From contig JAUMWC010000001.1 in the NCBI GenBank assembly GCA_030529855.1, positions 156,823 through 220,822 on the forward strand: a DNA stretch of 64,000 nt, given 5' to 3'. The notes under the pieces were generated by a model that was not told where the DNA came from, did not search any database, and saw nothing but the letters and a program-made list of their open reading frames with translations. The stretch comes from Gemella sp. GTDB taxonomy: Bacteria > Bacillota > Bacilli > Staphylococcales > Gemellaceae. Shown here piece by piece: positions 1 through 64,000 of this stretch. Positions within the stretch are counted from its first letter, which is position 1. Every line of letters begins with the position of its first letter. Position numbers and translations under genes: made by a program.

Positions 1-810
1 TCCACTTAATACCTTACCTGGTCCTATTTCTACAAAAGTATCTACTCCATTTTCAATCATATATTCTACTGATTGCATAAATCTTACACTAGATTTGATT
101 TGATTTTTTAGTAGACTGGCTACTTCTTCATCAGATTCAGTCCCCAGAGTATTGTAGACAACTTTTTTGTTAGTCTCATTAAAGTTATAATTCTTTAACA
201 CAGAATATAATTCTTCACTTGCTCCTACTAGATAGTCAGAGTGAAAAGCACCAGAAACATTTAGTTTTATTGCTCTGATTTTTTGTTCTTTAAAGAGTTC
301 TACTGCTCTATCAATAGATTCTAAAGATCCTGTAAGAACAATTTGTTTTGGTGAGTTGTAGTTAGCAATTTGTAAATTATCTAGACTAGCTACAACTTCA
401 TTAATTTTTTCTAAGTCTGCATTCATTACAGCTAACATTCCAGTTGTTCCTTGCGGAAGTGCATCTGCCATAATTTGCCCACGTTTCTTAACAATTTCTA
501 GCGTGTCCTCTAAAGATAATACTCCTGAATATGCTAGGGCTGAGTACTCTCCAAGACTTAACCCTGCTACATAGTCTGCTTCTATTCCTTTTGATTTCAA
601 AATATTAGCAATTCCTAATGAAGTCGCAACTATTGCTGGTTGAGCGTTCAAGGTATTGTCCAAGTCTTCCTTAGGCCCTTCTATAATAATATTTTGTAAA
701 TTGTCATCTAATTTAGAAAAAATTTCTTTGTAAGGAGCTTGTGGTAATAAGTCCGTTCCCATTCCTACCTTTTGAACTCCTTGTCCTGCAAATACAAATG
801 CAATAGTCAT
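1..810 (-). CDS. fabD: Malonyl-CoA:ACP transacylase FabD (C-terminus cut by window edge)
   Basis: FabD loads malonyl groups from malonyl-CoA onto acyl carrier protein, feeding chain elongation in cytoplasmic fatty-acid synthesis. I translated 270 codons to the left edge. The protein opens with the family's FVFAGQG motif, has the nucleophilic serine in a GLSLGEY context, and has the SGAFHS motif that carries the catalytic histidine. FabD proteins are about 305-310 residues, so roughly 35-40 are missing. The start ATG is preceded by AGAGGTAAGAT. It lies 12 bases behind fabK, last in the visible part of the operon; fabG and fabF may follow outside the window. Confidence 0.93.
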   Translation of the reverse strand, partial: MTIAFVFAGQGVQKVGMGTDLLPQAPYKEIFSKLDDNLQNIIIEGPKEDLDNTLNAQPAIVATSLGIANILKSKGIEADYVAGLSLGEYSALAYSGVLSLEDTLEIVKKRGQIMADALPQGTTGMLAVMNADLEKINEVVASLDNLQIANYNSPKQIVLTGSLESIDRAVELFKEQKIRAIKLNVSGAFHSDYLVGASEELYSVLKNYNFNETNKKVVYNTLGTESDEEVASLLKNQIKSSVRFMQSVEYMIENGVDTFVEIGPGKVLSG

Positions 811-822
811 ATCTTACCTCTT

Positions 823-1758
823 TTAGTATCCTAATTTCTCATTTAATTTAGCAAATTCTTCTTTTGAGTGCGTCATTATTTCTTCAAAAATCTCTGCTAA
901 TGTTTTTTCTTCTTTTACAAGTCCTGCAATTTGTCCAAGCATTACTGAACCAGTCTTAACATCCCCATCTAATACTGCTCTTCTTAGTGAACCTAGTGTT
1001 AAGTGCTCTAACTCATCACGACTAGATACTGTTTTTTCTAATTCTAAGTACTCTTTTGTCATCTTGTTTCTTAAAGCACGTACTGGAGCGTTAAATTTAC
1101 GCCCTGTTACAACTGTATCAATGTCTTTAGCCTTGATTACAGCATTTTTGTATTCTTGATGAACGATACATTCTTTAGATGCTAGTAATCTTGTTCCGAT
1201 TTGAACACCCACTGCACCTAGAGCGATTGCTGCGTTAAATCCACGCCCATCTGCAATACCACCAGCAGCCACTACTGGAATAGAAACTGCATCTACAATT
1301 TGGGGGATTAAGGCCATTGTTGTGATTTCTCCAACATGACCACCTGCTTCTGTCCCTTCAGCGATTAAGGCATCTACTCCTAGTCTCTCCATTCTTTTTG
1401 CTAGAGCTACTGATGGAACAACTGGGATAATCTTGATTCCTTTTTCTTGAAGTCTTGGGACATAAGGTCCTGGGTTACCAGCTCCTGTAGTTACTACTGG
1501 TGCACCTTCTTCAATAATTACATCCACAATTGCATCACAGTGTGGGTTCATTAACATAACATTTACAGCAAATGGCTTGTCAGTTAATTCTTTACATTTT
1601 CTGATTGATTCTCTAACTTGATCTGCATTCATAGCACCTGTCGCAATCGTTCCAAGTCCACCTACGTTTGATACAGCAGCTGCAAATTCTGCTGTTGCAA
1701 TATTAGCCATCGCTCCTTGAAAAATTGGATATTTAATATTTAATAATTTGTTAATCAT
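823..1758 (-). CDS. fabK: FMN-dependent enoyl-ACP reductase FabK
   Basis: FabK is the flavoprotein that reduces enoyl-ACP with NAD(P)H, the last step of each elongation cycle. The 311-residue product has the nitronate-monooxygenase-like TIM barrel: an N-terminal YPIFQGAM segment, an EGTEAGGHVG motif near residue 135, and PVVAAGGIADGRG followed by GTRLLASKE for FMN phosphate binding. It replaces FabI, as in streptococci and relatives. It sits between fabH and fabD with 9-12 base gaps and a GGAG site before its ATG. I see no fabI in the window. Confidence 0.93.
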   Translation of the reverse strand: MINKLLNIKYPIFQGAMANIATAEFAAAVSNVGGLGTIATGAMNADQVRESIRKCKELTDKPFAVNVMLMNPHCDAIVDVIIEEGAPVVTTGAGNPGPYVPRLQEKGIKIIPVVPSVALAKRMERLGVDALIAEGTEAGGHVGEITTMALIPQIVDAVSIPVVAAGGIADGRGFNAAIALGAVGVQIGTRLLASKECIVHQEYKNAVIKAKDIDTVVTGRKFNAPVRALRNKMTKEYLELEKTVSSRDELEHLTLGSLRRAVLDGDVKTGSVMLGQIAGLVKEEKTLAEIFEEIMTHSKEEFAKLNEKLGY

Positions 1759-1767
1759 TTCTTACTC

Positions 1768-2715
1768 CTAAATTTCTAAAATTGTCGCACCCCAAGTTAG
1801 TCCAGCTCCGAACCCAACTAGTAGCACCTTATCTCCACTTACTAATTTTTTCTCTTCTAGTGCTTCATCTAAAGCAATTGCTATACTAGCAGCACTTGTG
1901 TTCCCATATTTATTTAAGTTAATATAGAATTTTTCCTTGTCTTGTTTTAATTTTTTAGCAACAAAATCAATAATTCTCTTATTAGCTTGATGCGGGATAA
2001 TTAATTTGACGTTATCTAAGTCAAGTTCATTCTGAGCTAAGACCCCTCTTACAGCTTCTTCCATAGCGGCCACAGCAAACTTAAAGACTTCTGAACCATT
2101 CATTTTTAAGAAACCTTCTTCTACACTTGTTTTATCAAGTTCTAAATTTAAATCACTTGCTTTTGCGTATAGATTCTCTTCTTGACCTAAACTCTTTGTG
2201 AAAAATTCTGTATTTTTTCCATCAGCTTCTAAAACTACTGCACCAGCTCCATCACCAAATAATACACAAGTATTTCTATCACTGTAGTCTATTATTTTAC
2301 TTAAGACTTCTGCTCCAATTACCAGCGCACGTTTGTGATAAGTACTCAGCATTGCTGATGCAACTTTTAGACCATAGATAAATCCTGTACAAGCAGCATT
2401 TAAATCAAAGGCTGTAACTGAATCTGGAAGACCTAATTTTTCTTGAACTAAACAAGCTACTGATGGAAACTTATTATCTGGAGTAGCTGTTGCACAAATA
2501 ATTAAATCAATAGAATTTTTATCAATACCAGCTTTTTCTATAGCAAGACTTGCGGCTTCATAAGCTAAATCTGATGTATTTTTTTCAGATATTCTTCTTT
2601 CTTCTATACCAGTTCGTTGAACAATCCACTCGTGACTTGTATCTACAATTTTTGATAAGTCATCATTAGTTACAACTTTAGATGGTAAAGATTTTGCTGA
2701 TGCTAATATCTTCAT
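1768..2715 (-). CDS. fabH: 3-oxoacyl-ACP synthase III FabH
   Basis: FabH condenses acetyl-CoA (or a branched primer) with malonyl-ACP to start fatty-acid chains. The 315-residue product has the thiolase-fold triad: Cys109 in NAACTGF, His in IIPHQAN, and Asn in NKYGNTS. The C-terminal GFGAGLTWGA motif is typical of the family. The start overlaps the accA stop by one base (TAATG), indicating translational coupling within the operon. Confidence 0.95.
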   Translation of the reverse strand: MKILASAKSLPSKVVTNDDLSKIVDTSHEWIVQRTGIEERRISEKNTSDLAYEAASLAIEKAGIDKNSIDLIICATATPDNKFPSVACLVQEKLGLPDSVTAFDLNAACTGFIYGLKVASAMLSTYHKRALVIGAEVLSKIIDYSDRNTCVLFGDGAGAVVLEADGKNTEFFTKSLGQEENLYAKASDLNLELDKTSVEEGFLKMNGSEVFKFAVAAMEEAVRGVLAQNELDLDNVKLIIPHQANKRIIDFVAKKLKQDKEKFYINLNKYGNTSAASIAIALDEALEEKKLVSGDKVLLVGFGAGLTWGATILEI

Positions 2716-3635
2716 TAGTAAACTCCTATTTCTCTATATTTCTTATATCTTTCATTTAATAAATTACTCTTCTTAACTTTCTTTAACTCTGTTAATCTAG
2801 CTAATAAACTTGCATCTATCTTGCTAATAACTTGTTCAAAATTATACTGAGCTCCACCAAATGGTTCTGTTATAATCTCATCAACTATTCCTTTTTCTTT
2901 TAAATCATAAGCAGTTAATTTCATAAGCTCACTCGCTTCTTTAGCTCTTGATCCATCTTTCCATAGAATAGATGCGAATCCTTCTGGTGATAAAACTGAA
3001 TAAACAGCATTCTCTAGCATAATTATTGCATCACCTACTGAAAGAGCTAAGGCTCCACCAGAACCTCCTTCTCCAATTACTAAACAAATTACTATAGTAT
3101 TTAGATTTGAAAATTCAAATAAAGATTTGGCAATCGCTTCTGCTTGTCCTCTTTCTTCTGCTCCCTTACCTGGGTAAGCACCTGATGTATCAACAATTGT
3201 AATAATTGGTCTTGAAAACTTTTCTGCTTGTTTAGCCAGTCTAATAGCTTTTCTATATCCTTCAGGACTAGCCATACCAAAGTTTCTCTTGATGTTTTCT
3301 TCTACATCGTTCCCCTTAGCTTGAGCAATTACTGTAACTGATATATCGTGAAATTTAGCAAGACCTCCAATAATTGCTGCATCATCTCCAAATGCTCTAT
3401 CTCCATGTAATTCCATAAAATCTGTAAATAGAGCATCTATATATGCTTTTGCTTTAGGTCTATCTTTATCCCTTGCTATCTTAACTCTATCCCAGGCTGC
3501 TAGTTTTCCGTTAGCTAATGTTGATATTTTTTTTATTATTTCTTTTTCAAGACTTTCTACCGCTGCAGGATCATTTAATTTATCCTTGTTATCATGTAGA
3601 ATTTTTAGTAATTCCTCGTATTTTTTGTCTTCCAT
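2715..3635 (-). CDS. accA: Acetyl-CoA carboxylase carboxyltransferase subunit alpha
   Basis: AccA with AccD forms the carboxyltransferase that moves CO2 from carboxybiotin to acetyl-CoA, making malonyl-CoA. The 306-residue protein carries the crotonase-like signatures of Acc[27 protein letters not shown], and [16 protein letters not shown] followed by [11 protein letters not shown]. Start and stop overlap its neighbours by one base on both sides (TAATG), so subunit synthesis is probably coupled with accD and fabH. Confidence 0.96.
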
Positions 3636-4501
3636 TATTTTTCACCGTGTAAAGTCAACAGTTTATATATAGTTGACTTAAGATCTTTTCTTTCCACTAT
3701 CATATCAATAAATCCTTTTTCTAAAAGGAATTCACTCGTTTGAAAATCTTCTGGTAATTTCTCGTTTATTGTTTTCTCTATAACTCTCTTACCAGCGAAT
3801 CCAATAAGGGCTTTTGGCTCAGCTAAAATAATATCTCCAAGCATAGCAAAACTTGCACTAACTCCGCCTGTTGTAGGATCTGTTAGTAACGTTATATATA
3901 ATAAACCTTTATCACTATGTCTTTTTAAAGCAGCTGATGTTTTAGCCATCTGCATTAAAGAAATTATTCCCTCTTGCATCCTTGCTCCACCTGATGTTGT
4001 CGCTACTAGTAATGGTAACTTTTTATCAGTTGCATATTCTATAGCTCTAGTAAGTTTTTCTCCTACTACCATTCCCATAGATCCCATCATAAAGTTAGAA
4101 TCCATAACAGCTACTATAGTTTTAATACCATTAACTTTAGCTATACCACACACGATGGCATCTGTTAGACCAGACTTTTCCTTAGCAACTTGTAATTTTT
4201 CATCATATTGATAAAAATTCTCTGTGTTAGGACTTTCTACTTCTGCATCAAATTCTTTAAAGTAATTTGTATCCGTTAATTGAGCTAATCTTTCTCTAGC
4301 CCCTAATCTCTTATGGTATCCGCATTTAGGACAAACCTGCAAGTTACTTTGCCAATCTTCCACATGAACCTTTTCATTACAAACTGGACAAGCTAGAAGA
4401 ATGTTATCAGGTATTTCCTTAGGTTCAAAAACTCTATTTTTATTTCTATAAATTTTTAATTTAGAAATTTTGTCTTTTCTTGTATTAAACAAACGCCTCA
4501 T
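3635..4501 (-). CDS. accD: Acetyl-CoA carboxylase carboxyltransferase subunit beta
   Basis: AccD is the zinc-binding half of the carboxyltransferase. Near residues 38-60 it has a four-cysteine ribbon (CPVC...CPKCGY), and the core motifs SGGARMQEG and [14 protein letters not shown]. At 288 residues it has the usual length. Its ATG lies inside the end of accC (17-base overlap), preceded by GGAGTTAG, so initiation is probably coupled to accC translation. Confidence 0.96.
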
Positions 4502-5852
4502 TTTCTTCTAACTCCTTGACAAATTTTTCTATAAATCCAGTGTTGTAAGTTCCTTTAACTACTTCTGGGTGGTGTAACATTAAGTATTGGAATTCTATAT
4601 TTGTGTTAATTCCTTCTATAATTAATTCTTCTAAAGCTATTCTCATTTTCTTAATACAAGCTAACCTTGTTGGTGCATGAGTTATTATTTTCATAATCAT
4701 AGAATCATAGTAAGGTGGGATTGAGTAACCATTATATACAGCTGTTTCTATCCTTACTCCATTTCCTGCTGGTAAGTTTAAAAATTTAATTTTCCCTGGA
4801 GATGGTGCAAAGTTATTTCTAATATCTTCAGCTGTTATTCTACACTCAATTGAGTAACCATTAATAAAGATATCTTCTTGCTTAGCACTTAGTTTCAGAC
4901 CTGATGCTACCCTAATTTGCTCTCTAACAATATCAACTCCAGTAATCATTTCTGTAACTGGGTGCTCTACTTGAATACGTGTGTTCATCTCCATAAAGTA
5001 GTGATTTCCATTTTTATCAACTAAGAACTCAATAGTTCCTGCTGAATAGTAACCTAGCTCTTTACAGATTTTTACTGCATCATCAAGTAACTTTTGTCTT
5101 AAGTCATCAGAAATTCTATAGCATGGTGCCTCTTCTAAAACTTTTTGATTTTTTCTTTGAAGTGAGCAATCTCTTTCAAATAGATGTAAGACATTCCCAT
5201 GTGTATCACCTAGAAGTTGAACTTCTATATGTTTTGGTGATTCTATAAATTTCTCCATGTATACACGTGGATCTCCGTAGTTAGCGTTGGCTTCTGATTG
5301 AGCTGTAACAATATTGTCAGCCAAAGCATCTTGAGAATGAACTATTCTCATTCCCTTTCCACCACCACCAGAACATGCTTTGATGATAATTGGATATCCT
5401 ATTTCATCAGCTCTTTTAATAGCATCCGAAATATCTTCTATTACATCTTTAGAACCAGGAATAACAGGTACTCCTAATTCAATCATTTGTTTCTTAGCTT
5501 CTGCCTTATCTCCAAGTTTAGAAATTAGATTATAATCTGGACCGACAAATATAAGTCCACATTCTTCTACCAACTTAGCAAAAGTTGGATTTTCACTTAA
5601 GAATCCAAACCCTGGGTGAATAGCATCACAACCAGTACTACAAGCAGCTTGAATAACATTATTCATATTTAGATAAGAATGTAGCGATGAGTTAGGCCCT
5701 ACACACACAGCTTGGTCAGCCAAGTTAACGTGCAGAGATTCCTTATCTCCCTTAGAATAGATAGCTACTGTTTCTATTCCCATTTCTTTACAAGTTCTAA
5801 TAATTCTAACAGCTATCTCTCCACGATTAGCTACCAATAATTTCTTTATCAC
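4485..5852 (-). CDS. accC: Acetyl-CoA carboxylase biotin carboxylase subunit
   Basis: AccC uses ATP and bicarbonate to carboxylate the biotin on AccB. The 455-residue ATP-grasp protein shows ANRGEIAVRIIRT at the N-terminus, the glycine-rich ATP loop KACSGGGGKGMR, the biotin carboxylase signature EFLVDKNGNHYFMEMNTRIQVEHPVTE (catalytic Glu and Arg included), and the usual C-terminal domain. It is two bases behind accB. Nothing looks damaged. Confidence 0.97.
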   Translation of the reverse strand: MIKKLLVANRGEIAVRIIRTCKEMGIETVAIYSKGDKESLHVNLADQAVCVGPNSSLHSYLNMNNVIQAACSTGCDAIHPGFGFLSENPTFAKLVEECGLIFVGPDYNLISKLGDKAEAKKQMIELGVPVIPGSKDVIEDISDAIKRADEIGYPIIIKACSGGGGKGMRIVHSQDALADNIVTAQSEANANYGDPRVYMEKFIESPKHIEVQLLGDTHGNVLHLFERDCSLQRKNQKVLEEAPCYRISDDLRQKLLDDAVKICKELGYYSAGTIEFLVDKNGNHYFMEMNTRIQVEHPVTEMITGVDIVREQIRVASGLKLSAKQEDIFINGYSIECRITAEDIRNNFAPSPGKIKFLNLPAGNGVRIETAVYNGYSIPPYYDSMIMKIITHAPTRLACIKKMRIALEELIIEGINTNIEFQYLMLHHPEVVKGTYNTGFIEKFVKELEENEAFV

Positions 5853-5853
5853 A

Positions 5854-6306
5854 TTAATCTCCTATAAGAATAAGTTTTTGGTCATACTCAACCATTTCTC
5901 CATTAATACCCTTGATTTCAAGAATTTTTCCTGATTTACTTGCTTTAATTTCATTCATAACCTTCATTGCTTCAAGTATGAATAAAACATCTCCTTCTTT
6001 AACTTCCTGTCCTACTTTTACAAAAGGAGTAGCTCCTTCACTAGCAGCTGCATAGAAGGTTCCAACAAATGGTGCTCTTATCCATTCTCCTTGCTCTGCG
6101 ACTTCCATTGCTGGTGTTTCAACTACTTGGTTAGTTACTGCAATCGGAGCAGCTACTGCTGCAGTAGGCACATAACTTTCTTGATATACAATTTCTTTAT
6201 TCGCAGACTTCATCTTTAGCTTAACGTCTTTCATTTCGATAGACATTTCTCCAAGACCAGACTCCTTAAAAAGTTCTATTATTTCACTTATTTTCTTTAA
6301 ATCCAC
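5854..6306 (-). CDS. accB: Biotin carboxyl carrier protein of acetyl-CoA carboxylase
   Basis: AccB carries the covalent biotin that shuttles CO2 between AccC and AccA/AccD. The 150-residue product has a variable Ala/Pro/Val-rich linker and an 80-residue biotinyl domain with the biotin-accepting lysine in EAMKVMNE. It follows acpP by about 60 bases and leads straight into accC. Its need for biotin is a functional link to the bioY gene nearby. Confidence 0.96.
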   Translation of the reverse strand: MDLKKISEIIELFKESGLGEMSIEMKDVKLKMKSANKEIVYQESYVPTAAVAAPIAVTNQVVETPAMEVAEQGEWIRAPFVGTFYAAASEGATPFVKVGQEVKEGDVLFILEAMKVMNEIKASKSGKILEIKGINGEMVEYDQKLILIGD

Positions 6307-6368
6307 TGTTTTCTCCCTATAATTAAAAGGCGGTCCAATATAATTTGTCCCAGCCCTTTATTAAAATA

Positions 6369-6593
6369 TTATTTTTTGCTTTCTACAAGATTAATAATAT
6401 CTTGAACTGTTTCTAAAGCTTCTAATTCTTCATCTTCAATTTTGATATCGAAAGTTGACTCTAACTCTAGAGATAATTCAACTGCCGCTAAAGAATCAAT
6501 TCCTAAATCATCATTTAATTTTGCATCTGCTGTAATTTCCTCAGCGTCTAAATTTAAAGCTTCTACTAATACTTCTTTTACTTGTTCTAACAT
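6369..6593 (-). CDS. acpP: Acyl carrier protein
   Basis: ACP carries growing acyl chains on a 4'-phosphopantetheine arm. The 74-residue acidic four-helix protein has the attachment serine in DDLGIDSLAAVEL. It is the first gene after a consensus promoter and a FabT-like site, so it opens the fatty-acid operon. A GGAGGAATAAAAA ribosome site precedes the ATG. Placing acpP before the acc genes differs from the common streptococcal order (fabT-fabH-acpP-fabK...). Confidence 0.97.
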   Translation of the reverse strand: MLEQVKEVLVEALNLDAEEITADAKLNDDLGIDSLAAVELSLELESTFDIKIEDEELEALETVQDIINLVESKK

Positions 6594-6630
6594 TTTTTAT
6601 TCCTCCGAATTTAATTTGATTCACAAAAGA

Positions 6631-6691
6631 TTTGACATTCAAATGATTTGATTACAAAATTAATTATAAGAAATATCGACCAATAAGTCAA
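6631..6691 (-). promoter_or_regulatory. Promoter and FabT-like operator of the fatty-acid operon
   Basis: Reading minus, TTGACT (6691-6686), a 17-base spacer and a perfect TATAAT (6668-6663) form a strong sigma-A promoter. About 20 bases downstream, 6631-6643 is the perfect palindrome TTTGA-CAT-TCAAA. This matches the half-sites of the MarR-family regulator FabT in streptococci (known). Regulation here is inference; no fabT gene is in the window. Confidence 0.75.
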
Positions 6692-6772
6692 TAGTTTTAT
6701 AGTCAAATTTTTAAAGATTTTTTTCTATCATTTTCCACTTTCCTTTAGCTAATTCATTGTAAACGATATATT

Positions 6773-6813
6773 CCAAAATAAAAAAATTTGGACGATAGAT
6801 AAATCTACCGCCC
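6773..6813 (-). terminator. Rho-independent terminator of bioY
   Basis: Read on minus, 6813-6790 folds as an 11-pair stem (GGGCGGTAGAT with ATCTATCGTCC, two wobble pairs) followed by a run of T, just after the bioY stop. It separates bioY from the fatty-acid operon downstream. Confidence 0.85.
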
Positions 6814-6818
6814 TAATT

Positions 6819-7343
6819 TTATATGTTTATTGATTTTTTAGTAATTTGAGAAATTTTATAAGCTAAAATTCCAAAGATTATATCTTTTGGTAAGTACACT
6901 AAAAATAAATTAATAACCATGAAAGAAATTGGATATGATTTTCCGTTTATTACTGATTGGATGAAAGTAAAATACGGTACTCCTACAAGATAAACTAGAA
7001 GTATCCCTACTATTATTACAAAATATACATTTATTTTTTCTTTTAATGCTGAAATAAAATATACCGATAATAAAAATCCTAATAAATATCCAAAGGATGG
7101 GAATAAAAGATATTGTGGTCCTCCACCAGATGTAAATACTGGAAGACCAATCAATCCCATAACAATATATAGTAGAACACTTAAAAATGCCATTTCTTTT
7201 CTAAGTACTAATGCAGCTAAAATTACAAAAAATGATTGCATTGTCATTGGTACACCTAGCATAGGAAACTTAATAAATGCACCTACTGCAATTAAAGCAG
7301 TAAACATTGCTACTAAAACTAACTCTTTTATTTTTTTATTCAT
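6819..7343 (-). CDS. bioY: Biotin transporter substrate-binding subunit BioY
   Basis: BioY is the membrane S component of ECF-type biotin uptake. The 174-residue protein is almost wholly hydrophobic with about five to six membrane segments and carries the family's GVPMTMQSFFV and GLPVFTSGGGP motifs. No bioMN energizing genes are adjacent, so it presumably shares a general ECF module. It stands alone between terminators, upstream of the biotin-requiring carboxylase operon, and shares an operator motif with it. Confidence 0.92.
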   Translation of the reverse strand: MNKKIKELVLVAMFTALIAVGAFIKFPMLGVPMTMQSFFVILAALVLRKEMAFLSVLLYIVMGLIGLPVFTSGGGPQYLLFPSFGYLLGFLLSVYFISALKEKINVYFVIIVGILLVYLVGVPYFTFIQSVINGKSYPISFMVINLFLVYLPKDIIFGILAYKISQITKKSINI

Positions 7344-7365
7344 AAATACTCCTGAATCATTATGG

Positions 7366-7407
7366 TTTGATACTCAAATTAAAACATATTTAGGTTTACT
7401 TTGTCAA
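7366..7407 (-). promoter_or_regulatory. bioY promoter with FabT-like operator
   Basis: On minus, TTGACA (7407-7402) is followed after 18 bases by TTTAAT, and directly against it 7378-7366 reads TTTGA-GTA-TCAAA. This is the same palindrome as at acpP. Its position over the start of transcription fits repression. The link to FabT is inference from motif similarity. Confidence 0.6.
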
Positions 7408-7454
7408 GAAGAAGTTTGACTAAAATATATAATATAAACTTTTATAACATAAAA

Positions 7455-7489
7455 ATACTCTCTGAAATATTAAATATTTCAGAGAGTAT
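7455..7489 (-). terminator. Terminator of tkt
   Basis: A perfect 16-pair stem (ATACTCTCTGAAATAT with its complement, loop TAA) ends with a T-run on the minus strand, immediately after the transketolase stop. Confidence 0.9.
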
Positions 7490-7511
7490 CAAATTCTATA
7501 TTCAATAGATT

Positions 7512-9482
7512 TTATAATTCTTTAACTAATTTAGATAGATTTTCTACATTAAATCCATACTTATCTATCACTGTTGCTGCAGGTGCTGATGCTCCAAATG
7601 TATCTATACCTAATACTTTCCCATCTAGCCCTACATATTTATACCAGCTTTGAGTCGCTGCCATTTCTACTGCTATACGACGTCTCACTGAGTTTGGTAA
7701 GATTTCTTCTTTGTACTCTGCATCTTGTGCATCAAATAATTCTGTCGATGGTACTGAAACTACTCTTACTTTTACTCCTTCTTTTGCTAGTTCTTTTGCT
7801 GTATTTACTGCTAGATTTACTTCTGATCCTGTTGCTAAGATTATTCTATCGAATCCTTCTTCTTCGTAAACTACATAGGCTCCTCTTGCTACTTTTTCGA
7901 AGTTTGTTCCTTCTTCTACTGTTAGGTTTTGTCTTGTTAATACTAGAGTCGTTGGCGTTGTTTCACTTGTTAATGCTAAGTGCCATGCCGCTTGTGTTTC
8001 TCTTGCGTCTGCTGGACGGATTACATTTAGGTTTGGTATTGCTCTTAGTCCCGCTAGGTGTTCTATTGGTTCGTGAGTTGGTCCGTCTTCCCCTACTGCA
8101 ATTGAGTCGTGTGTGAAGACATATGTTACTGGCAGACCTTGCAGAGCTGATAGTCTAATTGCTGCTTTTAAGTAGTCTGAGAATACAAAGAATGTTCCTC
8201 CGTAGACTCTTAATCCTCCGTGGGCCGCTAATCCGTTTAAGATTGTTCCCATCGCAAATTCACGTACTCCAAATTGAATGTTTCTATTTGATGGATTTGT
8301 TGAGTCTTGTAACCCTTCTCCTTTTATGTACGTCATGTTTGAGTGAGCTAAGTCTGCTGATCCTCCTAAGAAGTTTGGTAATTTAGCTGCTGCGATGTTT
8401 AGTGCATCTTGACTTGAGTTACGTGTTGCTTGTGAGAATCCTACTTCTAATTCTGGGAAGTCTTCTGCTTTTATTTCTACTGGATCTTTTCCTGCTAAAA
8501 TCGCTGTGATTTCTTCTGCTAATTCTGGATATACTTTCTTGTAATCTTCTACTAATTTAGACCAAGCTTCAAAGTCTTTTGCTCCTCTTTCTGCTACTTT
8601 TGTTTTGAAGTCTGCATATACTTCTTCTGGTACTTGGAATGGTTCATATGTCCATCCTAAGTTTTCTCTTGTTAGTTTTGTTTCGTCTGGCCCTAGTGGT
8701 GCTCCGTGCGCTGCATTTGAGTCTGCTTTGTTTGGTGATCCTTCTCCTATTCTTGTTTTTACTTCGATTAGGGATGGTTTTCCTGATGCTTTTGCTTCTT
8801 CTATTGCTTTACTTATTGCTTCTACATCTGTTCCGTCTTCTACTAGTGATGTGTGCCATCCATAAGCATTATATCTTGCTCTTACATCTTCTGTGAATGC
8901 ATCTTTTGTTTCTCCGTCAAGACAGATATTGTTTGAGTCGTATAGTACTACTAGTTTGTCTAGTTTTTGGAATCCTGCATATGATGCTGCTTCTGATGCT
9001 ACTCCTTCCATTAAGTCTCCATCTCCACAGATTACATATGTGTAGTGATCGAAAATTTTGTGATTTTCTTTGTTATATTTAGCTGCTAGGAATCTTTCTG
9101 CTTGGGCAAATCCTACTGCTGTTGAGATTCCTTGTCCTAATGGTCCTGTTGTTGCGTCTACTCCTGCTGTGTGTCCATACTCTGGGTGTCCTGGTGTCTT
9201 AGATCCCCATTGGCGGAAGTTTTTTAATTCTTCTATTGATACTTCTTCATATCCTGATAGGTGTAATAATCCGTATAATAGCATAGATCCATGTCCTGCC
9301 GATAGTATGAATCTGTCTCTGTTTATCCAGTTTGCTTCTTTTGGATTTATTGAGATATGTTTTGTGAATAGGCTATATGCCATTGGCGCAGCTCCCATTA
9401 CTATTCCTGGGTGTCCTGATTTTGCTTTTTCTATTGCATCTATTCCTAAAAATCTAATCGCGTTTATTGATAAGTTTGACAT
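7512..9482 (-). CDS. tkt: Transketolase
   Basis: Transketolase transfers two-carbon ketol units between pentose and other sugar phosphates using thiamine diphosphate. The 656-residue protein has the N-terminal catalytic His in KAKSGHPG, the thiamine-binding GDGDLMEG...N segment, and the later motifs [19 protein letters not shown] and RPADARE. The gap to the upstream dehydrogenase gene is 58 bases without a terminator, so it may be read with the polyol operon. A weak TATAAT upstream could also give it its own start. Long reading frames on the other strand here are by-products of its biased codon use. Confidence 0.96.
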
Positions 9483-9540
9483 AATAATCTCCTAAAATTT
9501 TATATTATAGTTTATTTTCATCATACAATTATTTATTAAA

Positions 9541-10572
9541 TTAAGATTTTATTAAAACTTTTATTTCATGTCCTGCCATAACAGTTTCAAATGCTTCTCT
9601 TGCTTCAGCTACTGTAAATACTTTTGTTATCATTTTATCTATTGCAATTTTCTCTTTTGCTAATAAATCTAGCGCAAGTCTCCAAGATGATGGTTTTTGT
9701 GAACGACAACCAATGTAGTGTAATTCTCTTTGAATTATTGTTTCTTGGTCTAATGAATTGAACTTTTCAGCAAATAATCCTACTTGAACAAAATCTCCCA
9801 TTTTTTTTACAAGTGGTAAGGCTGCATTTACTGCAACTATCGCTCCAGAGCAATCAAAAGCTTTATCTACTCCATAACCATTTGTTTCTCTTAATACTAC
9901 TTCTTCTAGACTCTCTTTTAGGGTATCTACGGCTATATCAATTCCTATTTCTTTTGCTAGTTCTAGTCTTGGTGTATCTCTAGTAATTCCTGATATGATT
10001 ACTTTAGCTCCGTTCGCTTTCGCTACTTGTGCTACTAGTAAACCAATTGGCCCAGGACCAATTACTAATACAACATCACCTTCTTTTACAGATGTTTTTT
10101 CCATAACTGCGTGTGTACAACAAGCTAGAGGTTCTGTAAATGATGCTGCCTCTAATGTTACATTATCTGGTAAAACGTGACATGACTCTTCCCTTGATAA
10201 TACATATTTTGTCATACTACCATTTACTTGTGTCCCTATCCCTTTTCTGTGAGCACATAAGTTATAGTCTTTACTTTCACAGTAAATACATTCTCCACAA
10301 GTTTCAAATGTTGTTTCACTTGTTACTCTATCCCCAACTTTTAAGTTCTTAACATCCGGTCCTACTTCTACAACTGTACCTGAAAATTCATGCCCCAATG
10401 TTACTGGTAAATTCTTACTGTTATATTGTCCTTTAAATGTGTGAATATCTGAACCACAAATACCTGTAAATCCAACTTCTATTTTTACTCTATCTCCATA
10501 AACCTGTGGTTCTTCTACTTCTAATACTTCTAAATTGTCATAACCTGCTTTTGTTTTTACTACTGCTAACAT
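9541..10572 (-). CDS. Zinc-dependent polyol dehydrogenase (sorbitol/threonine dehydrogenase type)
   Basis: The product is a 343-residue medium-chain dehydrogenase of the zinc class. It has the catalytic zinc ligands in GICGSDIHTFKG and GHEFSG, the structural zinc cysteines CGECIYCESKDYNLC, and a Rossmann motif VIGPGPIGLLVAQVAKANGA. It should oxidise a polyol or polyol phosphate with NAD(P)+. Its place in the operon, 10 bases after a GatD-like gene and downstream of a polyol PTS, suggests action on the imported sugar-alcohol phosphate or a second isomer. The exact substrate cannot be read from sequence. Confidence 0.85.
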   Translation of the reverse strand: MLAVVKTKAGYDNLEVLEVEEPQVYGDRVKIEVGFTGICGSDIHTFKGQYNSKNLPVTLGHEFSGTVVEVGPDVKNLKVGDRVTSETTFETCGECIYCESKDYNLCAHRKGIGTQVNGSMTKYVLSREESCHVLPDNVTLEAASFTEPLACCTHAVMEKTSVKEGDVVLVIGPGPIGLLVAQVAKANGAKVIISGITRDTPRLELAKEIGIDIAVDTLKESLEEVVLRETNGYGVDKAFDCSGAIVAVNAALPLVKKMGDFVQVGLFAEKFNSLDQETIIQRELHYIGCRSQKPSSWRLALDLLAKEKIAIDKMITKVFTVAEAREAFETVMAGHEIKVLIKS

Positions 10573-10582
10573 ATTTTTTCTC

Positions 10583-11620
10583 CTATAATTCTATTAGTAC
10601 CTTGTTATATACTTCTTTTCTATTTAATATCATTTCAAATGCTTTATTAACTTCTTCCACACTAAATATGTGAGATATAAAACTTTCTACATCAACTTTT
10701 CCATTTTCAATTAAATGCAACGCATTCGACCATTCTCTTCCTGGAAATGGTGCAGAATATGAATTCCAAAATCCTTTTAAAGTTAATTCTTTTCTAAAAA
10801 TACTTTCGAATGCTTCTTCTCTTATGACTACATCTTTATAAGCAATCCCTGTGTACCCAACTTTTCCTGCTTTACGTGTTAACAATAAAGCTTGTTCTTG
10901 GGTTATTGGAGTTCCTGCACATTCTAACGATACATCTACTCCTACTCCTAAAGTATATTCTGATATTTTTTCTTCTAAGTTTTCTTTCACTGAATTTACT
11001 GTATAATCAGCCCCTAATTCTAAAGCTTTTTCTAGTTTTGCATCATCTATATCTACCATAATAAGTTTACTTGCTCCTGCAGCTCTAGCTGCTTGCATTG
11101 TAAGCATACCTATAGTTCCAGCTCCTAAAACTAGGACGGTGTCTCCAAGTTGAATATTTATCCCCATTATAGAATGCATAACAACTGCCAAGGGTTCTAT
11201 AAAACTGGCTTTTTTATAATCTAAATCTCCAATATACATTAGGTTTTCTTCTGGTAATGTACAATATTCTGCAAACCCGCCATAGAAATGTGTACCTATC
11301 ATCTTGTAGTCATCACACATTGAATATAATCCTTGTTCACAATACAAACAATCTTTACAAGGAATAAATGGAATAGCTACAACCCTATCTCCTTCTTTAA
11401 ACTTAGTTACATCAGAACCTGTTTCTATAACCTGCCCTACAAATTCATGACCCATAACTGCTGGATACCTATATTTCCATTTTGTTTGCATTTTATGAAT
11501 ATCTGAACCACATATACCACAAAACTTAACTTTGATTTTTACTTCTTTGCTACCACAAGTTATTTCTTCTACTTCCCTAGTCTCTATTTTATTTCCTTCA
11601 TATAAAACTGCTGCTTTCAT
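10583..11620 (-). CDS. gatD: GatD-like polyol-phosphate dehydrogenase
   Basis: This 345-residue zinc alcohol dehydrogenase resembles galactitol-1-phosphate 5-dehydrogenase GatD. Features include GICGSDIHKMQ, GHEFVGQV, four structural cysteines in CKDCLYCEQGLYSMC, a VLGAGTIGML Rossmann loop, and the GatD-like segment NSYSAPFPGREWSNAL. It is expected to oxidise the product of the adjacent PTS to a ketose phosphate. Family recognition is good; whether the substrate is a hexitol or pentitol phosphate is open. Confidence 0.8.
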   Translation of the reverse strand: MKAAVLYEGNKIETREVEEITCGSKEVKIKVKFCGICGSDIHKMQTKWKYRYPAVMGHEFVGQVIETGSDVTKFKEGDRVVAIPFIPCKDCLYCEQGLYSMCDDYKMIGTHFYGGFAEYCTLPEENLMYIGDLDYKKASFIEPLAVVMHSIMGINIQLGDTVLVLGAGTIGMLTMQAARAAGASKLIMVDIDDAKLEKALELGADYTVNSVKENLEEKISEYTLGVGVDVSLECAGTPITQEQALLLTRKAGKVGYTGIAYKDVVIREEAFESIFRKELTLKGFWNSYSAPFPGREWSNALHLIENGKVDVESFISHIFSVEEVNKAFEMILNRKEVYNKVLIEL

Positions 11621-11639
11621 ATTTTCACCTTCTTAATCA

Positions 11640-11673
11640 AAAGAGATGATTACTTGGCAGCAATCATCTCTTT
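11640..11673 (-). terminator. Hairpin between PTS and dehydrogenase genes
   Basis: An AAAGAGATGATT / AATCATCTCTTT stem with a 10-base loop follows the gatC stop on minus. The T-run after it is short (TTTT), so it may be a partial terminator or an RNA processing or stability element that lowers expression of the downstream dehydrogenases. Confidence 0.6.
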
Positions 11674-11689
11674 ATTTATATTCTTCTGA

Positions 11690-12961
11690 CTAGTAGAATA
11701 ATTGTGCAAATTTAAGGATTAGCCAGTTGAAGAAGTTTCCTCCCATGTCTAGTGAAGATAGCTTAGTAGCTCCCTCGAATCCTTCTAAAGTAACTCCTTG
11801 CATCATTTGAGTATGAACGTCTGTAAAGTCTGTTGCCATTAATAATGATAAAGCAATTACAAATGTACCTGCTATTACAGAGTGGAGAATGTTTCCACGT
11901 CTGTTAGCTACGATGAATGATACGTAGAATGGAATTGTTGCTAAATCTCCGAATGGTAACACTTTGTTCCCAGGGATGATAATTGCTAATAACAATGTAA
12001 TAGGAACTAAAATTAATCCTGTAGAGATATTTGATGGGTGCCCAATTGATACTGCCGCATCAAGACCAATGTATAAATCTCTACCTTTGTATTTGTTTTT
12101 CATGTATTCTCTTACTGACTCCGATACTGGAATTAATCCTTCCATTAAAAGTTTAACCATACGAGGCATTAACATCATAAAGGCTGCCATTGCAATACCG
12201 GCTTTAAACACTGCACCAATGTCATATTGAGCTAATCCACCAAGAATCATACCTAATACTAGACCAACAATCATAGGCTCCCCAAAGATACCAAATCTCT
12301 TTTGAATTGTTTCAGCATCAATGTGAACATCTTTAATTCCAGGAATCTTAGATACTAACCATCCTATTGGAATACCAATAAATCCAAACGCTGCTGTAGA
12401 TCCTGTTGGTAACGAGATACCTTTAAGACCGTAAACTTGTTCAACATCTCTTTGTGTTCTATCTGCCATAATAAGAACCATAATTTCATATAACGCTGAA
12501 CATAAAATAGCAAACCACCAAGATCCACCAGATACTACATAACCAGTTGCTCCAGCAGCTATAAAGTGCCAGTAGTTCCACACATCAATATCTAATGTTC
12601 TTGTTAATCTTAAAGCAATCATAATAATGTTGATTGCTAAACTTATAGGGATAAGTACAGCGGCTACTGGAGATGCCCAAGATCCTGCTGCAGCACCTGG
12701 CCATCCAACATCAACAACTTCTAATTGTAATCCGTAAAGTTCTACAATTTTTTTAGTAATTGGACCTAAATTACTAGTAAGAATCCCTACTACTACGTTG
12801 ATACCTACAAAACCTATACCAATTGTAAGACCCGAACGAATAGCTTTACCTAATGGTACCTTAAAAATTAAAGCTAATATAAATATCGCTAGTGGCAAAA
12901 TAACCGTTGGTCCTAGACCTAATACATATTGCACACCATCGTATAATTTCTGCATATCCAT
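11690..12961 (-). CDS. gatC: PTS galactitol-family transporter subunit IIC
   Basis: IIC is the membrane channel of a PTS that imports and phosphorylates a sugar alcohol. The 423-residue protein has about ten to twelve hydrophobic segments and typical EIIC-GAT features, including GGSWWFAILCSALYE and the loop GHPSNISTGLI. IIB and IIA genes lie directly upstream, completing a split-subunit system. GatC-type channels are also used for pentitols, so galactitol is not assured. Confidence 0.88.
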   Translation of the reverse strand: MDMQKLYDGVQYVLGLGPTVILPLAIFILALIFKVPLGKAIRSGLTIGIGFVGINVVVGILTSNLGPITKKIVELYGLQLEVVDVGWPGAAAGSWASPVAAVLIPISLAINIIMIALRLTRTLDIDVWNYWHFIAAGATGYVVSGGSWWFAILCSALYEIMVLIMADRTQRDVEQVYGLKGISLPTGSTAAFGFIGIPIGWLVSKIPGIKDVHIDAETIQKRFGIFGEPMIVGLVLGMILGGLAQYDIGAVFKAGIAMAAFMMLMPRMVKLLMEGLIPVSESVREYMKNKYKGRDLYIGLDAAVSIGHPSNISTGLILVPITLLLAIIIPGNKVLPFGDLATIPFYVSFIVANRRGNILHSVIAGTFVIALSLLMATDFTDVHTQMMQGVTLEGFEGATKLSSLDMGGNFFNWLILKFAQLFY

Positions 12962-13013
12962 GAGAAATCCTCCTTTTAAATATATTTGTTATTTATTAAT
13001 TTATAACCTAAAA

Positions 13014-13292
13014 TTATTGTAAGTGAGATAAAATCTCTTCTTCTAATTCTTCTTCACCGAAACCAGTAATATATGACGTTGCAATGATTGCTGGAATTGA
13101 ATATGTTGTTGGCAACATAGTTGTTGAAACTATTAAATCTGCTTGGCTTTGTAAAGATGCCGCTTCAGAAATTTGAATTTGCTTTAAGTCTACATCTAAA
13201 TTATGTTTCTTTACTAATTCCGTTACCTTATTTACTACTATTGTTGATGTTGCAATTCCTGCTCCACATGCTATTAAAACTGTTTTTGTCAT
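13014..13292 (-). CDS. gatB: PTS galactitol-family subunit IIB
   Basis: IIB passes phosphate from IIA to the incoming polyol. The phosphorylated cysteine is Cys9 in LIACGAGIATST when translation starts at 13292. I chose this ATG over one 15 bases further upstream because that one lies inside the ribosome site (ATGGAGGAAAATAAAATG). The product is 92 residues, normal for a single-domain EIIB-GAT, and sits between IIA and IIC. Confidence 0.88.
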   Translation of the reverse strand: MTKTVLIACGAGIATSTIVVNKVTELVKKHNLDVDLKQIQISEAASLQSQADLIVSTTMLPTTYSIPAIIATSYITGFGEEELEEEILSHLQ

Positions 13293-13344
13293 TTTATTTT
13301 CCTCCATATATTTAGATTATTGTTATTTTTAAATTTTTATGACC

Positions 13345-13797
13345 TTATTTTGTTATTATGTTGTAAATCTCTTCTTCACTTGAGCTTTCCAGTATATTTT
13401 GATAACATTCAGCATCAGCAAATTGTTTAATAATTCCTGATAATACAGTTACCTGATCTTCATTTTTACTTATTAAAAGTAATAATAGTACTTTTACTTC
13501 TAACTCTTTAGAGTTAGTTCCCATATCTCTAAATACTATTGGATTTTTAGGTTTCACTACTACAATACTATTCGTATTAACATGAACTGAATCTGTGTGC
13601 GGTATCGCTATATTATATCCTGGGAATTCTAAACCTGTTGGAAATGTTTTTTCTCTCTCTAATACAGCCTCATAAAAACTTTCCTTAACTTTCCCTCTCT
13701 GTACTAAAGAAGTATTAACATTCTTTAAAATCTCCTCAAATGTAGTTCCTTCTACATCTAAATAGATATTCTCTTTACTAAAGTATTTTCCTTCCAT
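13345..13797 (-). CDS. gatA: PTS fructose/galactitol-type subunit IIA
   Basis: IIA receives phosphate from HPr at a histidine and hands it to IIB. The 150-residue EIIA-2 domain shows the active-site motif NIAIPHTDS. It lies between the EIIA-like gene 13814-14200 and gatB, in the expected IIA-IIB-IIC order. Confidence 0.87.
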   Translation of the reverse strand: MEGKYFSKENIYLDVEGTTFEEILKNVNTSLVQRGKVKESFYEAVLEREKTFPTGLEFPGYNIAIPHTDSVHVNTNSIVVVKPKNPIVFRDMGTNSKELEVKVLLLLLISKNEDQVTVLSGIIKQFADAECYQNILESSSEEEIYNIITK

Positions 13798-13813
13798 ACT
13801 GTGACTCCTAACT

Positions 13814-14200
13814 TCATATATTTTCTATCATTATTTCCAAATCTTTTTTGTTTGCTTTAAACATTTCTTCAACAAACATACTATCTAATAATTTACCTAC
13901 TAATCTAAATGCTTTTTCCTTATCTTTTTCATGGTTCTCTTTGAGTAAAATAAATAATACTTTCTCATTAAAACCATCTACCCTTAAAACAATATTTTCT
14001 AAAGCGTTGTCTGTTATCAAATGTGGAAGATAAAAATCCTCATATATTTTTACTATTCCCAATTGTTCTCTTAACTTTAAATCTTCAAACAATTTACTAG
14101 CATCTGTTATTATTTGTTTTTTTTGTAAATAAATAGATGTTTCTTTATACACATCGTCAATACTTTCTAATTTTTTAATTTTTAAAATATCTGTCTTCAT
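13814..14200 (-). CDS. Detached EIIA-like domain protein, probably a partner of the adjacent regulator
   Basis: The 128-residue product resembles an EIIA-2 domain, with YLPHLITDN in the place of the phosphorylated-histidine motif and a C-terminal helical part. Its ATG overlaps the stop of the PRD regulator by four bases (ATGA). In many MtlR/LicR-type regulators this domain is fused to the C-terminus. Here the regulator ends after its EIIB-like domain and this gene supplies the missing part. That reading is inference; it could also be a degenerate second IIA. Confidence 0.65.
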   Translation of the reverse strand: MKTDILKIKKLESIDDVYKETSIYLQKKQIITDASKLFEDLKLREQLGIVKIYEDFYLPHLITDNALENIVLRVDGFNEKVLFILLKENHEKDKEKAFRLVGKLLDSMFVEEMFKANKKDLEIMIENI

Positions 14201-15678
14201 AAATTTTCACCAAATATAACATTATTTATTTGCTTAATATCTTCTTCTAATAATAGTACATTGACATTTATTACTTTCCCCTCATAGTCTTTATCTAAAT
14301 TAACAGTCGATACTATATAATCAATTTTTGTTAAATCATATTCATTCAATTCTCTAGAAGACAATATATCTATTATATTTAATCTATTAAATCTTGTTTC
14401 CATCCTTTTTTTCAAAAACTGAGATGTTCCAAAACCACTATGGCAAACCAGAACTACATTCTTATTTGAAGTTTCTCCATCTAAGATTGATTGAATATAT
14501 AATGTAAGATAGGCCACTTCATCATCAGAAATATCATTGTGTAGAGTTTCCATTGAAATATTTTTTACATCTGTAAAAATTTCTTTAAATTCTTGTTTTA
14601 TTTTCTCTGTTAAAGGATTATTAATTGAAATCCCATATTTCAAACGTTTTATTAGCGCTCTTAAATGTAATTTAAAAGTATAATAGATGTGTTCATTATT
14701 TTTGAATTCAAATATCGTACTAGCAGATATCCTATTAAATAACTCTTCGGCTAACTTCTCTATATTTTTTTCTACAGAAATACTATTATTTTGATTTATA
14801 GTTCCTACACCTGTACTTACCAGGTATTGATATATGTAATATATCTCATTATCAGGTAGTTCAATATTCAATTCTTCTTCTAGTTCATTAGCGATATTCT
14901 GTGCTTCTACATAGTATTGCTTATCACTAGGTGTTATATGTTCAAAATATGAAACATAATTTCCGGCTCTCACTCTTTCAATAGAAATTAATATATGAAT
15001 CACAAAATTCGTATAGTATAAATCTCCTATTGTATAAGGTAATCTTTTTTCATACTTAGTTATTATGTGTTCTACTTTTTCTAAATTAGCAATTCCAAAT
15101 TTATCACCAAGTTCGGCTATAGTTTTACTGTCTATTCTTTCTGAATAATATTCTGAACTCTCAATATCATCAGAAATAAAATAATATTTATCAACTAATT
15201 CTGCTATCTTACGCCTGATATCTTTTTCTGAACCTATTATTTTGGTACCGTTCCTACTTCTTTCTAATATTAGATTATCTCCTAATAATTTTTGTTCTAG
15301 ATATTTTAAGTCATTAACAATGCTCGATATTCCTACATAATACTTATAAGATAAATTTTCTAAAGAAGTATATTCATTAGAGTGAATTAACATTCTATAC
15401 AACATTTTTATTCTTCGCTCTTCTATAGAATTTTTTGATAGTGCATTATTCTTAGACATTTCTTCAAAATGTGAAGTGGTAGTTAATTTAATCCCCTTAC
15501 CTTTTCTCTTTTCAAAAATTAAGTCTGTTCTTTCGTTAGATATTTTCTCTATATCTCTAAATACTGTTTTAGTCGAAACATTTAGTTCATCAGCAATTGT
15601 TTTTACAGGTAGGTAGTCTTTTTTATCTGAGAGAATTTTTATTAAATTTAGTTCTCTATCATTTAACTTAAACATCAA
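14197..15678 (-). CDS. PRD-containing BglG/MtlR-type transcriptional regulator of the polyol operon
   Basis: The 493-residue protein begins with a winged-helix domain (residues 1-60, KTIADELNVSTKTVFRDIEKIS). A second helix-turn-helix region and two PTS-regulation domains with histidines follow. A C-terminal EIIB-like domain has VCHSGFGTSQFLKKRM, with Cys in the phosphoacceptor position. Such proteins activate PTS operons according to phosphorylation by HPr and EII proteins. It is the first gene of the operon it probably controls, unlike typical MtlR in lacking the fused EIIA. Confidence 0.82.
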   Translation of the reverse strand: MMFKLNDRELNLIKILSDKKDYLPVKTIADELNVSTKTVFRDIEKISNERTDLIFEKRKGKGIKLTTTSHFEEMSKNNALSKNSIEERRIKMLYRMLIHSNEYTSLENLSYKYYVGISSIVNDLKYLEQKLLGDNLILERSRNGTKIIGSEKDIRRKIAELVDKYYFISDDIESSEYYSERIDSKTIAELGDKFGIANLEKVEHIITKYEKRLPYTIGDLYYTNFVIHILISIERVRAGNYVSYFEHITPSDKQYYVEAQNIANELEEELNIELPDNEIYYIYQYLVSTGVGTINQNNSISVEKNIEKLAEELFNRISASTIFEFKNNEHIYYTFKLHLRALIKRLKYGISINNPLTEKIKQEFKEIFTDVKNISMETLHNDISDDEVAYLTLYIQSILDGETSNKNVVLVCHSGFGTSQFLKKRMETRFNRLNIIDILSSRELNEYDLTKIDYIVSTVNLDKDYEGKVINVNVLLLEEDIKQINNVIFGENL

Positions 15679-15860
15679 TTACCTCCTTGTTCATTATTGT
15701 ATAACGTTTACATTTTTATGTTAATATTAAAAAATGTCCACTTCTATACTTAATTAATAGACATTTTATAAACATAACTTAGTACTAGACACATATAATC
15801 AGTTTTCAAAACTAATCTGTGTAACCTCTATGATATATATATATATATATATATTGTCAA
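15679..15860 (-). promoter_or_regulatory. Probable polyol-operon promoter with (AT)11 tract and 150-base leader
   Basis: On minus, a perfect TTGACA (15860-15855) is followed directly by 22 bases of alternating AT (15854-15833). Any -10 hexamer at normal spacing must therefore lie inside the repeat (TATATC-like). The leader to the regulator ATG holds an inverted repeat (ATGTCC near 15733, GACAT near 15760) and the palindrome AGTTTTCAAAACT at 15801-15813. No gene is seen between 15679 and 16006. Confidence 0.5.
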
Positions 15861-15955
15861 GGCTTTCTTTAAAAACAAAAATAATTATCATTATACGTTT
15901 TCAAATAGAATTCTTAACTTATACTTCACATTAACACCCTAAAAATCGAATAAAT

Positions 15956-15990
15956 AAAAAGAGACTACATTTTTCATGTAATCTCTTTTT
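15956..15990 (-). terminator. Terminator of thiI
   Basis: AAAAAGAGACTACAT and ATGTAATCTCTTTTT form a long stem with a TTTTC loop. On minus it ends in TTTTT 16 bases after the thiI stop. It is nearly symmetrical and could work in both directions. Confidence 0.85.
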
Positions 15991-16006
15991 GATATTTCTA
16001 TTTATC

Positions 16007-17251
16007 TTATAACAATCCTGAGAAGTCTTCTTGTTCTCTAATTATTTCTTCTTTATTTTCTTCGAATAGACTTACTCCTCTAGTATTTACTAAATAAGTT
16101 TTAACACTAGAAATTGTTTCGTCCATTAATTCTGAATAATCATCTCTTGCTTCATACTCAGTGATTTTTTCTAATTTTGGTCTTGTTTTTGGTGCTTTTG
16201 GCGTAAAGATTGTACAACAGTCTTCAAATGGAAGGTTTGAAATTTCGTAAGTTCCAATTTCTTCTGCAATCTTAATAATATCAACCTTGTCCATTGTTAA
16301 TAGGGGTCTTAAAACTGGCATGTTAGTTACTTCATTAATACAGTTCATTGATTCTAACGTTTGACTAGCTACTTGTCCTAATGACTCCCCAGTCGCTAAT
16401 GCTAGACAATCTTCTTGCTTAGCAATTCTATCAGCCACTCTTAACATAAAACGTCTTGTTGATGTCATTGTGTAGTTTGATGGTATTCTCTTAACGATTT
16501 CTGTTTGTAATTTTGTAAAGTTTACAACGTGAACTTTCACTGTTCCAATTACTTTAGATAATTCTTGGGCTAATGAGAATATTTTGTCTAATGCTTCTTT
16601 TGATGTGAATGGTGGTGATTGGAAGTGAAGCATTTCTACTTCTACTCCTTTTACTTGTAGCATGTGGGCAGCTACTGGTGAATCAATACCACCTGATAAT
16701 AATAATAGAGCTTTAGACGATGTATTAACTGGGAATCCACCTACCCCTTTGATAAAGTCTGTAAAGATAAAGATTCCTTCACTTCTTACTTCAACATTAA
16801 TAACAAAGTCTGGGTTTTTAACATCAACTTTTAAGTTAGGATAGTTTGTTAATACGTGACTTCCAAAGATATTATTTAATTCATTAGTGTTGTTAGGGAA
16901 GTTTTTGTTTGGTCGTTTTGTTTGAATTTTAAATTTGTAATTTTTATCTAATCTAGTTTGTAATAATAAATCGATGTTTTTCTTAGCGTCATCAATATCT
17001 AATCCTGCTCTCAGTACAGGCGAGAAGGTGTGAATACCTGGTATTCTTTTTAGTGATGCTAAAATTTCATCGATATATTCATTGTTATCTAGATGAATAT
17101 ACATTCTATCTCTCTTTGTTTGAATGTGGTATCCTTTGTATTCTCTAAAGTTTAATTTAATATTTTTTGTTAATTTTTTTAAGAATTCATTTCTGTTTCC
17201 AGATTTTAGAGTTAATTCCCCATATCTTACTATTATGTGACTATATTCCAC
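16007..17251 (-). CDS. thiI: tRNA 4-thiouridine synthase ThiI
   Basis: ThiI adenylates U8 of tRNA and transfers sulfur to form 4-thiouridine. The 414-residue protein has an N-terminal ferredoxin-like plus THUMP region (IIVRYGELTLKSGNR) and a PP-loop ATPase motif LLLSGGIDSPVAA at residues 184-194. It lacks the C-terminal rhodanese domain of the E. coli form, as is usual in Firmicutes. The partner cysteine desulfurase is directly upstream with an 11-base overlap. Confidence 0.94.
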   Translation of the reverse strand: MEYSHIIVRYGELTLKSGNRNEFLKKLTKNIKLNFREYKGYHIQTKRDRMYIHLDNNEYIDEILASLKRIPGIHTFSPVLRAGLDIDDAKKNIDLLLQTRLDKNYKFKIQTKRPNKNFPNNTNELNNIFGSHVLTNYPNLKVDVKNPDFVINVEVRSEGIFIFTDFIKGVGGFPVNTSSKALLLLSGGIDSPVAAHMLQVKGVEVEMLHFQSPPFTSKEALDKIFSLAQELSKVIGTVKVHVVNFTKLQTEIVKRIPSNYTMTSTRRFMLRVADRIAKQEDCLALATGESLGQVASQTLESMNCINEVTNMPVLRPLLTMDKVDIIKIAEEIGTYEISNLPFEDCCTIFTPKAPKTRPKLEKITEYEARDDYSELMDETISSVKTYLVNTRGVSLFEENKEEIIREQEDFSGLL

Positions 17252-18389
17252 TTTCGATTACCTCCGCAAATTGTGTATATTTATCTTTAAATGCTTTTAT
17301 AAATCCATCAATATCTTCTTGAGTTGTAAAGTAAGATAGACTCAATCTTATAGAACCCTTGATATTTTCTTCGCTTAATCCTCTTGCATATAGTGCTTCA
17401 TTTACACTGAATTTTTTAGAAGAACAAGCACTTGTTGTTGACACCATAACATTTTCTTCATTTAATGAATTTATTATAGCTTCTCCCTTAATTTTAGGTA
17501 GAGAAATATTTATTATTGAATCAACGAATCTTTCATTTTTAGGAGAGTTTACTTCCACATATTTAAGACTTGATAATTCATTGATTATTTTTTCTTTAAA
17601 AGCTGAATGTTTTTCTTTAATTTCTGCTATTCTTTCATTATATAATCTCATAGCTTTGGCCATAGAAACTATTGATGGTAAGTTAACTGTTCCGCTTCGC
17701 AGATTATCTTCTTGCCCACCACCATAATTAATATTTTGCACTGCTCTTCTTGATTTTACATATAATAATCCAATACCTTTTGGTCCGTGGAATTTGTGAG
17801 CTGATGCTGAATAAGAATCTACTTTACTTAAATCTATTTTTTCTTTCATTACCCCTTGTACACCATCTACGTGGAAGTGAACTTTTGGGTAATCTTTTAA
17901 TATTTCTATAATTTCTGCGATTGGCTGAATAGATCCAAATACATTATTAACTTGCATAACACTTAGTAAAACTGTATCTTTTGTTAATAATTTTTTTAGG
18001 TCTTCTAAATCTATTCTTCCCTCTGCATCAACCTTGACATAATCCAAAATAAATCCATCTTCTTCTAATGCTCTAAACGTTTCTAAAACTGATGGGTGTT
18101 CTATTTTTGAAACAATTATTCTATTACCAAAATCTTTTTTATGTTTTGCTGCACCTAGAATCGCAATATTATTTGATTCTGTAGCTCCTGCTGTGAAGTA
18201 AAGTTTATCTTTATCTACTTTTAGGATATCTGCTATTTGCGTTCTTGATGCATCTAGTAATTTAGCATTATTTTTTCCATAGTTATTTATACTTGCAGTA
18301 TTACCATAGAATTTCTCATTAACTTCTACATAAGTGTCTAGTACTTCTCTAAACATCTTTGTTGTAGCAGCATTGTCTAAATATATCAT
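17241..18389 (-). CDS. NifS-type cysteine desulfurase partnered with ThiI
   Basis: This pyridoxal-phosphate enzyme removes sulfur from cysteine. The 382-residue product shows YLDNAATT at the start, the PLP lysine in SASAHKFHGPKGIG, and the active cysteine loop TTSACSSK. Overlap with thiI matches the nifZ-thiI pair of Bacillus subtilis, so its main task is probably to supply persulfide for tRNA thiolation. A general iscS role cannot be excluded. Confidence 0.9.
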   Translation of the reverse strand: MIYLDNAATTKMFREVLDTYVEVNEKFYGNTASINNYGKNNAKLLDASRTQIADILKVDKDKLYFTAGATESNNIAILGAAKHKKDFGNRIIVSKIEHPSVLETFRALEEDGFILDYVKVDAEGRIDLEDLKKLLTKDTVLLSVMQVNNVFGSIQPIAEIIEILKDYPKVHFHVDGVQGVMKEKIDLSKVDSYSASAHKFHGPKGIGLLYVKSRRAVQNINYGGGQEDNLRSGTVNLPSIVSMAKAMRLYNERIAEIKEKHSAFKEKIINELSSLKYVEVNSPKNERFVDSIINISLPKIKGEAIINSLNEENVMVSTTSACSSKKFSVNEALYARGLSEENIKGSIRLSLSYFTTQEDIDGFIKAFKDKYTQFAEVIESGI

Positions 18390-18411
18390 TTTTTCTCCTT
18401 TAAAATACTTA

Positions 18412-18441
18412 AAAACTTAAGGTATATTTGCCTTAAGTTTT
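18412..18441 (-). terminator. Terminator after the thioesterase-like gene
   Basis: AAAACTTAAGG and CCTTAAGTTTT pair around an 8-base loop and overlap the stop codon of 18440-18871. On minus a TTTT tail follows, isolating the desulfurase-thiI pair downstream. Confidence 0.75.
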
Positions 18442-18871
18442 AATTTACGAACTCATTATTAACTACATCTTTTAGGATTTGATCCCATTTAGGTAAATAC
18501 CTATCTATCCTTACAGCTCTATCGCTATCTGCTCTTAATACATTATGAGTAGATGTTGCTGTTATTATTATCACATCATCTATACAAATTTCATAAGCAA
18601 ATGTTGATTTTACTCCTGAGTGTTTTATTAATCTTGCATACACACGAACTTCTCTAGGGCTATATCTTATATTTTCTTTTATTGACACCCTTGTTTCAGC
18701 ATCTGCATAATAAAAACCATAGTTTTCTAGAGAATCAATATCAATACCTACTGATATTAGAAAATGTTTCCTCGCTATTTCTAACCAGCTATATACGTGT
18801 AAATTATCAAGATATGATGCCTTGTTAAAAAATTTCTTTTCTAATTTAAATTTTATTGATTTTTCGTACAT
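18440..18871 (-). CDS. Acyl-CoA thioesterase-like (hotdog-fold) protein
   Basis: The 143-residue product looks like a YbgC/4-hydroxybenzoyl-CoA-type hotdog protein: an N-terminal strand region, YLDNLHVYSWLEIARKHFL resembling the helix after the active site, and a basic C-terminus. The Asp of the usual DxxxHxN motif is not clear, so activity is uncertain. It follows plsC by one base, suggesting a lipid-related role. Confidence 0.55.
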   Translation of the reverse strand: MYEKSIKFKLEKKFFNKASYLDNLHVYSWLEIARKHFLISVGIDIDSLENYGFYYADAETRVSIKENIRYSPREVRVYARLIKHSGVKSTFAYEICIDDVIIITATSTHNVLRADSDRAVRIDRYLPKWDQILKDVVNNEFVN

Positions 18872-18872
18872 A

Positions 18873-19460
18873 CTACCTCTCCTTTTCTATTAGATTTTCT
18901 ATTGATTTCATAACTTCTGCTGTTATTTGGTCATGTTTGTATCCAGCTTCTTTTAATTCTGCTGGGTTTATTACATCACCAATTACAATTTTTATTTCAG
19001 AGAATAGTCTAAAATGTTTTTTAGGAACAATAGCAAAGGTTAATATATTAGCTCCAGCTCTCGAAGCGATTAATGATACCCCACTGTGTCCCTCACCTAA
19101 TTTTAGATCTTTAGTTTTCGCCCTAGTTCCTTCCGGGAAAATACCTATATTTTGACCTTCTTTTAATCCAGTAACTGCTGCGTTTATTGCAGCTCTATCA
19201 AATGCTCCGCGTTTTACTGGAATCATTTCTACTTTTTCTAGAATAGTTTTTAACACAGGAACTTTAAATAGTTCTTCTTTAGCTATAAATCTAGTTGGCT
19301 TATCAAACATTGTATACATTAATACAGGATCGTGATTACTTATATGATTCCCTGATAATACTACTCCACTTGAATTTTCAAGTTTTTCTTTATTTATAAT
19401 AGTTATTTTATAAAAAGTCTTGTAATAAGCTCTTATTAATTTTTTTATAATATTATACAC
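18873..19460 (-). CDS. plsC: 1-acyl-sn-glycerol-3-phosphate acyltransferase
   Basis: PlsC acylates lysophosphatidic acid to phosphatidic acid at the membrane. The 195-residue protein has the catalytic HX4D motif in GNHISNHDPVL, substrate-binding FPEGTRAK, and a hydrophobic N-terminus. Its start abuts the cmk stop, a common cmk-plsC pairing in Firmicutes. Confidence 0.9.
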   Translation of the reverse strand: MYNIIKKLIRAYYKTFYKITIINKEKLENSSGVVLSGNHISNHDPVLMYTMFDKPTRFIAKEELFKVPVLKTILEKVEMIPVKRGAFDRAAINAAVTGLKEGQNIGIFPEGTRAKTKDLKLGEGHSGVSLIASRAGANILTFAIVPKKHFRLFSEIKIVIGDVINPAELKEAGYKHDQITAEVMKSIENLIEKER

Positions 19461-20132
19461 TTATTTCCCTCTAACTTTCCCAATGATTTCTTTTATTTCA
19501 GCAACTACTTCATCTATAGTCATATCACTAGTATCTATCTCAATAGCATCGTCAACTTTTACAAGGGGAGCTATTTCTCTATTTTTATCTTGATTATCTC
19601 TTGCTTCGATATCTTTTTTTAATGCTTCGATATCCACGACTTCACCAGCTTCAGTAAGTTCTTTGTATCTTCTACTAGCTCTTTCTTCTACAGAAGCAGT
19701 TAGATATATCTTAACTTCTGCATTGGGAAGTACTACTGATCCGATATCTCGACCATCCATAATTACATCACATGATTTTGCTAAGTCTCTTTGGGTATCA
19801 ATTAGATAATCTCTAACATTTTTACTCTTAGCAAATAATGATGTGAAAGTTGAGACTTCATTACTTCTTATCTTATCCGTAATATCTACTCCGTTAATTT
19901 CTTGGTATTGTTTAAAATCTTCGAAATATACTTTTATCTTAGTATCTTTTAAAATTTCAGCTATTTTTTCTTCATCTAATTCTCTTAAATTATTTTCTAA
20001 AAAAGTGTAACTTAAAGATCTATATAAAGCTCCTGTGTCTACATAATTAAAACCTAAGTCTTTTGCTACTTGTTTTGTTATTGTAGACTTACCTGATCCA
20101 GCTGGTCCGTCTATTGCTACAGATATATTCAT
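19461..20132 (-). CDS. cmk: Cytidylate kinase
   Basis: Cmk phosphorylates CMP and dCMP with ATP. The 223-residue protein has the P-loop DGPAGSGKST at residues 8-17, the CMP-binding YVDTGALYR, and MDGRDIGSVVLPNA. It heads a short operon with plsC and the thioesterase-like gene, transcribed away from the mevalonate operon. Confidence 0.95.
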   Translation of the reverse strand: MNISVAIDGPAGSGKSTITKQVAKDLGFNYVDTGALYRSLSYTFLENNLRELDEEKIAEILKDTKIKVYFEDFKQYQEINGVDITDKIRSNEVSTFTSLFAKSKNVRDYLIDTQRDLAKSCDVIMDGRDIGSVVLPNAEVKIYLTASVEERASRRYKELTEAGEVVDIEALKKDIEARDNQDKNREIAPLVKVDDAIEIDTSDMTIDEVVAEIKEIIGKVRGK

Positions 20133-20253
20133 AAATGCACCTCTATTAATATTTATCTTAGATATTATACTATAAATATAATAGAATTTCTATTTATTAA
20201 ATATCTACTTGTTCCATACAAACACCCTAAAACGATTACAATATGGAATAAAT

Positions 20254-20282
20254 TTTACATTACTTGGCTTTTCTATTATAAT
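20254..20282 (+). promoter_or_regulatory. Promoter of the mevalonate operon
   Basis: TTTACA (20254-20259), a 17-base spacer and a perfect TATAAT (20277-20282) lie 44 bases before the first ATG. An AAAGAGG ribosome site follows. Confidence 0.7.
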
Positions 20283-20325
20283 TAGTATATTAATTATTAA
20301 ATTTAAATTATAAAAAGAGGTTTTT

Positions 20326-21132
20326 ATGGCTCATGCTAAAGCAATTTTCTTTGGGGAACACGCCGTAGTCTACGGAAAAAAAGGAATATCTATTCCATTA
20401 AACCAAATGAAAGTAAATGTAGAACTAAATAAAACTAATGTTATTCAAGAAAGAGACCCAATAATGGAATACATCGCCAAGGAATGTGGAATTGATGAAA
20501 ATACAGAAATCAAAATCACTTCTACTATACCTTTAGGACGTGGTCTTGGTTCGTCTGCTGCACTTTCAGTCGCAATAGCTAGAGCTAACTCTTGTAATAA
20601 TATTAAAGAAATTGCGGATAAATGCGAAAAATTTATCCATGGTAATCCTAGTGGAATTGATGTAAGTCAAGTTCTTAGTGATAAACCCCTACTTTTTTCA
20701 AAAGAAGAAGGAGCAAAGGAATTAGATTTTACACTAGATGCCTACCTATTAATTATTGACACTGGTGTTGTAGGTATAACAAAAGATGCAGTAGCTCGTG
20801 TTAAAGAAAACTATGAACAAAATAAATCAGCTATTGATAAACTAGGTGATATTTGTCTAGAAGTTATTGATCCACTGAAAAATAAAGATATTGAAAAAGT
20901 TGGATCTTATATGAATCTAGCCCACACTTTACTAGATAAGATCGGGGTATGCCACCCTAGCAACAATGAAGTAGTAGCAATTTCTAGAGAGTACGGAGCT
21001 GTTGGTGCTAAACTTACTGGTGGTGGTGATGGTGGTTGCTGTATCGCTCTTGCCAAAGAAAAACACACTGCAGAAAAAATACAAGAAAAACTTAAAGAGA
21101 AAGGATATTCATCATGGATAGTTACTCTATAG
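20326..21132 (+). CDS. mvaK1: Mevalonate kinase
   Basis: This GHMP kinase phosphorylates mevalonate with ATP, the first of three kinase steps to isopentenyl diphosphate. The 268-residue protein has KAIFFGEHAVVYG at the start, the ATP loop PLGRGLGSSAALS near residue 67, and the C-terminal KLTGGGDGGCC. It is shorter than many homologues (around 290-310) but all motifs are present. The following gene starts inside its last 19 bases. Confidence 0.93.
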   Translation: MAHAKAIFFGEHAVVYGKKGISIPLNQMKVNVELNKTNVIQERDPIMEYIAKECGIDENTEIKITSTIPLGRGLGSSAALSVAIARANSCNNIKEIADKCEKFIHGNPSGIDVSQVLSDKPLLFSKEEGAKELDFTLDAYLLIIDTGVVGITKDAVARVKENYEQNKSAIDKLGDICLEVIDPLKNKDIEKVGSYMNLAHTLLDKIGVCHPSNNEVVAISREYGAVGAKLTGGGDGGCCIALAKEKHTAEKIQEKLKEKGYSSWIVTL

Positions 21133-22025
21133 GATATGCAAATATTGCCCTTATTAAATATTGGGGGAAAAAATCAAAGGATCCTGTCCTACCTTTTAAT
21201 CCAAATTTATCACTAAGATTAGATAAATTGTATTCTAAAACAAAAATTGAAAAATCAACATCAGGACAAGATGAATTTTACATCAACGATGAAAAACAAG
21301 GAACTGATGAAGTTACAAAAATTATTTCTTTTGTAAATAAATTTGTGCCTCAAGAAAGAGAAGCAATTAAAATTATTTCTTATAACACTGTTCCTACTGC
21401 TGCTGGTTTATCATCATCTTCTTCTGGAACAATGGCTTTAGTACTAGCTTGTAATGAATATTTCAAGTTAAATAAATCTACAGAAGAATTAGTACAGATC
21501 GCTAAAGAAGGTTCTGGTTCTTCTTGTAGAAGTTTTTACAAAATGGCATCTTGGTTAGAAGATGGTTCTGTTCACGAAATAAAATGTGATTTAGACCTAG
21601 CTATGATGGTTCTAGTTGTTGATGAAGGAAGAAAGAAAATTTCTAGCCGTAATGCTATGGAAAGCTGTGTTCAAACATCTTCGTCATTCGCTGACTGGGT
21701 AGAACAAGCAAAAAAAGACTATGTAGAAATGCTTGATGCATTGGCTGAAAATGATTTTACTAAGATTGGTAAACTAACAGAATCTAATGCTTTAGCTATG
21801 CACTCTACAACAGAGTACGCTGAACCACCATTCTCATTTTTAGAAGAAGATTCTTACCTTGCAATGGATATCGTAAAATCACTTAGAGAAAAAGGTATTG
21901 AAGCCTACTTCACTATGGATGCAGGACCAAACGTAAAAGTTTTATACCTAAAAGAAAATCAAGAAAAAATATACGAGGAAATTTCAAAAGTATGGAAGAA
22001 AAAAATCATACTGTGCACGGAGTAG
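21114..22025 (+). CDS. mvaD: Diphosphomevalonate decarboxylase
   Basis: MvaD makes isopentenyl diphosphate from mevalonate diphosphate by ATP-dependent decarboxylation. The 303-residue protein shows ANIALIKYWGKK, the GHMP loop PTAAGLSSSSSG, and SGSSCRSFYKMASW. It overlaps mvaK1 by 19 bases and mvaK2 by 34 bases, so the three kinases are tightly coupled. Confidence 0.95.
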   Translation: MDSYSIGYANIALIKYWGKKSKDPVLPFNPNLSLRLDKLYSKTKIEKSTSGQDEFYINDEKQGTDEVTKIISFVNKFVPQEREAIKIISYNTVPTAAGLSSSSSGTMALVLACNEYFKLNKSTEELVQIAKEGSGSSCRSFYKMASWLEDGSVHEIKCDLDLAMMVLVVDEGRKKISSRNAMESCVQTSSSFADWVEQAKKDYVEMLDALAENDFTKIGKLTESNALAMHSTTEYAEPPFSFLEEDSYLAMDIVKSLREKGIEAYFTMDAGPNVKVLYLKENQEKIYEEISKVWKKKIILCTE

Positions 22026-23032
22026 CCTACGGTAAGTTATATCTTGCTGGAGAGTACGCTATCTTAGAAGATAATGCAAAAGCACTAATAACATCCGTGC
22101 CTAAAAAAATTACAGCCCAAATCAAAGCTGATACTAGAACTACTATTAGCGATAATGTTTATAATACAAAAGTTGAGTTAGACCAAGAACACAAAGATTT
22201 TACAACAATACAAAATTTAATCAAGTTTGTTCAAAACTATTGTAATATATACACGCCTTTTTCACTGGAAATCGACAATGAATTAATAGCTGATAGTAAA
22301 AAATATGGATTTGGTTCTTCTGGAGCTGTTTTAGTCGCTATTACAAGAGCACTTTTATTATTTTATAAACAAAATTTTGATAACTATAAAATTTTCAAAA
22401 TAGTAGTTTTATTTTCACTTAAAAATGGAATGTCTGGTTCAATGGGTGACGTTGCAGCTGCTTGTCAGGAAGGTATCACCTACTATGAAAAATTTGAAGA
22501 AAAGCCAATTAAAGAATATATAGAAAAATATTCTTCTAAAGAAATTATTGATAACTTAAACTGGCCAGGTCTTGTTATAGAAAACATTGAAGTAACAGCT
22601 CCTGTGGAAATAGTAGCCAAGTGGACTGGTGAAGTTATCGACACTAAGATTCACGTGAAAAAATGGGCACAAAACAAAAAAGAAATGAATATGCCTTCCG
22701 CTAATTTGAGAGAGAAAGTAAAAAGAATTTTAGAAAAAAGAAAATATAAAAAATTTATTGATAGGTCAAACCAATTAGTACTTAGACTAAAGAATTTCTT
22801 ACAAGGCTCTAATCCGGAATTAGTAACTCTAGTAGTAAAAGATATCAGAAAAAATCTACTTTATTTAGAAGAAATATCAAACATTCCTATGGAAACTATT
22901 TCTATGAAAAAGTATATTATGACCTTCCCTGCTGGAAAACAAAGTGGTTCTGGATGTGGAGATATGGTTTTAGGATTCAGAACTAATACTTGCGACAAAT
23001 TCACTATTACTCTTGACCTTACAAAATTATAA
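21992..23032 (+). CDS. mvaK2: Phosphomevalonate kinase
   Basis: MvaK2 converts phosphomevalonate to diphosphomevalonate. The 346-residue product has GKLYLAGEYAILE near the start, YGFGSSGAVLVAITRALL as the ATP loop, and AGKQSGSGCGDMVLG near the C-terminus. Order and overlaps match the Gram-positive coccal mva operon. Confidence 0.93.
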   Translation: MEEKNHTVHGVAYGKLYLAGEYAILEDNAKALITSVPKKITAQIKADTRTTISDNVYNTKVELDQEHKDFTTIQNLIKFVQNYCNIYTPFSLEIDNELIADSKKYGFGSSGAVLVAITRALLLFYKQNFDNYKIFKIVVLFSLKNGMSGSMGDVAAACQEGITYYEKFEEKPIKEYIEKYSSKEIIDNLNWPGLVIENIEVTAPVEIVAKWTGEVIDTKIHVKKWAQNKKEMNMPSANLREKVKRILEKRKYKKFIDRSNQLVLRLKNFLQGSNPELVTLVVKDIRKNLLYLEEISNIPMETISMKKYIMTFPAGKQSGSGCGDMVLGFRTNTCDKFTITLDLTKL

Positions 23033-23044
23033 AGGAATATAGCA

Positions 23045-23998
23045 ATGAGAAAAATAGATCATATTAATATAGCCTTACAAGACAAAACACATTCTACATC
23101 ACTAGATGATTACAGAATCGATTATCATTCTATTCCCCTGTTTGGAATTAGTGATGTAGATACTTCCACTATAGTTTGTGGACACAAGTGGCAATACCCC
23201 TTCTTTATCAACGCTATTACTGCTGGTGGAGAAGACTGTAACAAAATTAATAAAGATTTTGAAGAAGTATGTCAAGAAATGGGGATAGAATTTTTCCCAG
23301 GTTCATACTCTCCTGCTTTGAAAAACGAAGAAGATAAGGCTGCTTATCCAAAAGAGCGTTCTGTAAATCTAGGACTAGACAAAACTGTTGAACAAGTATT
23401 AGATGCAGTAGAATCAACTCAAGCTAAATATCTACAACTTCATATGAATCCACTTCAAGAAATGATAATGCCTGAAGGTGATAGAAACTTTGAAGCTTGG
23501 CTTAAAAATTTAAAGGATTCTAATGAAAAATCTCCAATACCAATAATCCTAAAAGAAACAGGTTTTGGGACAGGTAAGTCAGTTTTTGAATTAGCTATTA
23601 CTATGGAAAATATAAAAGCTGTTGATGTATCCGGTAAAGATGGAACAAACTTTGCAAGAATCGAGAATGGTCGTTCTTCTAGCCCGTCACCTTACCTTGA
23701 GGAAATTGGTTATACTACAGCTCAGTCATTAGAAATCGCTAAAAATTATAGAGACAAACTAGACATAATCGCTAGTGGTGGTATAAGAAATTCTCTTGAT
23801 GTTATAAAAGCTTTAGCTTTGGGTGCTAAAGCTGTTGGAGTTTCAAGAAATTTCTTGGAAATATTATTATCATCTGGGAAAGATGGATTAAGAACTGAAA
23901 TAAAAAAATGGCAAGAAGAAATCAAACATTTAATGATTCTTACTAACGCTAAAAATATAGATGAGCTTTATGGGAAAGTTCAAAAAATAAACAAGTAG
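23045..23998 (+). CDS. fni: Type 2 isopentenyl-diphosphate delta-isomerase
   Basis: The FMN-dependent isomerase interconverts isopentenyl and dimethylallyl diphosphate. The 317-residue TIM-barrel protein has NAITAGGEDCNKIN, the conserved LQLHMNPLQEMIMPEGDR segment, KETGFG, and the phosphate-binding ASGGIRNSLDVIKALALGA. It ends the mevalonate operon. Confidence 0.94.
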   Translation: MRKIDHINIALQDKTHSTSLDDYRIDYHSIPLFGISDVDTSTIVCGHKWQYPFFINAITAGGEDCNKINKDFEEVCQEMGIEFFPGSYSPALKNEEDKAAYPKERSVNLGLDKTVEQVLDAVESTQAKYLQLHMNPLQEMIMPEGDRNFEAWLKNLKDSNEKSPIPIILKETGFGTGKSVFELAITMENIKAVDVSGKDGTNFARIENGRSSSPSPYLEEIGYTTAQSLEIAKNYRDKLDIIASGGIRNSLDVIKALALGAKAVGVSRNFLEILLSSGKDGLRTEIKKWQEEIKHLMILTNAKNIDELYGKVQKINK

Positions 23999-24022
23999 TG
24001 GATAATAATCCTCTACTTGTTT
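23989..24022. terminator. Bidirectional terminator between fni and the beta-lactamase-like gene
   Basis: AAACAAGTAG and CTACTTGTTT form a stem that overlaps the fni stop. T-rich tails occur on both sides, serving the convergent genes. Confidence 0.8.
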
Positions 24023-24029
24023 TATTTTT

Positions 24030-25034
24030 CTATTGTCTTTCCTCATGTAACTTATCTATTTGTTTTGCAATATCAGGTATTACTACTGTTGGATTTGGTA
24101 ATCCCTCAGTATAAACTAGTAAAATGTAGTCTCCTTTATCTCCAAATACAATAGATGTATCGTTTGAATAATTTGGAACTTGTCCATATTTAGAAGCTAT
24201 CGTTTTATTAGGTATTCCTTGTTTTATCCAAGCACTCAATCTTGTATCTCTTAGATATTGTAGTAGCTGCGGGTATTTATCTTGATTTTTATATAAATGT
24301 AACCATACTTTTTCTATAGATTCTGGCTGCATTTTATTTGCTTCTAATAAAATTTGATCTGTACTGATACCTAGATTTGCATATACTCTGTTAACGATAT
24401 TCATCATATTTTCATTAGAGCCTTCCAAGAGAATATTCGTTGCAGTATTATCAGAGAAAGTTATCATATTCATTATTACAGTTTCTAAATCATAAGATTT
24501 TTTCTTCGCATTATTAGTGATATGTCCATTTCCTTTAGCTGCATAAGAAGCCTTATATGCTAACGGAGCATTAGGATCCATTTCTCCACTAGCAATTCTA
24601 TTATAAGCATCCATTGCATATATAACTTTAGCTGTAGAAGCTACAGAGAAGTATTCCTTATCATTATATCCGTATCTAAATCCTGTTTTTAAATCATTGT
24701 ATACTACTGAAATTTTAGCTTTACTATACTTAGTTTCATAAGTTGCTATTACATTATTAATTGCACCTGTCATTTGCTCATTATTACGTTTTTGTTGTTC
24801 TGAATTTGTAGTCGTAGTTGTCGTTGCAGGTGGTTCTTTAACTTCTGTTATTGCTTGATCTGTTACTTGTGTTTCATTATTTCCTAATCGACTCACTATA
24901 TCATCATAAGCTGCTCTCGCTGTAAAGACCGAGAAAATAATGAAGAGAACTACCACTAACTCAACCATTCTCCTAAAATTTTTATTTACTTTTTTTCTTT
25001 TTTTTATGGGTCTTTTTCTCGCTTGTTTATCCAT
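24030..25034 (-). CDS. Membrane-anchored class A beta-lactamase-like serine hydrolase
   Basis: The N-terminus is basic followed by one membrane segment (VELVVVLFIIFSVFT), then a Thr-rich linker, then a penicillin-recognising serine-hydrolase domain. Its SxxK motif is STAK (in SVASTAKVI) and its second motif is SDN (in MITFSDNTATN). The third motif reads KYG (ASKYGQV) instead of KTG/KSG, and I cannot find the ExxLN general base of true class A beta-lactamases. It is likelier a cell-wall or D,D-peptidase relative than a resistance enzyme. I start at 25034, where AAAGGA precedes the ATG by seven bases, rather than 21 bases upstream. Confidence 0.7.
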   Translation of the reverse strand: MDKQARKRPIKKRKKVNKNFRRMVELVVVLFIIFSVFTARAAYDDIVSRLGNNETQVTDQAITEVKEPPATTTTTTNSEQQKRNNEQMTGAINNVIATYETKYSKAKISVVYNDLKTGFRYGYNDKEYFSVASTAKVIYAMDAYNRIASGEMDPNAPLAYKASYAAKGNGHITNNAKKKSYDLETVIMNMITFSDNTATNILLEGSNENMMNIVNRVYANLGISTDQILLEANKMQPESIEKVWLHLYKNQDKYPQLLQYLRDTRLSAWIKQGIPNKTIASKYGQVPNYSNDTSIVFGDKGDYILLVYTEGLPNPTVVIPDIAKQIDKLHEERQ

Positions 25035-25150
25035 TAATTTTTCCTTTATAAGCATGTATTTTCATACAGCTACTATTATCTCTACTCATAAAAGTTACGT
25101 ATTTTATTCATATCTTTTTATTATAGCATAAAATTTATTTTTTTTGGAAA

Positions 25151-25191
25151 AATAAATAAGAGAATTAGCAAGTTGCTAACTCTCTTATTTA

Positions 25192-25194
<3 letters not shown>
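25151..25194 (-). terminator. Terminator of purA
   Basis: AATAAATAAGAG...TTAGCA pairs with TGCTAA...CTCTTATTTATT around a three-base loop, overlapping the purA stop. T-rich sequence follows on minus. Confidence 0.85.
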
Positions 25195-26478
<1,284 letters not shown>

Positions 26479-26510
26479 TTAATTGCCCTCCTAAAATTTT
26501 TTACTCCTTT

Positions 26511-26539
26511 ATTATAGCAGCTTAAGTTAATGTTTGCAA
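26511..26539 (-). promoter_or_regulatory. purA promoter
   Basis: On minus, TTGCAA (26539-26534), 17 bases, then a perfect TATAAT (26516-26511), about 30 bases before the ATG; GGAGGGCAA serves as ribosome site. Confidence 0.7.
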
Positions 26540-26587
26540 TACACTGCAGAAAACGTTGTATTTTTGTGAAAAAACGAATAAACCTAA

Positions 26588-26618
26588 GTAAAAAAGAGCT
26601 GCTTCAGCAAAACAACTC
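26588..26618 (-). terminator. Terminator of the acetyltransferase gene 26620-27375
   Basis: On minus AGAGTTGTTTTGC folds back on AGCAGCTCT with a few G-U pairs, followed by six T, directly after the stop. Confidence 0.7.
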
Positions 26619-26619
26619 T

Positions 26620-27375
26620 CTATAGTTCGTTTTTTAAGTATGAAATTCTTGTTGATATTTGGTCAAACCCTATTTTTTCGTACATATATTTAGGTGTATC
26701 ATTAGAATCTGCCACTAAAATAATGAATTTTTTTTCAAATTTCTTAATAGCATATGAAATTAGAGTCGATGCTATACCCTTTTTTCTATATTTTTTTTCT
26801 ACATAAAGATTATCTATTTCAAAATGATCTTCTGATAATATAATATTCACACTAGCAATTATTCTATTACCATCTTTAGCGATAATTTGAATAATTTCTT
26901 CACCTCTTATGTCATCATACATAAACTCTCTATTGTGTTCTGCCCACTCTTTATTAGCATATTCTAAATCAATTTCATAAATAAATTGCATATAATTTGT
27001 GTAATCTTCTTTACTTAAAATTTCTACTGTATATTCATCCGCAGTTTTCAAATTTGCTTTAGTTGTTTCTAAACAATATAACTCTAATTCATTTTTACGG
27101 AAATTCTCTTCTAATAAATACTTTTCAAGTTTTTTATCCAACTCCGCATTTTCTGCTAGAGCTATATTTATAAAATTAACTCCCATTTCTCCAAAAAATG
27201 CTTTATTAGCTTCTATATAATATTGCATTTCTTCAATACTTGTTGGTAAAACTTTTATTTCTAAATAATTATCATTATAAGATAGTTTTGATTTAATTCT
27301 TCTTCTTATCAAGTATTTGTCCGTTTCAAAGGCAACTTTTGATTTTTTATATAAATTAATAAATGAGTATGACAT
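26620..27375 (-). CDS. GNAT-family N-acetyltransferase
   Basis: The 251-residue product has a C-terminal GNAT domain with the acetyl-CoA loop VEKKYRKKGIASTLISYAIK and a closing YEKIGF motif. The N-terminal half is less conserved and may form a second, degenerate GNAT-like domain or substrate-binding part. The substrate is unknown. It is a single gene between terminators and htrA. Confidence 0.75.
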   Translation of the reverse strand: MSYSFINLYKKSKVAFETDKYLIRRRIKSKLSYNDNYLEIKVLPTSIEEMQYYIEANKAFFGEMGVNFINIALAENAELDKKLEKYLLEENFRKNELELYCLETTKANLKTADEYTVEILSKEDYTNYMQFIYEIDLEYANKEWAEHNREFMYDDIRGEEIIQIIAKDGNRIIASVNIILSEDHFEIDNLYVEKKYRKKGIASTLISYAIKKFEKKFIILVADSNDTPKYMYEKIGFDQISTRISYLKNEL

Positions 27376-27445
27376 ATATTTTTTCCTTACTTAAAATTCA
27401 AAAATATTATATCATACTCATTCAAATTATTCTAAAAATTAACTT

Positions 27446-28684
27446 TTATTTTGCTGAATTTAATTCTCCTAAAACCAACTGAGCCGACTGTTCTTTCCCA
27501 TCTCTATAATAAGTAATATTTACCGAGTCTCCTACCTTAGTTTTCTCAAATAAATACTTTCTTACTTCAGCTACAGTTTTAACATCTATATCATTAACCT
27601 TCACGATGATATCTTTTTCTTTTAAATTTGCTTTTGCAGCAGCCGAATCTTTTTCCACTGCTCTTATGATTGCACCTTGTTTTGAAACATCGTAGTTTAA
27701 CTCTGCTTTTACACTTTCAGAATTCAATGTAGATACAGAAACTAATTGCAACCCTAATGCCGGTCTTTTTACACTTCCTTCTTTTTCTAATTGTTCTGTT
27801 ATCCCCTTCACTTCGTTAGATGGTATAACAAATCCAATTCCTTCGGCTGTTACCGAAGAACTGACATTAGATATCTTCAATTGATTTATACCAATTAATT
27901 GCCCCGAACTATTGACTAAAGCTCCACCACTATTACCAGGGTTTATTGCTGTATCTGTTTGGATTACCGTTTGATACCAGTCTGGAGATCCATCTTCATC
28001 TATATCCATAGGAACCTGTCTTTCCGTCGCAGAGATTATTCCTTTTGTTACGGTATTAGATAAACTTGTCCCTAATGGTGATCCTATGGCTAGGGAATCT
28101 TGACCAACTACTACTTTATCACTATCCGAAAATTCCATCACAGATTTAACTTTATCAGATGAAATTTTTAACACAGCTAAATCTGTCCACAGATCCTTAC
28201 CTACTACACTCGCTTCTAAACTTGTTCCATCACTTAAAATAATTTCAACCTTTTCAACACTGTCAATAACATGATTATTAGTTACTACATAAGCTGAACC
28301 TAATTCTTTTTTGTATATTACTCCACTTCCATTAGCTACAGCTCTCATTCCATCTTTTGTTTGAGTATTTTCATTAGTAGGATTTCTAAATAAACGCGAT
28401 TGTAAATTAGTTGAATTCTTCGAATATCCTACCACCGAAACAACAGACTCCTTAGCTACAGCTGCTGCATTTATATTAGTCGCTTCCGTTTGCGTAGCGA
28501 CAAATCTAGTTTGTGGTGTCCTATCTCCCATAAATTTATATGCAAATAACCCACCTAGAGAAAATGCTGCTAGAAAAAATATTACATATTTTAAAATAGA
28601 TCTTTTTTTCTTAGTAGGATTCTCTATTTCATTATAACTATTTTCATTATTCTCTATCTCTAAATTTTTTTCTTCTAAATTCAT
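27446..28684 (-). CDS. htrA: HtrA/DegP-like membrane-anchored serine protease
   Basis: HtrA degrades misfolded exported proteins at the outer face of the membrane. The 412-residue protein has a cytoplasmic acidic N-terminus, one membrane anchor (YVIFFLAAFSLGGLFAY) and a trypsin-like domain. The triad is His in VTNNHVI, Asp in WTDLAVLKI and Ser in NPGNSGGALVN. One C-terminal PDZ domain (KDIIVKVNDIDVKT) follows. Length and layout match streptococcal HtrA. Confidence 0.94.
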   Translation of the reverse strand: MNLEEKNLEIENNENSYNEIENPTKKKRSILKYVIFFLAAFSLGGLFAYKFMGDRTPQTRFVATQTEATNINAAAVAKESVVSVVGYSKNSTNLQSRLFRNPTNENTQTKDGMRAVANGSGVIYKKELGSAYVVTNNHVIDSVEKVEIILSDGTSLEASVVGKDLWTDLAVLKISSDKVKSVMEFSDSDKVVVGQDSLAIGSPLGTSLSNTVTKGIISATERQVPMDIDEDGSPDWYQTVIQTDTAINPGNSGGALVNSSGQLIGINQLKISNVSSSVTAEGIGFVIPSNEVKGITEQLEKEGSVKRPALGLQLVSVSTLNSESVKAELNYDVSKQGAIIRAVEKDSAAAKANLKEKDIIVKVNDIDVKTVAEVRKYLFEKTKVGDSVNITYYRDGKEQSAQLVLGELNSAK

Positions 28685-28808
28685 CAGTTACTACCTCCAT
28701 AATAAATTATTCTTTAGTATAAAACATTTATTTCAAAAAATAAAATTAAATGAGTTTATTTTATAGTAAATGTATAGTATAATTATATAAAAAATTGTGG
28801 GAGTTCTT

Positions 28809-29387
28809 ATGGTTAAATATCCTAACGGAAAAAATAATTTTACACAAAAAACTAATTATGCTGGCCGTGGTATGCAACTAGAGTCAGATATAAATTTTGC
28901 AAATAAATATTATCTTAATAATGATATTGCCATAATCCACAAAAAACCTATACCCATACAAGTTGTAGAGGTTGATTATCCCAATCGACAAAATGCTATG
29001 ATAAAAAAAGCTTATTACCAAACCCCCTCAACTACTGATTACAATGGTATTTGGCAAAAAAAATACATAGATTTTGAAGCTAAGGAGACATCCTCTAACA
29101 CTTCGTTTTCTTTATCTAATATTCATGACCATCAGATTGAGCACATGATTAATGTCTACAAACATGGTGGTATTTCTTTTGTTATAGTTAGATTCAAGAA
29201 AATCGATAGAACCTTTGTTATGTGTATAAAAAATATTTTCTATTATTATAATAGATCTAAAAACGGAGGTAGGAAATCAATTTCCTTAAAGGAATTTGAA
29301 AACACTGCTTTTGAAATTGAATTCAATTATAAAAATAGATTAGATTATCTTAAAATAATTAAAGAAAATGAGAGAGAGTTTTTATAA
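28809..29387 (+). CDS. recU: Holliday junction resolvase RecU
   Basis: RecU cuts Holliday junctions during recombination and chromosome segregation in Firmicutes. The product starts MVKYPNGK, as in other RecU proteins, and contains RGMQLESDIN, the nuclease core IQVVEVDYP...YQTPSTTDYNG and DFEAKETS. I chose ATG 28809 because GGGAG sits just before it; an in-frame GTG at 28797 lies inside that site. The stop overlaps the next ATG by one base (TAATG), the common recU-pbp1 pairing. Confidence 0.92.
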   Translation: MVKYPNGKNNFTQKTNYAGRGMQLESDINFANKYYLNNDIAIIHKKPIPIQVVEVDYPNRQNAMIKKAYYQTPSTTDYNGIWQKKYIDFEAKETSSNTSFSLSNIHDHQIEHMINVYKHGGISFVIVRFKKIDRTFVMCIKNIFYYYNRSKNGGRKSISLKEFENTAFEIEFNYKNRLDYLKIIKENEREFL

Positions 29388-31690
29388 TGCTGAATAAATT
29401 ATTAAAATTTTTCAAGGCACTTAGTGCTTTTATATTCTTCTCTATTACTGTTGCTGGTTTAGTGGTTACTGGTTTCCTATTTAGAGAATTTGCAAAAGCT
29501 CCTGAAATAACCAAAGATCGTCTTATGGATAATCTTACTTCTAGAATTTACGATAGAAACGGTAATGTTATAGCAACTTTAGGTAATGAAAGACGTGAAT
29601 TTGTATCAAGTAACGATATTCCGCAACTAATTAAAGATGCTGTTCTATCTATCGAAGACTCTAGATTCTATTCACATATAGGAATAGATCCAAAACGTAT
29701 CGTTAAAGCTATGATGGTAAACGCAGCTGCAGGAGACACACTTGAAGGAGGGTCTACAATAACTCAACAGGTTGTTAAAAGATCCCTACTTACATCTCAA
29801 AAATCATATGAAAGAAAGATTCAAGAAGCTTATCTTTCGTTACAATTAGAACAAAAATATACTAAAGAAGATATTTTGGAAATGTATTTAAATAAAATCT
29901 TCTATTCTGACAATCAATATGGAATAAAGTCTGCTGCTAAATATTTTTATAATAAAGAATTAAAAGATTTAACTATTCCTCAGGTTGCCTTACTTGCAGG
30001 TATTCCACAACAACCTGTAGGATTTAATCCATATGATAACCCAGAAGCAGCAAAAGAAAGAAGAGATACTGTTCTTTACGCTATGTATAACAATGGAAAA
30101 ATTTCTAAAAAAGATTATGATGATGCCATTGCTTCTTCAATTGATGATGGTTTAATCATGAAAGAACATACAGATAGAAAATTAAATAATCTTGTAAATC
30201 CTAAATATTCTGCTTATATAGACTTTGTAGAAAAAGAAGTCAGATCATTACCAGAGTTTGCTGGAGAAAATGATCCATTTTCTCTTGGTTTACAAGTGCA
30301 CACTAATATCAACGGAGAATTACAAGAATCAATCCAGACTATGCTAGATGAAGGTACTTATCCAATGATTCAGCATGAAACGCAAACTGCAATTGTTGTA
30401 TTAAATACTAAAAACGGACTTGTTGAAGCTATTGGTGGTGGTAAAGACTATACATATAGTGGATTTAACTTTGCAGTCGATTCAAAATTACAACCAGCTT
30501 CTGCTATTAAGCCTGTTTTAGATTATGCTCCAGGTATTGAATACTTCAACTGGGATTCTGAAACACAATTTGCGGATACTCCTTATTCTACAGACGGACA
30601 AAGTTCTTACATTCATAACTGGGATAGACAATTTAGAGGGAACATTTCGATGAGAAGATCTGTTGCTCAATCTTACAACATTCCTGCAGTTAGGGCTTGG
30701 GATTCTCTTGGATTTGATAGAGTTAGACACTTTGCTAATAAACTAGGGATTAATGTTACTTCTCAAAATCCTACTACAGCTATCGGAGGAAGTGAAGATA
30801 CTGTAACACCTGTTCAAATGGCTGGTGCATTTGCAGCATTTGGAAATGAAGGTAAATTCAATAAACCATCTGCAATAGTTAAAATTCAAGATGGTTCTGG
30901 AAACGATATCCCTATTAATAGAGAATCAAGACAAGCTATGAACCCTTCAACTGCATTTATTATTACAGATGTGCTTAAAGATGTTTTAACTAATAGAGGA
31001 ACTTCACCTGAAGGTGCTGTTTCTGGATACGACATCGCTGGTAAAACTGGATCATCTACTTTTGATTATAATCAGGCAGTAAGTCTAGGAATAGACCCAG
31101 AGAACGATACTAAAGACTCTTGGTTAGTTGGATACACTACTGATTACACAGTCTCAGTATGGCAAGGTCCAGATATAATAGATTCATATCTTAAAGCATT
31201 AAAATATCATCAAACTCAATCTACTGATAGAATTTTCGCACACGTTATGAGATTAGCTCATAATGGAAAAGTTCCTGAGCCATTTAAAAAACCAGATACT
31301 GTTGAACAAATTAATGGTGTTTACTTCGCTAAAGATAGAAATACTGAAACTGATTCTATGTATGCTGGTACCGCACAAGATGCAACAGTTCAGGCCAAAT
31401 CTTCAGAAGAAAGTCGTGCATTAAGAGCCGCTACTAAAACAGCTCTTGCTGCTGTTACTTCTCGATCTAATAGTAATTCATCATCAACTTCTTCTGCAGT
31501 AAGGACTAATAATAGTAGAACTGCTGCTGTTAACAATACTGGAAGCCGACGTGCTACAGTTGCTACAAATAGAAGAAGAACTACTGCAGCTTCAACGACG
31601 AATAATAGGAGAGTAACCGCTACTTCTAATACAAGAAGAACTACTGCCGCAACAAGAAATACTACTAGAACTCAAAGAACAAGTAGATAA
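29387..31690 (+). CDS. pbp1A: Class A penicillin-binding protein (PBP1-type)
   Basis: This bifunctional enzyme polymerises glycan strands and cross-links peptides outside the membrane. After a membrane anchor (residues 13-33), the glycosyltransferase 51 domain shows Glu90 in SIEDSRFYSH and GGSTITQQVVK. The transpeptidase domain has SAIK as SxxK, AQSYN as SxN and AGKTGSS as KTG. The last 75 or so residues are a low-complexity Ser/Thr/Asn/Arg tail with repeated RRTTAA-like units, giving a basic flexible end. All catalytic motifs are intact in its 767 residues. Confidence 0.93.
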   Translation: MLNKLLKFFKALSAFIFFSITVAGLVVTGFLFREFAKAPEITKDRLMDNLTSRIYDRNGNVIATLGNERREFVSSNDIPQLIKDAVLSIEDSRFYSHIGIDPKRIVKAMMVNAAAGDTLEGGSTITQQVVKRSLLTSQKSYERKIQEAYLSLQLEQKYTKEDILEMYLNKIFYSDNQYGIKSAAKYFYNKELKDLTIPQVALLAGIPQQPVGFNPYDNPEAAKERRDTVLYAMYNNGKISKKDYDDAIASSIDDGLIMKEHTDRKLNNLVNPKYSAYIDFVEKEVRSLPEFAGENDPFSLGLQVHTNINGELQESIQTMLDEGTYPMIQHETQTAIVVLNTKNGLVEAIGGGKDYTYSGFNFAVDSKLQPASAIKPVLDYAPGIEYFNWDSETQFADTPYSTDGQSSYIHNWDRQFRGNISMRRSVAQSYNIPAVRAWDSLGFDRVRHFANKLGINVTSQNPTTAIGGSEDTVTPVQMAGAFAAFGNEGKFNKPSAIVKIQDGSGNDIPINRESRQAMNPSTAFIITDVLKDVLTNRGTSPEGAVSGYDIAGKTGSSTFDYNQAVSLGIDPENDTKDSWLVGYTTDYTVSVWQGPDIIDSYLKALKYHQTQSTDRIFAHVMRLAHNGKVPEPFKKPDTVEQINGVYFAKDRNTETDSMYAGTAQDATVQAKSSEESRALRAATKTALAAVTSRSNSNSSSTSSAVRTNNSRTAAVNNTGSRRATVATNRRRTTAASTTNNRRVTATSNTRRTTAATRNTTRTQRTSR

Positions 31691-31788
31691 ATTAGATTTT
31701 CTATCAAATACGAAGGATAAAAAATACCCAGCAGAACACTGTACTGCACCCCAAAAGTTAGACAAAAAACTTTTGGGGTGTATTTATT

Positions 31789-32300
31789 ATGAAATTAAAA
31801 TATGAAGACAAAAAAGAAATATATAGAAAGTGGAAAAATGGAAAAGGAATAAAGAAAATAAGTGAAGAATATTTAGTAGATGAAATGAGAATAAGATATT
31901 TACTAAAGTATTTAGATAAGTACGGAATAGAGAGCGTAAAAAAAGGAAAAACATTAAGTATAGTAAAGAATTAAAAGAAGAAATAATAAATGAAGTACTG
32001 CAAGGAAAAGGTTCTTTAACAGGAATCTCATTAAAGTATGAACTACCTAGTAGAGGAATGTTATCGAATTGGATTGCAACCTATAAGAAAAACGGTTATA
32101 CTATTGTGGAGAAAACAAGAGAACGGCCTAGAAAAATGGGAAGAAATGATAGAATTAGAAAGACTAAAAGAAGAATTAGAATTTCTTAGAACAGAGAATG
32201 CATATCTAAAAAAGTTGAGAGCTCTTCGTCTGAAAGAAGAAGCAGAAGAGCAAGAAAGACAGAAGTTATTAGAGAAATGGTCAGAGGAGGATATAGACTA
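31789..32300 (+). pseudogene. Broken IS3-family orfA (helix-turn-helix subunit)
   Basis: The N-terminal 55 or so residues (helix-turn-helix, MKLKYEDKKEIYRKWKNGKG) run in one frame until about 31960. The homologous continuation (YSKELKEEIINEVLQG, SNWIATYKKNGYTIVEK) is in a second frame, and the leucine-zipper end (LEFLRTENAYLKKLRAL) is in a third. At least two frameshifts are needed to join them, so no functional OrfA is made. Confidence 0.85.
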
Positions 32301-33028
32301 GATATTCTTCTAATATTAGCTGAATTATCACGTTCATCATATTACTACAATTTAAAAAGATTAGATGTAGAAGATAAAGATATAAAACTAAAAGAAGAAA
32401 TAACAAAAATATTCAAAGAACATAAAGCAAGATATGGATATCGTAGAATTACAATGGCATTAAGAAATCAAGGGATAGTTGTAAATTCTAAAAAAGTAAG
32501 AAGAATAATGAAAGAGTTAGTACTACGTTCAATAGTTAAACGCAGAAGAAAATATTCATCATATCAAGGAGATATTGGAAGCAAAGCTGATAATCTAATC
32601 AAGAGAAGTTTCTACGCAGACAAGCCACTAACTAAGTGTTATACAGATGTTACTGAATTTAACTTACCAAACTATTTGTAAATTATACCTATCTCCTGTC
32701 CTCGATGGTTTTAACGGAGAAATAATTAATTATTCTGTTTTCAAGGTCTGCAGACTTTAATCAATTACAAGAAACTCTTACTAATTCATTTACCAACGAC
32801 TACTATGGTAATACTATCTTACATAGTGATCAGGGTTGGCAGTATCAACATGAATATTACCATACTATTAAATCTGAGATGTTTTATGGTTTTGAATCTA
32901 CTTTTAAATCTCTTAAAGATTTAGAAAGAGCAATTGATGATTATATCTTCTACTACAATAATCAACGTATTAGATTAAATTTAAAAGGACTTAGTCCTGT
33001 CCAATACAGAACTAAATCCTTCTCTTAA
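32277..33028 (+). pseudogene. Broken IS3-family orfB transposase (DDE integrase core)
   Basis: The first 130 residues are intact (YYYNLKR, HKARYGYRRI, first catalytic Asp in TDVTEF). A frameshift near 32675 ends the frame. The remainder continues out of frame (LYLSPVLDGFNGEIINYSV, a further shift near 32745, then ILHSDQGWQYQ with the second Asp). Between YYHTI and KSEMFYGF the segment that should hold the catalytic Glu is deleted (near 32872). The tail YYNNQRIRLNLKGLSPVQY is complete. Confidence 0.88.
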
Positions 33029-33129
33029 AACTTATTTTTTACTGTCCAACTTTTTGGATGCAGTACACTCCGACTACGGCTATTTTTATATTTAGTAAAC
33101 AAATATTATAGTAAATTTACTAAATATGG

Positions 33130-33135
33130 TATAAT
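33130..33135 (+). promoter_or_regulatory. Probable -10 box of the second penicillin-binding protein gene
   Basis: TATAAT at 33130-33135 has no good -35. Just upstream TTTAGTAAA (33091) and TTTACTAAA (33116) form an inverted repeat, and GTAAATTTAC (33111-33120) is itself palindromic, so a regulator may bind here. Confidence 0.4.
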
Positions 33136-33172
33136 GTAATATATATTTATTATATGAAAGGCTATTACGCTT

Positions 33173-35590
33173 ATGGATAAACAAGAAATTAAGAAAAAAA
33201 GTAAAAAACGATTCTTTTCTTTTAAATATTTTTTAATCTACTTAACTTTTATCGCTACACTAATTACTGGACTAGGTATCGGATATTTCGGTAACTTAGT
33301 TAAAAATCAAAAAATTCTTACTGCTAGTGATATGGAGACTGAGTTCAATAATATTAGTCAGAACAGTGAAGTCTACTTTGCTGATGGATCAAAAGCTGCA
33401 ACTATTAATTCGGAATTAATTAGAAAAGCAGTCCCTCTGTCTTCCATGGGAGAAAATATTAAAAATGCTATTATAGCTAGTGAAGATTCTAGTTTCTATT
33501 CAAATAATGGTGTAGATTTTACTGCAACTATGAGAGCCACTTATAGTGAAATAACTGGTAACTCCATATCAGGTGGTTCTACTCTAACGCAACAATTAGT
33601 AAAAAATCAATTACTTGATAATTCTAGATCTTATGAAAGAAAAGCCAGAGAAATACTACTTGCAACTAAAGCAGATAAATATTTTTCTAAAGATGAAATT
33701 CTAGAAAAATATTTAAATATGGCACCTTTTGGTAAAAATAAATTAGGTCAAAATATTAGTGGTATAGAAACTGCTTCTCTAGGAATTTTCGGAATAAACG
33801 CTAAAGATTTAAATATTGCTCAAGCCGCTTATTTAGCTGGTTTTGTTCAATCCCCTTTTAGATTTACTCCTTTCGATTCCGCTGGAAATCTACGCAGTGA
33901 TGAGGTGATCCAAGATGGATTAAACAGACAGAAGTATGTATTAGATAGAATGTTAGATGAAAACTACATAACTAAAGATGAGTATAACGATGCACTAAGT
34001 TTTGATATCAAATCTTCTTTCTTAACTGAAATGAAAAATGATTATACAGACTACCCTTATATAACTAGTGACGTTACACTTGAAGCGACAAAAATCTTTG
34101 CTGAAGATATTGCTACTCAAGAAAATTCACTAGATAAATTTAAAACAGATTCTGAATATAAAGCTAATGTTATGGAAAGAGCTAAAATTAAATTCCTAAC
34201 TGGTGGATATAAAGTTACTACAACAATAAATAAAGAATTATACGATACCCTTGAAAAAGCAAAAAATTCTTACGGTGGATTTATCACTCAAAATGGTAAA
34301 CAAATGGAAATTGGAGCTTCTGTTATAGAAAATAATTCTGGTAAAATTTTAGCTTTCATCGGTGGACGTTCTTATGATACACAACAATTAAACCATGCTA
34401 GTCAAACATATAGATCACCCGGTTCTACTATTAAACCTATACTTGTATTTGGACCAGCTATGGACAAGGGATATATAACACCTAAATCTAATGTACTGGA
34501 TAAAAGATTTAATTACTATGGTTGGCGACCTGAAAACTTTGCCAAAACAGAATCAGGGATGATGACAGCTGAAGATGCATTAGCTAAATCACTAAACTTG
34601 CCTACCATTAGATTATACTCTGCTTTCTATCAAGAAAATCCAATGAAAGAGTACCTTATGAAAATGAATTTTGATGGAATTAGAGAGGAAGATCAAACTA
34701 ATTTAGCAGCATCTATTGGTGGATTAACTGGAGGTGTTACCGTTAATCAAAATACTGCTGCCTTTGCTACTTTCGCTAATAAAGGTGTTTACAAACAAGC
34801 TTATATAATAGAAGAAATTAAAGACTCTAATAATAATATTGTGTATAGACATGCAGATTCTGGAATCCAAGTATATTCTGAAGATACAGCTTATATGATG
34901 GTAGAAATGCTTAAAAAAGTTTTAGCCCCTTCCGGTACTGCAAACGACATCGCAAGAGCATTAAAATTCAATAATTCTAACATATTCCTTAAAACAGGTA
35001 CATCAGAATATGTACATGACCTTTGGACAGTTGGAGGTACAGCTAATATTACCTTTGGATTATGGACTGGATTTGATCAACCACAAACAATAAATGGTAT
35101 ATTCCACTCTCATACACAATGGGCTTACTTTATGAATGTTATTAATGACTATGACCCTAACTTAGTATCAGCATCTACTTCTTTCGAAAGACCTGCTACA
35201 ATTAGAAATATGTCTATTAACCCTATGAATAATACTGGTGGTTCTAGAGGTGATATCGTTCCTTCATCATTTATTCCTTTGGATAATGCTAAAATGCAAC
35301 GAAAATTCGGTTCTAATATAGATAGATCTGCTTTGAGCATATCTCCAACCGAACAACCTCAAAGAGAAAATAATAATAACAACGATAATCGAAGAACTTC
35401 AGTTACTAGAGAAAATCCGAGAGAGTCTACTACTACCCGAGCTCAATCAGAAACAAGTTCTAATCGAAGAACTTCAGCAACTCCTGCAACTGTTGCCACT
35501 ACTCGTGGAACTCAAGCTGTAGCTCAACAGCCAAGAACACAACAAAGAACTCCACAACAAGCAGTAACAACTAGAGCTCCTAGTAGGTAA
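33173..35590 (+). CDS. Class A penicillin-binding protein (PBP2a/PBP1B-like paralogue)
   Basis: A second bifunctional peptidoglycan synthase of 805 residues: basic N-terminus, one membrane span (residues 20-41), glycosyltransferase 51 motifs ASEDSSFYSNNG and GGSTLTQQLVK, and transpeptidase motifs STIK, SLN and KTGTS. The end is again a Thr/Arg/Gln-rich flexible tail (SSNRRTSATPATVATT). It differs strongly from the PBP1 upstream, so the pair is not a recent duplication. Confidence 0.92.
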   Translation: MDKQEIKKKSKKRFFSFKYFLIYLTFIATLITGLGIGYFGNLVKNQKILTASDMETEFNNISQNSEVYFADGSKAATINSELIRKAVPLSSMGENIKNAIIASEDSSFYSNNGVDFTATMRATYSEITGNSISGGSTLTQQLVKNQLLDNSRSYERKAREILLATKADKYFSKDEILEKYLNMAPFGKNKLGQNISGIETASLGIFGINAKDLNIAQAAYLAGFVQSPFRFTPFDSAGNLRSDEVIQDGLNRQKYVLDRMLDENYITKDEYNDALSFDIKSSFLTEMKNDYTDYPYITSDVTLEATKIFAEDIATQENSLDKFKTDSEYKANVMERAKIKFLTGGYKVTTTINKELYDTLEKAKNSYGGFITQNGKQMEIGASVIENNSGKILAFIGGRSYDTQQLNHASQTYRSPGSTIKPILVFGPAMDKGYITPKSNVLDKRFNYYGWRPENFAKTESGMMTAEDALAKSLNLPTIRLYSAFYQENPMKEYLMKMNFDGIREEDQTNLAASIGGLTGGVTVNQNTAAFATFANKGVYKQAYIIEEIKDSNNNIVYRHADSGIQVYSEDTAYMMVEMLKKVLAPSGTANDIARALKFNNSNIFLKTGTSEYVHDLWTVGGTANITFGLWTGFDQPQTINGIFHSHTQWAYFMNVINDYDPNLVSASTSFERPATIRNMSINPMNNTGGSRGDIVPSSFIPLDNAKMQRKFGSNIDRSALSISPTEQPQRENNNNNDNRRTSVTRENPRESTTTRAQSETSSNRRTSATPATVATTRGTQAVAQQPRTQQRTPQQAVTTRAPSR

Positions 35591-35624
35591 AAAAAGAAGA
35601 AGCAAAATTGCTTCTTCTTTTTTT
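35591..35624. terminator. Bidirectional terminator between convergent pbp and pepF
   Basis: AAAAAGAAGAAGCAA and TTGCTTCTTCTTTTT pair around a 3-4 base loop, with T-runs in both directions, filling the gap between the two stop codons. Confidence 0.9.
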
Positions 35625-35628
35625 TATT

Positions 35629-37440
35629 TTATTTTTCAAAATATGCTTTTTCAAATTGATCAATCTTCTTATCAAATTCTGCAATTGCTCTTTCGATAGC
35701 TTCTGATTTAGACATATCTACTCCTGCATTTTTTAGAACTTCTATTGGGTAATTTGAGTTACCTTTTGATAAGAACTCATCAATATAAACCTTAGCGTTC
35801 TTAGAGTCTTCTAATATTAAACTAGATAAGGCTTGTGCCGCTGAGAATCCAGTTGCATATTGATATACATAGTAATCATAGTAGAAGTGGGGTACTCGTG
35901 ACCATTCGTATTTGATTTCTTCTTCAATGGCATCAAATGCTGATCCGTGGTATGCTTTTACTAATTCTAAATATTTTTCATTTAGGAAGTCTGCTGTTAA
36001 TACTCCACCTTCTTGAATAGTTTTATTCATCATGTGCTCAAATTCAGCAAACATTACCTGACGGTAAAGAGTTCCTACATATCCTATTAACTCTTGGTTT
36101 AAAACCTCTAACATCCCTGCTCTATTACCCTCTTCTTTGAATTTATTGTATAGGTAATGTGCTAATAACGCCTCGTTACATGTAGATGCTACCTCTGCAA
36201 CAAAAATTGAATAACTTCCATATGTTTGTGGCTGATGTTTTCTAGTATAGAATGAGTGCATTGAATGTCCTAATTCATGGATTAAGGTAAATACATCACT
36301 TAAAGTTCCATCGTAGTTCATTAAAATATATGGATTTGTGTTATATCCTCCTGATGAATATGCTCCTGAACGTTTACCTTTATTTGGTTGAACATCAATC
36401 CATCTTTCATCAAAGGCTTTTTTCATATCATTTACGTACTCTTCACCCATTGGTGCAACTGCTGCTAATACAAGATCTTTAGCTTCTTCAAATGTAAATT
36501 TAGGCGGTTCTGCATCTACCATAGATTCTCCACGGTCATACAGTCTAAAGTCATCTGTTTTTTGAACTTTCTTTTGTAAGTGGTAGTATTTATGCAACAC
36601 TTCCAAATTCTTATTAACAGTGTCGACTAAGTTATCGTACACCTCTTCTGGAATATGATTATTTGATAATGCTTGATGTCTTGTTGAATTATACTTGTGC
36701 GTATCAGCATAATATTTATTAGCTTTTAAAGCACCAGATAGTGTTGAAGCTAATGTATTGATATGTGCTTGATAAAATTTATACATAGCAAAGAAAGTAT
36801 TTTTACGTAAAACTCTATCTTTACTTTCCATATATTGACCATATGTACCATAGTTTAGTGGTAATACATTTCCATCTTTATCTTCAACAGTACCAAAGTC
36901 TACATCAGTATTATTTAAAGCCGAGAATGTTTCGCCTGATGCTGATAAAGCTGTTCCAGCCATAGAAATGATCTTTTCTAATTCTTTATCTAATGTGTGA
37001 GGGCGTTTTTTATTAATTTTTTCTACATAAAATTTATATTGCTCTAGTTCATCCAATTCATTTAGATACGTATTTAATACTTCTTCATCAAGCTCCATTA
37101 ATTCTGGAGTTAAAAATGACCACTCTGTAGATGTTCTTACATATAAATCATATGCTTTCGAGTGCATTTCTTGATAAGTTGACTCTGATGTATCTTGGTC
37201 ATTTTTTAAATGAGAGTAAATATATAAATTTGATAATCTAGCTTCATATCTTTCTGATTCTTTTAAAACTTCTAGTAAATCCTTAGCAGATTTCGCTAAT
37301 TTATTTTGGTACTTAGTGATATTGACTAAATCCTCTTCTGCTTCATTAAATGACTTCCAAAAGTCTTCATCAGTAGCAAATATTTGAGTTAAATCCCAAG
37401 TATCTTCTAGTTTTACATCTTTTCTTAATAATTCTGACAT
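35629..37440 (-). CDS. pepF: Oligoendopeptidase F
   Basis: PepF is a cytoplasmic zinc metallopeptidase of the M3 family cutting peptides of about 7-17 residues. The 603-residue product has the zinc motif HELGHSMHSFY with the downstream Glu ligand in EVASTCNEALL. Length is typical. It is monocistronic, with TTGAAA-17-TATAAT at 37498-37470 as promoter. Confidence 0.94.
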   Translation of the reverse strand: MSELLRKDVKLEDTWDLTQIFATDEDFWKSFNEAEEDLVNITKYQNKLAKSAKDLLEVLKESERYEARLSNLYIYSHLKNDQDTSESTYQEMHSKAYDLYVRTSTEWSFLTPELMELDEEVLNTYLNELDELEQYKFYVEKINKKRPHTLDKELEKIISMAGTALSASGETFSALNNTDVDFGTVEDKDGNVLPLNYGTYGQYMESKDRVLRKNTFFAMYKFYQAHINTLASTLSGALKANKYYADTHKYNSTRHQALSNNHIPEEVYDNLVDTVNKNLEVLHKYYHLQKKVQKTDDFRLYDRGESMVDAEPPKFTFEEAKDLVLAAVAPMGEEYVNDMKKAFDERWIDVQPNKGKRSGAYSSGGYNTNPYILMNYDGTLSDVFTLIHELGHSMHSFYTRKHQPQTYGSYSIFVAEVASTCNEALLAHYLYNKFKEEGNRAGMLEVLNQELIGYVGTLYRQVMFAEFEHMMNKTIQEGGVLTADFLNEKYLELVKAYHGSAFDAIEEEIKYEWSRVPHFYYDYYVYQYATGFSAAQALSSLILEDSKNAKVYIDEFLSKGNSNYPIEVLKNAGVDMSKSEAIERAIAEFDKKIDQFEKAYFEK

Positions 37441-37469
37441 ATTAAACTCCTTTATTAAATATTTACTTA

Positions 37470-37498
37470 ATTATAACGAATTTTCAAACATTTTTCAA
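37470..37498 (-). promoter_or_regulatory. pepF promoter
   Basis: On minus, TTGAAA (37498-37493), exactly 17 bases, then perfect TATAAT (37475-37470), 30 bases before the pepF ATG. Confidence 0.65.
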
Positions 37499-37518
37499 CT
37501 ATAACTTATCAAATAAAA

Positions 37519-37546
37519 AAGAAGACTTGCTAAAGCAAATCTTCTT
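37519..37546 (-). terminator. Terminator of rpsF-ssb-rpsR
   Basis: AAGAAGACTTGC and GCAAATCTTCTT pair around TAAA, followed on minus by six T, 12 bases after the rpsR stop. Confidence 0.85.
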
Positions 37547-37557
37547 AAAAATAATTC

Positions 37558-37806
37558 TTATTTTTCGTCAACTACGTATGGTAATAGAGCCATGTGACGT
37601 GCTCTCTTGATAGCAGTTGTTAACATTCTTTGGTACTTAGCTGAAGTCCCAGTTACACGACGTGGTAAAATTTTTCCACGCTCAGAAATGAATTTTTTTA
37701 GTAATTCTGTGTCTTTGTAGTCGATTGATTCTACGTTATTTTTTGTGAAATAACATACTTTTTTACGACGACGCATGTTGTTACGACGGTTGTTAAATTG
37801 TGCCAT
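37558..37806 (-). CDS. rpsR: 30S ribosomal protein bS18
   Basis: S18 binds S6 on the platform of the small ribosomal subunit. The 82-residue basic protein has [24 protein letters not shown] and [11 protein letters not shown]-type sequence ([29 protein letters not shown]). It is third in the conserved rpsF-ssb-rpsR operon, 18 bases after ssb. Confidence 0.97.
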
Positions 37807-37824
37807 TGAAATTCTCCTCCTAAA

Positions 37825-38373
37825 TTAGTCTTTGAACGGATTTACTACATCCGCTAAGAAATCATCATCTAGATTAGATGGGAAATCTTCCCCAAAATCA
37901 GAGAATGATGAATTATCGTTCATAAAATCATGCATTGCTGCATTGTTATTACTCGGTACATTGTTGTTATTAAAGTTTGAGAAATTGTTTTGTTGCGGTG
38001 TGTTATTAAAACTCATTGCATCAAAACCATTATCTTGGTTTCTATTCGTATTAGATCTAGATTCTAGATATTGAATATTGTCTGCAACTACTTCTGTAGT
38101 GTAAACCATATTTCCATCTTTACCTTGATAATTTCTAGTTTGAATTCTTCCTGTAACACCGATTAAGCTACCTTTAGCAAGAAATCGAGCCATATTTTCA
38201 GCTTGTTTTCTAAACACTACACAAGATATAAAATCAGCGTTTCTCTGACCATTTTGATCAGCGAAAGTTCTATTTACAGCAATTGTGAAATAAACCATTG
38301 GAAGATTAGAACTAGAATATCTTAGTTCAGGATCTTTCGTTAAACGACCTACTAATACTACATTGTTAATCAA
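37825..38373 (-). CDS. ssb: Single-stranded DNA-binding protein
   Basis: SSB coats single-stranded DNA in replication and repair. The N-terminal OB fold ([39 protein letters not shown]) is followed by an Asn/Gln-rich linker. The acidic C-terminal tip, which recruits partner proteins and normally ends in Pro-Phe, here ends [14 protein letters not shown], two residues beyond the Pro-Phe. The 182-residue length is slightly long. Confidence 0.95.
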
Positions 38374-38388
38374 GATACGTTACCTCTC

Positions 38389-38676
38389 TTATTTTTCTAA
38401 TCTTACAACCATGTGACGGATAATATCAGAGTTGATTTTTGCTAAACGATCGAATTCTTTTGTAGACGCATCAGTTGATGATGTTAATTCTACTGTGTAG
38501 TAGAATGCATCTGAGAAGTCTTCAATTTCGTAAGCTAGTTGTTTTTTACCTAACTCTTTAACTTCACCGATTTCTGCACCTTCTGAAAGAATATTTACGA
38601 ATCTGTCAACTAAAGCTTTTTTAGCTTCTTCTTCAATACGTGGTTGAACAGCAAACATTACTTCATATTTTCTCAT
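38389..38676 (-). CDS. rpsF: 30S ribosomal protein bS6
   Basis: S6 pairs with S18 on the 30S platform. The 95-residue protein has [12 protein letters not shown], the [15 protein letters not shown] core and a terminal VVRLEK. It opens the operon behind TTGCAT-17-TATAAT (38778-38750). Confidence 0.97.
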
Positions 38677-38704
38677 TATGTGTTACCTCCTTGTGGTCTT
38701 TGCG

Positions 38705-38778
38705 ACTCTCTAAAATGAGAGTAAGGAGTAATAAAATTACTCATTGGTTATTATATCAATTATTATTAATTTATGCAA
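38705..38778 (-). promoter_or_regulatory. rpsF promoter and two-hairpin leader
   Basis: On minus, TTGCAT (38778-38773), 17 bases, TATAAT (38755-38750), then two hairpins: GAGTAAT/ATTACTC (38742-38726, a perfect palindrome with TTT loop) and ACTCTC/GAGAGT (38722-38705), ending 20-odd bases before the ATG. S6:S18 leader autoregulation is known in bacteria, but I could not match its consensus here. Confidence 0.5.
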
Positions 38779-38781
38779 TAA

Positions 38782-38824
38782 AAAAGAATAAAAATTAGAA
38801 ATAATTTCTAACTTTTATTCTTTT
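38782..38824 (-). terminator. Terminator of the ABC-2 exporter operon
   Basis: A long A/T-rich stem (AAAAGAATAAAA...TAGAAA with TTTCTA...TTTTATTCTTTT) is followed by TTTTTT on minus, just after the permease stop. Confidence 0.8.
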
Positions 38825-38831
38825 GATAAAA

Positions 38832-39665
38832 CTAGTCTAGTTTAACATCTCTTCTTGAATTAACTAAGTAAGAGATCGCAAAGAATATCAGTGTATACAC
38901 AACTGCCATTATTAATAAGTCATTTGGACTTAATTTGAATGTTTCTTGTGTGTAAAATCTTGATTCAACATTATCAAAATATCCACCTATAGCTTGAACA
39001 TTTGTAAAGAAATATTTAATATACTCAAATTTAGGTAATATCAACAGTGTTAATTGGCTTATTAACGATCCACCCAACAACATTACTAATACTACTATTA
39101 CAGATAAAATTTGGCTTCTAAATACAATACAAATTAAAGTAACTAGCGAAATATAGAATATAGTCGTTAGCAATAACATAATAAACATAATTATTAGGTG
39201 ATCTGATAATATCCTAGAATAGTTTGTTTCTCCAAGCTGAGTTGATAATATAGAACTTAAATTCATTCCCTTATAGAAAACAAATTTCTTAAGTAACATA
39301 TCTACTACAAATGCAATTACTGTAAAGAAAACAAAATTAAATATTGCTAAAAGTATTTTCGACGTTAATATAGATGATCTCGAATATGGTTTTGAATATA
39401 AAAATTTAATAGTTCCTTTTGAATATTCTTGTGAAATATTATTAGCTAACATTATTAAAATAAACACATATGATAATGTTGCTGCAATTCCAAGACTATC
39501 AATAATTAATGTAGCTGTTTCTCCTGATGATAATGCTACTGCCTTATCTTTACCCCAAGTATTACCTATGTTAGGTATTACCATGATAGCGATGATTAAA
39601 AGCATATATATCTTTGTAGATATTTTTTTATAATCTTTTACAAACTCATTAATAAATAATCCCAT
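38832..39665 (-). CDS. ABC-2 family transporter permease
   Basis: The 277-residue product has six predicted membrane segments and the ABC-2 pattern seen in bacitracin- or lantibiotic-immunity-type exporters: an early cytoplasmic FVKDYKKISTKIYML helix, and SQEYSKGTIKFLYSKPYSRS after the second span. It follows its ATPase by one base. The substrate is unknown. Confidence 0.8.
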   Translation of the reverse strand: MGLFINEFVKDYKKISTKIYMLLIIAIMVIPNIGNTWGKDKAVALSSGETATLIIDSLGIAATLSYVFILIMLANNISQEYSKGTIKFLYSKPYSRSSILTSKILLAIFNFVFFTVIAFVVDMLLKKFVFYKGMNLSSILSTQLGETNYSRILSDHLIIMFIMLLLTTIFYISLVTLICIVFRSQILSVIVVLVMLLGGSLISQLTLLILPKFEYIKYFFTNVQAIGGYFDNVESRFYTQETFKLSPNDLLIMAVVYTLIFFAISYLVNSRRDVKLD

Positions 39666-39666
39666 C

Positions 39667-40974
39667 TTACAGTCCTCCTTTTCCTGTTATTTCTAAGAAT
39701 CTGTCTTCAAGTGATTTCTTCTCAGCATATAAAGAATCAATCTCTATATCATTATTTACTAAATACGTTACTAAATTAGACTTATCTTCTTTAGAAATAT
39801 TTGGTAATAAAATTTTATCATCTTCTAACTTGTGCTCAATATCTATTTCTTCAAGCAAGTTAGATGCGACTTCATTGTCAGATGTTACTAAAACAGTATT
39901 AACTACTGTATCACCAATTAAATTATTGATGTTATCATCAGCTACTACTCTTCCTTTTTCAATAACAATTATTCTATCTGAAACTTTCTCAATTTCATCT
40001 AATAAGTGAGAAGAAATTAAAATAGCTGTTCCTTGAGAGGCTATCTCTTTTAATTTATTACGGAAATCTTGTACTCCTTGTGGATCTAGTCCATTAACTG
40101 GTTCATCTAAGATTAGAAGTCTAGGTTCATGTAAAAGTGCCTGAGCTAAACCTAGTCTTTGTCTCATTCCTAGTGAATAAGTCTGAACTTTTTTCTTAGC
40201 TACTTTTTCTAAACCTACAAATTCAATAACTTCTTTAATTCTATCGCTAGATATTTTTTTACCGCATAATCTTGCAATTTGTTTCAAGTTTGAATATCCT
40301 GATAAATAGTTATAAAACTCTGGTGATTCTATCATTGAACCGACTTCTTTTAACATTGCAGTTTTTCCGAAACCAAGTTCCTTTTCAAAACAGTAAACAT
40401 CTCCGCTAGAAGCCTTAGTTAGTCCTACTAACATTTTCATAATACTTGTTTTACCAGCACCATTAGGACCAAGTAAACCTACTATTTCTCCAGCATTAAT
40501 CTCAAAAGAAACATCATCAACTATTTTCTTACCACCAATTTTCTTAGTTAATCCTAAAACTTCTAAAACTACATCGTCATAATGTCCAAATTTTTTCTTC
40601 TCTCTTACATCATCCCTAGTGTAGTCCTTTTCACCAGATAAAATAGCATTAGTTTGATCTTCGTGCTTTAATAATCTTTCTTTAGAAAAACCAGAATTCT
40701 CTAACTCTTGTGATTCAGTTACAAACTTTTCACTTCTTTTGAATTCAGTAGTTTCTTTTATAGAATTCACATCAGCATTCTCATCATCTATTTCTTCGAT
40801 AATTTCTGAATTTTCAATACGAACTAAGGTATCATCTGAATATAAATTTCTTACAGAATCATCTTGCTCCACATGTTTTTTTATCTTGGCTAATAAGTCA
40901 CGATATTCTTGTTCTTTTTCTTTTAATTTACTAGTTAGTTCAGCTTGATTATTTTCTTGTTCTCTATTAGTCAT
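39667..40974 (-). CDS. ABC transporter ATPase with a long acidic N-terminal extension
   Basis: The ABC domain begins near residue 136: Walker A GPNGAGKT at 169-176, signature YSLGMRQRLGLAQAL and Walker B LLILDEP. It is a CcmA/BcrA-type importer-exporter ATPase paired with the permease downstream. The first 130 residues are highly charged, with a likely coiled coil (NNQAELTSKLKEKEQEYRDL) and an acidic stretch. Ordinary members of this group begin almost at the ABC domain, so the extension is unusual and of unknown use. Promoter TTGTTA-17-TATAAT lies at 41034-41006. Confidence 0.85.
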   Translation of the reverse strand: MTNREQENNQAELTSKLKEKEQEYRDLLAKIKKHVEQDDSVRNLYSDDTLVRIENSEIIEEIDDENADVNSIKETTEFKRSEKFVTESQELENSGFSKERLLKHEDQTNAILSGEKDYTRDDVREKKKFGHYDDVVLEVLGLTKKIGGKKIVDDVSFEINAGEIVGLLGPNGAGKTSIMKMLVGLTKASSGDVYCFEKELGFGKTAMLKEVGSMIESPEFYNYLSGYSNLKQIARLCGKKISSDRIKEVIEFVGLEKVAKKKVQTYSLGMRQRLGLAQALLHEPRLLILDEPVNGLDPQGVQDFRNKLKEIASQGTAILISSHLLDEIEKVSDRIIVIEKGRVVADDNINNLIGDTVVNTVLVTSDNEVASNLLEEIDIEHKLEDDKILLPNISKEDKSNLVTYLVNNDIEIDSLYAEKKSLEDRFLEITGKGGL

Positions 40975-41005
40975 GTCTGTTCACCTTCCTAAAATAATTA
41001 CTTAA

Positions 41006-41034
41006 TTATACCACTTTTAGGCAATTATAACAAT
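41006..41034 (-). promoter_or_regulatory. Promoter of the ABC-2 exporter operon
   Basis: On minus, TTGTTA (41034-41029), 17 bases, TATAAT (41011-41006), about 30 bases before the ATPase ATG. Confidence 0.6.
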
Positions 41035-41137
41035 TTCAACAGTATATAGATTTAATAAAATTTTAACAAATCTATCTATGAAATCTCTTACATTTATGAT
41101 ATAATAATCTTGAGAAAAATAATCAGGAGGTTTTGTT

Positions 41138-41449
41138 ATGCCAAGAATAGTAACAAGAGGAATCAAAAAAGAAGACGTAAAGGAACTAAGTACAGTTTTA
41201 CTAGATACTATTGAAACAATTATCGATAGACCTAAATCTGCATTTACATTAGAAGCTGTTGAAGCTACAAGTTACTTTGATGGTGAAGAAGCTCCATTAG
41301 TATATGTAGAAGTATCATGGAAAGCTAGACCAACAGAAGTATGTAAAGAAGTGGCAGAAGCTATTACTCCTTTAATAAAAGATAAAGGATATGAGAAAGT
41401 ATTTGTTTACTTTAAAGAATTAGACTTAGAAAAAGAATTCACACTATAA
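41138..41449 (+). CDS. DUF1904 (tautomerase-like) protein
   Basis: The 103-residue product begins MPRIVTRGIKKEDVKELS, has FTLEAVEATSYFDGEEAPLVYVEVSW in the middle and a conserved YEKVFVYFKEL end. This matches my recollection of DUF1904, a small family with a tautomerase-like fold and unknown function. Pro2 could serve as a catalytic base if it is a true tautomerase, which is speculative. A TATAAT at 41100-41105 precedes it; it stands alone. Confidence 0.7.
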   Translation: MPRIVTRGIKKEDVKELSTVLLDTIETIIDRPKSAFTLEAVEATSYFDGEEAPLVYVEVSWKARPTEVCKEVAEAITPLIKDKGYEKVFVYFKELDLEKEFTL

Positions 41450-41450
41450 T

Positions 41451-41491
41451 AAAATAAAGCAAGTAGATATTGAATCTACTTGCTTTATTTT
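41451..41491. terminator. Bidirectional terminator between the DUF1904 gene and dedA
   Basis: AAAATAAAGCAAGTAGAT and its complement form an 18-pair stem with a 5-base loop, T-rich on both sides. Confidence 0.9.
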
Positions 41492-41498
41492 ATATTAT

Positions 41499-42143
41499 TT
41501 ACTTTTTGATTTTTGATTTTACAAAACCAGCAACTATTGGGATTAAACTTACAATAATAATTCCGATAACTACTAGTGAAAAGTTATCCTTAACAAATGG
41601 AATATTTCCAAATAAATATCCTGCTGTTAAGAATGAAACACACCAAGTTATAGCTCCAGCTAAGTTGAATACCATAAATCTCTTGTATTCCATGTTTCCT
41701 GCTCCTACTGTGAAAGGAACGATTGTTCTAATAATTGGGAAGAATCTAGCTAAAAATACTGATTTTCCACCATGTTTCGCAATAAATTTCTCAGCATCTT
41801 CTATATTCTCATCTTTTACTACCCTCTTAAACCAAGATTTTGATTTCAGGTAACCCGAGAAATATTTACCAATAAAGTAGTTACATCCATCTCCTAAGAA
41901 TCCAGCTACAATACATAATAATACTAATAAGAATATATTGTTACCTGTTGCTGCCCATAACGCACCAGCTGCGAACAATAATGAATCCCCTGGTAAGAAT
42001 GGCATTACTACTACACCAGTTTCTACAAATATAATTAAAAATATTATTGCATACATCCACCAAGGACCATATGTTGTCATCAATTGTCCTAGATGATCAT
42101 CTATATGCAAGATGAAATCTATTAAAAATTTTATCGTCTCCAT
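41499..42143 (-). CDS. DedA family membrane protein
   Basis: DedA proteins are polytopic membrane proteins linked to undecaprenyl-phosphate or phospholipid flipping and envelope homeostasis. The 214-residue product has the FVETGVVVMPFLPGDSLLF and GDGCNYFIGKYFG-type segment, plus ARFFPIIRTIVPFTVGAG with the conserved Arg residues. Monocistronic. Confidence 0.88.
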   Translation of the reverse strand: METIKFLIDFILHIDDHLGQLMTTYGPWWMYAIIFLIIFVETGVVVMPFLPGDSLLFAAGALWAATGNNIFLLVLLCIVAGFLGDGCNYFIGKYFSGYLKSKSWFKRVVKDENIEDAEKFIAKHGGKSVFLARFFPIIRTIVPFTVGAGNMEYKRFMVFNLAGAITWCVSFLTAGYLFGNIPFVKDNFSLVVIGIIIVSLIPIVAGFVKSKIKK

Positions 42144-42199
42144 TTATTATCTCCTAAATATTAATTGTTTTATATTATATCATATCAAAAATTCTATGT

Positions 42200-45100
42200 C
42201 TAATGAACTTCAATGAGCTTAGCTAGCACATACGAATAAATATATTTCTTAACTTGTACATTTCCATAGTACTTGATTACAGAATCTGCATAAATATCAA
42301 GTTGGGGCTTATGTCTCTCAATCAAGACTTGTTCCCCATTTTTCTTAAGAACTCTATCCGTTTTATAATCAATAATTACATACGTTTCATTATCAAGTTT
42401 TATTAGTAAATCAATAACACCCTGTAATATAATCTTATCATCTGCCGCTTCTTCACCAACATTATCATATATCTCTGACGTTTTCTTCATACTAGTGAAG
42501 GCTATTTCTGTTCTTACACTGCTAGAATTTTTAACTAAATCTACTAATTCTTCACTTATAAAACTTTCTATCAGTTTTATATTCTTTTCATCATTTATTA
42601 CTCTATATTCTTCTTCACTTAGAATTCTTTTTTCCCTAACATTTTGGAATATATCACTGACTCTCTTTAAAGAATATAGGTATGTTTCTATAGAATCTAT
42701 AACTATACCACTTCTAATATCATTAACTATTCTTTCGAATATCTTGTGTATAGTATTTCCTAATAATATCGCTTCTTCCTTACCTTTATTTGTTTTAGAA
42801 TTAGCATATTTTTCTAATTCAAGGTCTCTTTCATTTTCATCAGGATTATTTTTAATCGCTACCCCTTCATTGTATCTCTTCATTTGTGAATAAGATGTTT
42901 TTATTGGATATGCATCTTTCTCTACATACTTTGGTCCTATAAATTTCCATTGATCTGCTATAAATTCTTCAGTTACTTTTGAATCTATACTTTTAATTTT
43001 TTTATCCCAATCCTTATCAGTATTGGCTGCTTTTTTATTCGACTCTTCTTCAATCGCTTCTTCTCGATTATCTACCAATACAAAATCTTCAATCTTAGTT
43101 CCGGATTCTGTAATGTCAGTTTCATCAAGACTCTCATATTTTCTAAAAGCCATCTGTAACAAATCAGCTAGCGATTTTTCTGAATTAGGTTCATCTGTTT
43201 CAACTAAATCTAATTTACCACTAGTACATATATACAAGGCATTCTTTGCTCTAGTTAGTGCTACATAAAGATTACGTATTTCTTCTTCCACAGATTTCTT
43301 TCTAATAAGATTTGAATTGAAAATATATTCTTTATTCACACCAAACGAATAACCATTTTTATAAAACATTGACTCATCTATCGCTAAAGCTAATTCAGGA
43401 GTAAATAATAGCTTATCCTTATCATCAAATTTAAAATCACCATCTAAACCTGTCAAAAATACATATCCATATTCTAAACCTTTAGAATTATGAATTGTGG
43501 AAATTATTACTGAATTTTCTGGAGTACGTCTAGCACTCTCGAATATTTTGCCACTGGCTATAGTTTTCATTTCTGAAACAGAATAAGATATATTAAAGTC
43601 TTCTTTACTAGCCTTTCTTACAATTTCTAAAACATTCTCATAATAATCTATCTCAGAATCTTCCACATCTAGACTTGCTAAATACTCATGTAAGTTTTCT
43701 GTGTGAGCTACTTCCATAACTATGTCGTAGGCATTATTATCATATGAGAATCTTATCCATTTTTCTATTTTTTCTTTAACTTCTACAAATTTTTTTAAAG
43801 TCGTTTTTTGAAGTTTTTCATATAAATGTCTACCTTCTTCTGCAGTAAGTTCATAAATATCATCATAAGATATCTTTAAAATCATTCTTAATACTACCAA
43901 TAAACTTGCTTCTCTAGTCTGATTATCTAAGAAGTTTAGCAAATTATACACTATATTAAAGGCATACGATTTTACCAAACCTTCTCTTTCCCTATAGTAA
44001 CTAGGTATCCCATGTTTAGCTAGAATATCACTGTATATTTTCATCTCCTTACTTGTTCTAAGTAATAAAGCGCAACTTGAATATCCAACTCCAGTTTTTT
44101 CTAATCTTACTATTTCCTGGGAAATTTTCTCCGCTAACTCTTCCGCTGCTTTGCTCTTAGATTCTAACGATTCTACTGAGATTATTTTACTAGGAATAAA
44201 TTCTTCATCCTCCTGTTTTTTTCTTTTAGATTCTGGATAATAAAGGGCTGAATTTTTATCATAAGATACCCCTGCTCCACCGTATCCCATCAATCTATTA
44301 AATACAAAATTAGAAGTCTTTAATACATTTTCATAAGACCTATAATTTTCTTTCAATACTATACAGATGCCTTGCTTACCAAATATATCTTCGAACTCAT
44401 ACTCCTTATTAATATCATATTCTTCATCAGAAATAAAATCTGTTATGTTTGAATATGACTGATATTTTTCTTCAAATAAATCAGGGTTTGAACCACGGAA
44501 ACCATAAATCGATTGCTTAACATCTCCAACTCTAAAATAATGCGTTGTTTCAGACTTAACCAAACTCAAAATATATTCCTGTAAATCATTATTATCTTGA
44601 TATTCATCAACATAAATTTCTTTAAATAGATTTTTATAGTATAAACTAGCTTCTGTATCTTTTCTTTGTCCATCAACTACTTTTTCTAAAGCTTTAATTG
44701 CCAAATGACTTAGATCTGAAAAATCTAGATAATTCTCACTACGTTTTTCTAATAAAAACTTAGTATCTACTTCTAATAATATTTTTTCCAAAATTTTTCT
44801 AAAATTATATATATTTGTTTTGAATTCAAAATATTCTTTAAGCATTAAAATCTTTGAAAATTCTAAGTTTTGCTCAAGTAATTTTTCTAATTCAGATTTA
44901 GGAATAACTTTCTTTCTTGATTTTGATGTAGTTTCTGCATCTCTTTTAAATAGTACTAGTAAGTCTTCAATAGTATAAGCATAATTCTCGTTTAATATGT
45001 CTGTTATTAAATTCTTAAGAACAATCTTATTGTTCAAAGTTTCATCAAATTCTATTGAAGAATCAACAGATTCCAAGAAGTTTTTCCTAGAATCACTTAT

Positions 45101-45898
45101 CTTATAATTAGCTACACTCTTTTTTCTAGACCTAACAATTTTTTCTAACCTTGTCCTAATATTTTCCACTACATCTTTATAATTATTAGATGAAAGTTGC
45201 TGCATTTCTTCTAGAATATCAGAATAATCTTCTGCAAATATATTAGAAAATAATTCTTCTTTTATATATTTTTGATAATTAGGTATAGTTAACATTTTTT
45301 TATATAGTGCGGTTATCACAGTCATAATATCTTCTTTTGTAGAAAAAACTTCAAACAAAAGGTCTAAAGATTTTTTATCAGATAAGTATAAATCTTCTAA
45401 TACTTGATCAATTGCCTTATTTAGATATTTTGTATTATCTTCTAGCACTTTGAAATTTGGAGATAAATACCTTATTTTGCCATCAATCTTTTCTTCTACT
45501 AAATAATAGAATTTTTTTAATACATTGGCACAAAATGAGTCAATCGTTGTTACTTGAGCATCATTCATAAGTAATCTTTGCATTTTTAATTTCATGTGAG
45601 ACTCGTCTGTATTAATATCTAATAATTTTCCTACCATTTTTTTCTCAATACGTTCAAGCATTTCCTTGGATGCTGCTTTAGTAAATGTTAATACTAGGAC
45701 TTCATTTATATTCCAATCATCATTCACTATTTTTCTGGCAATTCTTTCAGATAGAACTTCTGTTTTCCCTGAACCTGCGGCTGCTGAAACTAAAATGTCA
45801 GCACCAGTTAGACTTATAGCTTGCCATTGTTTCATACTCGGTGGATATTTAACTGCTTTTGCTGCAGCGTCCATTGCTTTAATTTTTATATTTGTCAT
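42200..45898 (-). CDS. addA: Helicase-nuclease subunit AddA (RexA)
   Basis: AddA is the UvrD-type helicase and nuclease half of the AddAB/RexAB double-strand-break resection enzyme. Walker A is SAAAGSGKTEVLSERI near residues 38-46. Helicase motifs include VDEYQDNN, GDVKQSIYGFRG and a later STIHNSKGLEYGYVFL. The C-terminal RecB-like nuclease has VIIDYKTDRV. I start at ATG 45898, preceded by TTGGAGAAAATT, rather than at a TTG 12 bases upstream. No addB gene is adjacent, which is unusual because addB normally lies directly upstream. Confidence 0.93.
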   Translation of the reverse strand: MTNIKIKAMDAAAKAVKYPPSMKQWQAISLTGADILVSAAAGSGKTEVLSERIARKIVNDDWNINEVLVLTFTKAASKEMLERIEKKMVGKLLDINTDESHMKLKMQRLLMNDAQVTTIDSFCANVLKKFYYLVEEKIDGKIRYLSPNFKVLEDNTKYLNKAIDQVLEDLYLSDKKSLDLLFEVFSTKEDIMTVITALYKKMLTIPNYQKYIKEELFSNIFAEDYSDILEEMQQLSSNNYKDVVENIRTRLEKIVRSRKKSVANYKISDSRKNFLESVDSSIEFDETLNNKIVLKNLITDILNENYAYTIEDLLVLFKRDAETTSKSRKKVIPKSELEKLLEQNLEFSKILMLKEYFEFKTNIYNFRKILEKILLEVDTKFLLEKRSENYLDFSDLSHLAIKALEKVVDGQRKDTEASLYYKNLFKEIYVDEYQDNNDLQEYILSLVKSETTHYFRVGDVKQSIYGFRGSNPDLFEEKYQSYSNITDFISDEEYDINKEYEFEDIFGKQGICIVLKENYRSYENVLKTSNFVFNRLMGYGGAGVSYDKNSALYYPESKRKKQEDEEFIPSKIISVESLESKSKAAEELAEKISQEIVRLEKTGVGYSSCALLLRTSKEMKIYSDILAKHGIPSYYREREGLVKSYAFNIVYNLLNFLDNQTREASLLVVLRMILKISYDDIYELTAEEGRHLYEKLQKTTLKKFVEVKEKIEKWIRFSYDNNAYDIVMEVAHTENLHEYLASLDVEDSEIDYYENVLEIVRKASKEDFNISYSVSEMKTIASGKIFESARRTPENSVIISTIHNSKGLEYGYVFLTGLDGDFKFDDKDKLLFTPELALAIDESMFYKNGYSFGVNKEYIFNSNLIRKKSVEEEIRNLYVALTRAKNALYICTSGKLDLVETDEPNSEKSLADLLQMAFRKYESLDETDITESGTKIEDFVLVDNREEAIEEESNKKAANTDKDWDKKIKSIDSKVTEEFIADQWKFIGPKYVEKDAYPIKTSYSQMKRYNEGVAIKNNPDENERDLELEKYANSKTNKGKEEAILLGNTIHKIFERIVNDIRSGIVIDSIETYLYSLKRVSDIFQNVREKRILSEEEYRVINDEKNIKLIESFISEELVDLVKNSSSVRTEIAFTSMKKTSEIYDNVGEEAADDKIILQGVIDLLIKLDNETYVIIDYKTDRVLKKNGEQVLIERHKPQLDIYADSVIKYYGNVQVKKYIYSYVLAKLIEVH

Positions 45899-46069
45899 AA
45901 TTTTCTCCAAAATATAATACTTAACTACATTTTAACATATTATAAGCATAATATTAAACTATGAATCTAGAATGAAAATTACTATATTATTTTAAACGAG
46001 AAATTCTTGACTTTACTGATTGATAGAAGTATTATTTACTTACACAACAAAATTGAAAAGGAGAAAAGT

Positions 46070-47386
46070 ATGTCATTACTTGCTACTATTGGTGTTATTT
46101 TTGCCATAGTCTTTATTATTTATTTGACTACAAAAGGTCTACACATTGCAATTGCTGGTCCTTTAGCTGGTCTTATCGTAATCCTTTCTAATAATATGAA
46201 TATCTTTGATAGTCTAATTGGAAAAGATAAATCTTATATGTCAGCCTTGGCTGGTTTCTTAATTAACTTCTTTGGATTTTTCCTACTAGGTTCTATTCTA
46301 GCAGCCTACATGGAAAAAAGTGGAGCTACTGATAGAATAGCCCAATATATTTTAGATAAAGTAGGAAGAGACTCTCCTATGAGGGTTATGATTGCAATTA
46401 CATTAATTGCTTCATGTTTAACTTACGGTGGAATTAGTATTTTCGTAGTAATTTTTGCTATTATTCCTCTATGTAAACCTTTATTTAGAGAACTTAATAT
46501 TTCTTGGGAATTATTTCCACTTCCAGTATTCTTAGGAGCTTCTACTTACACGACGACTATGCTACCAGCAACGCCGTCTGTTCATAACACTATTCCAACA
46601 AAGGTTTTAGGAACAACTCTTACAGCTGCTCCATTACTTAGTATTATTGGATCTATTATTATTTTCTTATTTGGTCTATTCTATATGTCTTATTCTCTAA
46701 AGAAATCATTAAAGAATAATGAAACATTTAACCACGAATTAGATGGTAAAATTACTCAATCTGATAACAACAAAGAAAAACCAGGTATTTTCCTAAGTGT
46801 ATTACCGTTACTTACACTTGTAGCTACTATATCAATATTCTCCACTGTAAAGAACATCGCTTTAATAGCACTTGTAGTATCAATCGTTTTATCTGCTTTA
46901 ATATTTAACAAATACATTGATAACCAACAAGCAACATTAAATAACGGTACTATGGGTTCTATAATTCCAGCCTTTGCTACGGCATCATCTGCAGCATTTG
47001 GATCTTTATTAGCTGGAGCTGCTGGATTCGAAGTTATCCGAAACTTCTTAATGGGACTATCTGATTCTCCACTAGTTGGATTATCTCTAACTACGGCTTT
47101 CTTAAGTGCTATTACAGGATCTTCTTCTGCAGCTATATCTATTATGATGACTGAATTTGTTCCTAATTTTATGGGGATGGGACTAAATCCTGAATTATTA
47201 CACAGACTTATAGTAGTTGCATCAGCAGCACTTACAGTTGTACCACAATCAGGAGTTATGATTACATTCAACGCTCTTGCAGGACTAAGTATTAAACGTG
47301 GATTCAAACACGCATTCGTAATAGTAAACTTCGGACACATTATTACGCTTATCGTAATGTTAATTCTTGCAAGTTTACTATACTAA
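46070..47386 (+). CDS. GntP-family organic acid permease
   Basis: The 438-residue protein has about twelve membrane segments and GntP/citrate-transporter features: GLLFGKLMEKSG-like FLLGSILAAYMEKSGATDRIAQYIL, TYTTTMLPATPSVHN and ITGSSSAAISIMMTEF. It probably imports gluconate or another hydroxy acid by proton symport. ATG 46070 follows AAAGGAGAAAAG; an in-frame upstream GTG 63 bases earlier has no ribosome site. No kinase or dehydrogenase gene is next to it, so the substrate is open. Confidence 0.8.
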   Translation: MSLLATIGVIFAIVFIIYLTTKGLHIAIAGPLAGLIVILSNNMNIFDSLIGKDKSYMSALAGFLINFFGFFLLGSILAAYMEKSGATDRIAQYILDKVGRDSPMRVMIAITLIASCLTYGGISIFVVIFAIIPLCKPLFRELNISWELFPLPVFLGASTYTTTMLPATPSVHNTIPTKVLGTTLTAAPLLSIIGSIIIFLFGLFYMSYSLKKSLKNNETFNHELDGKITQSDNNKEKPGIFLSVLPLLTLVATISIFSTVKNIALIALVVSIVLSALIFNKYIDNQQATLNNGTMGSIIPAFATASSAAFGSLLAGAAGFEVIRNFLMGLSDSPLVGLSLTTAFLSAITGSSSAAISIMMTEFVPNFMGMGLNPELLHRLIVVASAALTVVPQSGVMITFNALAGLSIKRGFKHAFVIVNFGHIITLIVMLILASLLY

Positions 47387-47387
47387 T

Positions 47388-47412
47388 AAAAGACAGCCCA
47401 GGCTGTCTTTTT
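47388..47412 (+). terminator. Terminator of the GntP-like gene
   Basis: AAAAGACAGCC and GGCTGTCTTTT pair around CA, followed by TTTAAT, directly after the stop codon. Confidence 0.88.
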
Positions 47413-47458
47413 AATTTGTGTTATAATTAGTATAATTATTAATATTTTAGGAGAAATT

Positions 47459-47815
47459 ATGAATTTAAAAGAAAGAATTGCCCTTACCATATTATTTTTA
47501 TCATCATACTTACTACTACCAACTATCGTATTAAACTATAATGATGACCTATCAAAAGCCGCCTTTATAATACTATTATTAGTTGCCTTCATGTCTTTTG
47601 CCATCAACATGCTAATAACATATTTCAAAGGTAAACACATAGAAGTTCCGATTTTATCTGTACTATTATCACTACCTTTATTCTATATATTTAATAAAAG
47701 TGCTGTAGTTCCAGTTGTTATAATCGCAGTGCTATCATTCCTTGCTTACTTCCTAGGCGGTATATTTACTATTAAAGGAGAAAATGATGATACTAACAGC
47801 AACGGGACTAATTAG
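47459..47815 (+). CDS. Small membrane protein of unknown function
   Basis: I do not recognise this 118-residue protein. It has four hydrophobic spans with short polar loops and a polar tail GENDDTNSNGTN. A GGAGAAATT site precedes the ATG. Its last 32 bases overlap the NUDIX gene in another frame, so the two are probably co-expressed, but a shared function cannot be inferred. Confidence 0.7.
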   Translation: MNLKERIALTILFLSSYLLLPTIVLNYNDDLSKAAFIILLLVAFMSFAINMLITYFKGKHIEVPILSVLLSLPLFYIFNKSAVVPVVIIAVLSFLAYFLGGIFTIKGENDDTNSNGTN

Positions 47816-48161
47816 AAAAGATAATAGACTACTTGTTCTAAAGAAGAAAAATAAACCTAGTCATTACATCTTACCTGGTGGTAAAATCGATAAAGGAGAA
47901 AGTCCTGAAGAAGCTCTTATCAGAGAATTGACAGAAGAATTAACAATAGATATAGAAAAAGAAAATATTTCATTATTCAAAATAATTGAAACTCAAGCTC
48001 AATTTGAAAATGATACAATCAAGTCGCACATATTTAATGTTAACTTCTCAGGTCAATTTCAAATCAATAGTGAAATTGAAGAATATGCCTGGATTGATAT
48101 AAAAGAACACGATGAAAAAGAATTAGCAGGGCTTCTTAGAAAACTTAAGAGCATATTATAA
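47784..48161 (+). CDS. NUDIX hydrolase
   Basis: The 125-residue protein carries the NUDIX box GGKIDKGESPEEALIRELTEEL (Gx5Ex7REUxEExGU pattern), with metal-binding glutamates present. Such enzymes hydrolyse nucleoside diphosphate derivatives; the closest functional type could be a house-cleaning MutT-like enzyme. The start follows AAAGGAGAAA within the upstream membrane-protein gene. Confidence 0.88.
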   Translation: MMILTATGLIRKDNRLLVLKKKNKPSHYILPGGKIDKGESPEEALIRELTEELTIDIEKENISLFKIIETQAQFENDTIKSHIFNVNFSGQFQINSEIEEYAWIDIKEHDEKELAGLLRKLKSIL

Positions 48162-48189
48162 AAACCAGCAGACTTAAATCTGCTGGTTT
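48162..48189. terminator. Bidirectional terminator between the NUDIX and ywnB-like genes
   Basis: AAACCAGCAGA and TCTGCTGGTTT around a CTTAAA loop, with A/T-rich tails on both sides. Confidence 0.88.
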
Positions 48190-48194
48190 ATTTT

Positions 48195-48824
48195 TTATTT
48201 TCTAATAAAGTGGATTCTTTCTTTATTATGTAAGTTATTTTCTATTTCATCTACTAGTGCTAAAGCATAGTCTGCATATGAGATAGCTGATTCTCCTGAT
48301 TCATTTTCAGTATATACTTCACCTGCTTTAATATATTCACCAGTTACTGGGTAATCTAATTCAAAATCTGCTGCCGGACTAATAAATAACCAGTTCACAT
48401 CTTCAACTTTTCTAAGTAAATCTAGTTCATCTGTCATCGCTTTAGCTAAAGGATAAAATTCTTTTGGAAAATCTTCTGTATAAACTAATTGAGTTGTTTT
48501 TGCTTCATCTACATAAAGACTTCCTGCTCCTCCAACTATTAATAATCTTGTTGAAGTTCCTGCTAATATATTTGTTAAGTGTTTTGCCAAGTCGCTGTGT
48601 AAGTGTAATAATTCATCTTCAAAAACACCAAAAGCATTAACCACTACATCAAATTCAGCTAAATCTTCTTTTGTTAAATCAAATAAATCTTTTTGTATAA
48701 ATTTTTGTGCTTGTGATTTATTTTCTCCTCTTACCACTGCAGTAACATCCATACCTCTTTTTAAAGATTCAGATACTACTAATTGTCCTACTCCACCATT
48801 GGCTGCCAATACTGCTATTTTCAT
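48195..48824 (-). CDS. YwnB-like NAD(P)-binding reductase
   Basis: The 209-residue product is an atypical short-chain dehydrogenase/NmrA-like protein with a Rossmann start KIAVLAANGGVGQLVV and VTAVVRGENKSQ following the first fold unit. It resembles Bacillus YwnB, an NAD(P)H-binding protein whose gene pairs with the Rrf2 regulator gene ywnA. Here the matching Rrf2 gene lies at 58859-59293, on the other side of the integrated island. Role in electrophile or redox stress is inference from that pairing. Confidence 0.78.
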   Translation of the reverse strand: MKIAVLAANGGVGQLVVSESLKRGMDVTAVVRGENKSQAQKFIQKDLFDLTKEDLAEFDVVVNAFGVFEDELLHLHSDLAKHLTNILAGTSTRLLIVGGAGSLYVDEAKTTQLVYTEDFPKEFYPLAKAMTDELDLLRKVEDVNWLFISPAADFELDYPVTGEYIKAGEVYTENESGESAISYADYALALVDEIENNLHNKERIHFIRK

Positions 48825-48862
48825 TTTATTTATCTCCTTATATATAATTTTTTATTTTATCG

Positions 48863-48926
48863 TTGTAATTTATTTTGTTACAATAAAGATTATATACCTT
48901 TCTAGATGTAATGTCAATTGTTACGA
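48863..48926 (-). promoter_or_regulatory. ywnB-like promoter with two Rrf2-type operators
   Basis: On minus, TTGACA (48917-48912), a 17-base spacer and TATAAT (48894-48889). The -35 lies inside the palindrome ATGTAA-N9-TTACGA at 48906-48926, and a second palindrome TTGTAA-N9-TTACAA (48863-48883) covers the region just after the -10. A third copy with perfect arms lies upstream of the Rrf2 gene at 58769-58789. Confidence 0.7.
48907..48924 (+). repeat. Putative attL core
   Basis: TGTAATGTCAATTGTTAC; identical to 58770-58787 except one base (G for A). The first 13 bases are the shared core. It lies inside the operator and -35 of the ywnB-like gene. Confidence 0.6.
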
Positions 48927-49036
48927 CCGTGATTTTTTAGTTATTTCCAATTGTTTATAAATGCTATAACTACAACTTTTACTGATAAAATTATTATTCT
49001 TATTATTACCAAATATTGATAAATTACGTATATTTT

Positions 49037-49093
49037 TTCGTATACATTTAACTAACTATCAAATTTACGTCTCGTATACATCGTATACATTTA
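49037..49093 (+). repeat. Left-end CGTATACAT repeats (possible integrase arm sites)
   Basis: Three copies of CGTATACAT: 49040-49048 within TTTCGTATACATTT, and two in near tandem around 49074-49091. Related copies occur at the right end (58607-58718). Repeats just inside both ends suit arm-type binding sites of a tyrosine integrase; this is inference. Nothing coding is seen in 48930-49260. Confidence 0.5.
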
Positions 49094-49113
49094 ACCACTA
49101 CGGCAAGATAGAG

Positions 49114-49141
49114 GCTACCTATTGATTTAGGTGGCTTTTTT
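49114..49141 (+). terminator. Plus-strand terminator at the left end of the island
   Basis: GCTACCTA-TTGAT-TTAGGTGGC followed by TTTTTT. It would stop transcription arriving from the left, insulating the island's convergent genes. Confidence 0.75.
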
Positions 49142-49227
49142 ATATTTGATAAAATCATCAATATTTATCATTTAGGTTATAAAACATCTTCTGTAAATGG
49201 AAAATTTAGGCTATTTTTCCAATAATA

Positions 49228-49255
49228 AAAACACCTAACAAAAATGTTAAGTGTT
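49228..49255 (-). terminator. Terminator after the last minus-strand island gene
   Basis: AAACACCTAACA and TGTTAAGTGTTT form a stem just behind the stop of 49266-49808, with A/T-rich sequence (TTTTATTATT) after it on minus. Confidence 0.7.
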
Positions 49256-49265
49256 TCTTGCTTCA

Positions 49266-49808
49266 TTATTTACCTATGTAGCGTTTTAATGCTTTTCCTA
49301 AATCTACATCATCAGTAAATGTTTTTAAATATGGCGTTCCTGAAGTCACTTGTACCGATAAATTTCTTGGAATATTTACAAATTCCTCATAACTATCAAG
49401 TAAATCGTAATTTCCGTCCATAGTGTTTTTAAAAATTTCATTATACTTATTATCTATTTTTTCTACTTCTGTTAAAAATCGTTCAATTACTTCTGTTAAC
49501 TTTGTTTTGTGTTCTACTCTCACAGCGTGTGTATCTTTTATACTGCTTCCAAGCTCTTCAATTAAAGCTGATTCTACTTCTTCTGTTACAAGTTTAGTAT
49601 TTTGAATAATTTCATTTTTTACTGCGTTTAGTTCTTCAATTTCTTTTTGATACTGCAGTCTTTTTTTACTTCTTTCAAAAATATCTTCAGTAGTATCATT
49701 TTCTATTTTTTCTTTTATCTTTAAGATTTTAGCTTCTACTTCTTCTATTGCTTTTTTTAATTTCTCTTTTTCTTCTCTAGCTCTATTTAATAATTCCATT
49801 ATTTCCAC
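49266..49808 (-). CDS. Coiled-coil protein of the island, function unknown
   Basis: I do not recognise this 180-residue protein. Residues 1-70 and 90-120 are strongly helical and charged with heptad-like spacing (REEKEKLKKAIEEVEAKILKIKEKI), followed by a less charged C-terminal part ending KALKRYIGK. It is the last gene of the minus-strand set and overlaps the preceding gene by 10 bases. In satellites this position often holds packaging or capsid-remodelling genes, so a scaffold-like role is a guess. Confidence 0.6.
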   Translation of the reverse strand: MEIMELLNRAREEKEKLKKAIEEVEAKILKIKEKIENDTTEDIFERSKKRLQYQKEIEELNAVKNEIIQNTKLVTEEVESALIEELGSSIKDTHAVRVEHKTKLTEVIERFLTEVEKIDNKYNEIFKNTMDGNYDLLDSYEEFVNIPRNLSVQVTSGTPYLKTFTDDVDLGKALKRYIGK

Positions 49809-50059
49809 GCCCTCTCAAGTTCTTCTTTTGCTAATTTTTCATATAACTCTCTATTGTTGTTACGTAATTCTTGTCTTTCTCTTAATCCCATTTTACTGAA
49901 ATTCAACTTTGACTCCTCTTCTTTTTTTCTTTCCTCTGCTCGTTGCTTTTTATACTCTTCTTGTACGTTAGCAACATCCATTTCAACACTGTCTTTTATT
50001 AGTTGGTTATGCCTTTCAGATAACCCTAATGCTGATAATACTTTATCTAAATTATTCAT
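49799..50059 (-). CDS. Small charged island protein, function unknown
   Basis: This 86-residue hydrophilic helical protein has a central run of Lys/Arg/Glu (EEYKKQRAEERKKEEESKL) and an ERQELRNNNRELYEKLAKEELERAW end. No family recognised. It overlaps neighbours on both sides by 1-10 bases (its start shares a base with the stop of the TerS-like gene), which points to coupled translation with the packaging-like genes. Confidence 0.55.
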   Translation of the reverse strand: MNNLDKVLSALGLSERHNQLIKDSVEMDVANVQEEYKKQRAEERKKEEESKLNFSKMGLRERQELRNNNRELYEKLAKEELERAWK

Positions 50060-50427
50060 TATTTTGTCCTTTCTTCTAATTCGTTTAATCTGTGCTCTAG
50101 TTCTTCCACTTCATAACCTTTAAATCCAAACTCTAGCAATGTTCTTGCACTCTGTACCCTTGCATAAGGCGACTTCGTTTTGTCACTAGCTATCTCCACT
50201 AGTGTTTCTATAGCTACATCACTATAATACTGCAATTTAGTAGTTACGTTTCTCATATAGGCTTGTTTAAGCCTTCTATATTCTTGGTTAAATAGTGGGT
50301 CTTTTAAATATCTGTATGCTGTAGATTGAGATATTTTTGCTTGTTTTATAGCCTCTGTTTTGGTTGGCTCATTTATTAAAGCAAGTAAAAATGATTTTTG
50401 TTTACTACTTAAACTGTCACTCATCAT
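50059..50427 (-). CDS. Helix-turn-helix protein resembling a terminase small subunit
   Basis: The 122-residue product starts SSKQKSFLLALINEPTKTEAIKQAKISQSTAYRYLKDPLF, a helix-turn-helix of the phage TerS/phBC6A51 kind, followed by helical regions suitable for oligomerisation. Small terminase subunits recognise packaging sites. Satellites such as SaPIs carry their own TerS without a large subunit to redirect packaging, and no large subunit is seen here. It could instead be a simple regulator. Confidence 0.6.
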   Translation of the reverse strand: MMSDSLSSKQKSFLLALINEPTKTEAIKQAKISQSTAYRYLKDPLFNQEYRRLKQAYMRNVTTKLQYYSDVAIETLVEIASDKTKSPYARVQSARTLLEFGFKGYEVEELEHRLNELEERTK

Positions 50428-50742
50428 CTCTCCCCCTCTGTTGTGTACTCATCCCTTACCCAGTCCATAACACTGGAGAATTTCTCGGGAATCCTTGGCC
50501 AACCTTCATCATCTGGACTATCCCAGTCTACGCAAGCGTTAAAAATAATAAAATTACAATTTTTGTATGTTCTCCTAAAATCTAAAACATCTTGTGGAGT
50601 ACTGCATATTGTTTTTTTGCCTTCTACTTGGAAGATTAAATTATCTTGTTCATCTACTTCGATAAATAATAGTAGAAAACCCTCAATGTTATTCTTTATT
50701 ATTTTTTCTTCTAATCGCTTTAATCTTTTTCTAAAAATACAT
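50424..50742 (-). pseudogene. Frameshifted island gene, about 105 residues when restored
   Basis: GGAGGTATAGAGTAG precedes an ATG at 50742, but the frame closes after three codons (ATG TAT TTT TAG). Removing one base from the five-T run (plus-strand AAAAA, 50733-50737) joins it to a long open frame: RLKRLEEKIIKNNIEGFLLL, then a C-terminal part containing NFIIFNACVDWDS and RIPEKFSSVMDWV. This frame runs to a stop overlapping the TerS-like start. No in-frame alternative start was found early in that frame. Function unknown. Confidence 0.65.
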
Positions 50743-50771
50743 CTACTCTATACCTCCATTCTAAAAATAAA

Positions 50772-50819
50772 AAAACCTAGAGCATATAAGACTATTAAAA
50801 ATCTATATACCCTAGGTTG
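50772..50819 (-). terminator. Terminator between two blocks of island genes
   Basis: On minus AACCTAG...CTAGGTT with an inner TATATA/TATATG pairing, followed by seven T. It follows the small gene 50835-51002. Confidence 0.7.
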
Positions 50820-50834
50820 TTCCTTTAGTATTCT

Positions 50835-51002
50835 TTATATTTCTGTTTTTACTGTGCTAGTTGTTTCAATTGTCACAACTTTACCGTTTTGTATATGGAA
50901 GGTAACTCTCCCAAATAATGGGGCTTCCACTGTCTTTATTATATCATTTTTTGTGTATGTGAGTAAAGTTTTTTCTACTTGTTTTGTTTCTTTCTCTCTC
51001 AT
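50835..51002 (-). CDS. 55-residue YezD/DUF2292-like small protein
   Basis: A 55-codon gene with a strong GGAGGGAATAA site. The product has a Lys/Glu-rich start and a core LFGRVTFHIQNGKVVTIETT, resembling the small DUF2292/YezD proteins (pattern G.I.I.I.dGkVvqIe) that are frequent in phages and islands. Function of that family is unknown. It closes the transcript ending at the terminator 50772-50819. Confidence 0.65.
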   Translation of the reverse strand: MREKETKQVEKTLLTYTKNDIIKTVEAPLFGRVTFHIQNGKVVTIETTSTVKTEI

Positions 51003-51033
51003 TTATTCCCTCCTTTCGTACTTTATTCATACT

Positions 51034-51270
51034 TTAATAAATCGTGTAGTTAACTACTGCATAGAATCTAGCTACTGGTTTCCCATAGTGCATTTTCCCT
51101 CTTTCATCTTCAAAGGAAGTTACATCTTGGTAACTATCAATCTTAACATCATCTATTGAATAAACTTTTATTTCTTCCTTTTCTTTTTCAGCAATTTCAT
51201 CATAAAACTTATTTAATTGCTCCTCTATATTTAATAATGAATATCCTGTAATTATTTTTGTTCTTTTCAT
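51034..51270 (-). CDS. Small island protein, possibly Cse60-like
   Basis: This 78-residue protein begins MKRTKIITGYSLLNIEEQLNKFYDEIAEK and ends ARFYAVVNYTIY. The pattern (short strand, long amphipathic helix, C-terminal strand) is reminiscent of the Cse60-type small proteins found in phages, but the match is weak. It lies just beyond the proposed origin, 32 bases before the DUF2292-like gene. Confidence 0.5.
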   Translation of the reverse strand: MKRTKIITGYSLLNIEEQLNKFYDEIAEKEKEEIKVYSIDDVKIDSYQDVTSFEDERGKMHYGKPVARFYAVVNYTIY

Positions 51271-51307
51271 TCTGTTTTTTCTCCTAAATTTTTTATAATT
51301 GTTAAAA

Positions 51308-51605
51308 GTTGTAATACTTCACTACAACTGGTTGTAATAATTTTTATTTTCTCACTACCTACAAACTGCATTGTTATGCTTTTGGGGTCTCGGTTGTAGT
51401 AAGTTGTAATAATATTTGAAAATTCTCTCATATATTATATAAATATTACTCTACTACATCTATATATTTTTTTTATTTATAATATTAAATTCATAATAAA
51501 ATACTACAACCATTACAACCAGTGTGTAAAAATATTACTGTTATGGTAATTATTATGGTTGTAATAAAATATTTTATATTACAACCCAATAACAACTATT
51601 ACAAC
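51308..51605. other. Probable replication origin: iterons flanking an AT-rich core
   Basis: Ten copies of an 8-base iteron GTTGTAAT (or ATTACAAC; three with one change). Plus orientation at 51308, 51331, 51393, 51403 and 51558; minus at 51321, 51503, 51512, 51578 and 51598. The left group is mostly plus, the right group mostly minus, and they flank a 92-base stretch (51411-51502) that is almost pure A/T. The last iteron ends six bases from the primase-helicase stop. SaPI origins have the same arrangement (known): iteron groups around an AT-rich region next to rep. Confidence 0.75.
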
Positions 51606-51610
51606 TTTTT

Positions 51611-54181
51611 TTAATCTACTCTTACTATCATAGGACAAGTATAGGTCGGATAATGTTCATCTAATCCATAATTAAATTCCACGTATTTAGACGTTCCTTT
51701 TATTAATTCTTCTAACTCGTTGTAATATTCATTAACCTTTTTTTGATTTTGATAATCATATCTAAACGGCAAATCATTCTCTTTCACATAATCTTTTAAT
51801 AATGTGAAAAACTCTTTCCCGATATTTGCTCTTGGTGGTACATTAATACTTTCACAATAATTTTTATATAGTGCGTTTAGTACTTTTGTAGGTACTCTCC
51901 TAGCTGTGTGTAATTTTCTAGGGATATATGCTTCTACTAAAAACGAATATAAACTGTCATTACTTTCTTTATAGTCATCTACTGCTCTTCTTACTTCTTC
52001 TGTTTCAATAAAGTGTTCAAACTCTGGTAAATTCAATGCTGTATATAGCACGTACTCCAGTACCCTTTTATCTCTGATTTTCTCATCTTTAATACTCTTA
52101 TCTTCTTTCATTCCGTGAAAGTCTGCATTAAATGGGATTATTAGCAATCTATCAAGTAGAGCCTTACTCTTATCATTGATTTTAGGTATTCTATTAGCAC
52201 TAAACAGCAAGAATAATTTTACAGTTATGGCTTGTGATTCCTTGTTCTTAACATCTGCTGTTATTGTCTGCCCACTTGTTATTGATTTGATAATATCTAC
52301 ATCTTGTAAATATAAGTCAGAAATATCATCACCTATATTACATACTTTTCCTGCTAATTTACTTACCATAAATTTATTGCCTGTTATCTGGTCTAGTTTC
52401 AATGTAGATACATTCTTCCTACCTATTAGATTAATCAGTAAATCTTGAAAGGTTGATTTTCCATTTTTACCCTCTCCTAATATTATCCCCATTTTTCTAC
52501 GTGTATAATTAGGGTTTATTGCTTCATTTATCAACTGCCATATTAGTAAGGTAACATCATTCTTTTCTACTGCTAACGTTTGAAAAAAGCTGTCTACATC
52601 AAAATAATCTACTGGATTAACTGCACTTGGGGTATAATCCGTTACTATTTTCGCTGTTATGTAATGTTTATAGCTAAACGGCTCAAGTACTCTAGTTTTT
52701 AAGTTAAATAACCCGTTATTAACTGGGATATATTTTTCTAAATACTCGGGAGTTTCCTCAACGTATTCTATTTCAGTTTTTAATTTGCTAGTAACTTCTT
52801 TATATTTAGACGGCTTGTATCTGTATTCTAGGGCATTAATCCACCTATGGATTTCTAGTTCACTATGCTTATATATCCCGTCTTTAAAATCATAGTAGTA
52901 AATGTTAGATATATCTTGAGTTTCTCCCAACAGAATTAAAGGTATATGCCTTTTTATGTATCCACTAATAATAGTAAATCCCATAGGTGGAGCTGGAATA
53001 ACTTCCCCAGTCTTTTCATTTATCTTGGTGTTTTCTTCTCTCCAGTTATCCCCTATCTCTTGGAACATCTCAATAATATTGATATCGGGGTTGTTTTCTA
53101 ATACATCAAAATAATTTTTATATCCCGTAAAGTCAGTAACTGGATTAGTATAGTTTTTATTCCATAACTGAGCTAATTCCTTACGCTTTTTCCCTTTTTC
53201 TGCTTCACTAATACAAGCCCTAAATCTATCTTTAAACGTGTAGGTTGTCCTTATATAATTAGGGTTAACTACTGCTTGTTGTTTCTCAGCATTGTACTTA
53301 TCAATATTTCCTTTGATATATGCTTCATTATCATAAGCTAGTAAAGTAACAAAATCTGATGCTGTAACAACATCAATAGTTCCTGCAATTTCTTCTTTTA
53401 CTATTGTTTGAATTACTGATAAGGCGTTATTATAATCATCTATTAAATTAGGCTCATCTAATTCAAGATATAACTCAAACATTGTCCTTAAATCATTAGA
53501 ATTTAAATTATTAGCTGTTCTCTCTATGTTCTTCCTACGTTCAGTAACTTTCGCTTCACTTACTGGGAATTTTTCCCCAGTGATATGAATAATCTTATAA
53601 TTATCGGCTAGTGATTTTCTAATTGCTGGTAACCCTTGTAATTGTCCTATTTTTTCACTAGATTTATCGTGAGCTAGTTCTATTTTTTCTTTTCCGTTCT
53701 TTAATATTGTAGTTTTTGTAAGTCCTATTTTATCAGCTACATTCAACACGGTGTGTTTATACTCTGCTTTATTTGCTGAACGTTCTAGGGGTAAAACTAA
53801 CCTATATCTTGGCTCTGCTTCTGTATGCCTAACAGATGGATATAAAAGATATTCATATCCTTGTAATTTATCGGCAACTAAGTTAATAAAATCAGCATTA
53901 GAAATATCTATCTCATCATAATCTAAAAAAGCATAATCTCGACTAATGATATTAACATCATCTCTTATATACTGCCCTTTATCATTAGGGTTAATTTCTC
54001 CAACTATAATATATATAGCTTCTTTTGCTTTATACTCTTTTTTTAATCTAGTTTCATCAATTACGATATCATCTTCAATTATTTCAAGGTCGTGTTCCTT
54101 TATCATTTCAAATAAAGGTTTGTCACTATTTACTTTTGTTAATATTCTTCCTTTATAACCTTGTTGTTTATATATTGCCAT
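51611..54181 (-). CDS. Phage/satellite replication primase-helicase (D5-like SF3 helicase)
   Basis: The 856-residue protein probably initiates island replication. The N-terminal third has primase-polymerase-like features (AFLDYDEIDISN with paired acids, RYRLVLPLERS). The C-terminal part is a D5_N plus superfamily 3 helicase: Walker A GEGKNGKSTF, Walker B-like CNIGDDIS, sensor FLLFSANRIPKIND and an arginine-finger-like LLDRLLIIPF. A winged-helix end probably binds the iterons lying directly downstream. It is by far the largest island gene. Confidence 0.88.
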   Translation of the reverse strand: MAIYKQQGYKGRILTKVNSDKPLFEMIKEHDLEIIEDDIVIDETRLKKEYKAKEAIYIIVGEINPNDKGQYIRDDVNIISRDYAFLDYDEIDISNADFINLVADKLQGYEYLLYPSVRHTEAEPRYRLVLPLERSANKAEYKHTVLNVADKIGLTKTTILKNGKEKIELAHDKSSEKIGQLQGLPAIRKSLADNYKIIHITGEKFPVSEAKVTERRKNIERTANNLNSNDLRTMFELYLELDEPNLIDDYNNALSVIQTIVKEEIAGTIDVVTASDFVTLLAYDNEAYIKGNIDKYNAEKQQAVVNPNYIRTTYTFKDRFRACISEAEKGKKRKELAQLWNKNYTNPVTDFTGYKNYFDVLENNPDINIIEMFQEIGDNWREENTKINEKTGEVIPAPPMGFTIISGYIKRHIPLILLGETQDISNIYYYDFKDGIYKHSELEIHRWINALEYRYKPSKYKEVTSKLKTEIEYVEETPEYLEKYIPVNNGLFNLKTRVLEPFSYKHYITAKIVTDYTPSAVNPVDYFDVDSFFQTLAVEKNDVTLLIWQLINEAINPNYTRRKMGIILGEGKNGKSTFQDLLINLIGRKNVSTLKLDQITGNKFMVSKLAGKVCNIGDDISDLYLQDVDIIKSITSGQTITADVKNKESQAITVKLFLLFSANRIPKINDKSKALLDRLLIIPFNADFHGMKEDKSIKDEKIRDKRVLEYVLYTALNLPEFEHFIETEEVRRAVDDYKESNDSLYSFLVEAYIPRKLHTARRVPTKVLNALYKNYCESINVPPRANIGKEFFTLLKDYVKENDLPFRYDYQNQKKVNEYYNELEELIKGTSKYVEFNYGLDEHYPTYTCPMIVRVD

Positions 54182-54261
54182 TTAATCCCTCGTTTCTATA
54201 ATTTAATAATTTATGATATAATTTATCTATATATTGTTTAAAAGTTTTAATCACTCTCAAG

Positions 54262-54290
54262 ACCCTGCATTTTGTAGGGTCTTTTATTGT
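54262..54290 (+). terminator. Plus-oriented terminator inside the minus-strand island operon
   Basis: AAGACCCTGCA and TGTAGGGTCTT pair around TTT, followed by TTATTGTGTTTTT on plus. On minus there is no T-run, so it should stop antisense transcription, or act only as a stability hairpin for the minus transcript. Confidence 0.6.
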
Positions 54291-54291
54291 G

Positions 54292-54323
54292 TTTTTAACT
54301 TCTGCAATATATCTTGCTGTGGT
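54292..54323. repeat. Internal 32-base direct repeat, copy 1
   Basis: Contains TTCTGCAATATATCTTGCTG; 31 of 32 bases match the copy at 57390-57421. It lies just after the antirepressor stop. Confidence 0.85.
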
Positions 54324-54332
54324 ATTTGTATT

Positions 54333-55072
54333 TTATCTTTCTACTACGGGTTTAATTCCCATTCCTTTTAATAATTCATATATAAATAATCTTCCTTTTT
54401 GTGTCCAGTAAGTATGTAATACTGATTTTCTACCACCATTTACATCACTAGTTTTAGAATGTGTATAACCTTTATCAGAGTGTTCTGAATATAATAACCA
54501 AGTGTTTCCTTGTTTATATTGAACCTTCTTATTTTTAAGGATTTGATTTAATTTTTTACCACTCAATCCAAAATCTTTAGCTATTTTAGTAATACTAATT
54601 AATGATTCATTCTGTAAAACTAATTCATAGTAAGTTGCTTTAGGTTGCAATTCTTGTAATTGCTGTTTTTGTACTGCGACTGTTAATTGAAGTTGTTCAT
54701 TTTCTTCTATTTGATTTACTAGAGAAATTAATGCTTCTTTATATGTTGAAGGTAATTTTAGTTTATTTTCTAATTCTTCAATATATTTGATTACTGCTTT
54801 TCTAACTGCTTTACTTTCTCTTACTAGAACTTGTTTAGCTTGTGATAGTGTTAGGTTGAACATCGGTCTTGACTCACCTTTTTTATCTTTGTATTCAACG
54901 GCGGAAATTTTTCCTTCGTTAATTTCTTCTTCAAATTCATTTTTCACTATCTTTAATAAATCGTAATGCTTTAACTCTGCTTTACCCTCAATATCATTTC
55001 TAAAGAAATTGATTTGTTCTAATAATTCTAATGTTGTAATTGATTCTTTTGTTCTAATTTTGTTAATTCCAT
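54333..55072 (-). pseudogene. Rha/KilAC-type antirepressor, frameshifted at codon 2
   Basis: The open part (54333-54947, 204 codons from a GTG) has a Rha-like region (SRPMFNLTLSQAKQVLVRES) and a C-terminal KilAC DNA-binding domain (SITKIAKDFGLSGKKLNQIL, YTHSKTSDVNGGRKS). The same frame extends upstream without stop through INKIRTKESITTLELLEQIN to an AAGGAG-preceded ATG at 55072. That ATG is one base out of frame (ATGGAATT; an extra G would restore it). Intact, the product would be about 246 residues. Either it is inactive, or it starts late at the GTG. Such proteins relieve repression of early genes in phages. Confidence 0.7.
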
Positions 55073-55082
55073 TTTGTTCTCC

Positions 55083-55352
55083 TTATTTTTTCATTGATTC
55101 TAATACTGCATAAACTTCGTTAATATCAAAATAGTTAGTTTTCTCATTTAACGGCACGTATCTCAATCCGTTCTCTCTTAATTTAGTCAAGGTCTTATCC
55201 CCTATTCCTAAAAATTCTACTAACTCGTTACGTTTATAGTATCTTTTTGTTGGTCTAATCTTTTCTTGTTCTTCCTTTATAGTCTTTTGAATTAGACTTC
55301 TAAGACTCTCCTTTAATTCTTCTTGGTAGTTGCTACCTAGTACCACTTCCAT
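55083..55352 (-). CDS. Excisionase/AlpA-like helix-turn-helix protein
   Basis: The 89-residue product has an N-terminal helical part and a MerR-type DNA-binding end, YYKRNELVEFLGIGDKTLTKLRENGL...YFDINEVYAVLESM. This resembles excisionase or AlpA-like proteins that direct integrase toward excision or activate early genes. Its position between the early small genes and the antirepressor fits either role. Confidence 0.65.
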   Translation of the reverse strand: MEVVLGSNYQEELKESLRSLIQKTIKEEQEKIRPTKRYYKRNELVEFLGIGDKTLTKLRENGLRYVPLNEKTNYFDINEVYAVLESMKK

Positions 55353-55354
55353 TA

Positions 55355-55576
55355 TTAAAGTACCTCCTCTTTTTCAGTAATATCATTTTGTAAATTTAAT
55401 AATTCTGAACTTGCTAATTTTAAAACATTATTTTTCTTACTAATGCTGATAATAAAATTAAGTGCTTCTTCTGGATTACCTAAATTCTTAACTCTAGTAC
55501 CTTCTTCAATATGTTCAATCACTTCGTTTAGTACTTCTCTTACTACATCTAATTTATCAAAAATATATTTTTCCAT
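55355..55576 (-). CDS. Small island protein, function unknown
   Basis: This 73-residue acidic helical protein (KYIFDKLDVVREVLNEVIEH) resembles no family I know. Gaps of one or two bases to both neighbours show it belongs to the early operon. Confidence 0.55.
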   Translation of the reverse strand: MEKYIFDKLDVVREVLNEVIEHIEEGTRVKNLGNPEEALNFIISISKKNNVLKLASSELLNLQNDITEKEEVL

Positions 55577-55577
55577 A

Positions 55578-55865
55578 TTATTGCTCCCTTACTATATTTT
55601 TAATATTTGCATCTAATGATTCAACTTTATCTCTAGCCATTTTTAATACTGTATTGTATCTTTGTGTAAAAGTTACTAGTCCATAGCAAGAAAAAGGATC
55701 GTTTAAATCTGCTTTATGCTGTTCATCAAAAAATTCTATTACTAACGTTAGAACTTCGTATAATTCTTCTAAAGCAAATCCTGTGCTTTCTAGTTCCATT
55801 ACTAAATCCCAAGCACTTTTCTTTTTTGCTACTTCCTTAATTTCTACTGTTTTTACTTTTGTCAT
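55578..55865 (-). CDS. Small island protein, function unknown
   Basis: This 95-residue protein has helical segments (AWDLVMELESTGFALEELYEVLTLVIEFF) and a central YGLVTFTQRYNTVLKMARDKV. The weak resemblance of the two small early proteins to each other (both end in helices with LxxxR/K patterns) is not enough to call them paralogues. It is the second gene of the early operon. Confidence 0.55.
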   Translation of the reverse strand: MTKVKTVEIKEVAKKKSAWDLVMELESTGFALEELYEVLTLVIEFFDEQHKADLNDPFSCYGLVTFTQRYNTVLKMARDKVESLDANIKNIVREQ

Positions 55866-55951
55866 CTATAATATCCTCTCTTTATATATGTTTAGATTTT
55901 TGATATAATAGATAAATAGATTATTTTTCTAAATATCTATCATATTACTTA

Positions 55952-55997
55952 ACTATCAACGTACAGTCTGCAAACTAAACGCGTTGGTAGTTTTTTA
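55952..55997 (+). terminator. Plus-oriented hairpin with T-run between early island genes
   Basis: ACTATCAACG and CGTTGGTAGT pair around a 20-base loop and are followed by TTTTTT on plus. On minus, in the gene direction, there is no T-run. It lies between the Cro-like gene and the next early gene. Confidence 0.55.
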
Positions 55998-56000
55998 TTT

Positions 56001-56025
56001 AGTCTGTTTTAGTCGGTTTTATTCC
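56001..56025. promoter_or_regulatory. Operator-like repeats overlapping the Cro-like gene end
   Basis: AGTCTGTTTTAGTCGG followed by TTTTATTCC. GTC triplets spaced 10 bases apart resemble the two sites in the repressor/cro promoter region (56259-56276 and 56324-56340). Confidence 0.4.
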
Positions 56026-56233
56026 AAAAAAAAAGATAATCTATAGTTAAATCTGTATAGTATGGTTTAATGTACTCATACACTTTCAACATTTCATAAT
56101 CTTTAAAGGGATTCACTCCACTTTCCTTTTTACTATAAGCTTGTGAAGATATATTTAATAATTCAGCTAATTCTTTTTTAGTGATTTTAGCACCTACTCT
56201 TTTACCAGCTAGTACATTTATAGCAGTGTTCAT
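56009..56233 (-). CDS. Cro-like XRE-family DNA-binding protein
   Basis: The product is 74 residues when started at ATG 56233, which is preceded by GGAGGTGGGAAA; the earlier in-frame ATG at 56251 overlaps that site. It has a helix-turn-helix (AKITKKELAELLNISSQAYSKKESG) of the XRE class. It is the first leftward gene, divergent from the repressor, as cro is in phages. The end of the gene contains copies of the operator-like motif AGTC.GTTTTAGTC. Confidence 0.75.
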   Translation of the reverse strand: MNTAINVLAGKRVGAKITKKELAELLNISSQAYSKKESGVNPFKDYEMLKVYEYIKPYYTDLTIDYLFFWNKTD

Positions 56234-56258
56234 TTTCCCACCTCCTTCCATTAATTAA

Positions 56259-56340
56259 GGTCGGTTTTGGTCGACCTTATAGAATAAGTTTAACATTACT
56301 TTTTTATATTGTCAATACCAAAAAGTCGGTTTTAGTCTGA
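56259..56340. promoter_or_regulatory. Divergent control region with two repressor-like operators
   Basis: On minus, TTGACA (56315-56310), 17 bases, then TAAACT form the leftward promoter. GGTCGGTTTTGGTCGACC (56259-56276) lies just downstream, and AGTCGGTTTTAGTCTGA (56324-56340) just upstream of the -35. The shared motif GTCGGTTTT.GTC is the likely binding site of the CI-like or Cro-like protein. TATAAT at 56371-56376 is the probable -10 of the rightward repressor promoter. Confidence 0.65.
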
Positions 56341-56412
56341 AAAAATGTTTATTTTTTTTACGTTTTGGTATATAATCAATATTGTAATGAATAAAATAGA
56401 GGAATTGAAATA

Positions 56413-57141
56413 ATGAAAATACAAGTAAATAAACAAAATGTGGGGCTTAGAATAAAACAATTCAGATTGAATAAGGGATATACCCTTGGTGAATTTGGAA
56501 AGTTCTTTGACACTAGCGACAGTATTGTATCAAGGTGGGAAAAAGCTAAAGCACTCCCTAACAAGGAACGTATAAGAGCAATAGCAAAATTTATGGATAT
56601 TACAGTCAACGAACTACTTTACGGTAGCGTTGAAGAATTCGCTAGAGAGAATTTTGAATATATGCTGTCGATGTCTAGTGATGTAAATTCAAATAAAGAT
56701 TTATATGATCATCTAATGCAACATAAAGAGGAAATTCTAAAAAAAATTTCTATATTATATAAAAATTCTCCTAAATTAATATCAAATCTAAACAATTTGA
56801 TCCTTAAGTTATACGATGAAGTTATAGTTGAGTATATGGTGCCTGTTATTATTAGTTCTAAGGCAAAAGATATTTATTCTCCTGAATGGCAGAATCATTA
56901 TCTTGACCCAATTCTTGAAAGAATACGTAAATCATTCGGTGAAGAGGCAGAACGTTTATTTTTCCTTACAGTGTATATGCCTGAACCATTAAAGATTGAA
57001 ATATTAAATAAAATCTCTGAAATAATAACCCTACAACTTAAAAAAGAAAATTCTGAAGATTACAATACTTATCTAATAGAAGTATCTGATAAGATAAATA
57101 GTTTATTATATTCAATAAAAAATAACAAAAAACAAGATTAA
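56413..57141 (+). CDS. CI/Stl-like island repressor
   Basis: The 242-residue product has an N-terminal XRE helix-turn-helix (GLRIKQFRLNKGYTLGEFGKFFDTSDSIVSRWEKAKALPN, residues 10-48). A long helical C-terminal domain of unknown kind follows; there is no LexA-type Ser-Lys peptidase motif (no Ala-Gly cleavage site plus catalytic pair evident). Lack of self-cleavage is typical of PICI Stl repressors, which are released by a helper-phage protein. That mode of induction is inference here. Confidence 0.75.
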   Translation: MKIQVNKQNVGLRIKQFRLNKGYTLGEFGKFFDTSDSIVSRWEKAKALPNKERIRAIAKFMDITVNELLYGSVEEFARENFEYMLSMSSDVNSNKDLYDHLMQHKEEILKKISILYKNSPKLISNLNNLILKLYDEVIVEYMVPVIISSKAKDIYSPEWQNHYLDPILERIRKSFGEEAERLFFLTVYMPEPLKIEILNKISEIITLQLKKENSEDYNTYLIEVSDKINSLLYSIKNNKKQD

Positions 57142-57449
57142 CATATCAGCAATACCTACCCGTCCATTTTTGGGACATCAACGGGCTGAATTTTTAGCTC
57201 GTTAATTTCATTCCAAAAAAATATTGGAGTGAGGACGGCAATATATTCTACTCAGCTAGGTACAAACACCCTACCCTATAAAATTTGAAGCCTTAGGGAG
57301 CTTCTATATAACCCCTTATTAGCGTTCACTTTTTAGAGTGATACAAATTATCAATTTAATTATTTAAACGGCTAATATATAGCCCTATGTTTTTAATTTC
57401 TGCAATATATCTTGCTGTGGTGGTAGATAACTGAAAGGAATTAAAACAG
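57142..57449. other. Gene-free, hairpin-rich stretch between repressor and integrase
   Basis: No convincing coding frame. Several inverted repeats follow one another: CCCGT/ACGGG (57158-57184), GGCTGAA...TTAGCTC (57183-57200), GAAGC/GCTTC (57288-57305), TCACT/AGAGTGA (57328-57342) and GGCTA/TAGCC (57370-57384). The second 32-base repeat copy and an AAAGGA ribosome site for the integrase close it. It may hold a small RNA, the repressor terminator or integrase control sites. Confidence 0.45.
57390..57421. repeat. Internal 32-base direct repeat, copy 2
   Basis: Same as 54292-54323 except one base (T for C); here 29 bases upstream of the integrase ATG. On minus both copies would encode QQDILQKLK followed closely by a stop, so the repeat may be the remnant of a duplicated gene end. 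Confidence 0.85.
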
Positions 57450-58586
57450 ATGATTAAACAATATATAAAAAACAATAAGAAGCTATATATGATAAATAAC
57501 TTGTACTTAGGAATCAATCCTATAACTGGTAAGGAAGTAAGAAAAACTAAGCGTGGTTTTGAAAGTAAAAAAGAAGCTGAAATATACATCGCTAGACTTA
57601 AAGTCGATTTTGAAAAAGGATTACTATTTGTTAGCAATAAAAAACATTCTTTTGAGGATATATATAATTTATGGCTAGAGGAACATAAAAACACCATTAA
57701 AGAAAGTTCATTAAACACCTATTATAAAATATCAAAATTAGTTTTGAAGAAAATAGGAAAAGTAGATATAAAGAAAATGACAAGAATTGAACTTCAAAAA
57801 TTAGTGAATGAATGGAGCACCATCTATAGCAAGAATTATTTATCGGATATAATGAAACTTATTAAGATGGTTTTTGAATATGCTGTTCTTAACGATATAT
57901 TAAATGCTAATCCTATGGATAAAGTGAAAAAGCCTAGAGTTGAAGAAAAAGAAAAAAACGAACTGGAAGAGTATTATACAAAAAGTGAATTATTAGAATT
58001 TCTTGAAATACTAGATAAACACTATAGCCCTACTTTTCAGATGATATTTAGGCTATTAGCTTATACTGGTGCAAGAGCTGGGGAAATATTAGCACTAGAC
58101 TGGAATGACATTGACTTCAATGCTGGAACTTTGAATATTAATAAAACTCTTGCTACTGGTTTAAATAATTCTAAAATCATACAGACACCAAAAACAAACA
58201 GCAGTAAAAGGGTTATTGACCTTGACCCTTCTACCTTACATAAATTAAGAGCTTATAAACTAGCACAGAAGGAATTGCTGTTTAAATTAGGGTTTGTAAA
58301 TAAGGGTTACCTATTTGTAAATACAAAAAATAATCACTTCAACCCAAATAATGTATATGGGAAATTAAAAAGTATTCAGAAAAAACATAAATTAAAAGGA
58401 ATAAGTTGCCACGGCTTTAGGCATACTCATTGTTCTTTATTATTTGAAGCTGGTGCAAGTATACAATCAGTTCAAGTTCGTTTAGGTCACTCCGATATTA
58501 AAACTACTATGAACATCTATAACCACGTAACAGAAAATATAAAACAAAAAACAGCACTTCAATTTGCTGAATATATGAGCATTTAA
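57450..58586 (+). CDS. int: Tyrosine recombinase integrase of the island
   Basis: The 378-residue integrase has an N-terminal AP2-like arm-binding domain (residues 15-65), a SAM-like core-binding domain, and the catalytic domain. Active-site residues are visible: Arg209 in TGARAGE, His321 and Arg324 in CHGFRHTH, His347 in LGHSD, and nucleophile Tyr357 in NIYNHV. It lies at the right end of the island, pointing toward the attR junction, as expected. Confidence 0.94.
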   Translation: MIKQYIKNNKKLYMINNLYLGINPITGKEVRKTKRGFESKKEAEIYIARLKVDFEKGLLFVSNKKHSFEDIYNLWLEEHKNTIKESSLNTYYKISKLVLKKIGKVDIKKMTRIELQKLVNEWSTIYSKNYLSDIMKLIKMVFEYAVLNDILNANPMDKVKKPRVEEKEKNELEEYYTKSELLEFLEILDKHYSPTFQMIFRLLAYTGARAGEILALDWNDIDFNAGTLNINKTLATGLNNSKIIQTPKTNSSKRVIDLDPSTLHKLRAYKLAQKELLFKLGFVNKGYLFVNTKNNHFNPNNVYGKLKSIQKKHKLKGISCHGFRHTHCSLLFEAGASIQSVQVRLGHSDIKTTMNIYNHVTENIKQKTALQFAEYMSI

Positions 58587-58588
58587 AA

Positions 58589-58608
58589 AAAGGGAATTTT
58601 CCCCCTTT
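58589..58608 (+). terminator. Weak terminator after the integrase
   Basis: AAAGGGAA and TTCCCCCTTT can pair directly after the integrase stop; only a short T-run follows, so termination may be partial. Confidence 0.5.
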
Positions 58609-58718
58609 CGTATGAATTTTCGTATATAAATTTAAATAACCCTTGAGATAACAGCGTTAATTGTAATTTGCTGTATTATACATAAAATACCAAATCGTAT
58701 AGATTTCGTATACATTTT
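58607..58718 (+). repeat. Right-end CGTATA repeats (possible integrase arm sites)
   Basis: CGTATGAATTTTCGTATATAAA at 58608 onward, then CGTATAGATTTCGTATACAT around 58696-58715. TTTCGTATACATTT at 58704-58717 is identical to 49037-49050 at the left end. Confidence 0.5.
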
Positions 58719-58768
58719 GATAGTACCTTCTCACAAGCCTTATTATAACAAGGATAGATAAGACTTGA

Positions 58769-58789
58769 TTGTAATGTCAATTATTACAA
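58769..58789. promoter_or_regulatory. Rrf2-type operator at the right junction (overlaps putative attR)
   Basis: A 21-base palindrome with perfect arms, TTGTAA-N9-TTACAA, 70 bases before the Rrf2 start codon. The bases 58770-58787 repeat the left-junction sequence with one change and form the proposed attR core. Confidence 0.68.
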
Positions 58790-58858
58790 TAATTTTTTCT
58801 TATTTTATATATTTTTTTCTTATATTTTATGTTACACTATTAAGGAGAGGAGTTATAT

Positions 58859-59293
58859 ATGGCATATTCTAGTAAATTAAGTACTTCTATCCACATCTTA
58901 CTAGCAATCGTAAGATTCGGAGAAGAGGAAAAACAAACATCAACAGCTCTAGCAGATAGTATTAACGTTAATCCTGTAATAGTTAGAAATCTATTACAAA
59001 AATTAAAAACCGCTGGTATAGTTTCTGTAAAAGCAGGTGTAGGTGGTGCTTACCTTGACAAGTCACCTAAAGATTTTACACTATTGGATATTTTCCAAGC
59101 CGTCGAAACAGGAAATAAAGACGTTTTTAAACTACACGAGAATCCTAACCAAAACTGTCCAGTTGGAAAAGTAGTTCACGATGTAGTTATTCCTAATTTT
59201 GATCAAGTAAAAAATGAATTATACCAATCATTAAAAAACATTACTTTCCAAAGTCTTGTCGATGATATGAACGATAAATTAAATAAAAAATAA
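58859..59293 (+). CDS. Rrf2-family transcriptional regulator (YwnA-like)
   Basis: The 144-residue protein has the Rrf2 winged helix (LADSINVNPVIVRNLLQKLKTAGIVSVKAGVGGAYLDKSP, recognition helix near 35-50) and a single cysteine, Cys100, in NQNCPVG, in the region where Rrf2 sensors carry redox or metal ligands. A lone cysteine argues against an iron-sulfur cluster and for thiol sensing. Its likely target is the ywnB-like gene, now about 10 kb away because of the island. AGGAGAGGAG precedes the ATG. Confidence 0.88.
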   Translation: MAYSSKLSTSIHILLAIVRFGEEEKQTSTALADSINVNPVIVRNLLQKLKTAGIVSVKAGVGGAYLDKSPKDFTLLDIFQAVETGNKDVFKLHENPNQNCPVGKVVHDVVIPNFDQVKNELYQSLKNITFQSLVDDMNDKLNKK

Positions 59294-59317
59294 AGTCGTA
59301 CAAATTTGTACGGCTTT
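59292..59317. terminator. Bidirectional terminator between the Rrf2 and acetyltransferase genes
   Basis: AAAGTCGTACAAA and TTTGTACGGCTTT pair with almost no loop, overlapping both stop codons; T-runs on both sides. Confidence 0.85.
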
Positions 59318-59804
59318 ATTTTTTACTTATTATTTTTTCAAATATGAAATCTGCTGTATTTTTATCTCTATCAAAATTAATAACTCTAGAGATTTTATAA
59401 CCACATTTATTTACATAAAATACTGTATTTAGTAACACTTGACTAGGAGTTATCAATGTAAATTTCTTAGCGTTTGAAAAATATCTTTCAACCATATTTA
59501 ATGCTTGCTGACCTATTCCTTCCCCTTGATACTCTACTTTTATAAAAAATATTCCTATATCATAAATATCTTCTTCCTTTTCTTCAAGCATAACTCCACC
59601 TATAAATTCATTTTCATTTTTTATAGATAATATTGTAACCTTAGGGTGATCAAACAATTCACTAGGATCATATTGTTTCTTTTCATTTTCTTGTTCTGTT
59701 AAACCTTCTTCAAAATATTTTGAATGAACATCAAAAGCACGTTCTTCTTCTATTTTAAACAAATCTATCTCCTCTTTTTTCAAAATTTCTAATTTCAAAT
59801 TCAT
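59316..59804 (-). CDS. GNAT-family acetyltransferase under riboswitch-like control
   Basis: The 162-residue product has a C-terminal GNAT core: VEYQGEGIGQQALNMVERYF as the acetyl-CoA loop and a later YVNKCGYKISR. The substrate is unknown. A structured leader with an intrinsic terminator directly precedes its GGAGG site, so expression appears to depend on a transcription decision. That makes the acetyl acceptor, or a related metabolite, a candidate for the sensed compound. Confidence 0.8.
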   Translation of the reverse strand: MNLKLEILKKEEIDLFKIEEERAFDVHSKYFEEGLTEQENEKKQYDPSELFDHPKVTILSIKNENEFIGGVMLEEKEEDIYDIGIFFIKVEYQGEGIGQQALNMVERYFSNAKKFTLITPSQVLLNTVFYVNKCGYKISRVINFDRDKNTADFIFEKIISKK

Positions 59805-59818
59805 TTCTCTACCTCCAT

Positions 59819-59917
59819 AAAAAAAGCCCGGTTATTCATAGTAATCTATGAAATAACCGAGCCTACTCGGCACCTTATCCAACATTTGTGTGCTAGGGCA
59901 CATGTCCTCCGGTGACC
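59819..59917 (-). ncRNA. Riboswitch-like leader: two kissing hairpins plus terminator
   Basis: Read on minus. P1 pairs CACC (59914-59911) with GGTG (59874-59871). Inside it, P2 is ACAT...ATGT with an inner GTGC-CCTA-GCAC hairpin (59905-59882). P3 is CCGAG-TAGG-CTCGG (59870-59857). The P2 loop CCTA is perfectly complementary to the P3 loop TAGG, allowing a kissing interaction. P3's 3' arm is also the base of the following terminator (GCTCGGTTATT / AATAACCGGGC, then seven T, 59862-59819). Stable P3 would open the terminator base, suggesting an ON switch. It somewhat resembles the guanidine-IV (mepA) class as I recall it; class not certain. Confidence 0.75.
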
Positions 59918-59941
59918 TGTTATTCTATTTTATATTTAATA

Positions 59942-59970
59942 AGTTTAGTATAATATTAAATTTGTGTCAA
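59942..59970 (-). promoter_or_regulatory. Promoter of the structured leader
   Basis: On minus, TTGACA (59970-59965), 17 bases, TAAACT (59947-59942). Transcription would start about 20 bases before the P1 stem. Confidence 0.6.
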
Positions 59971-60042
59971 CAAAAATAATACTTACTCTTTAGTACTAAT
60001 TAATTTTTTGTTCAAATATTGAAGTATTATGAAAAATATATT

Positions 60043-60402
60043 CTATAAAAACAATAAACTTAATAAGGCTAGTATTGCTAAACCACCTTGTTTTAAGATT
60101 ATCATTTTATCACTTGTTAATCCACCATAGATAGCTACTAAAATAACATAACCTAATAATAATCCTAGCCAAGTTGTACTTGGAGCAACGAATAAAGCTA
60201 CTAAGATTAGTAATCCTATTAACAGATTGTAAACACCTTGATTTTTAAATAGAGTATTTAAAGAATCACGTTGTAATTCTTCTTTACTCATTTTAAATAC
60301 TCTAGCTGTTGAATCAGACGTTGTTGCTATAGTTTCTAAATAGAAAATATAAACAAATTCTAAAGCTACTAATGTTGATAAAATTGTTGTAATAATTGAC
60401 AT
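60043..60402 (-). CDS. DUF1304-family membrane protein
   Basis: The 119-residue protein has four membrane segments and the family features I recall for DUF1304: LEFVYIFYLETIATTS near the start, and LFKNQGVYNLLIGL in the middle. Function unknown. It is last in the MarR-linked operon, 11 bases after the DUF998-like gene. Confidence 0.75.
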   Translation of the reverse strand: MSIITTILSTLVALEFVYIFYLETIATTSDSTARVFKMSKEELQRDSLNTLFKNQGVYNLLIGLLILVALFVAPSTTWLGLLLGYVILVAIYGGLTSDKMIILKQGGLAILALLSLLFL

Positions 60403-60413
60403 AAAAATTTCTC

Positions 60414-61073
60414 CTATTTATTTCTTTTTGTTAAAAATGTAATTCCCGTAATAAATTGCCAGGCCGTTATCGGATATACAGTAAGTCGTTCATAGATTGC
60501 CATAACATTTTCTAAATTAGCAGTTATAGCATTTTGTAAAAAGTATACTGCCGAAAATCCTACAATAGCTAATATAATACTTATACTTCTATATCCTAAT
60601 CTTTTTTCAGGTAAGAAAATTCCTGTTAAAAGAAGCGTTGCATTTCCCATTAAAAATGACAGTCTCGCTCCAAGTCCGTGCAAGTCATCTTGTCCTGGCA
60701 CTCCACCTTGATATAAACCTACAAGTAAACTTCCTACTCCAAAACTTAAAACAATTAATAATAAAATATAAGCTCTAGCTTTACTAACTTTTTTCATTTT
60801 AGGGAAAATTAATAGTAAATAACTAGCTACAAATCCTAGAGCAGTTACGATAAATCCAATATTCATTACAATGGCCCACGATGAAAAGTTTTCTGGTACC
60901 CCTTCTACTACCTGACCATTGTAAACCCCTAATGCACTAATAAATTGTCTTGCATAAACATAATCTAGTGGATATCCTGTACCAAGGGCAGCGATAAATT
61001 CTGTTAGTAAATAAAAACTAGCATTTAATATAAAACCTATAGCTCCATATCTTGCAATTTTAGAACTACTCAT
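60414..61073 (-). CDS. DUF998-like multi-span membrane protein
   Basis: A 219-residue protein with about six or seven hydrophobic spans and polar loop YPLDYVYARQFISALGVYNG after the first span, in the style of DUF998 proteins. I start at ATG 61073, overlapping the stop of the DJ-1-like gene, rather than an in-frame GTG nine bases earlier. Function unknown; membership in a thiol-stress-type operon is the only clue. Confidence 0.65.
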   Translation of the reverse strand: MSSSKIARYGAIGFILNASFYLLTEFIAALGTGYPLDYVYARQFISALGVYNGQVVEGVPENFSSWAIVMNIGFIVTALGFVASYLLLIFPKMKKVSKARAYILLLIVLSFGVGSLLVGLYQGGVPGQDDLHGLGARLSFLMGNATLLLTGIFLPEKRLGYRSISIILAIVGFSAVYFLQNAITANLENVMAIYERLTVYPITAWQFITGITFLTKRNK

Positions 61074-61761
61074 TATCTGCACCGCCTTGCAATACTCTTA
61101 CTGCTAATTTTCCTAACTCTCTAGCTGATTGCGGGTTTTGTCCAGTAAGTAGTCTTCCATCTAGAATTACATGAGGAGTGAATGCTTTTACAGTTTCAAC
61201 ATTTGCTCCTTTATTTCTAAGCTCATCTTCCGTTAGGAAAGGAACCATCTCTAAAGTTCCGTTAAGTGTTTCTTCTTCATTTGTAAATCCAGTAACTTTT
61301 TTCCCATCTATTAAATTATTTCCATCTTTATCTTTGATTGGTAATAATCCTGCTACACCATGACAAACCGCAGAGATATAACCACCGTTATCGTAAATAT
61401 CACTAGCAATTTTTCCAATCTCATCAGCATTTGGGAAATCCCACATAGTTCCATGACCACCTGTATAATAAATAATATTATAGTCTTCTGGATTAATTTT
61501 GTCACTTGTTAAAGTGTGAGCTAAAGCTTTATTTCTAAAATTCTCATCTGTATAATATTTCATATCAGTCTCATCAATCATAGCTAATGAATGTGGATCT
61601 AAGGGTATATATCCACCATTAGGGCTTACGAAATCTGCTTCTATTCCTGCTTTTACTAATTCATCATAAAAGTGTGTTAATTCCGCTAACCACAATCCTG
61701 TCAATCTATTTGATGATTCATACTTTTCTATATTAGTTACTACTATCAATGCTTTTTTCAT
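61066..61761 (-). CDS. DJ-1/PfpI-family protein (Hsp31-like type 1 glutamine amidotransferase fold)
   Basis: The 231-residue product, started at ATG 61761 behind ATAGGAGAAAAA, has the nucleophile elbow ISAVCHGVAGLL with Cys133 and His134 and the YYTGGHGTMWDFP segment. DJ-1/Hsp31 proteins act as chaperones, glyoxalase III or deglycases in the cytoplasm. It is first in an operon divergent from an OhrR-like regulator, pointing to reactive-carbonyl or thiol-stress defence. Confidence 0.85.
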   Translation of the reverse strand: MKKALIVVTNIEKYESSNRLTGLWLAELTHFYDELVKAGIEADFVSPNGGYIPLDPHSLAMIDETDMKYYTDENFRNKALAHTLTSDKINPEDYNIIYYTGGHGTMWDFPNADEIGKIASDIYDNGGYISAVCHGVAGLLPIKDKDGNNLIDGKKVTGFTNEEETLNGTLEMVPFLTEDELRNKGANVETVKAFTPHVILDGRLLTGQNPQSARELGKLAVRVLQGGADNE

Positions 61762-61783
61762 TTTTTCTCCTATCTCGATATTC

Positions 61784-61818
61784 AATCGCATACGATTAAT
61801 TATTTTAATTTAAATTAA
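61784..61818. promoter_or_regulatory. Palindromes in the MarR/DJ-1 divergent intergenic region
   Basis: AATCGCATACGATT (61784-61797) and the perfect palindrome TTAATTTAAATTAA (61805-61818) lie between the divergent starts. Either could be the operator of the MarR-type regulator. Confidence 0.5.
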
Positions 61819-61883
61819 TATCATTGTCAAGAAAAAGAATATGTGCTACTATTGTAACTAGAAAATTTGAAAGGTAGTACAAA

Positions 61884-62327
61884 ATGAAAGAACACGACTT
61901 ATCACAACAAGTTTGTTACTCTTTTTATCAAGTCAATAAGTTATTCAACCAATTCTATATGAAAAATTTACAAGAATTTGACTTGACTTATACCCAGTAT
62001 TTAAGTCTAGTTGTTCTTTGGAAATCTTCTCCCCTTAGCCTTAATAAACTAGGAAACGAATTGGATCTTGCTAGTAATACACTTACTCCACTACTTAAGA
62101 GATTAGAAGAAAAAGAATATATAAAGAGATACAAACCAGAAAATGACAAAAGACAACTATACGTTGAACTAACAGAAAAAGGTAAAAACTTAGAACATAT
62201 ATTGGAAAATAAACTTCTATCTTGCTTCAGACAGATTGATAATCTTAACTACGAAACTTCTAAAAATTTTGTCGATTTAAATAATGAACTAGCCAATAAT
62301 ATAAAAAAATATTTAGACAAAAAATAA
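61884..62327 (+). CDS. OhrR-like MarR-family redox regulator
   Basis: The 147-residue protein has Cys11 in QQVCYSFYQVNK, matching the peroxide-sensing cysteine of one-cysteine OhrR/SarZ proteins. The winged helix contains LNKLGNELDLASNTLTPLLKRLEEKEYIKR. It most likely represses the divergent DJ-1/DUF998/DUF1304 operon until its cysteine is oxidised or alkylated. A second cysteine (LLSCFRQ) lies near residue 115. Confidence 0.85.
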   Translation: MKEHDLSQQVCYSFYQVNKLFNQFYMKNLQEFDLTYTQYLSLVVLWKSSPLSLNKLGNELDLASNTLTPLLKRLEEKEYIKRYKPENDKRQLYVELTEKGKNLEHILENKLLSCFRQIDNLNYETSKNFVDLNNELANNIKKYLDKK

Positions 62328-62354
62328 GGACTACACTATTGTAGTCCTTATTTT
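62321..62354. terminator. Bidirectional terminator after marR-like gene
   Basis: AAAATAAGGACTAC and GTAGTCCTTATTTT around ACTATT, between the convergent regulator and lipoprotein genes. Confidence 0.9.
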
Positions 62355-62356
62355 TA

Positions 62357-63436
62357 TTATTTTAGTCTATACTCAACCATACTTCCTCTAAACTGTGCAA
62401 TTACTTTTCCTTTTTCTACAGTATAAGAAGGTGGATTCATATTACTCTTCCAATTAGACGGCATTAAACTTAGACTTCCACCGCTAGATTCTACATCAAC
62501 AGCCATAGCTTCACCATCTACTATAAATTCTCCGCTACTACTTATTGTAATCGTGCTTCCATTAGAACCTACGTAAGTTCCGGCGTAAGCTGACAATCCA
62601 TTTCCTTTTGGAGCAGCCTTAGTTTGAGTAGTTTCTACTTTGGTTGTTGCTTTTGTCGTTGTTGTAGTTTCTTTTTTAGGAGCTGATACTTTTGACAGAC
62701 TTCCTGTTGCTGCTTTCCCTTGAACATCTACATAGTATTTGTATTTAGAAGCTCCGCCACTGTATGACTTGTTATTCGCTTTAAGTCTTACAGTTTCTCC
62801 TCGAGTATTACCTGGTTGCATTATAGTAGGAACTACTATTGTGTCACCTTCTACCTTCCATTCTGACCTCTCAGCAGCTTCTAAACCACCCATCGCACCT
62901 ACTCCACCATTTGAGTAAGCAAATACAGTTTCATCTCCTGTAAAATAAACAACTTTATTTACGCTACTTCCTACTAATTCTTTAGCTTTTGTTAAATCAA
63001 AGTTAGAGTCTACTACTGCTATATCTCCTGCACCATTCGCAAATTTCTTAATAGCATCTTCCTTACTTACAGTACCTCTCTCTAAAGCATTATAAACATC
63101 TACTAGTTTAGCAACACTTACCTTGTGTGATAAAGTTGCACTTCTATCTAGTTTTTCACCAAATTTATCACTAAAAGTAAATAAATCTGGTATAACCTTA
63201 GTTCCAAAATATAATTTTAAGATTTCTTCAGCTGCTGCGTAGTCAATTGTGTCAACCTTTGTAGATGATGTATTTTCTACACTTGTATTATTAGATGAAT
63301 TAGAATTTTCTTTACTTGTTGATTCTTTACTACCACTTGTAGTACTTTCTACATTCACAGGTTTACTCTTTACTGGTTCTGATGTACATCCAGTCAATAC
63401 CACAGCTAAAGCTGATAATGTTAATATTTTTTTCAT
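62357..63436 (-). CDS. Surface lipoprotein with Ser/Thr-rich linkers
   Basis: The 359-residue product begins with a lipoprotein signal, LSALAVVLTGCTSEP, with the lipid-accepting cysteine at residue 17. A Ser/Asn/Thr-rich spacer follows, then a central domain (residues 65-240), a second Thr/Lys linker (PKKETTTTTKATTKVETTQT) and a C-terminal domain (YAGTYVGSNGSTITISSSGEF) resembling small beta-rich domains found at the ends of streptococcal lipoproteins. No enzymatic motif recognised. Confidence 0.8.
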   Translation of the reverse strand: MKKILTLSALAVVLTGCTSEPVKSKPVNVESTTSGSKESTSKENSNSSNNTSVENTSSTKVDTIDYAAAEEILKLYFGTKVIPDLFTFSDKFGEKLDRSATLSHKVSVAKLVDVYNALERGTVSKEDAIKKFANGAGDIAVVDSNFDLTKAKELVGSSVNKVVYFTGDETVFAYSNGGVGAMGGLEAAERSEWKVEGDTIVVPTIMQPGNTRGETVRLKANNKSYSGGASKYKYYVDVQGKAATGSLSKVSAPKKETTTTTKATTKVETTQTKAAPKGNGLSAYAGTYVGSNGSTITISSSGEFIVDGEAMAVDVESSGGSLSLMPSNWKSNMNPPSYTVEKGKVIAQFRGSMVEYRLK

Positions 63437-63505
63437 TGTAAATTCTCCATAATTTGTTATATACGATTATTGTAATATATTAATATTTCAAAGTAAATAG
63501 TATGA

Positions 63506-64000
63506 TTAGAAATTATCTCTAAGATTTCTTAACTTAGTAAATTCTTCTACGTCTTTAGCCATTAATAATAGATTTATATTTTTCTCCACTCCTATTGATG
63601 ATGGTAAACTTGGTATTCCTTTCTCTAAATTGGATTTAGTTTTTTCAAAGTGAGATTTCACCACTTCACTTTCAGTTTGTGACATAGCAAACCTTAAGTT
63701 TGTTAGTGTATATTCATGTCCAGCATAGATTTTCACATCATCACTTAAACTTCTGAAAAATTCCATAGACTTGTACTGCGCAGCATAATCTCCTGTAAAT
63801 ACTCGGCCACATCCTGCAGAAAATAATGCATCCCCACATAATAAGTGTTTCCCATCTACTAAATATGAAATATGTTCTTCTGAATGTCCTGCAGTTAAAA
63901 ATACTTCAATCTCAGAACCTAATAATTCAAACTTATCTCCATCTTCCAAAACATTATCTACTAGATGACTAACTTCTTTCGGTCCGTAAGTCTTTACATC
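63506..64000 (-). CDS. Glyoxalase II-like metallo-beta-lactamase-fold hydrolase (N-terminus outside window)
   Basis: The open frame continues through the right edge (in frame to DVKTYGPKEV at the edge). Visible motifs are TAGHSEEHISY (histidine ligand), CGDALFSAGCGRVFTGD (metal Asp, and the glyoxalase II CGRxFEG-type loop) and AGHEYT (histidine). It would hydrolyse S-lactoylglutathione or a related thioester. The family is about 205-250 residues, so one third to one half is missing, including the THxHxDH motif. Confidence 0.85.
   Translation of the reverse strand, partial: DVKTYGPKEVSHLVDNVLEDGDKFELLGSEIEVFLTAGHSEEHISYLVDGKHLLCGDALFSAGCGRVFTGDYAAQYKSMEFFRSLSDDVKIYAGHEYTLTNLRFAMSQTESEVVKSHFEKTKSNLEKGIPSLPSSIGVEKNINLLLMAKDVEEFTKLRNLRDNF

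Follow-up and report, generated by a model that had tools for sequence, protein, structure and literature searches.

Which kind of RNA precedes the GNAT acetyltransferase gene on the minus strand of this 64,000-nucleotide stretch of Gemella DNA (the window), and does it belong to a known class of riboswitch? Positions 59917 to 59819 of the minus strand encode a kissing-hairpin RNA leader directly 5' of the gene, which the earlier note had taken for a riboswitch candidate with a built-in terminator, recalling the guanidine-IV class. We read the leader as a metabolite-type riboswitch that activates the GNAT gene by blocking termination and whose family is most likely the Gd4v motif or a close sister of it, a reading to which we give a probability of roughly 0.64. 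The features of the locus are as follows.

59942..59970, minus strand: promoter-like site TTGACA-17-TAAACT, agreeing with the consensus at 10 of 12 positions in a scan; shuffled sequence yields 2.1 comparable sites per region, and it is not evidence of function.
59871..59914, minus strand: enclosing stem P0, CACC/GGUG (59914-59911 with 59874-59871), from covariation and the minimum-free-energy fold.
59881..59906, minus strand: basal stem P1, GACA/UGUU (59906-59903 with 59884-59881), from folds.
59889..59902, minus strand: hairpin Pa, UGUGC-CCUA-GCACA, with kissing loop 1 (CCUA) at 59897-59894, from covariation.
59885..59888, minus strand: CAAA bulge, the site of an extra hairpin in most relatives, from alignments.
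59875..59880, minus strand: joining segment GGAUAA, which is GGAUAA or GGAAAA in most homologues, from alignments.
59857..59870, minus strand: hairpin P2, CCGAG-UAGG-CUCGG, the putative antiterminator, with kissing loop 2 (UAGG) at 59865-59862, from covariation.
59819..59864, minus strand: intrinsic terminator with 5' arm 59864-59846, 3' arm 59841-59824 and U tract 59825-59819, from folds.
59812..59816, minus strand: Shine-Dalgarno sequence GGAGG, from the sequence.
59316..59804, minus strand: GNAT N-acetyltransferase of 162 amino acids with its ATG at 59804 and a QGEGIG acetyl-CoA motif (Pfam PF00583, E = 1.6e-7).

Read 5' to 3', the element consists of GGUCACCGGAGGACAUGUGCCCUAGCACACAAAUGUUGGAUAAGGUGCCGAGUAGGCUCGG, the 61-nt aptamer, followed by UUAUUUCAUAGAUUACUAUGAAUAACCGGGCUUUUUUU, GGAGG, and the ATG of the GNAT gene. 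The loops of Pa and P2 are exact complements, as the earlier note had stated, and its further claim that an intrinsic terminator just 5' of the ribosome site shares the second hairpin's 3' arm is borne out by the terminator sequence, AGGCUCGGUUAUUUCAUAG...CUAUGAAUAACCGGGCU7, which takes in P2's entire 3' arm plus three loop-2 bases out of four and whose U tract ends at 59819, 2 nt 5' of GGAGG. The stems P0 and P1 had been absent from that description. The minimum-free-energy fold of the isolated aptamer (ViennaRNA) is exactly P0, P1, Pa, and P2, and the folding stability of the element corresponds to a z score of -4.6 against 200 shuffles.

Relatives of the element were found through covariance models. 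Rfam 15 gave no match to the window at the gathering score, and relaxed thresholds (up to E = 10) returned only unrelated subthreshold matches. Exact-pattern scans for the CCUA/UAGG loop pair in 398 genomes of the phylum and in viral contigs returned only chance matches besides the window, and homology searches based on the GNAT brought in no leaders, the enzymes being too diverged. A covariance model built from the window sequence alone (R1) matched one distant relative, L065, located 5' of a MATE gene. A pattern derived from the window and L065, run once on a genome collection, gave 10 matches of which 3 were real members, including L071, 5' of a GNAT gene in a goat-rumen Bacilli metagenome-assembled genome, and L067, 5' of a MATE gene. 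A second model (R2), built from four homologues with the window left out, found the window element with 43.9 bits (E = 1.4e-8) as the sole place matched in the 64 kb, which as sequence evidence is independent proof of homology. Searches of two bacterial orders with R2 enlarged the set to about 40 leader RNAs in the Bacillota, a sample of few orders, and BLAST added a leader from Selenomonas ruminantium plasmid pSRC2, where it precedes a remnant of a MATE gene. Model matches L188 and L191 were dropped as weak and due to chance, and L206 was dropped as degenerate. The covariance search proposed in the earlier note succeeded in its custom-model part, which yielded homologues and covariation, whereas its Rfam part was uninformative as to class because Rfam also recognizes none of the 10 relatives searched.

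Pair statistics were calculated from 33 distinct RNAs (L208 was excluded) with 2,000 label shuffles, which ignore relatedness, so that the resulting fractions are not strict probabilities. Covarying pairs were found in P0 (CAYC/GRUG), in the five pairs of Pa, and in P2 pairs 2 and 3, and none or almost none of the 2,000 shuffles matched them. P0 is paired in 33/33 RNAs at three of its four positions, with pair 3 changing from C-G to U-A (0/2,000 shuffles equal). Each Pa pair is formed in 31 to 33 of the 33 RNAs, compared to shuffle means of 15 to 28, and one Pa position shows four pair types across the homologues. Pairs 1 to 3 of P2 are formed in 33/33 RNAs, with pair 2 changing from A-U to G-C and pair 3 from G-C to A-U. 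The four pair types in Pa and the A-U/G-C swaps in P2 would be hard to explain without real pairing. P1 has counterparts in the homologues, read from their sequences as GGC/GCC, GGU/ACC, GGUA/UACC, and AACA/UGUU. In most members an additional hairpin lies between GGGG and GGCCGCC, making a three-way junction where the window has only the CAAA bulge.

The kissing loops vary in matched sets, namely CGCA/UGCG, CGUA/UGAG, CGUA/UGCG, and CCUA/UAGG, the last of which was found only in the window among the approximately 40 leaders. Between CGCA/UGCG and CCUA/UAGG, two pairs are altered on both sides; the common CGUA/UGAG set contains one G-A mismatch, making the contact imperfect by simple pairing. 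This G opposite A occurs in about half of the family and might be part of a ligand pocket. Covariation and conserved loop-loop complementarity in homologous leaders, which the earlier note had named as tests of its proposal, are thus both present. The fold z score, the match by the window-free model, the roughly 40 homologous leaders preceding few kinds of genes, and the covarying stems and loop contact confirm that the CCUA/UAGG leader is a real conserved RNA element, beyond chance.

It is highly improbable that the element has no small-molecule ligand and is instead an attenuator responding to a protein or RNA, or an ordinary terminator with loops that match by accident. Such a reading would accord with the short open reading frames that adjoin the RNA in two relatives. 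However, most members have no leader open reading frame, chance is excluded by the covariation, and highly conserved unpaired bases together with a tertiary contact across distant lineages and unrelated genes are typical of metabolite riboswitches.

For a metabolite-type riboswitch, the arrangement of P2 and the terminator suggests how switching could occur. In ViennaRNA folds of growing transcripts, the pairing probability of P2 is approximately 0.8 to 0.87 at most lengths from 62 to 86 nt and falls from 0.87 at nucleotide 86 to 0.003 at nucleotide 89, as the 3' arm of the terminator emerges. In 22/33 RNAs, the terminator incorporates four or all five bases of the P2 3' arm, usually with part of loop 2, and several RNAs outside this count scored low since the script chose an early U run. 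An exceptional platform is seen at L183 (1501-1560), where the terminator stem, as read from the sequence, appears to enclose P2 by using the 3' strand of P1/P0. By these folds the aptamer and the terminator compete directly and are mutually exclusive, so the element would be an ON switch if the ligand stabilizes the aptamer, and the two-state design with ON logic foreseen in the earlier note is supported by this competition in the window fold and the 22/33 RNAs. In the proposed mechanism, P0, P1, and Pa would form first behind the RNA polymerase leaving the promoter, followed by P2. Ligand bound while nucleotides ~61 to 88 are made would allow the CCUA/UAGG contact to keep P2 closed, making its 3' arm unavailable to the terminator and permitting read-through into the acetyltransferase gene. 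Without ligand, transcription would stop, as the far more stable terminator would capture most of loop 2 together with the 3' arm of P2.

The genes downstream of the RNA give an indication of what is sensed. Directly 3' of the RNA at the approximately 40 loci are GNAT genes (20, including the window), MATE genes (~10), and ABC exporter genes (2 loci), with the downstream genes of the remaining loci truncated or without assignment. MATE calls rest on Pfam/NCBIfam for two loci (L178 and L205) and on sequence resemblance for the others, and most gene names in the homologues were read from the sequence without individual searches. No SugE exporter or transaminase was recognized among these loci. 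By homology, the window RNA belongs to one family with the leaders of the GNAT, MATE, and ABC exporter genes, and the kinds of genes controlled point to a ligand that would be a small toxic amine or guanidine-like cation, exported or N-acetylated. The earlier note had regarded control of an acetyltransferase as unusual; it is not, since both guanidine-IV and Gd4v have been reported to control GNAT genes (PMC9788692, PMC10416765), and 20 of the loci here link the RNA to such a gene. One of the ABC exporter loci carries two RNAs in tandem, and an open reading frame with the sequence ..VWGRSPP.. sits between the copies, 5' of the exporter (L196, 1501-1758). A short open reading frame also adjoins the RNA at L187; the peptides at L196 and L187 contain VWGRSPP or IWGRSPP, and the arrangement resembles a riboswitch paired with a leader peptide.

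The window GNAT shares 21 to 29% identity with seven of the other GNATs linked to the RNA and is not grouped with them in a tree, leaving a shared clade unsupported. Its structure model (pLDDT 82) has as best Foldseek matches SpeG, PaiA (1tiq), and the L. curiae GNAT (8osp), so that the predicted fold is closest to that of polyamine acetyltransferases, although the window GNAT is only 15 to 20% identical to PaiA, SpeG, and 8osp. GNAT profile matches to designed kelch proteins (SAKe) were set aside as spurious.

Gd4v, published in 2022, is a guanidine-IV variant and an orphan riboswitch candidate. It is described as a pair of hairpins linked through a pseudoknot, carries a Rho-independent terminator, and presumably functions as an ON switch (PMC9788692). 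Its genes encode transaminases in more than 50% of cases, followed by GNAT and MATE proteins, GNAT being the second commonest enzyme gene; it is gut enriched, and the published alignment holds 395 sequences (PMC9788692). The family described here likewise has two hairpins, a pseudoknot between their loops that is flanked by conserved bases, and a Rho-independent terminator as the expression platform, and it shares with Gd4v the presumed ON direction, GNAT and MATE genes, a conserved G-U in loop 2, a construct length of ~95 nt, and gut and rumen sources. At the position that would correspond to Gd4v D1 ("not G"), U or C occurs in 33/33 distinct RNAs, on a register inferred from mutant numbering. 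A top stem, GGUUAUU..AAUAACC, is conserved in the homologues, and both it and P2 are candidates for one Gd4v criterion. In contrast to Gd4v, no transaminase occurs among the approximately 40 loci, drawn from few orders, and the family has P0 and a three-way-junction subtype that the Gd4v text does not mention. From this comparison with the published text, the family most likely lies in or next to Gd4v.

The same differences could be taken to indicate an undescribed class, sister to guanidine-IV and Gd4v, whose distinct ligand, perhaps a toxic amine or a compound resembling an antibiotic, would turn on genes for GNATs and for MATE and ABC exporters. We consider this unlikely, though the likeliest of the alternatives. 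SugE and transaminase genes are both missing, the terminator competes with P2 directly, unlike in the published guanidine-IV model (PMC7736828), and the three-way junction of many members goes unmentioned in the text of the Gd4v and guanidine-IV papers; the ABC exporter loci, including the one with tandem RNAs and an intervening open reading frame, and the lack of any Rfam family matching the 10 relatives would also suit a separate class. However, the lineage sampling is narrow, and the overall plan, the GNAT and MATE genes, the gut and rumen sources, and the ON terminator fit the Gd4v text.

Guanidine-IV itself (mepA, or GGAM-1) works as an ON switch; its loops kiss, with loop 2 placed inside the terminator stem, and it mostly controls sugE, along with MATE and GNAT genes (PMC7736828, PMC12186494). 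One GNAT controlled by it, the L. curiae enzyme 8osp, acetylates canavanine (PMC10416765). The class binds guanidine in the 50 to 300 µM range. The resemblance pointed out in the earlier note is supported, in that kissing loops, a terminator-based ON switch, and MATE and GNAT targets, all reported for guanidine-IV (PMC7736828, PMC10416765, PMC12186494), recur here, and the predicted fold of the window GNAT resembles that of 8osp. It is nevertheless improbable that the leader is a true guanidine-IV RNA binding guanidine and controlling a canavanine- or polyamine-like acetyltransferase. No SugE gene occurs among the loci; loop 2 lies in a separate P2 hairpin that is destroyed by the terminator (in the window and 22/33 RNAs, L183 excepted), unlike the model with the terminator stem in the binding structure; and the nucleotide corresponding to the essential G72 is either U or C in every member, on the inferred register. 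True guanidine-IV RNAs were sought 5' of SMR genes for direct comparison, and none was obtained.

The guanidine-I, -II, and -III classes are represented in Rfam, and their models failed to match the window at the gathering score and also with the cutoff relaxed to E = 10. Guanidine-II also has two hairpins with kissing loops, but its conserved ACG trimers (PMC7736828) are missing from the loops here. The yjdF and other MATE-linked classes were dropped, having no Rfam match.

Among 13 genomes compared, close relatives included, the RNA is present only in the window's own, and no close homologue of the window GNAT was found in 60 relatives, which suggests that the RNA and the GNAT gene were gained horizontally or were differentially lost in relatives. 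Approximately 1.2 kb from the RNA, a tyrosine-recombinase-like open reading frame (57450-58586) follows two helix-turn-helix-like regulator frames, and this region may form one end of an integrated element. A search of the window for an 18-bp direct repeat of the sequence following the recombinase frame found none. Adjoining the GNAT gene is an Rrf2 regulator (58859-59293) weakly similar to the hypochlorite sensor HypR. The genes at 60043-62327, for an OhrR-like MarR regulator and DJ-1/PfpI, DUF998, and DUF1304 proteins, resemble an oxidant-response operon.

The family to which this leader belongs is spread over many gut and rumen bacteria, where it controls genes for export or acetylation. 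With about 40 aligned examples, a defined structure, and a switching window at nucleotides 61 to 88, it offers clean constructs for ligand screening. The window RNA may be a good test case, being compact, with a 61-nt aptamer and a fully Watson-Crick loop pair, and having sampled relatives without the RNA. Were the family to prove distinct from Gd4v, it would represent a new riboswitch class.
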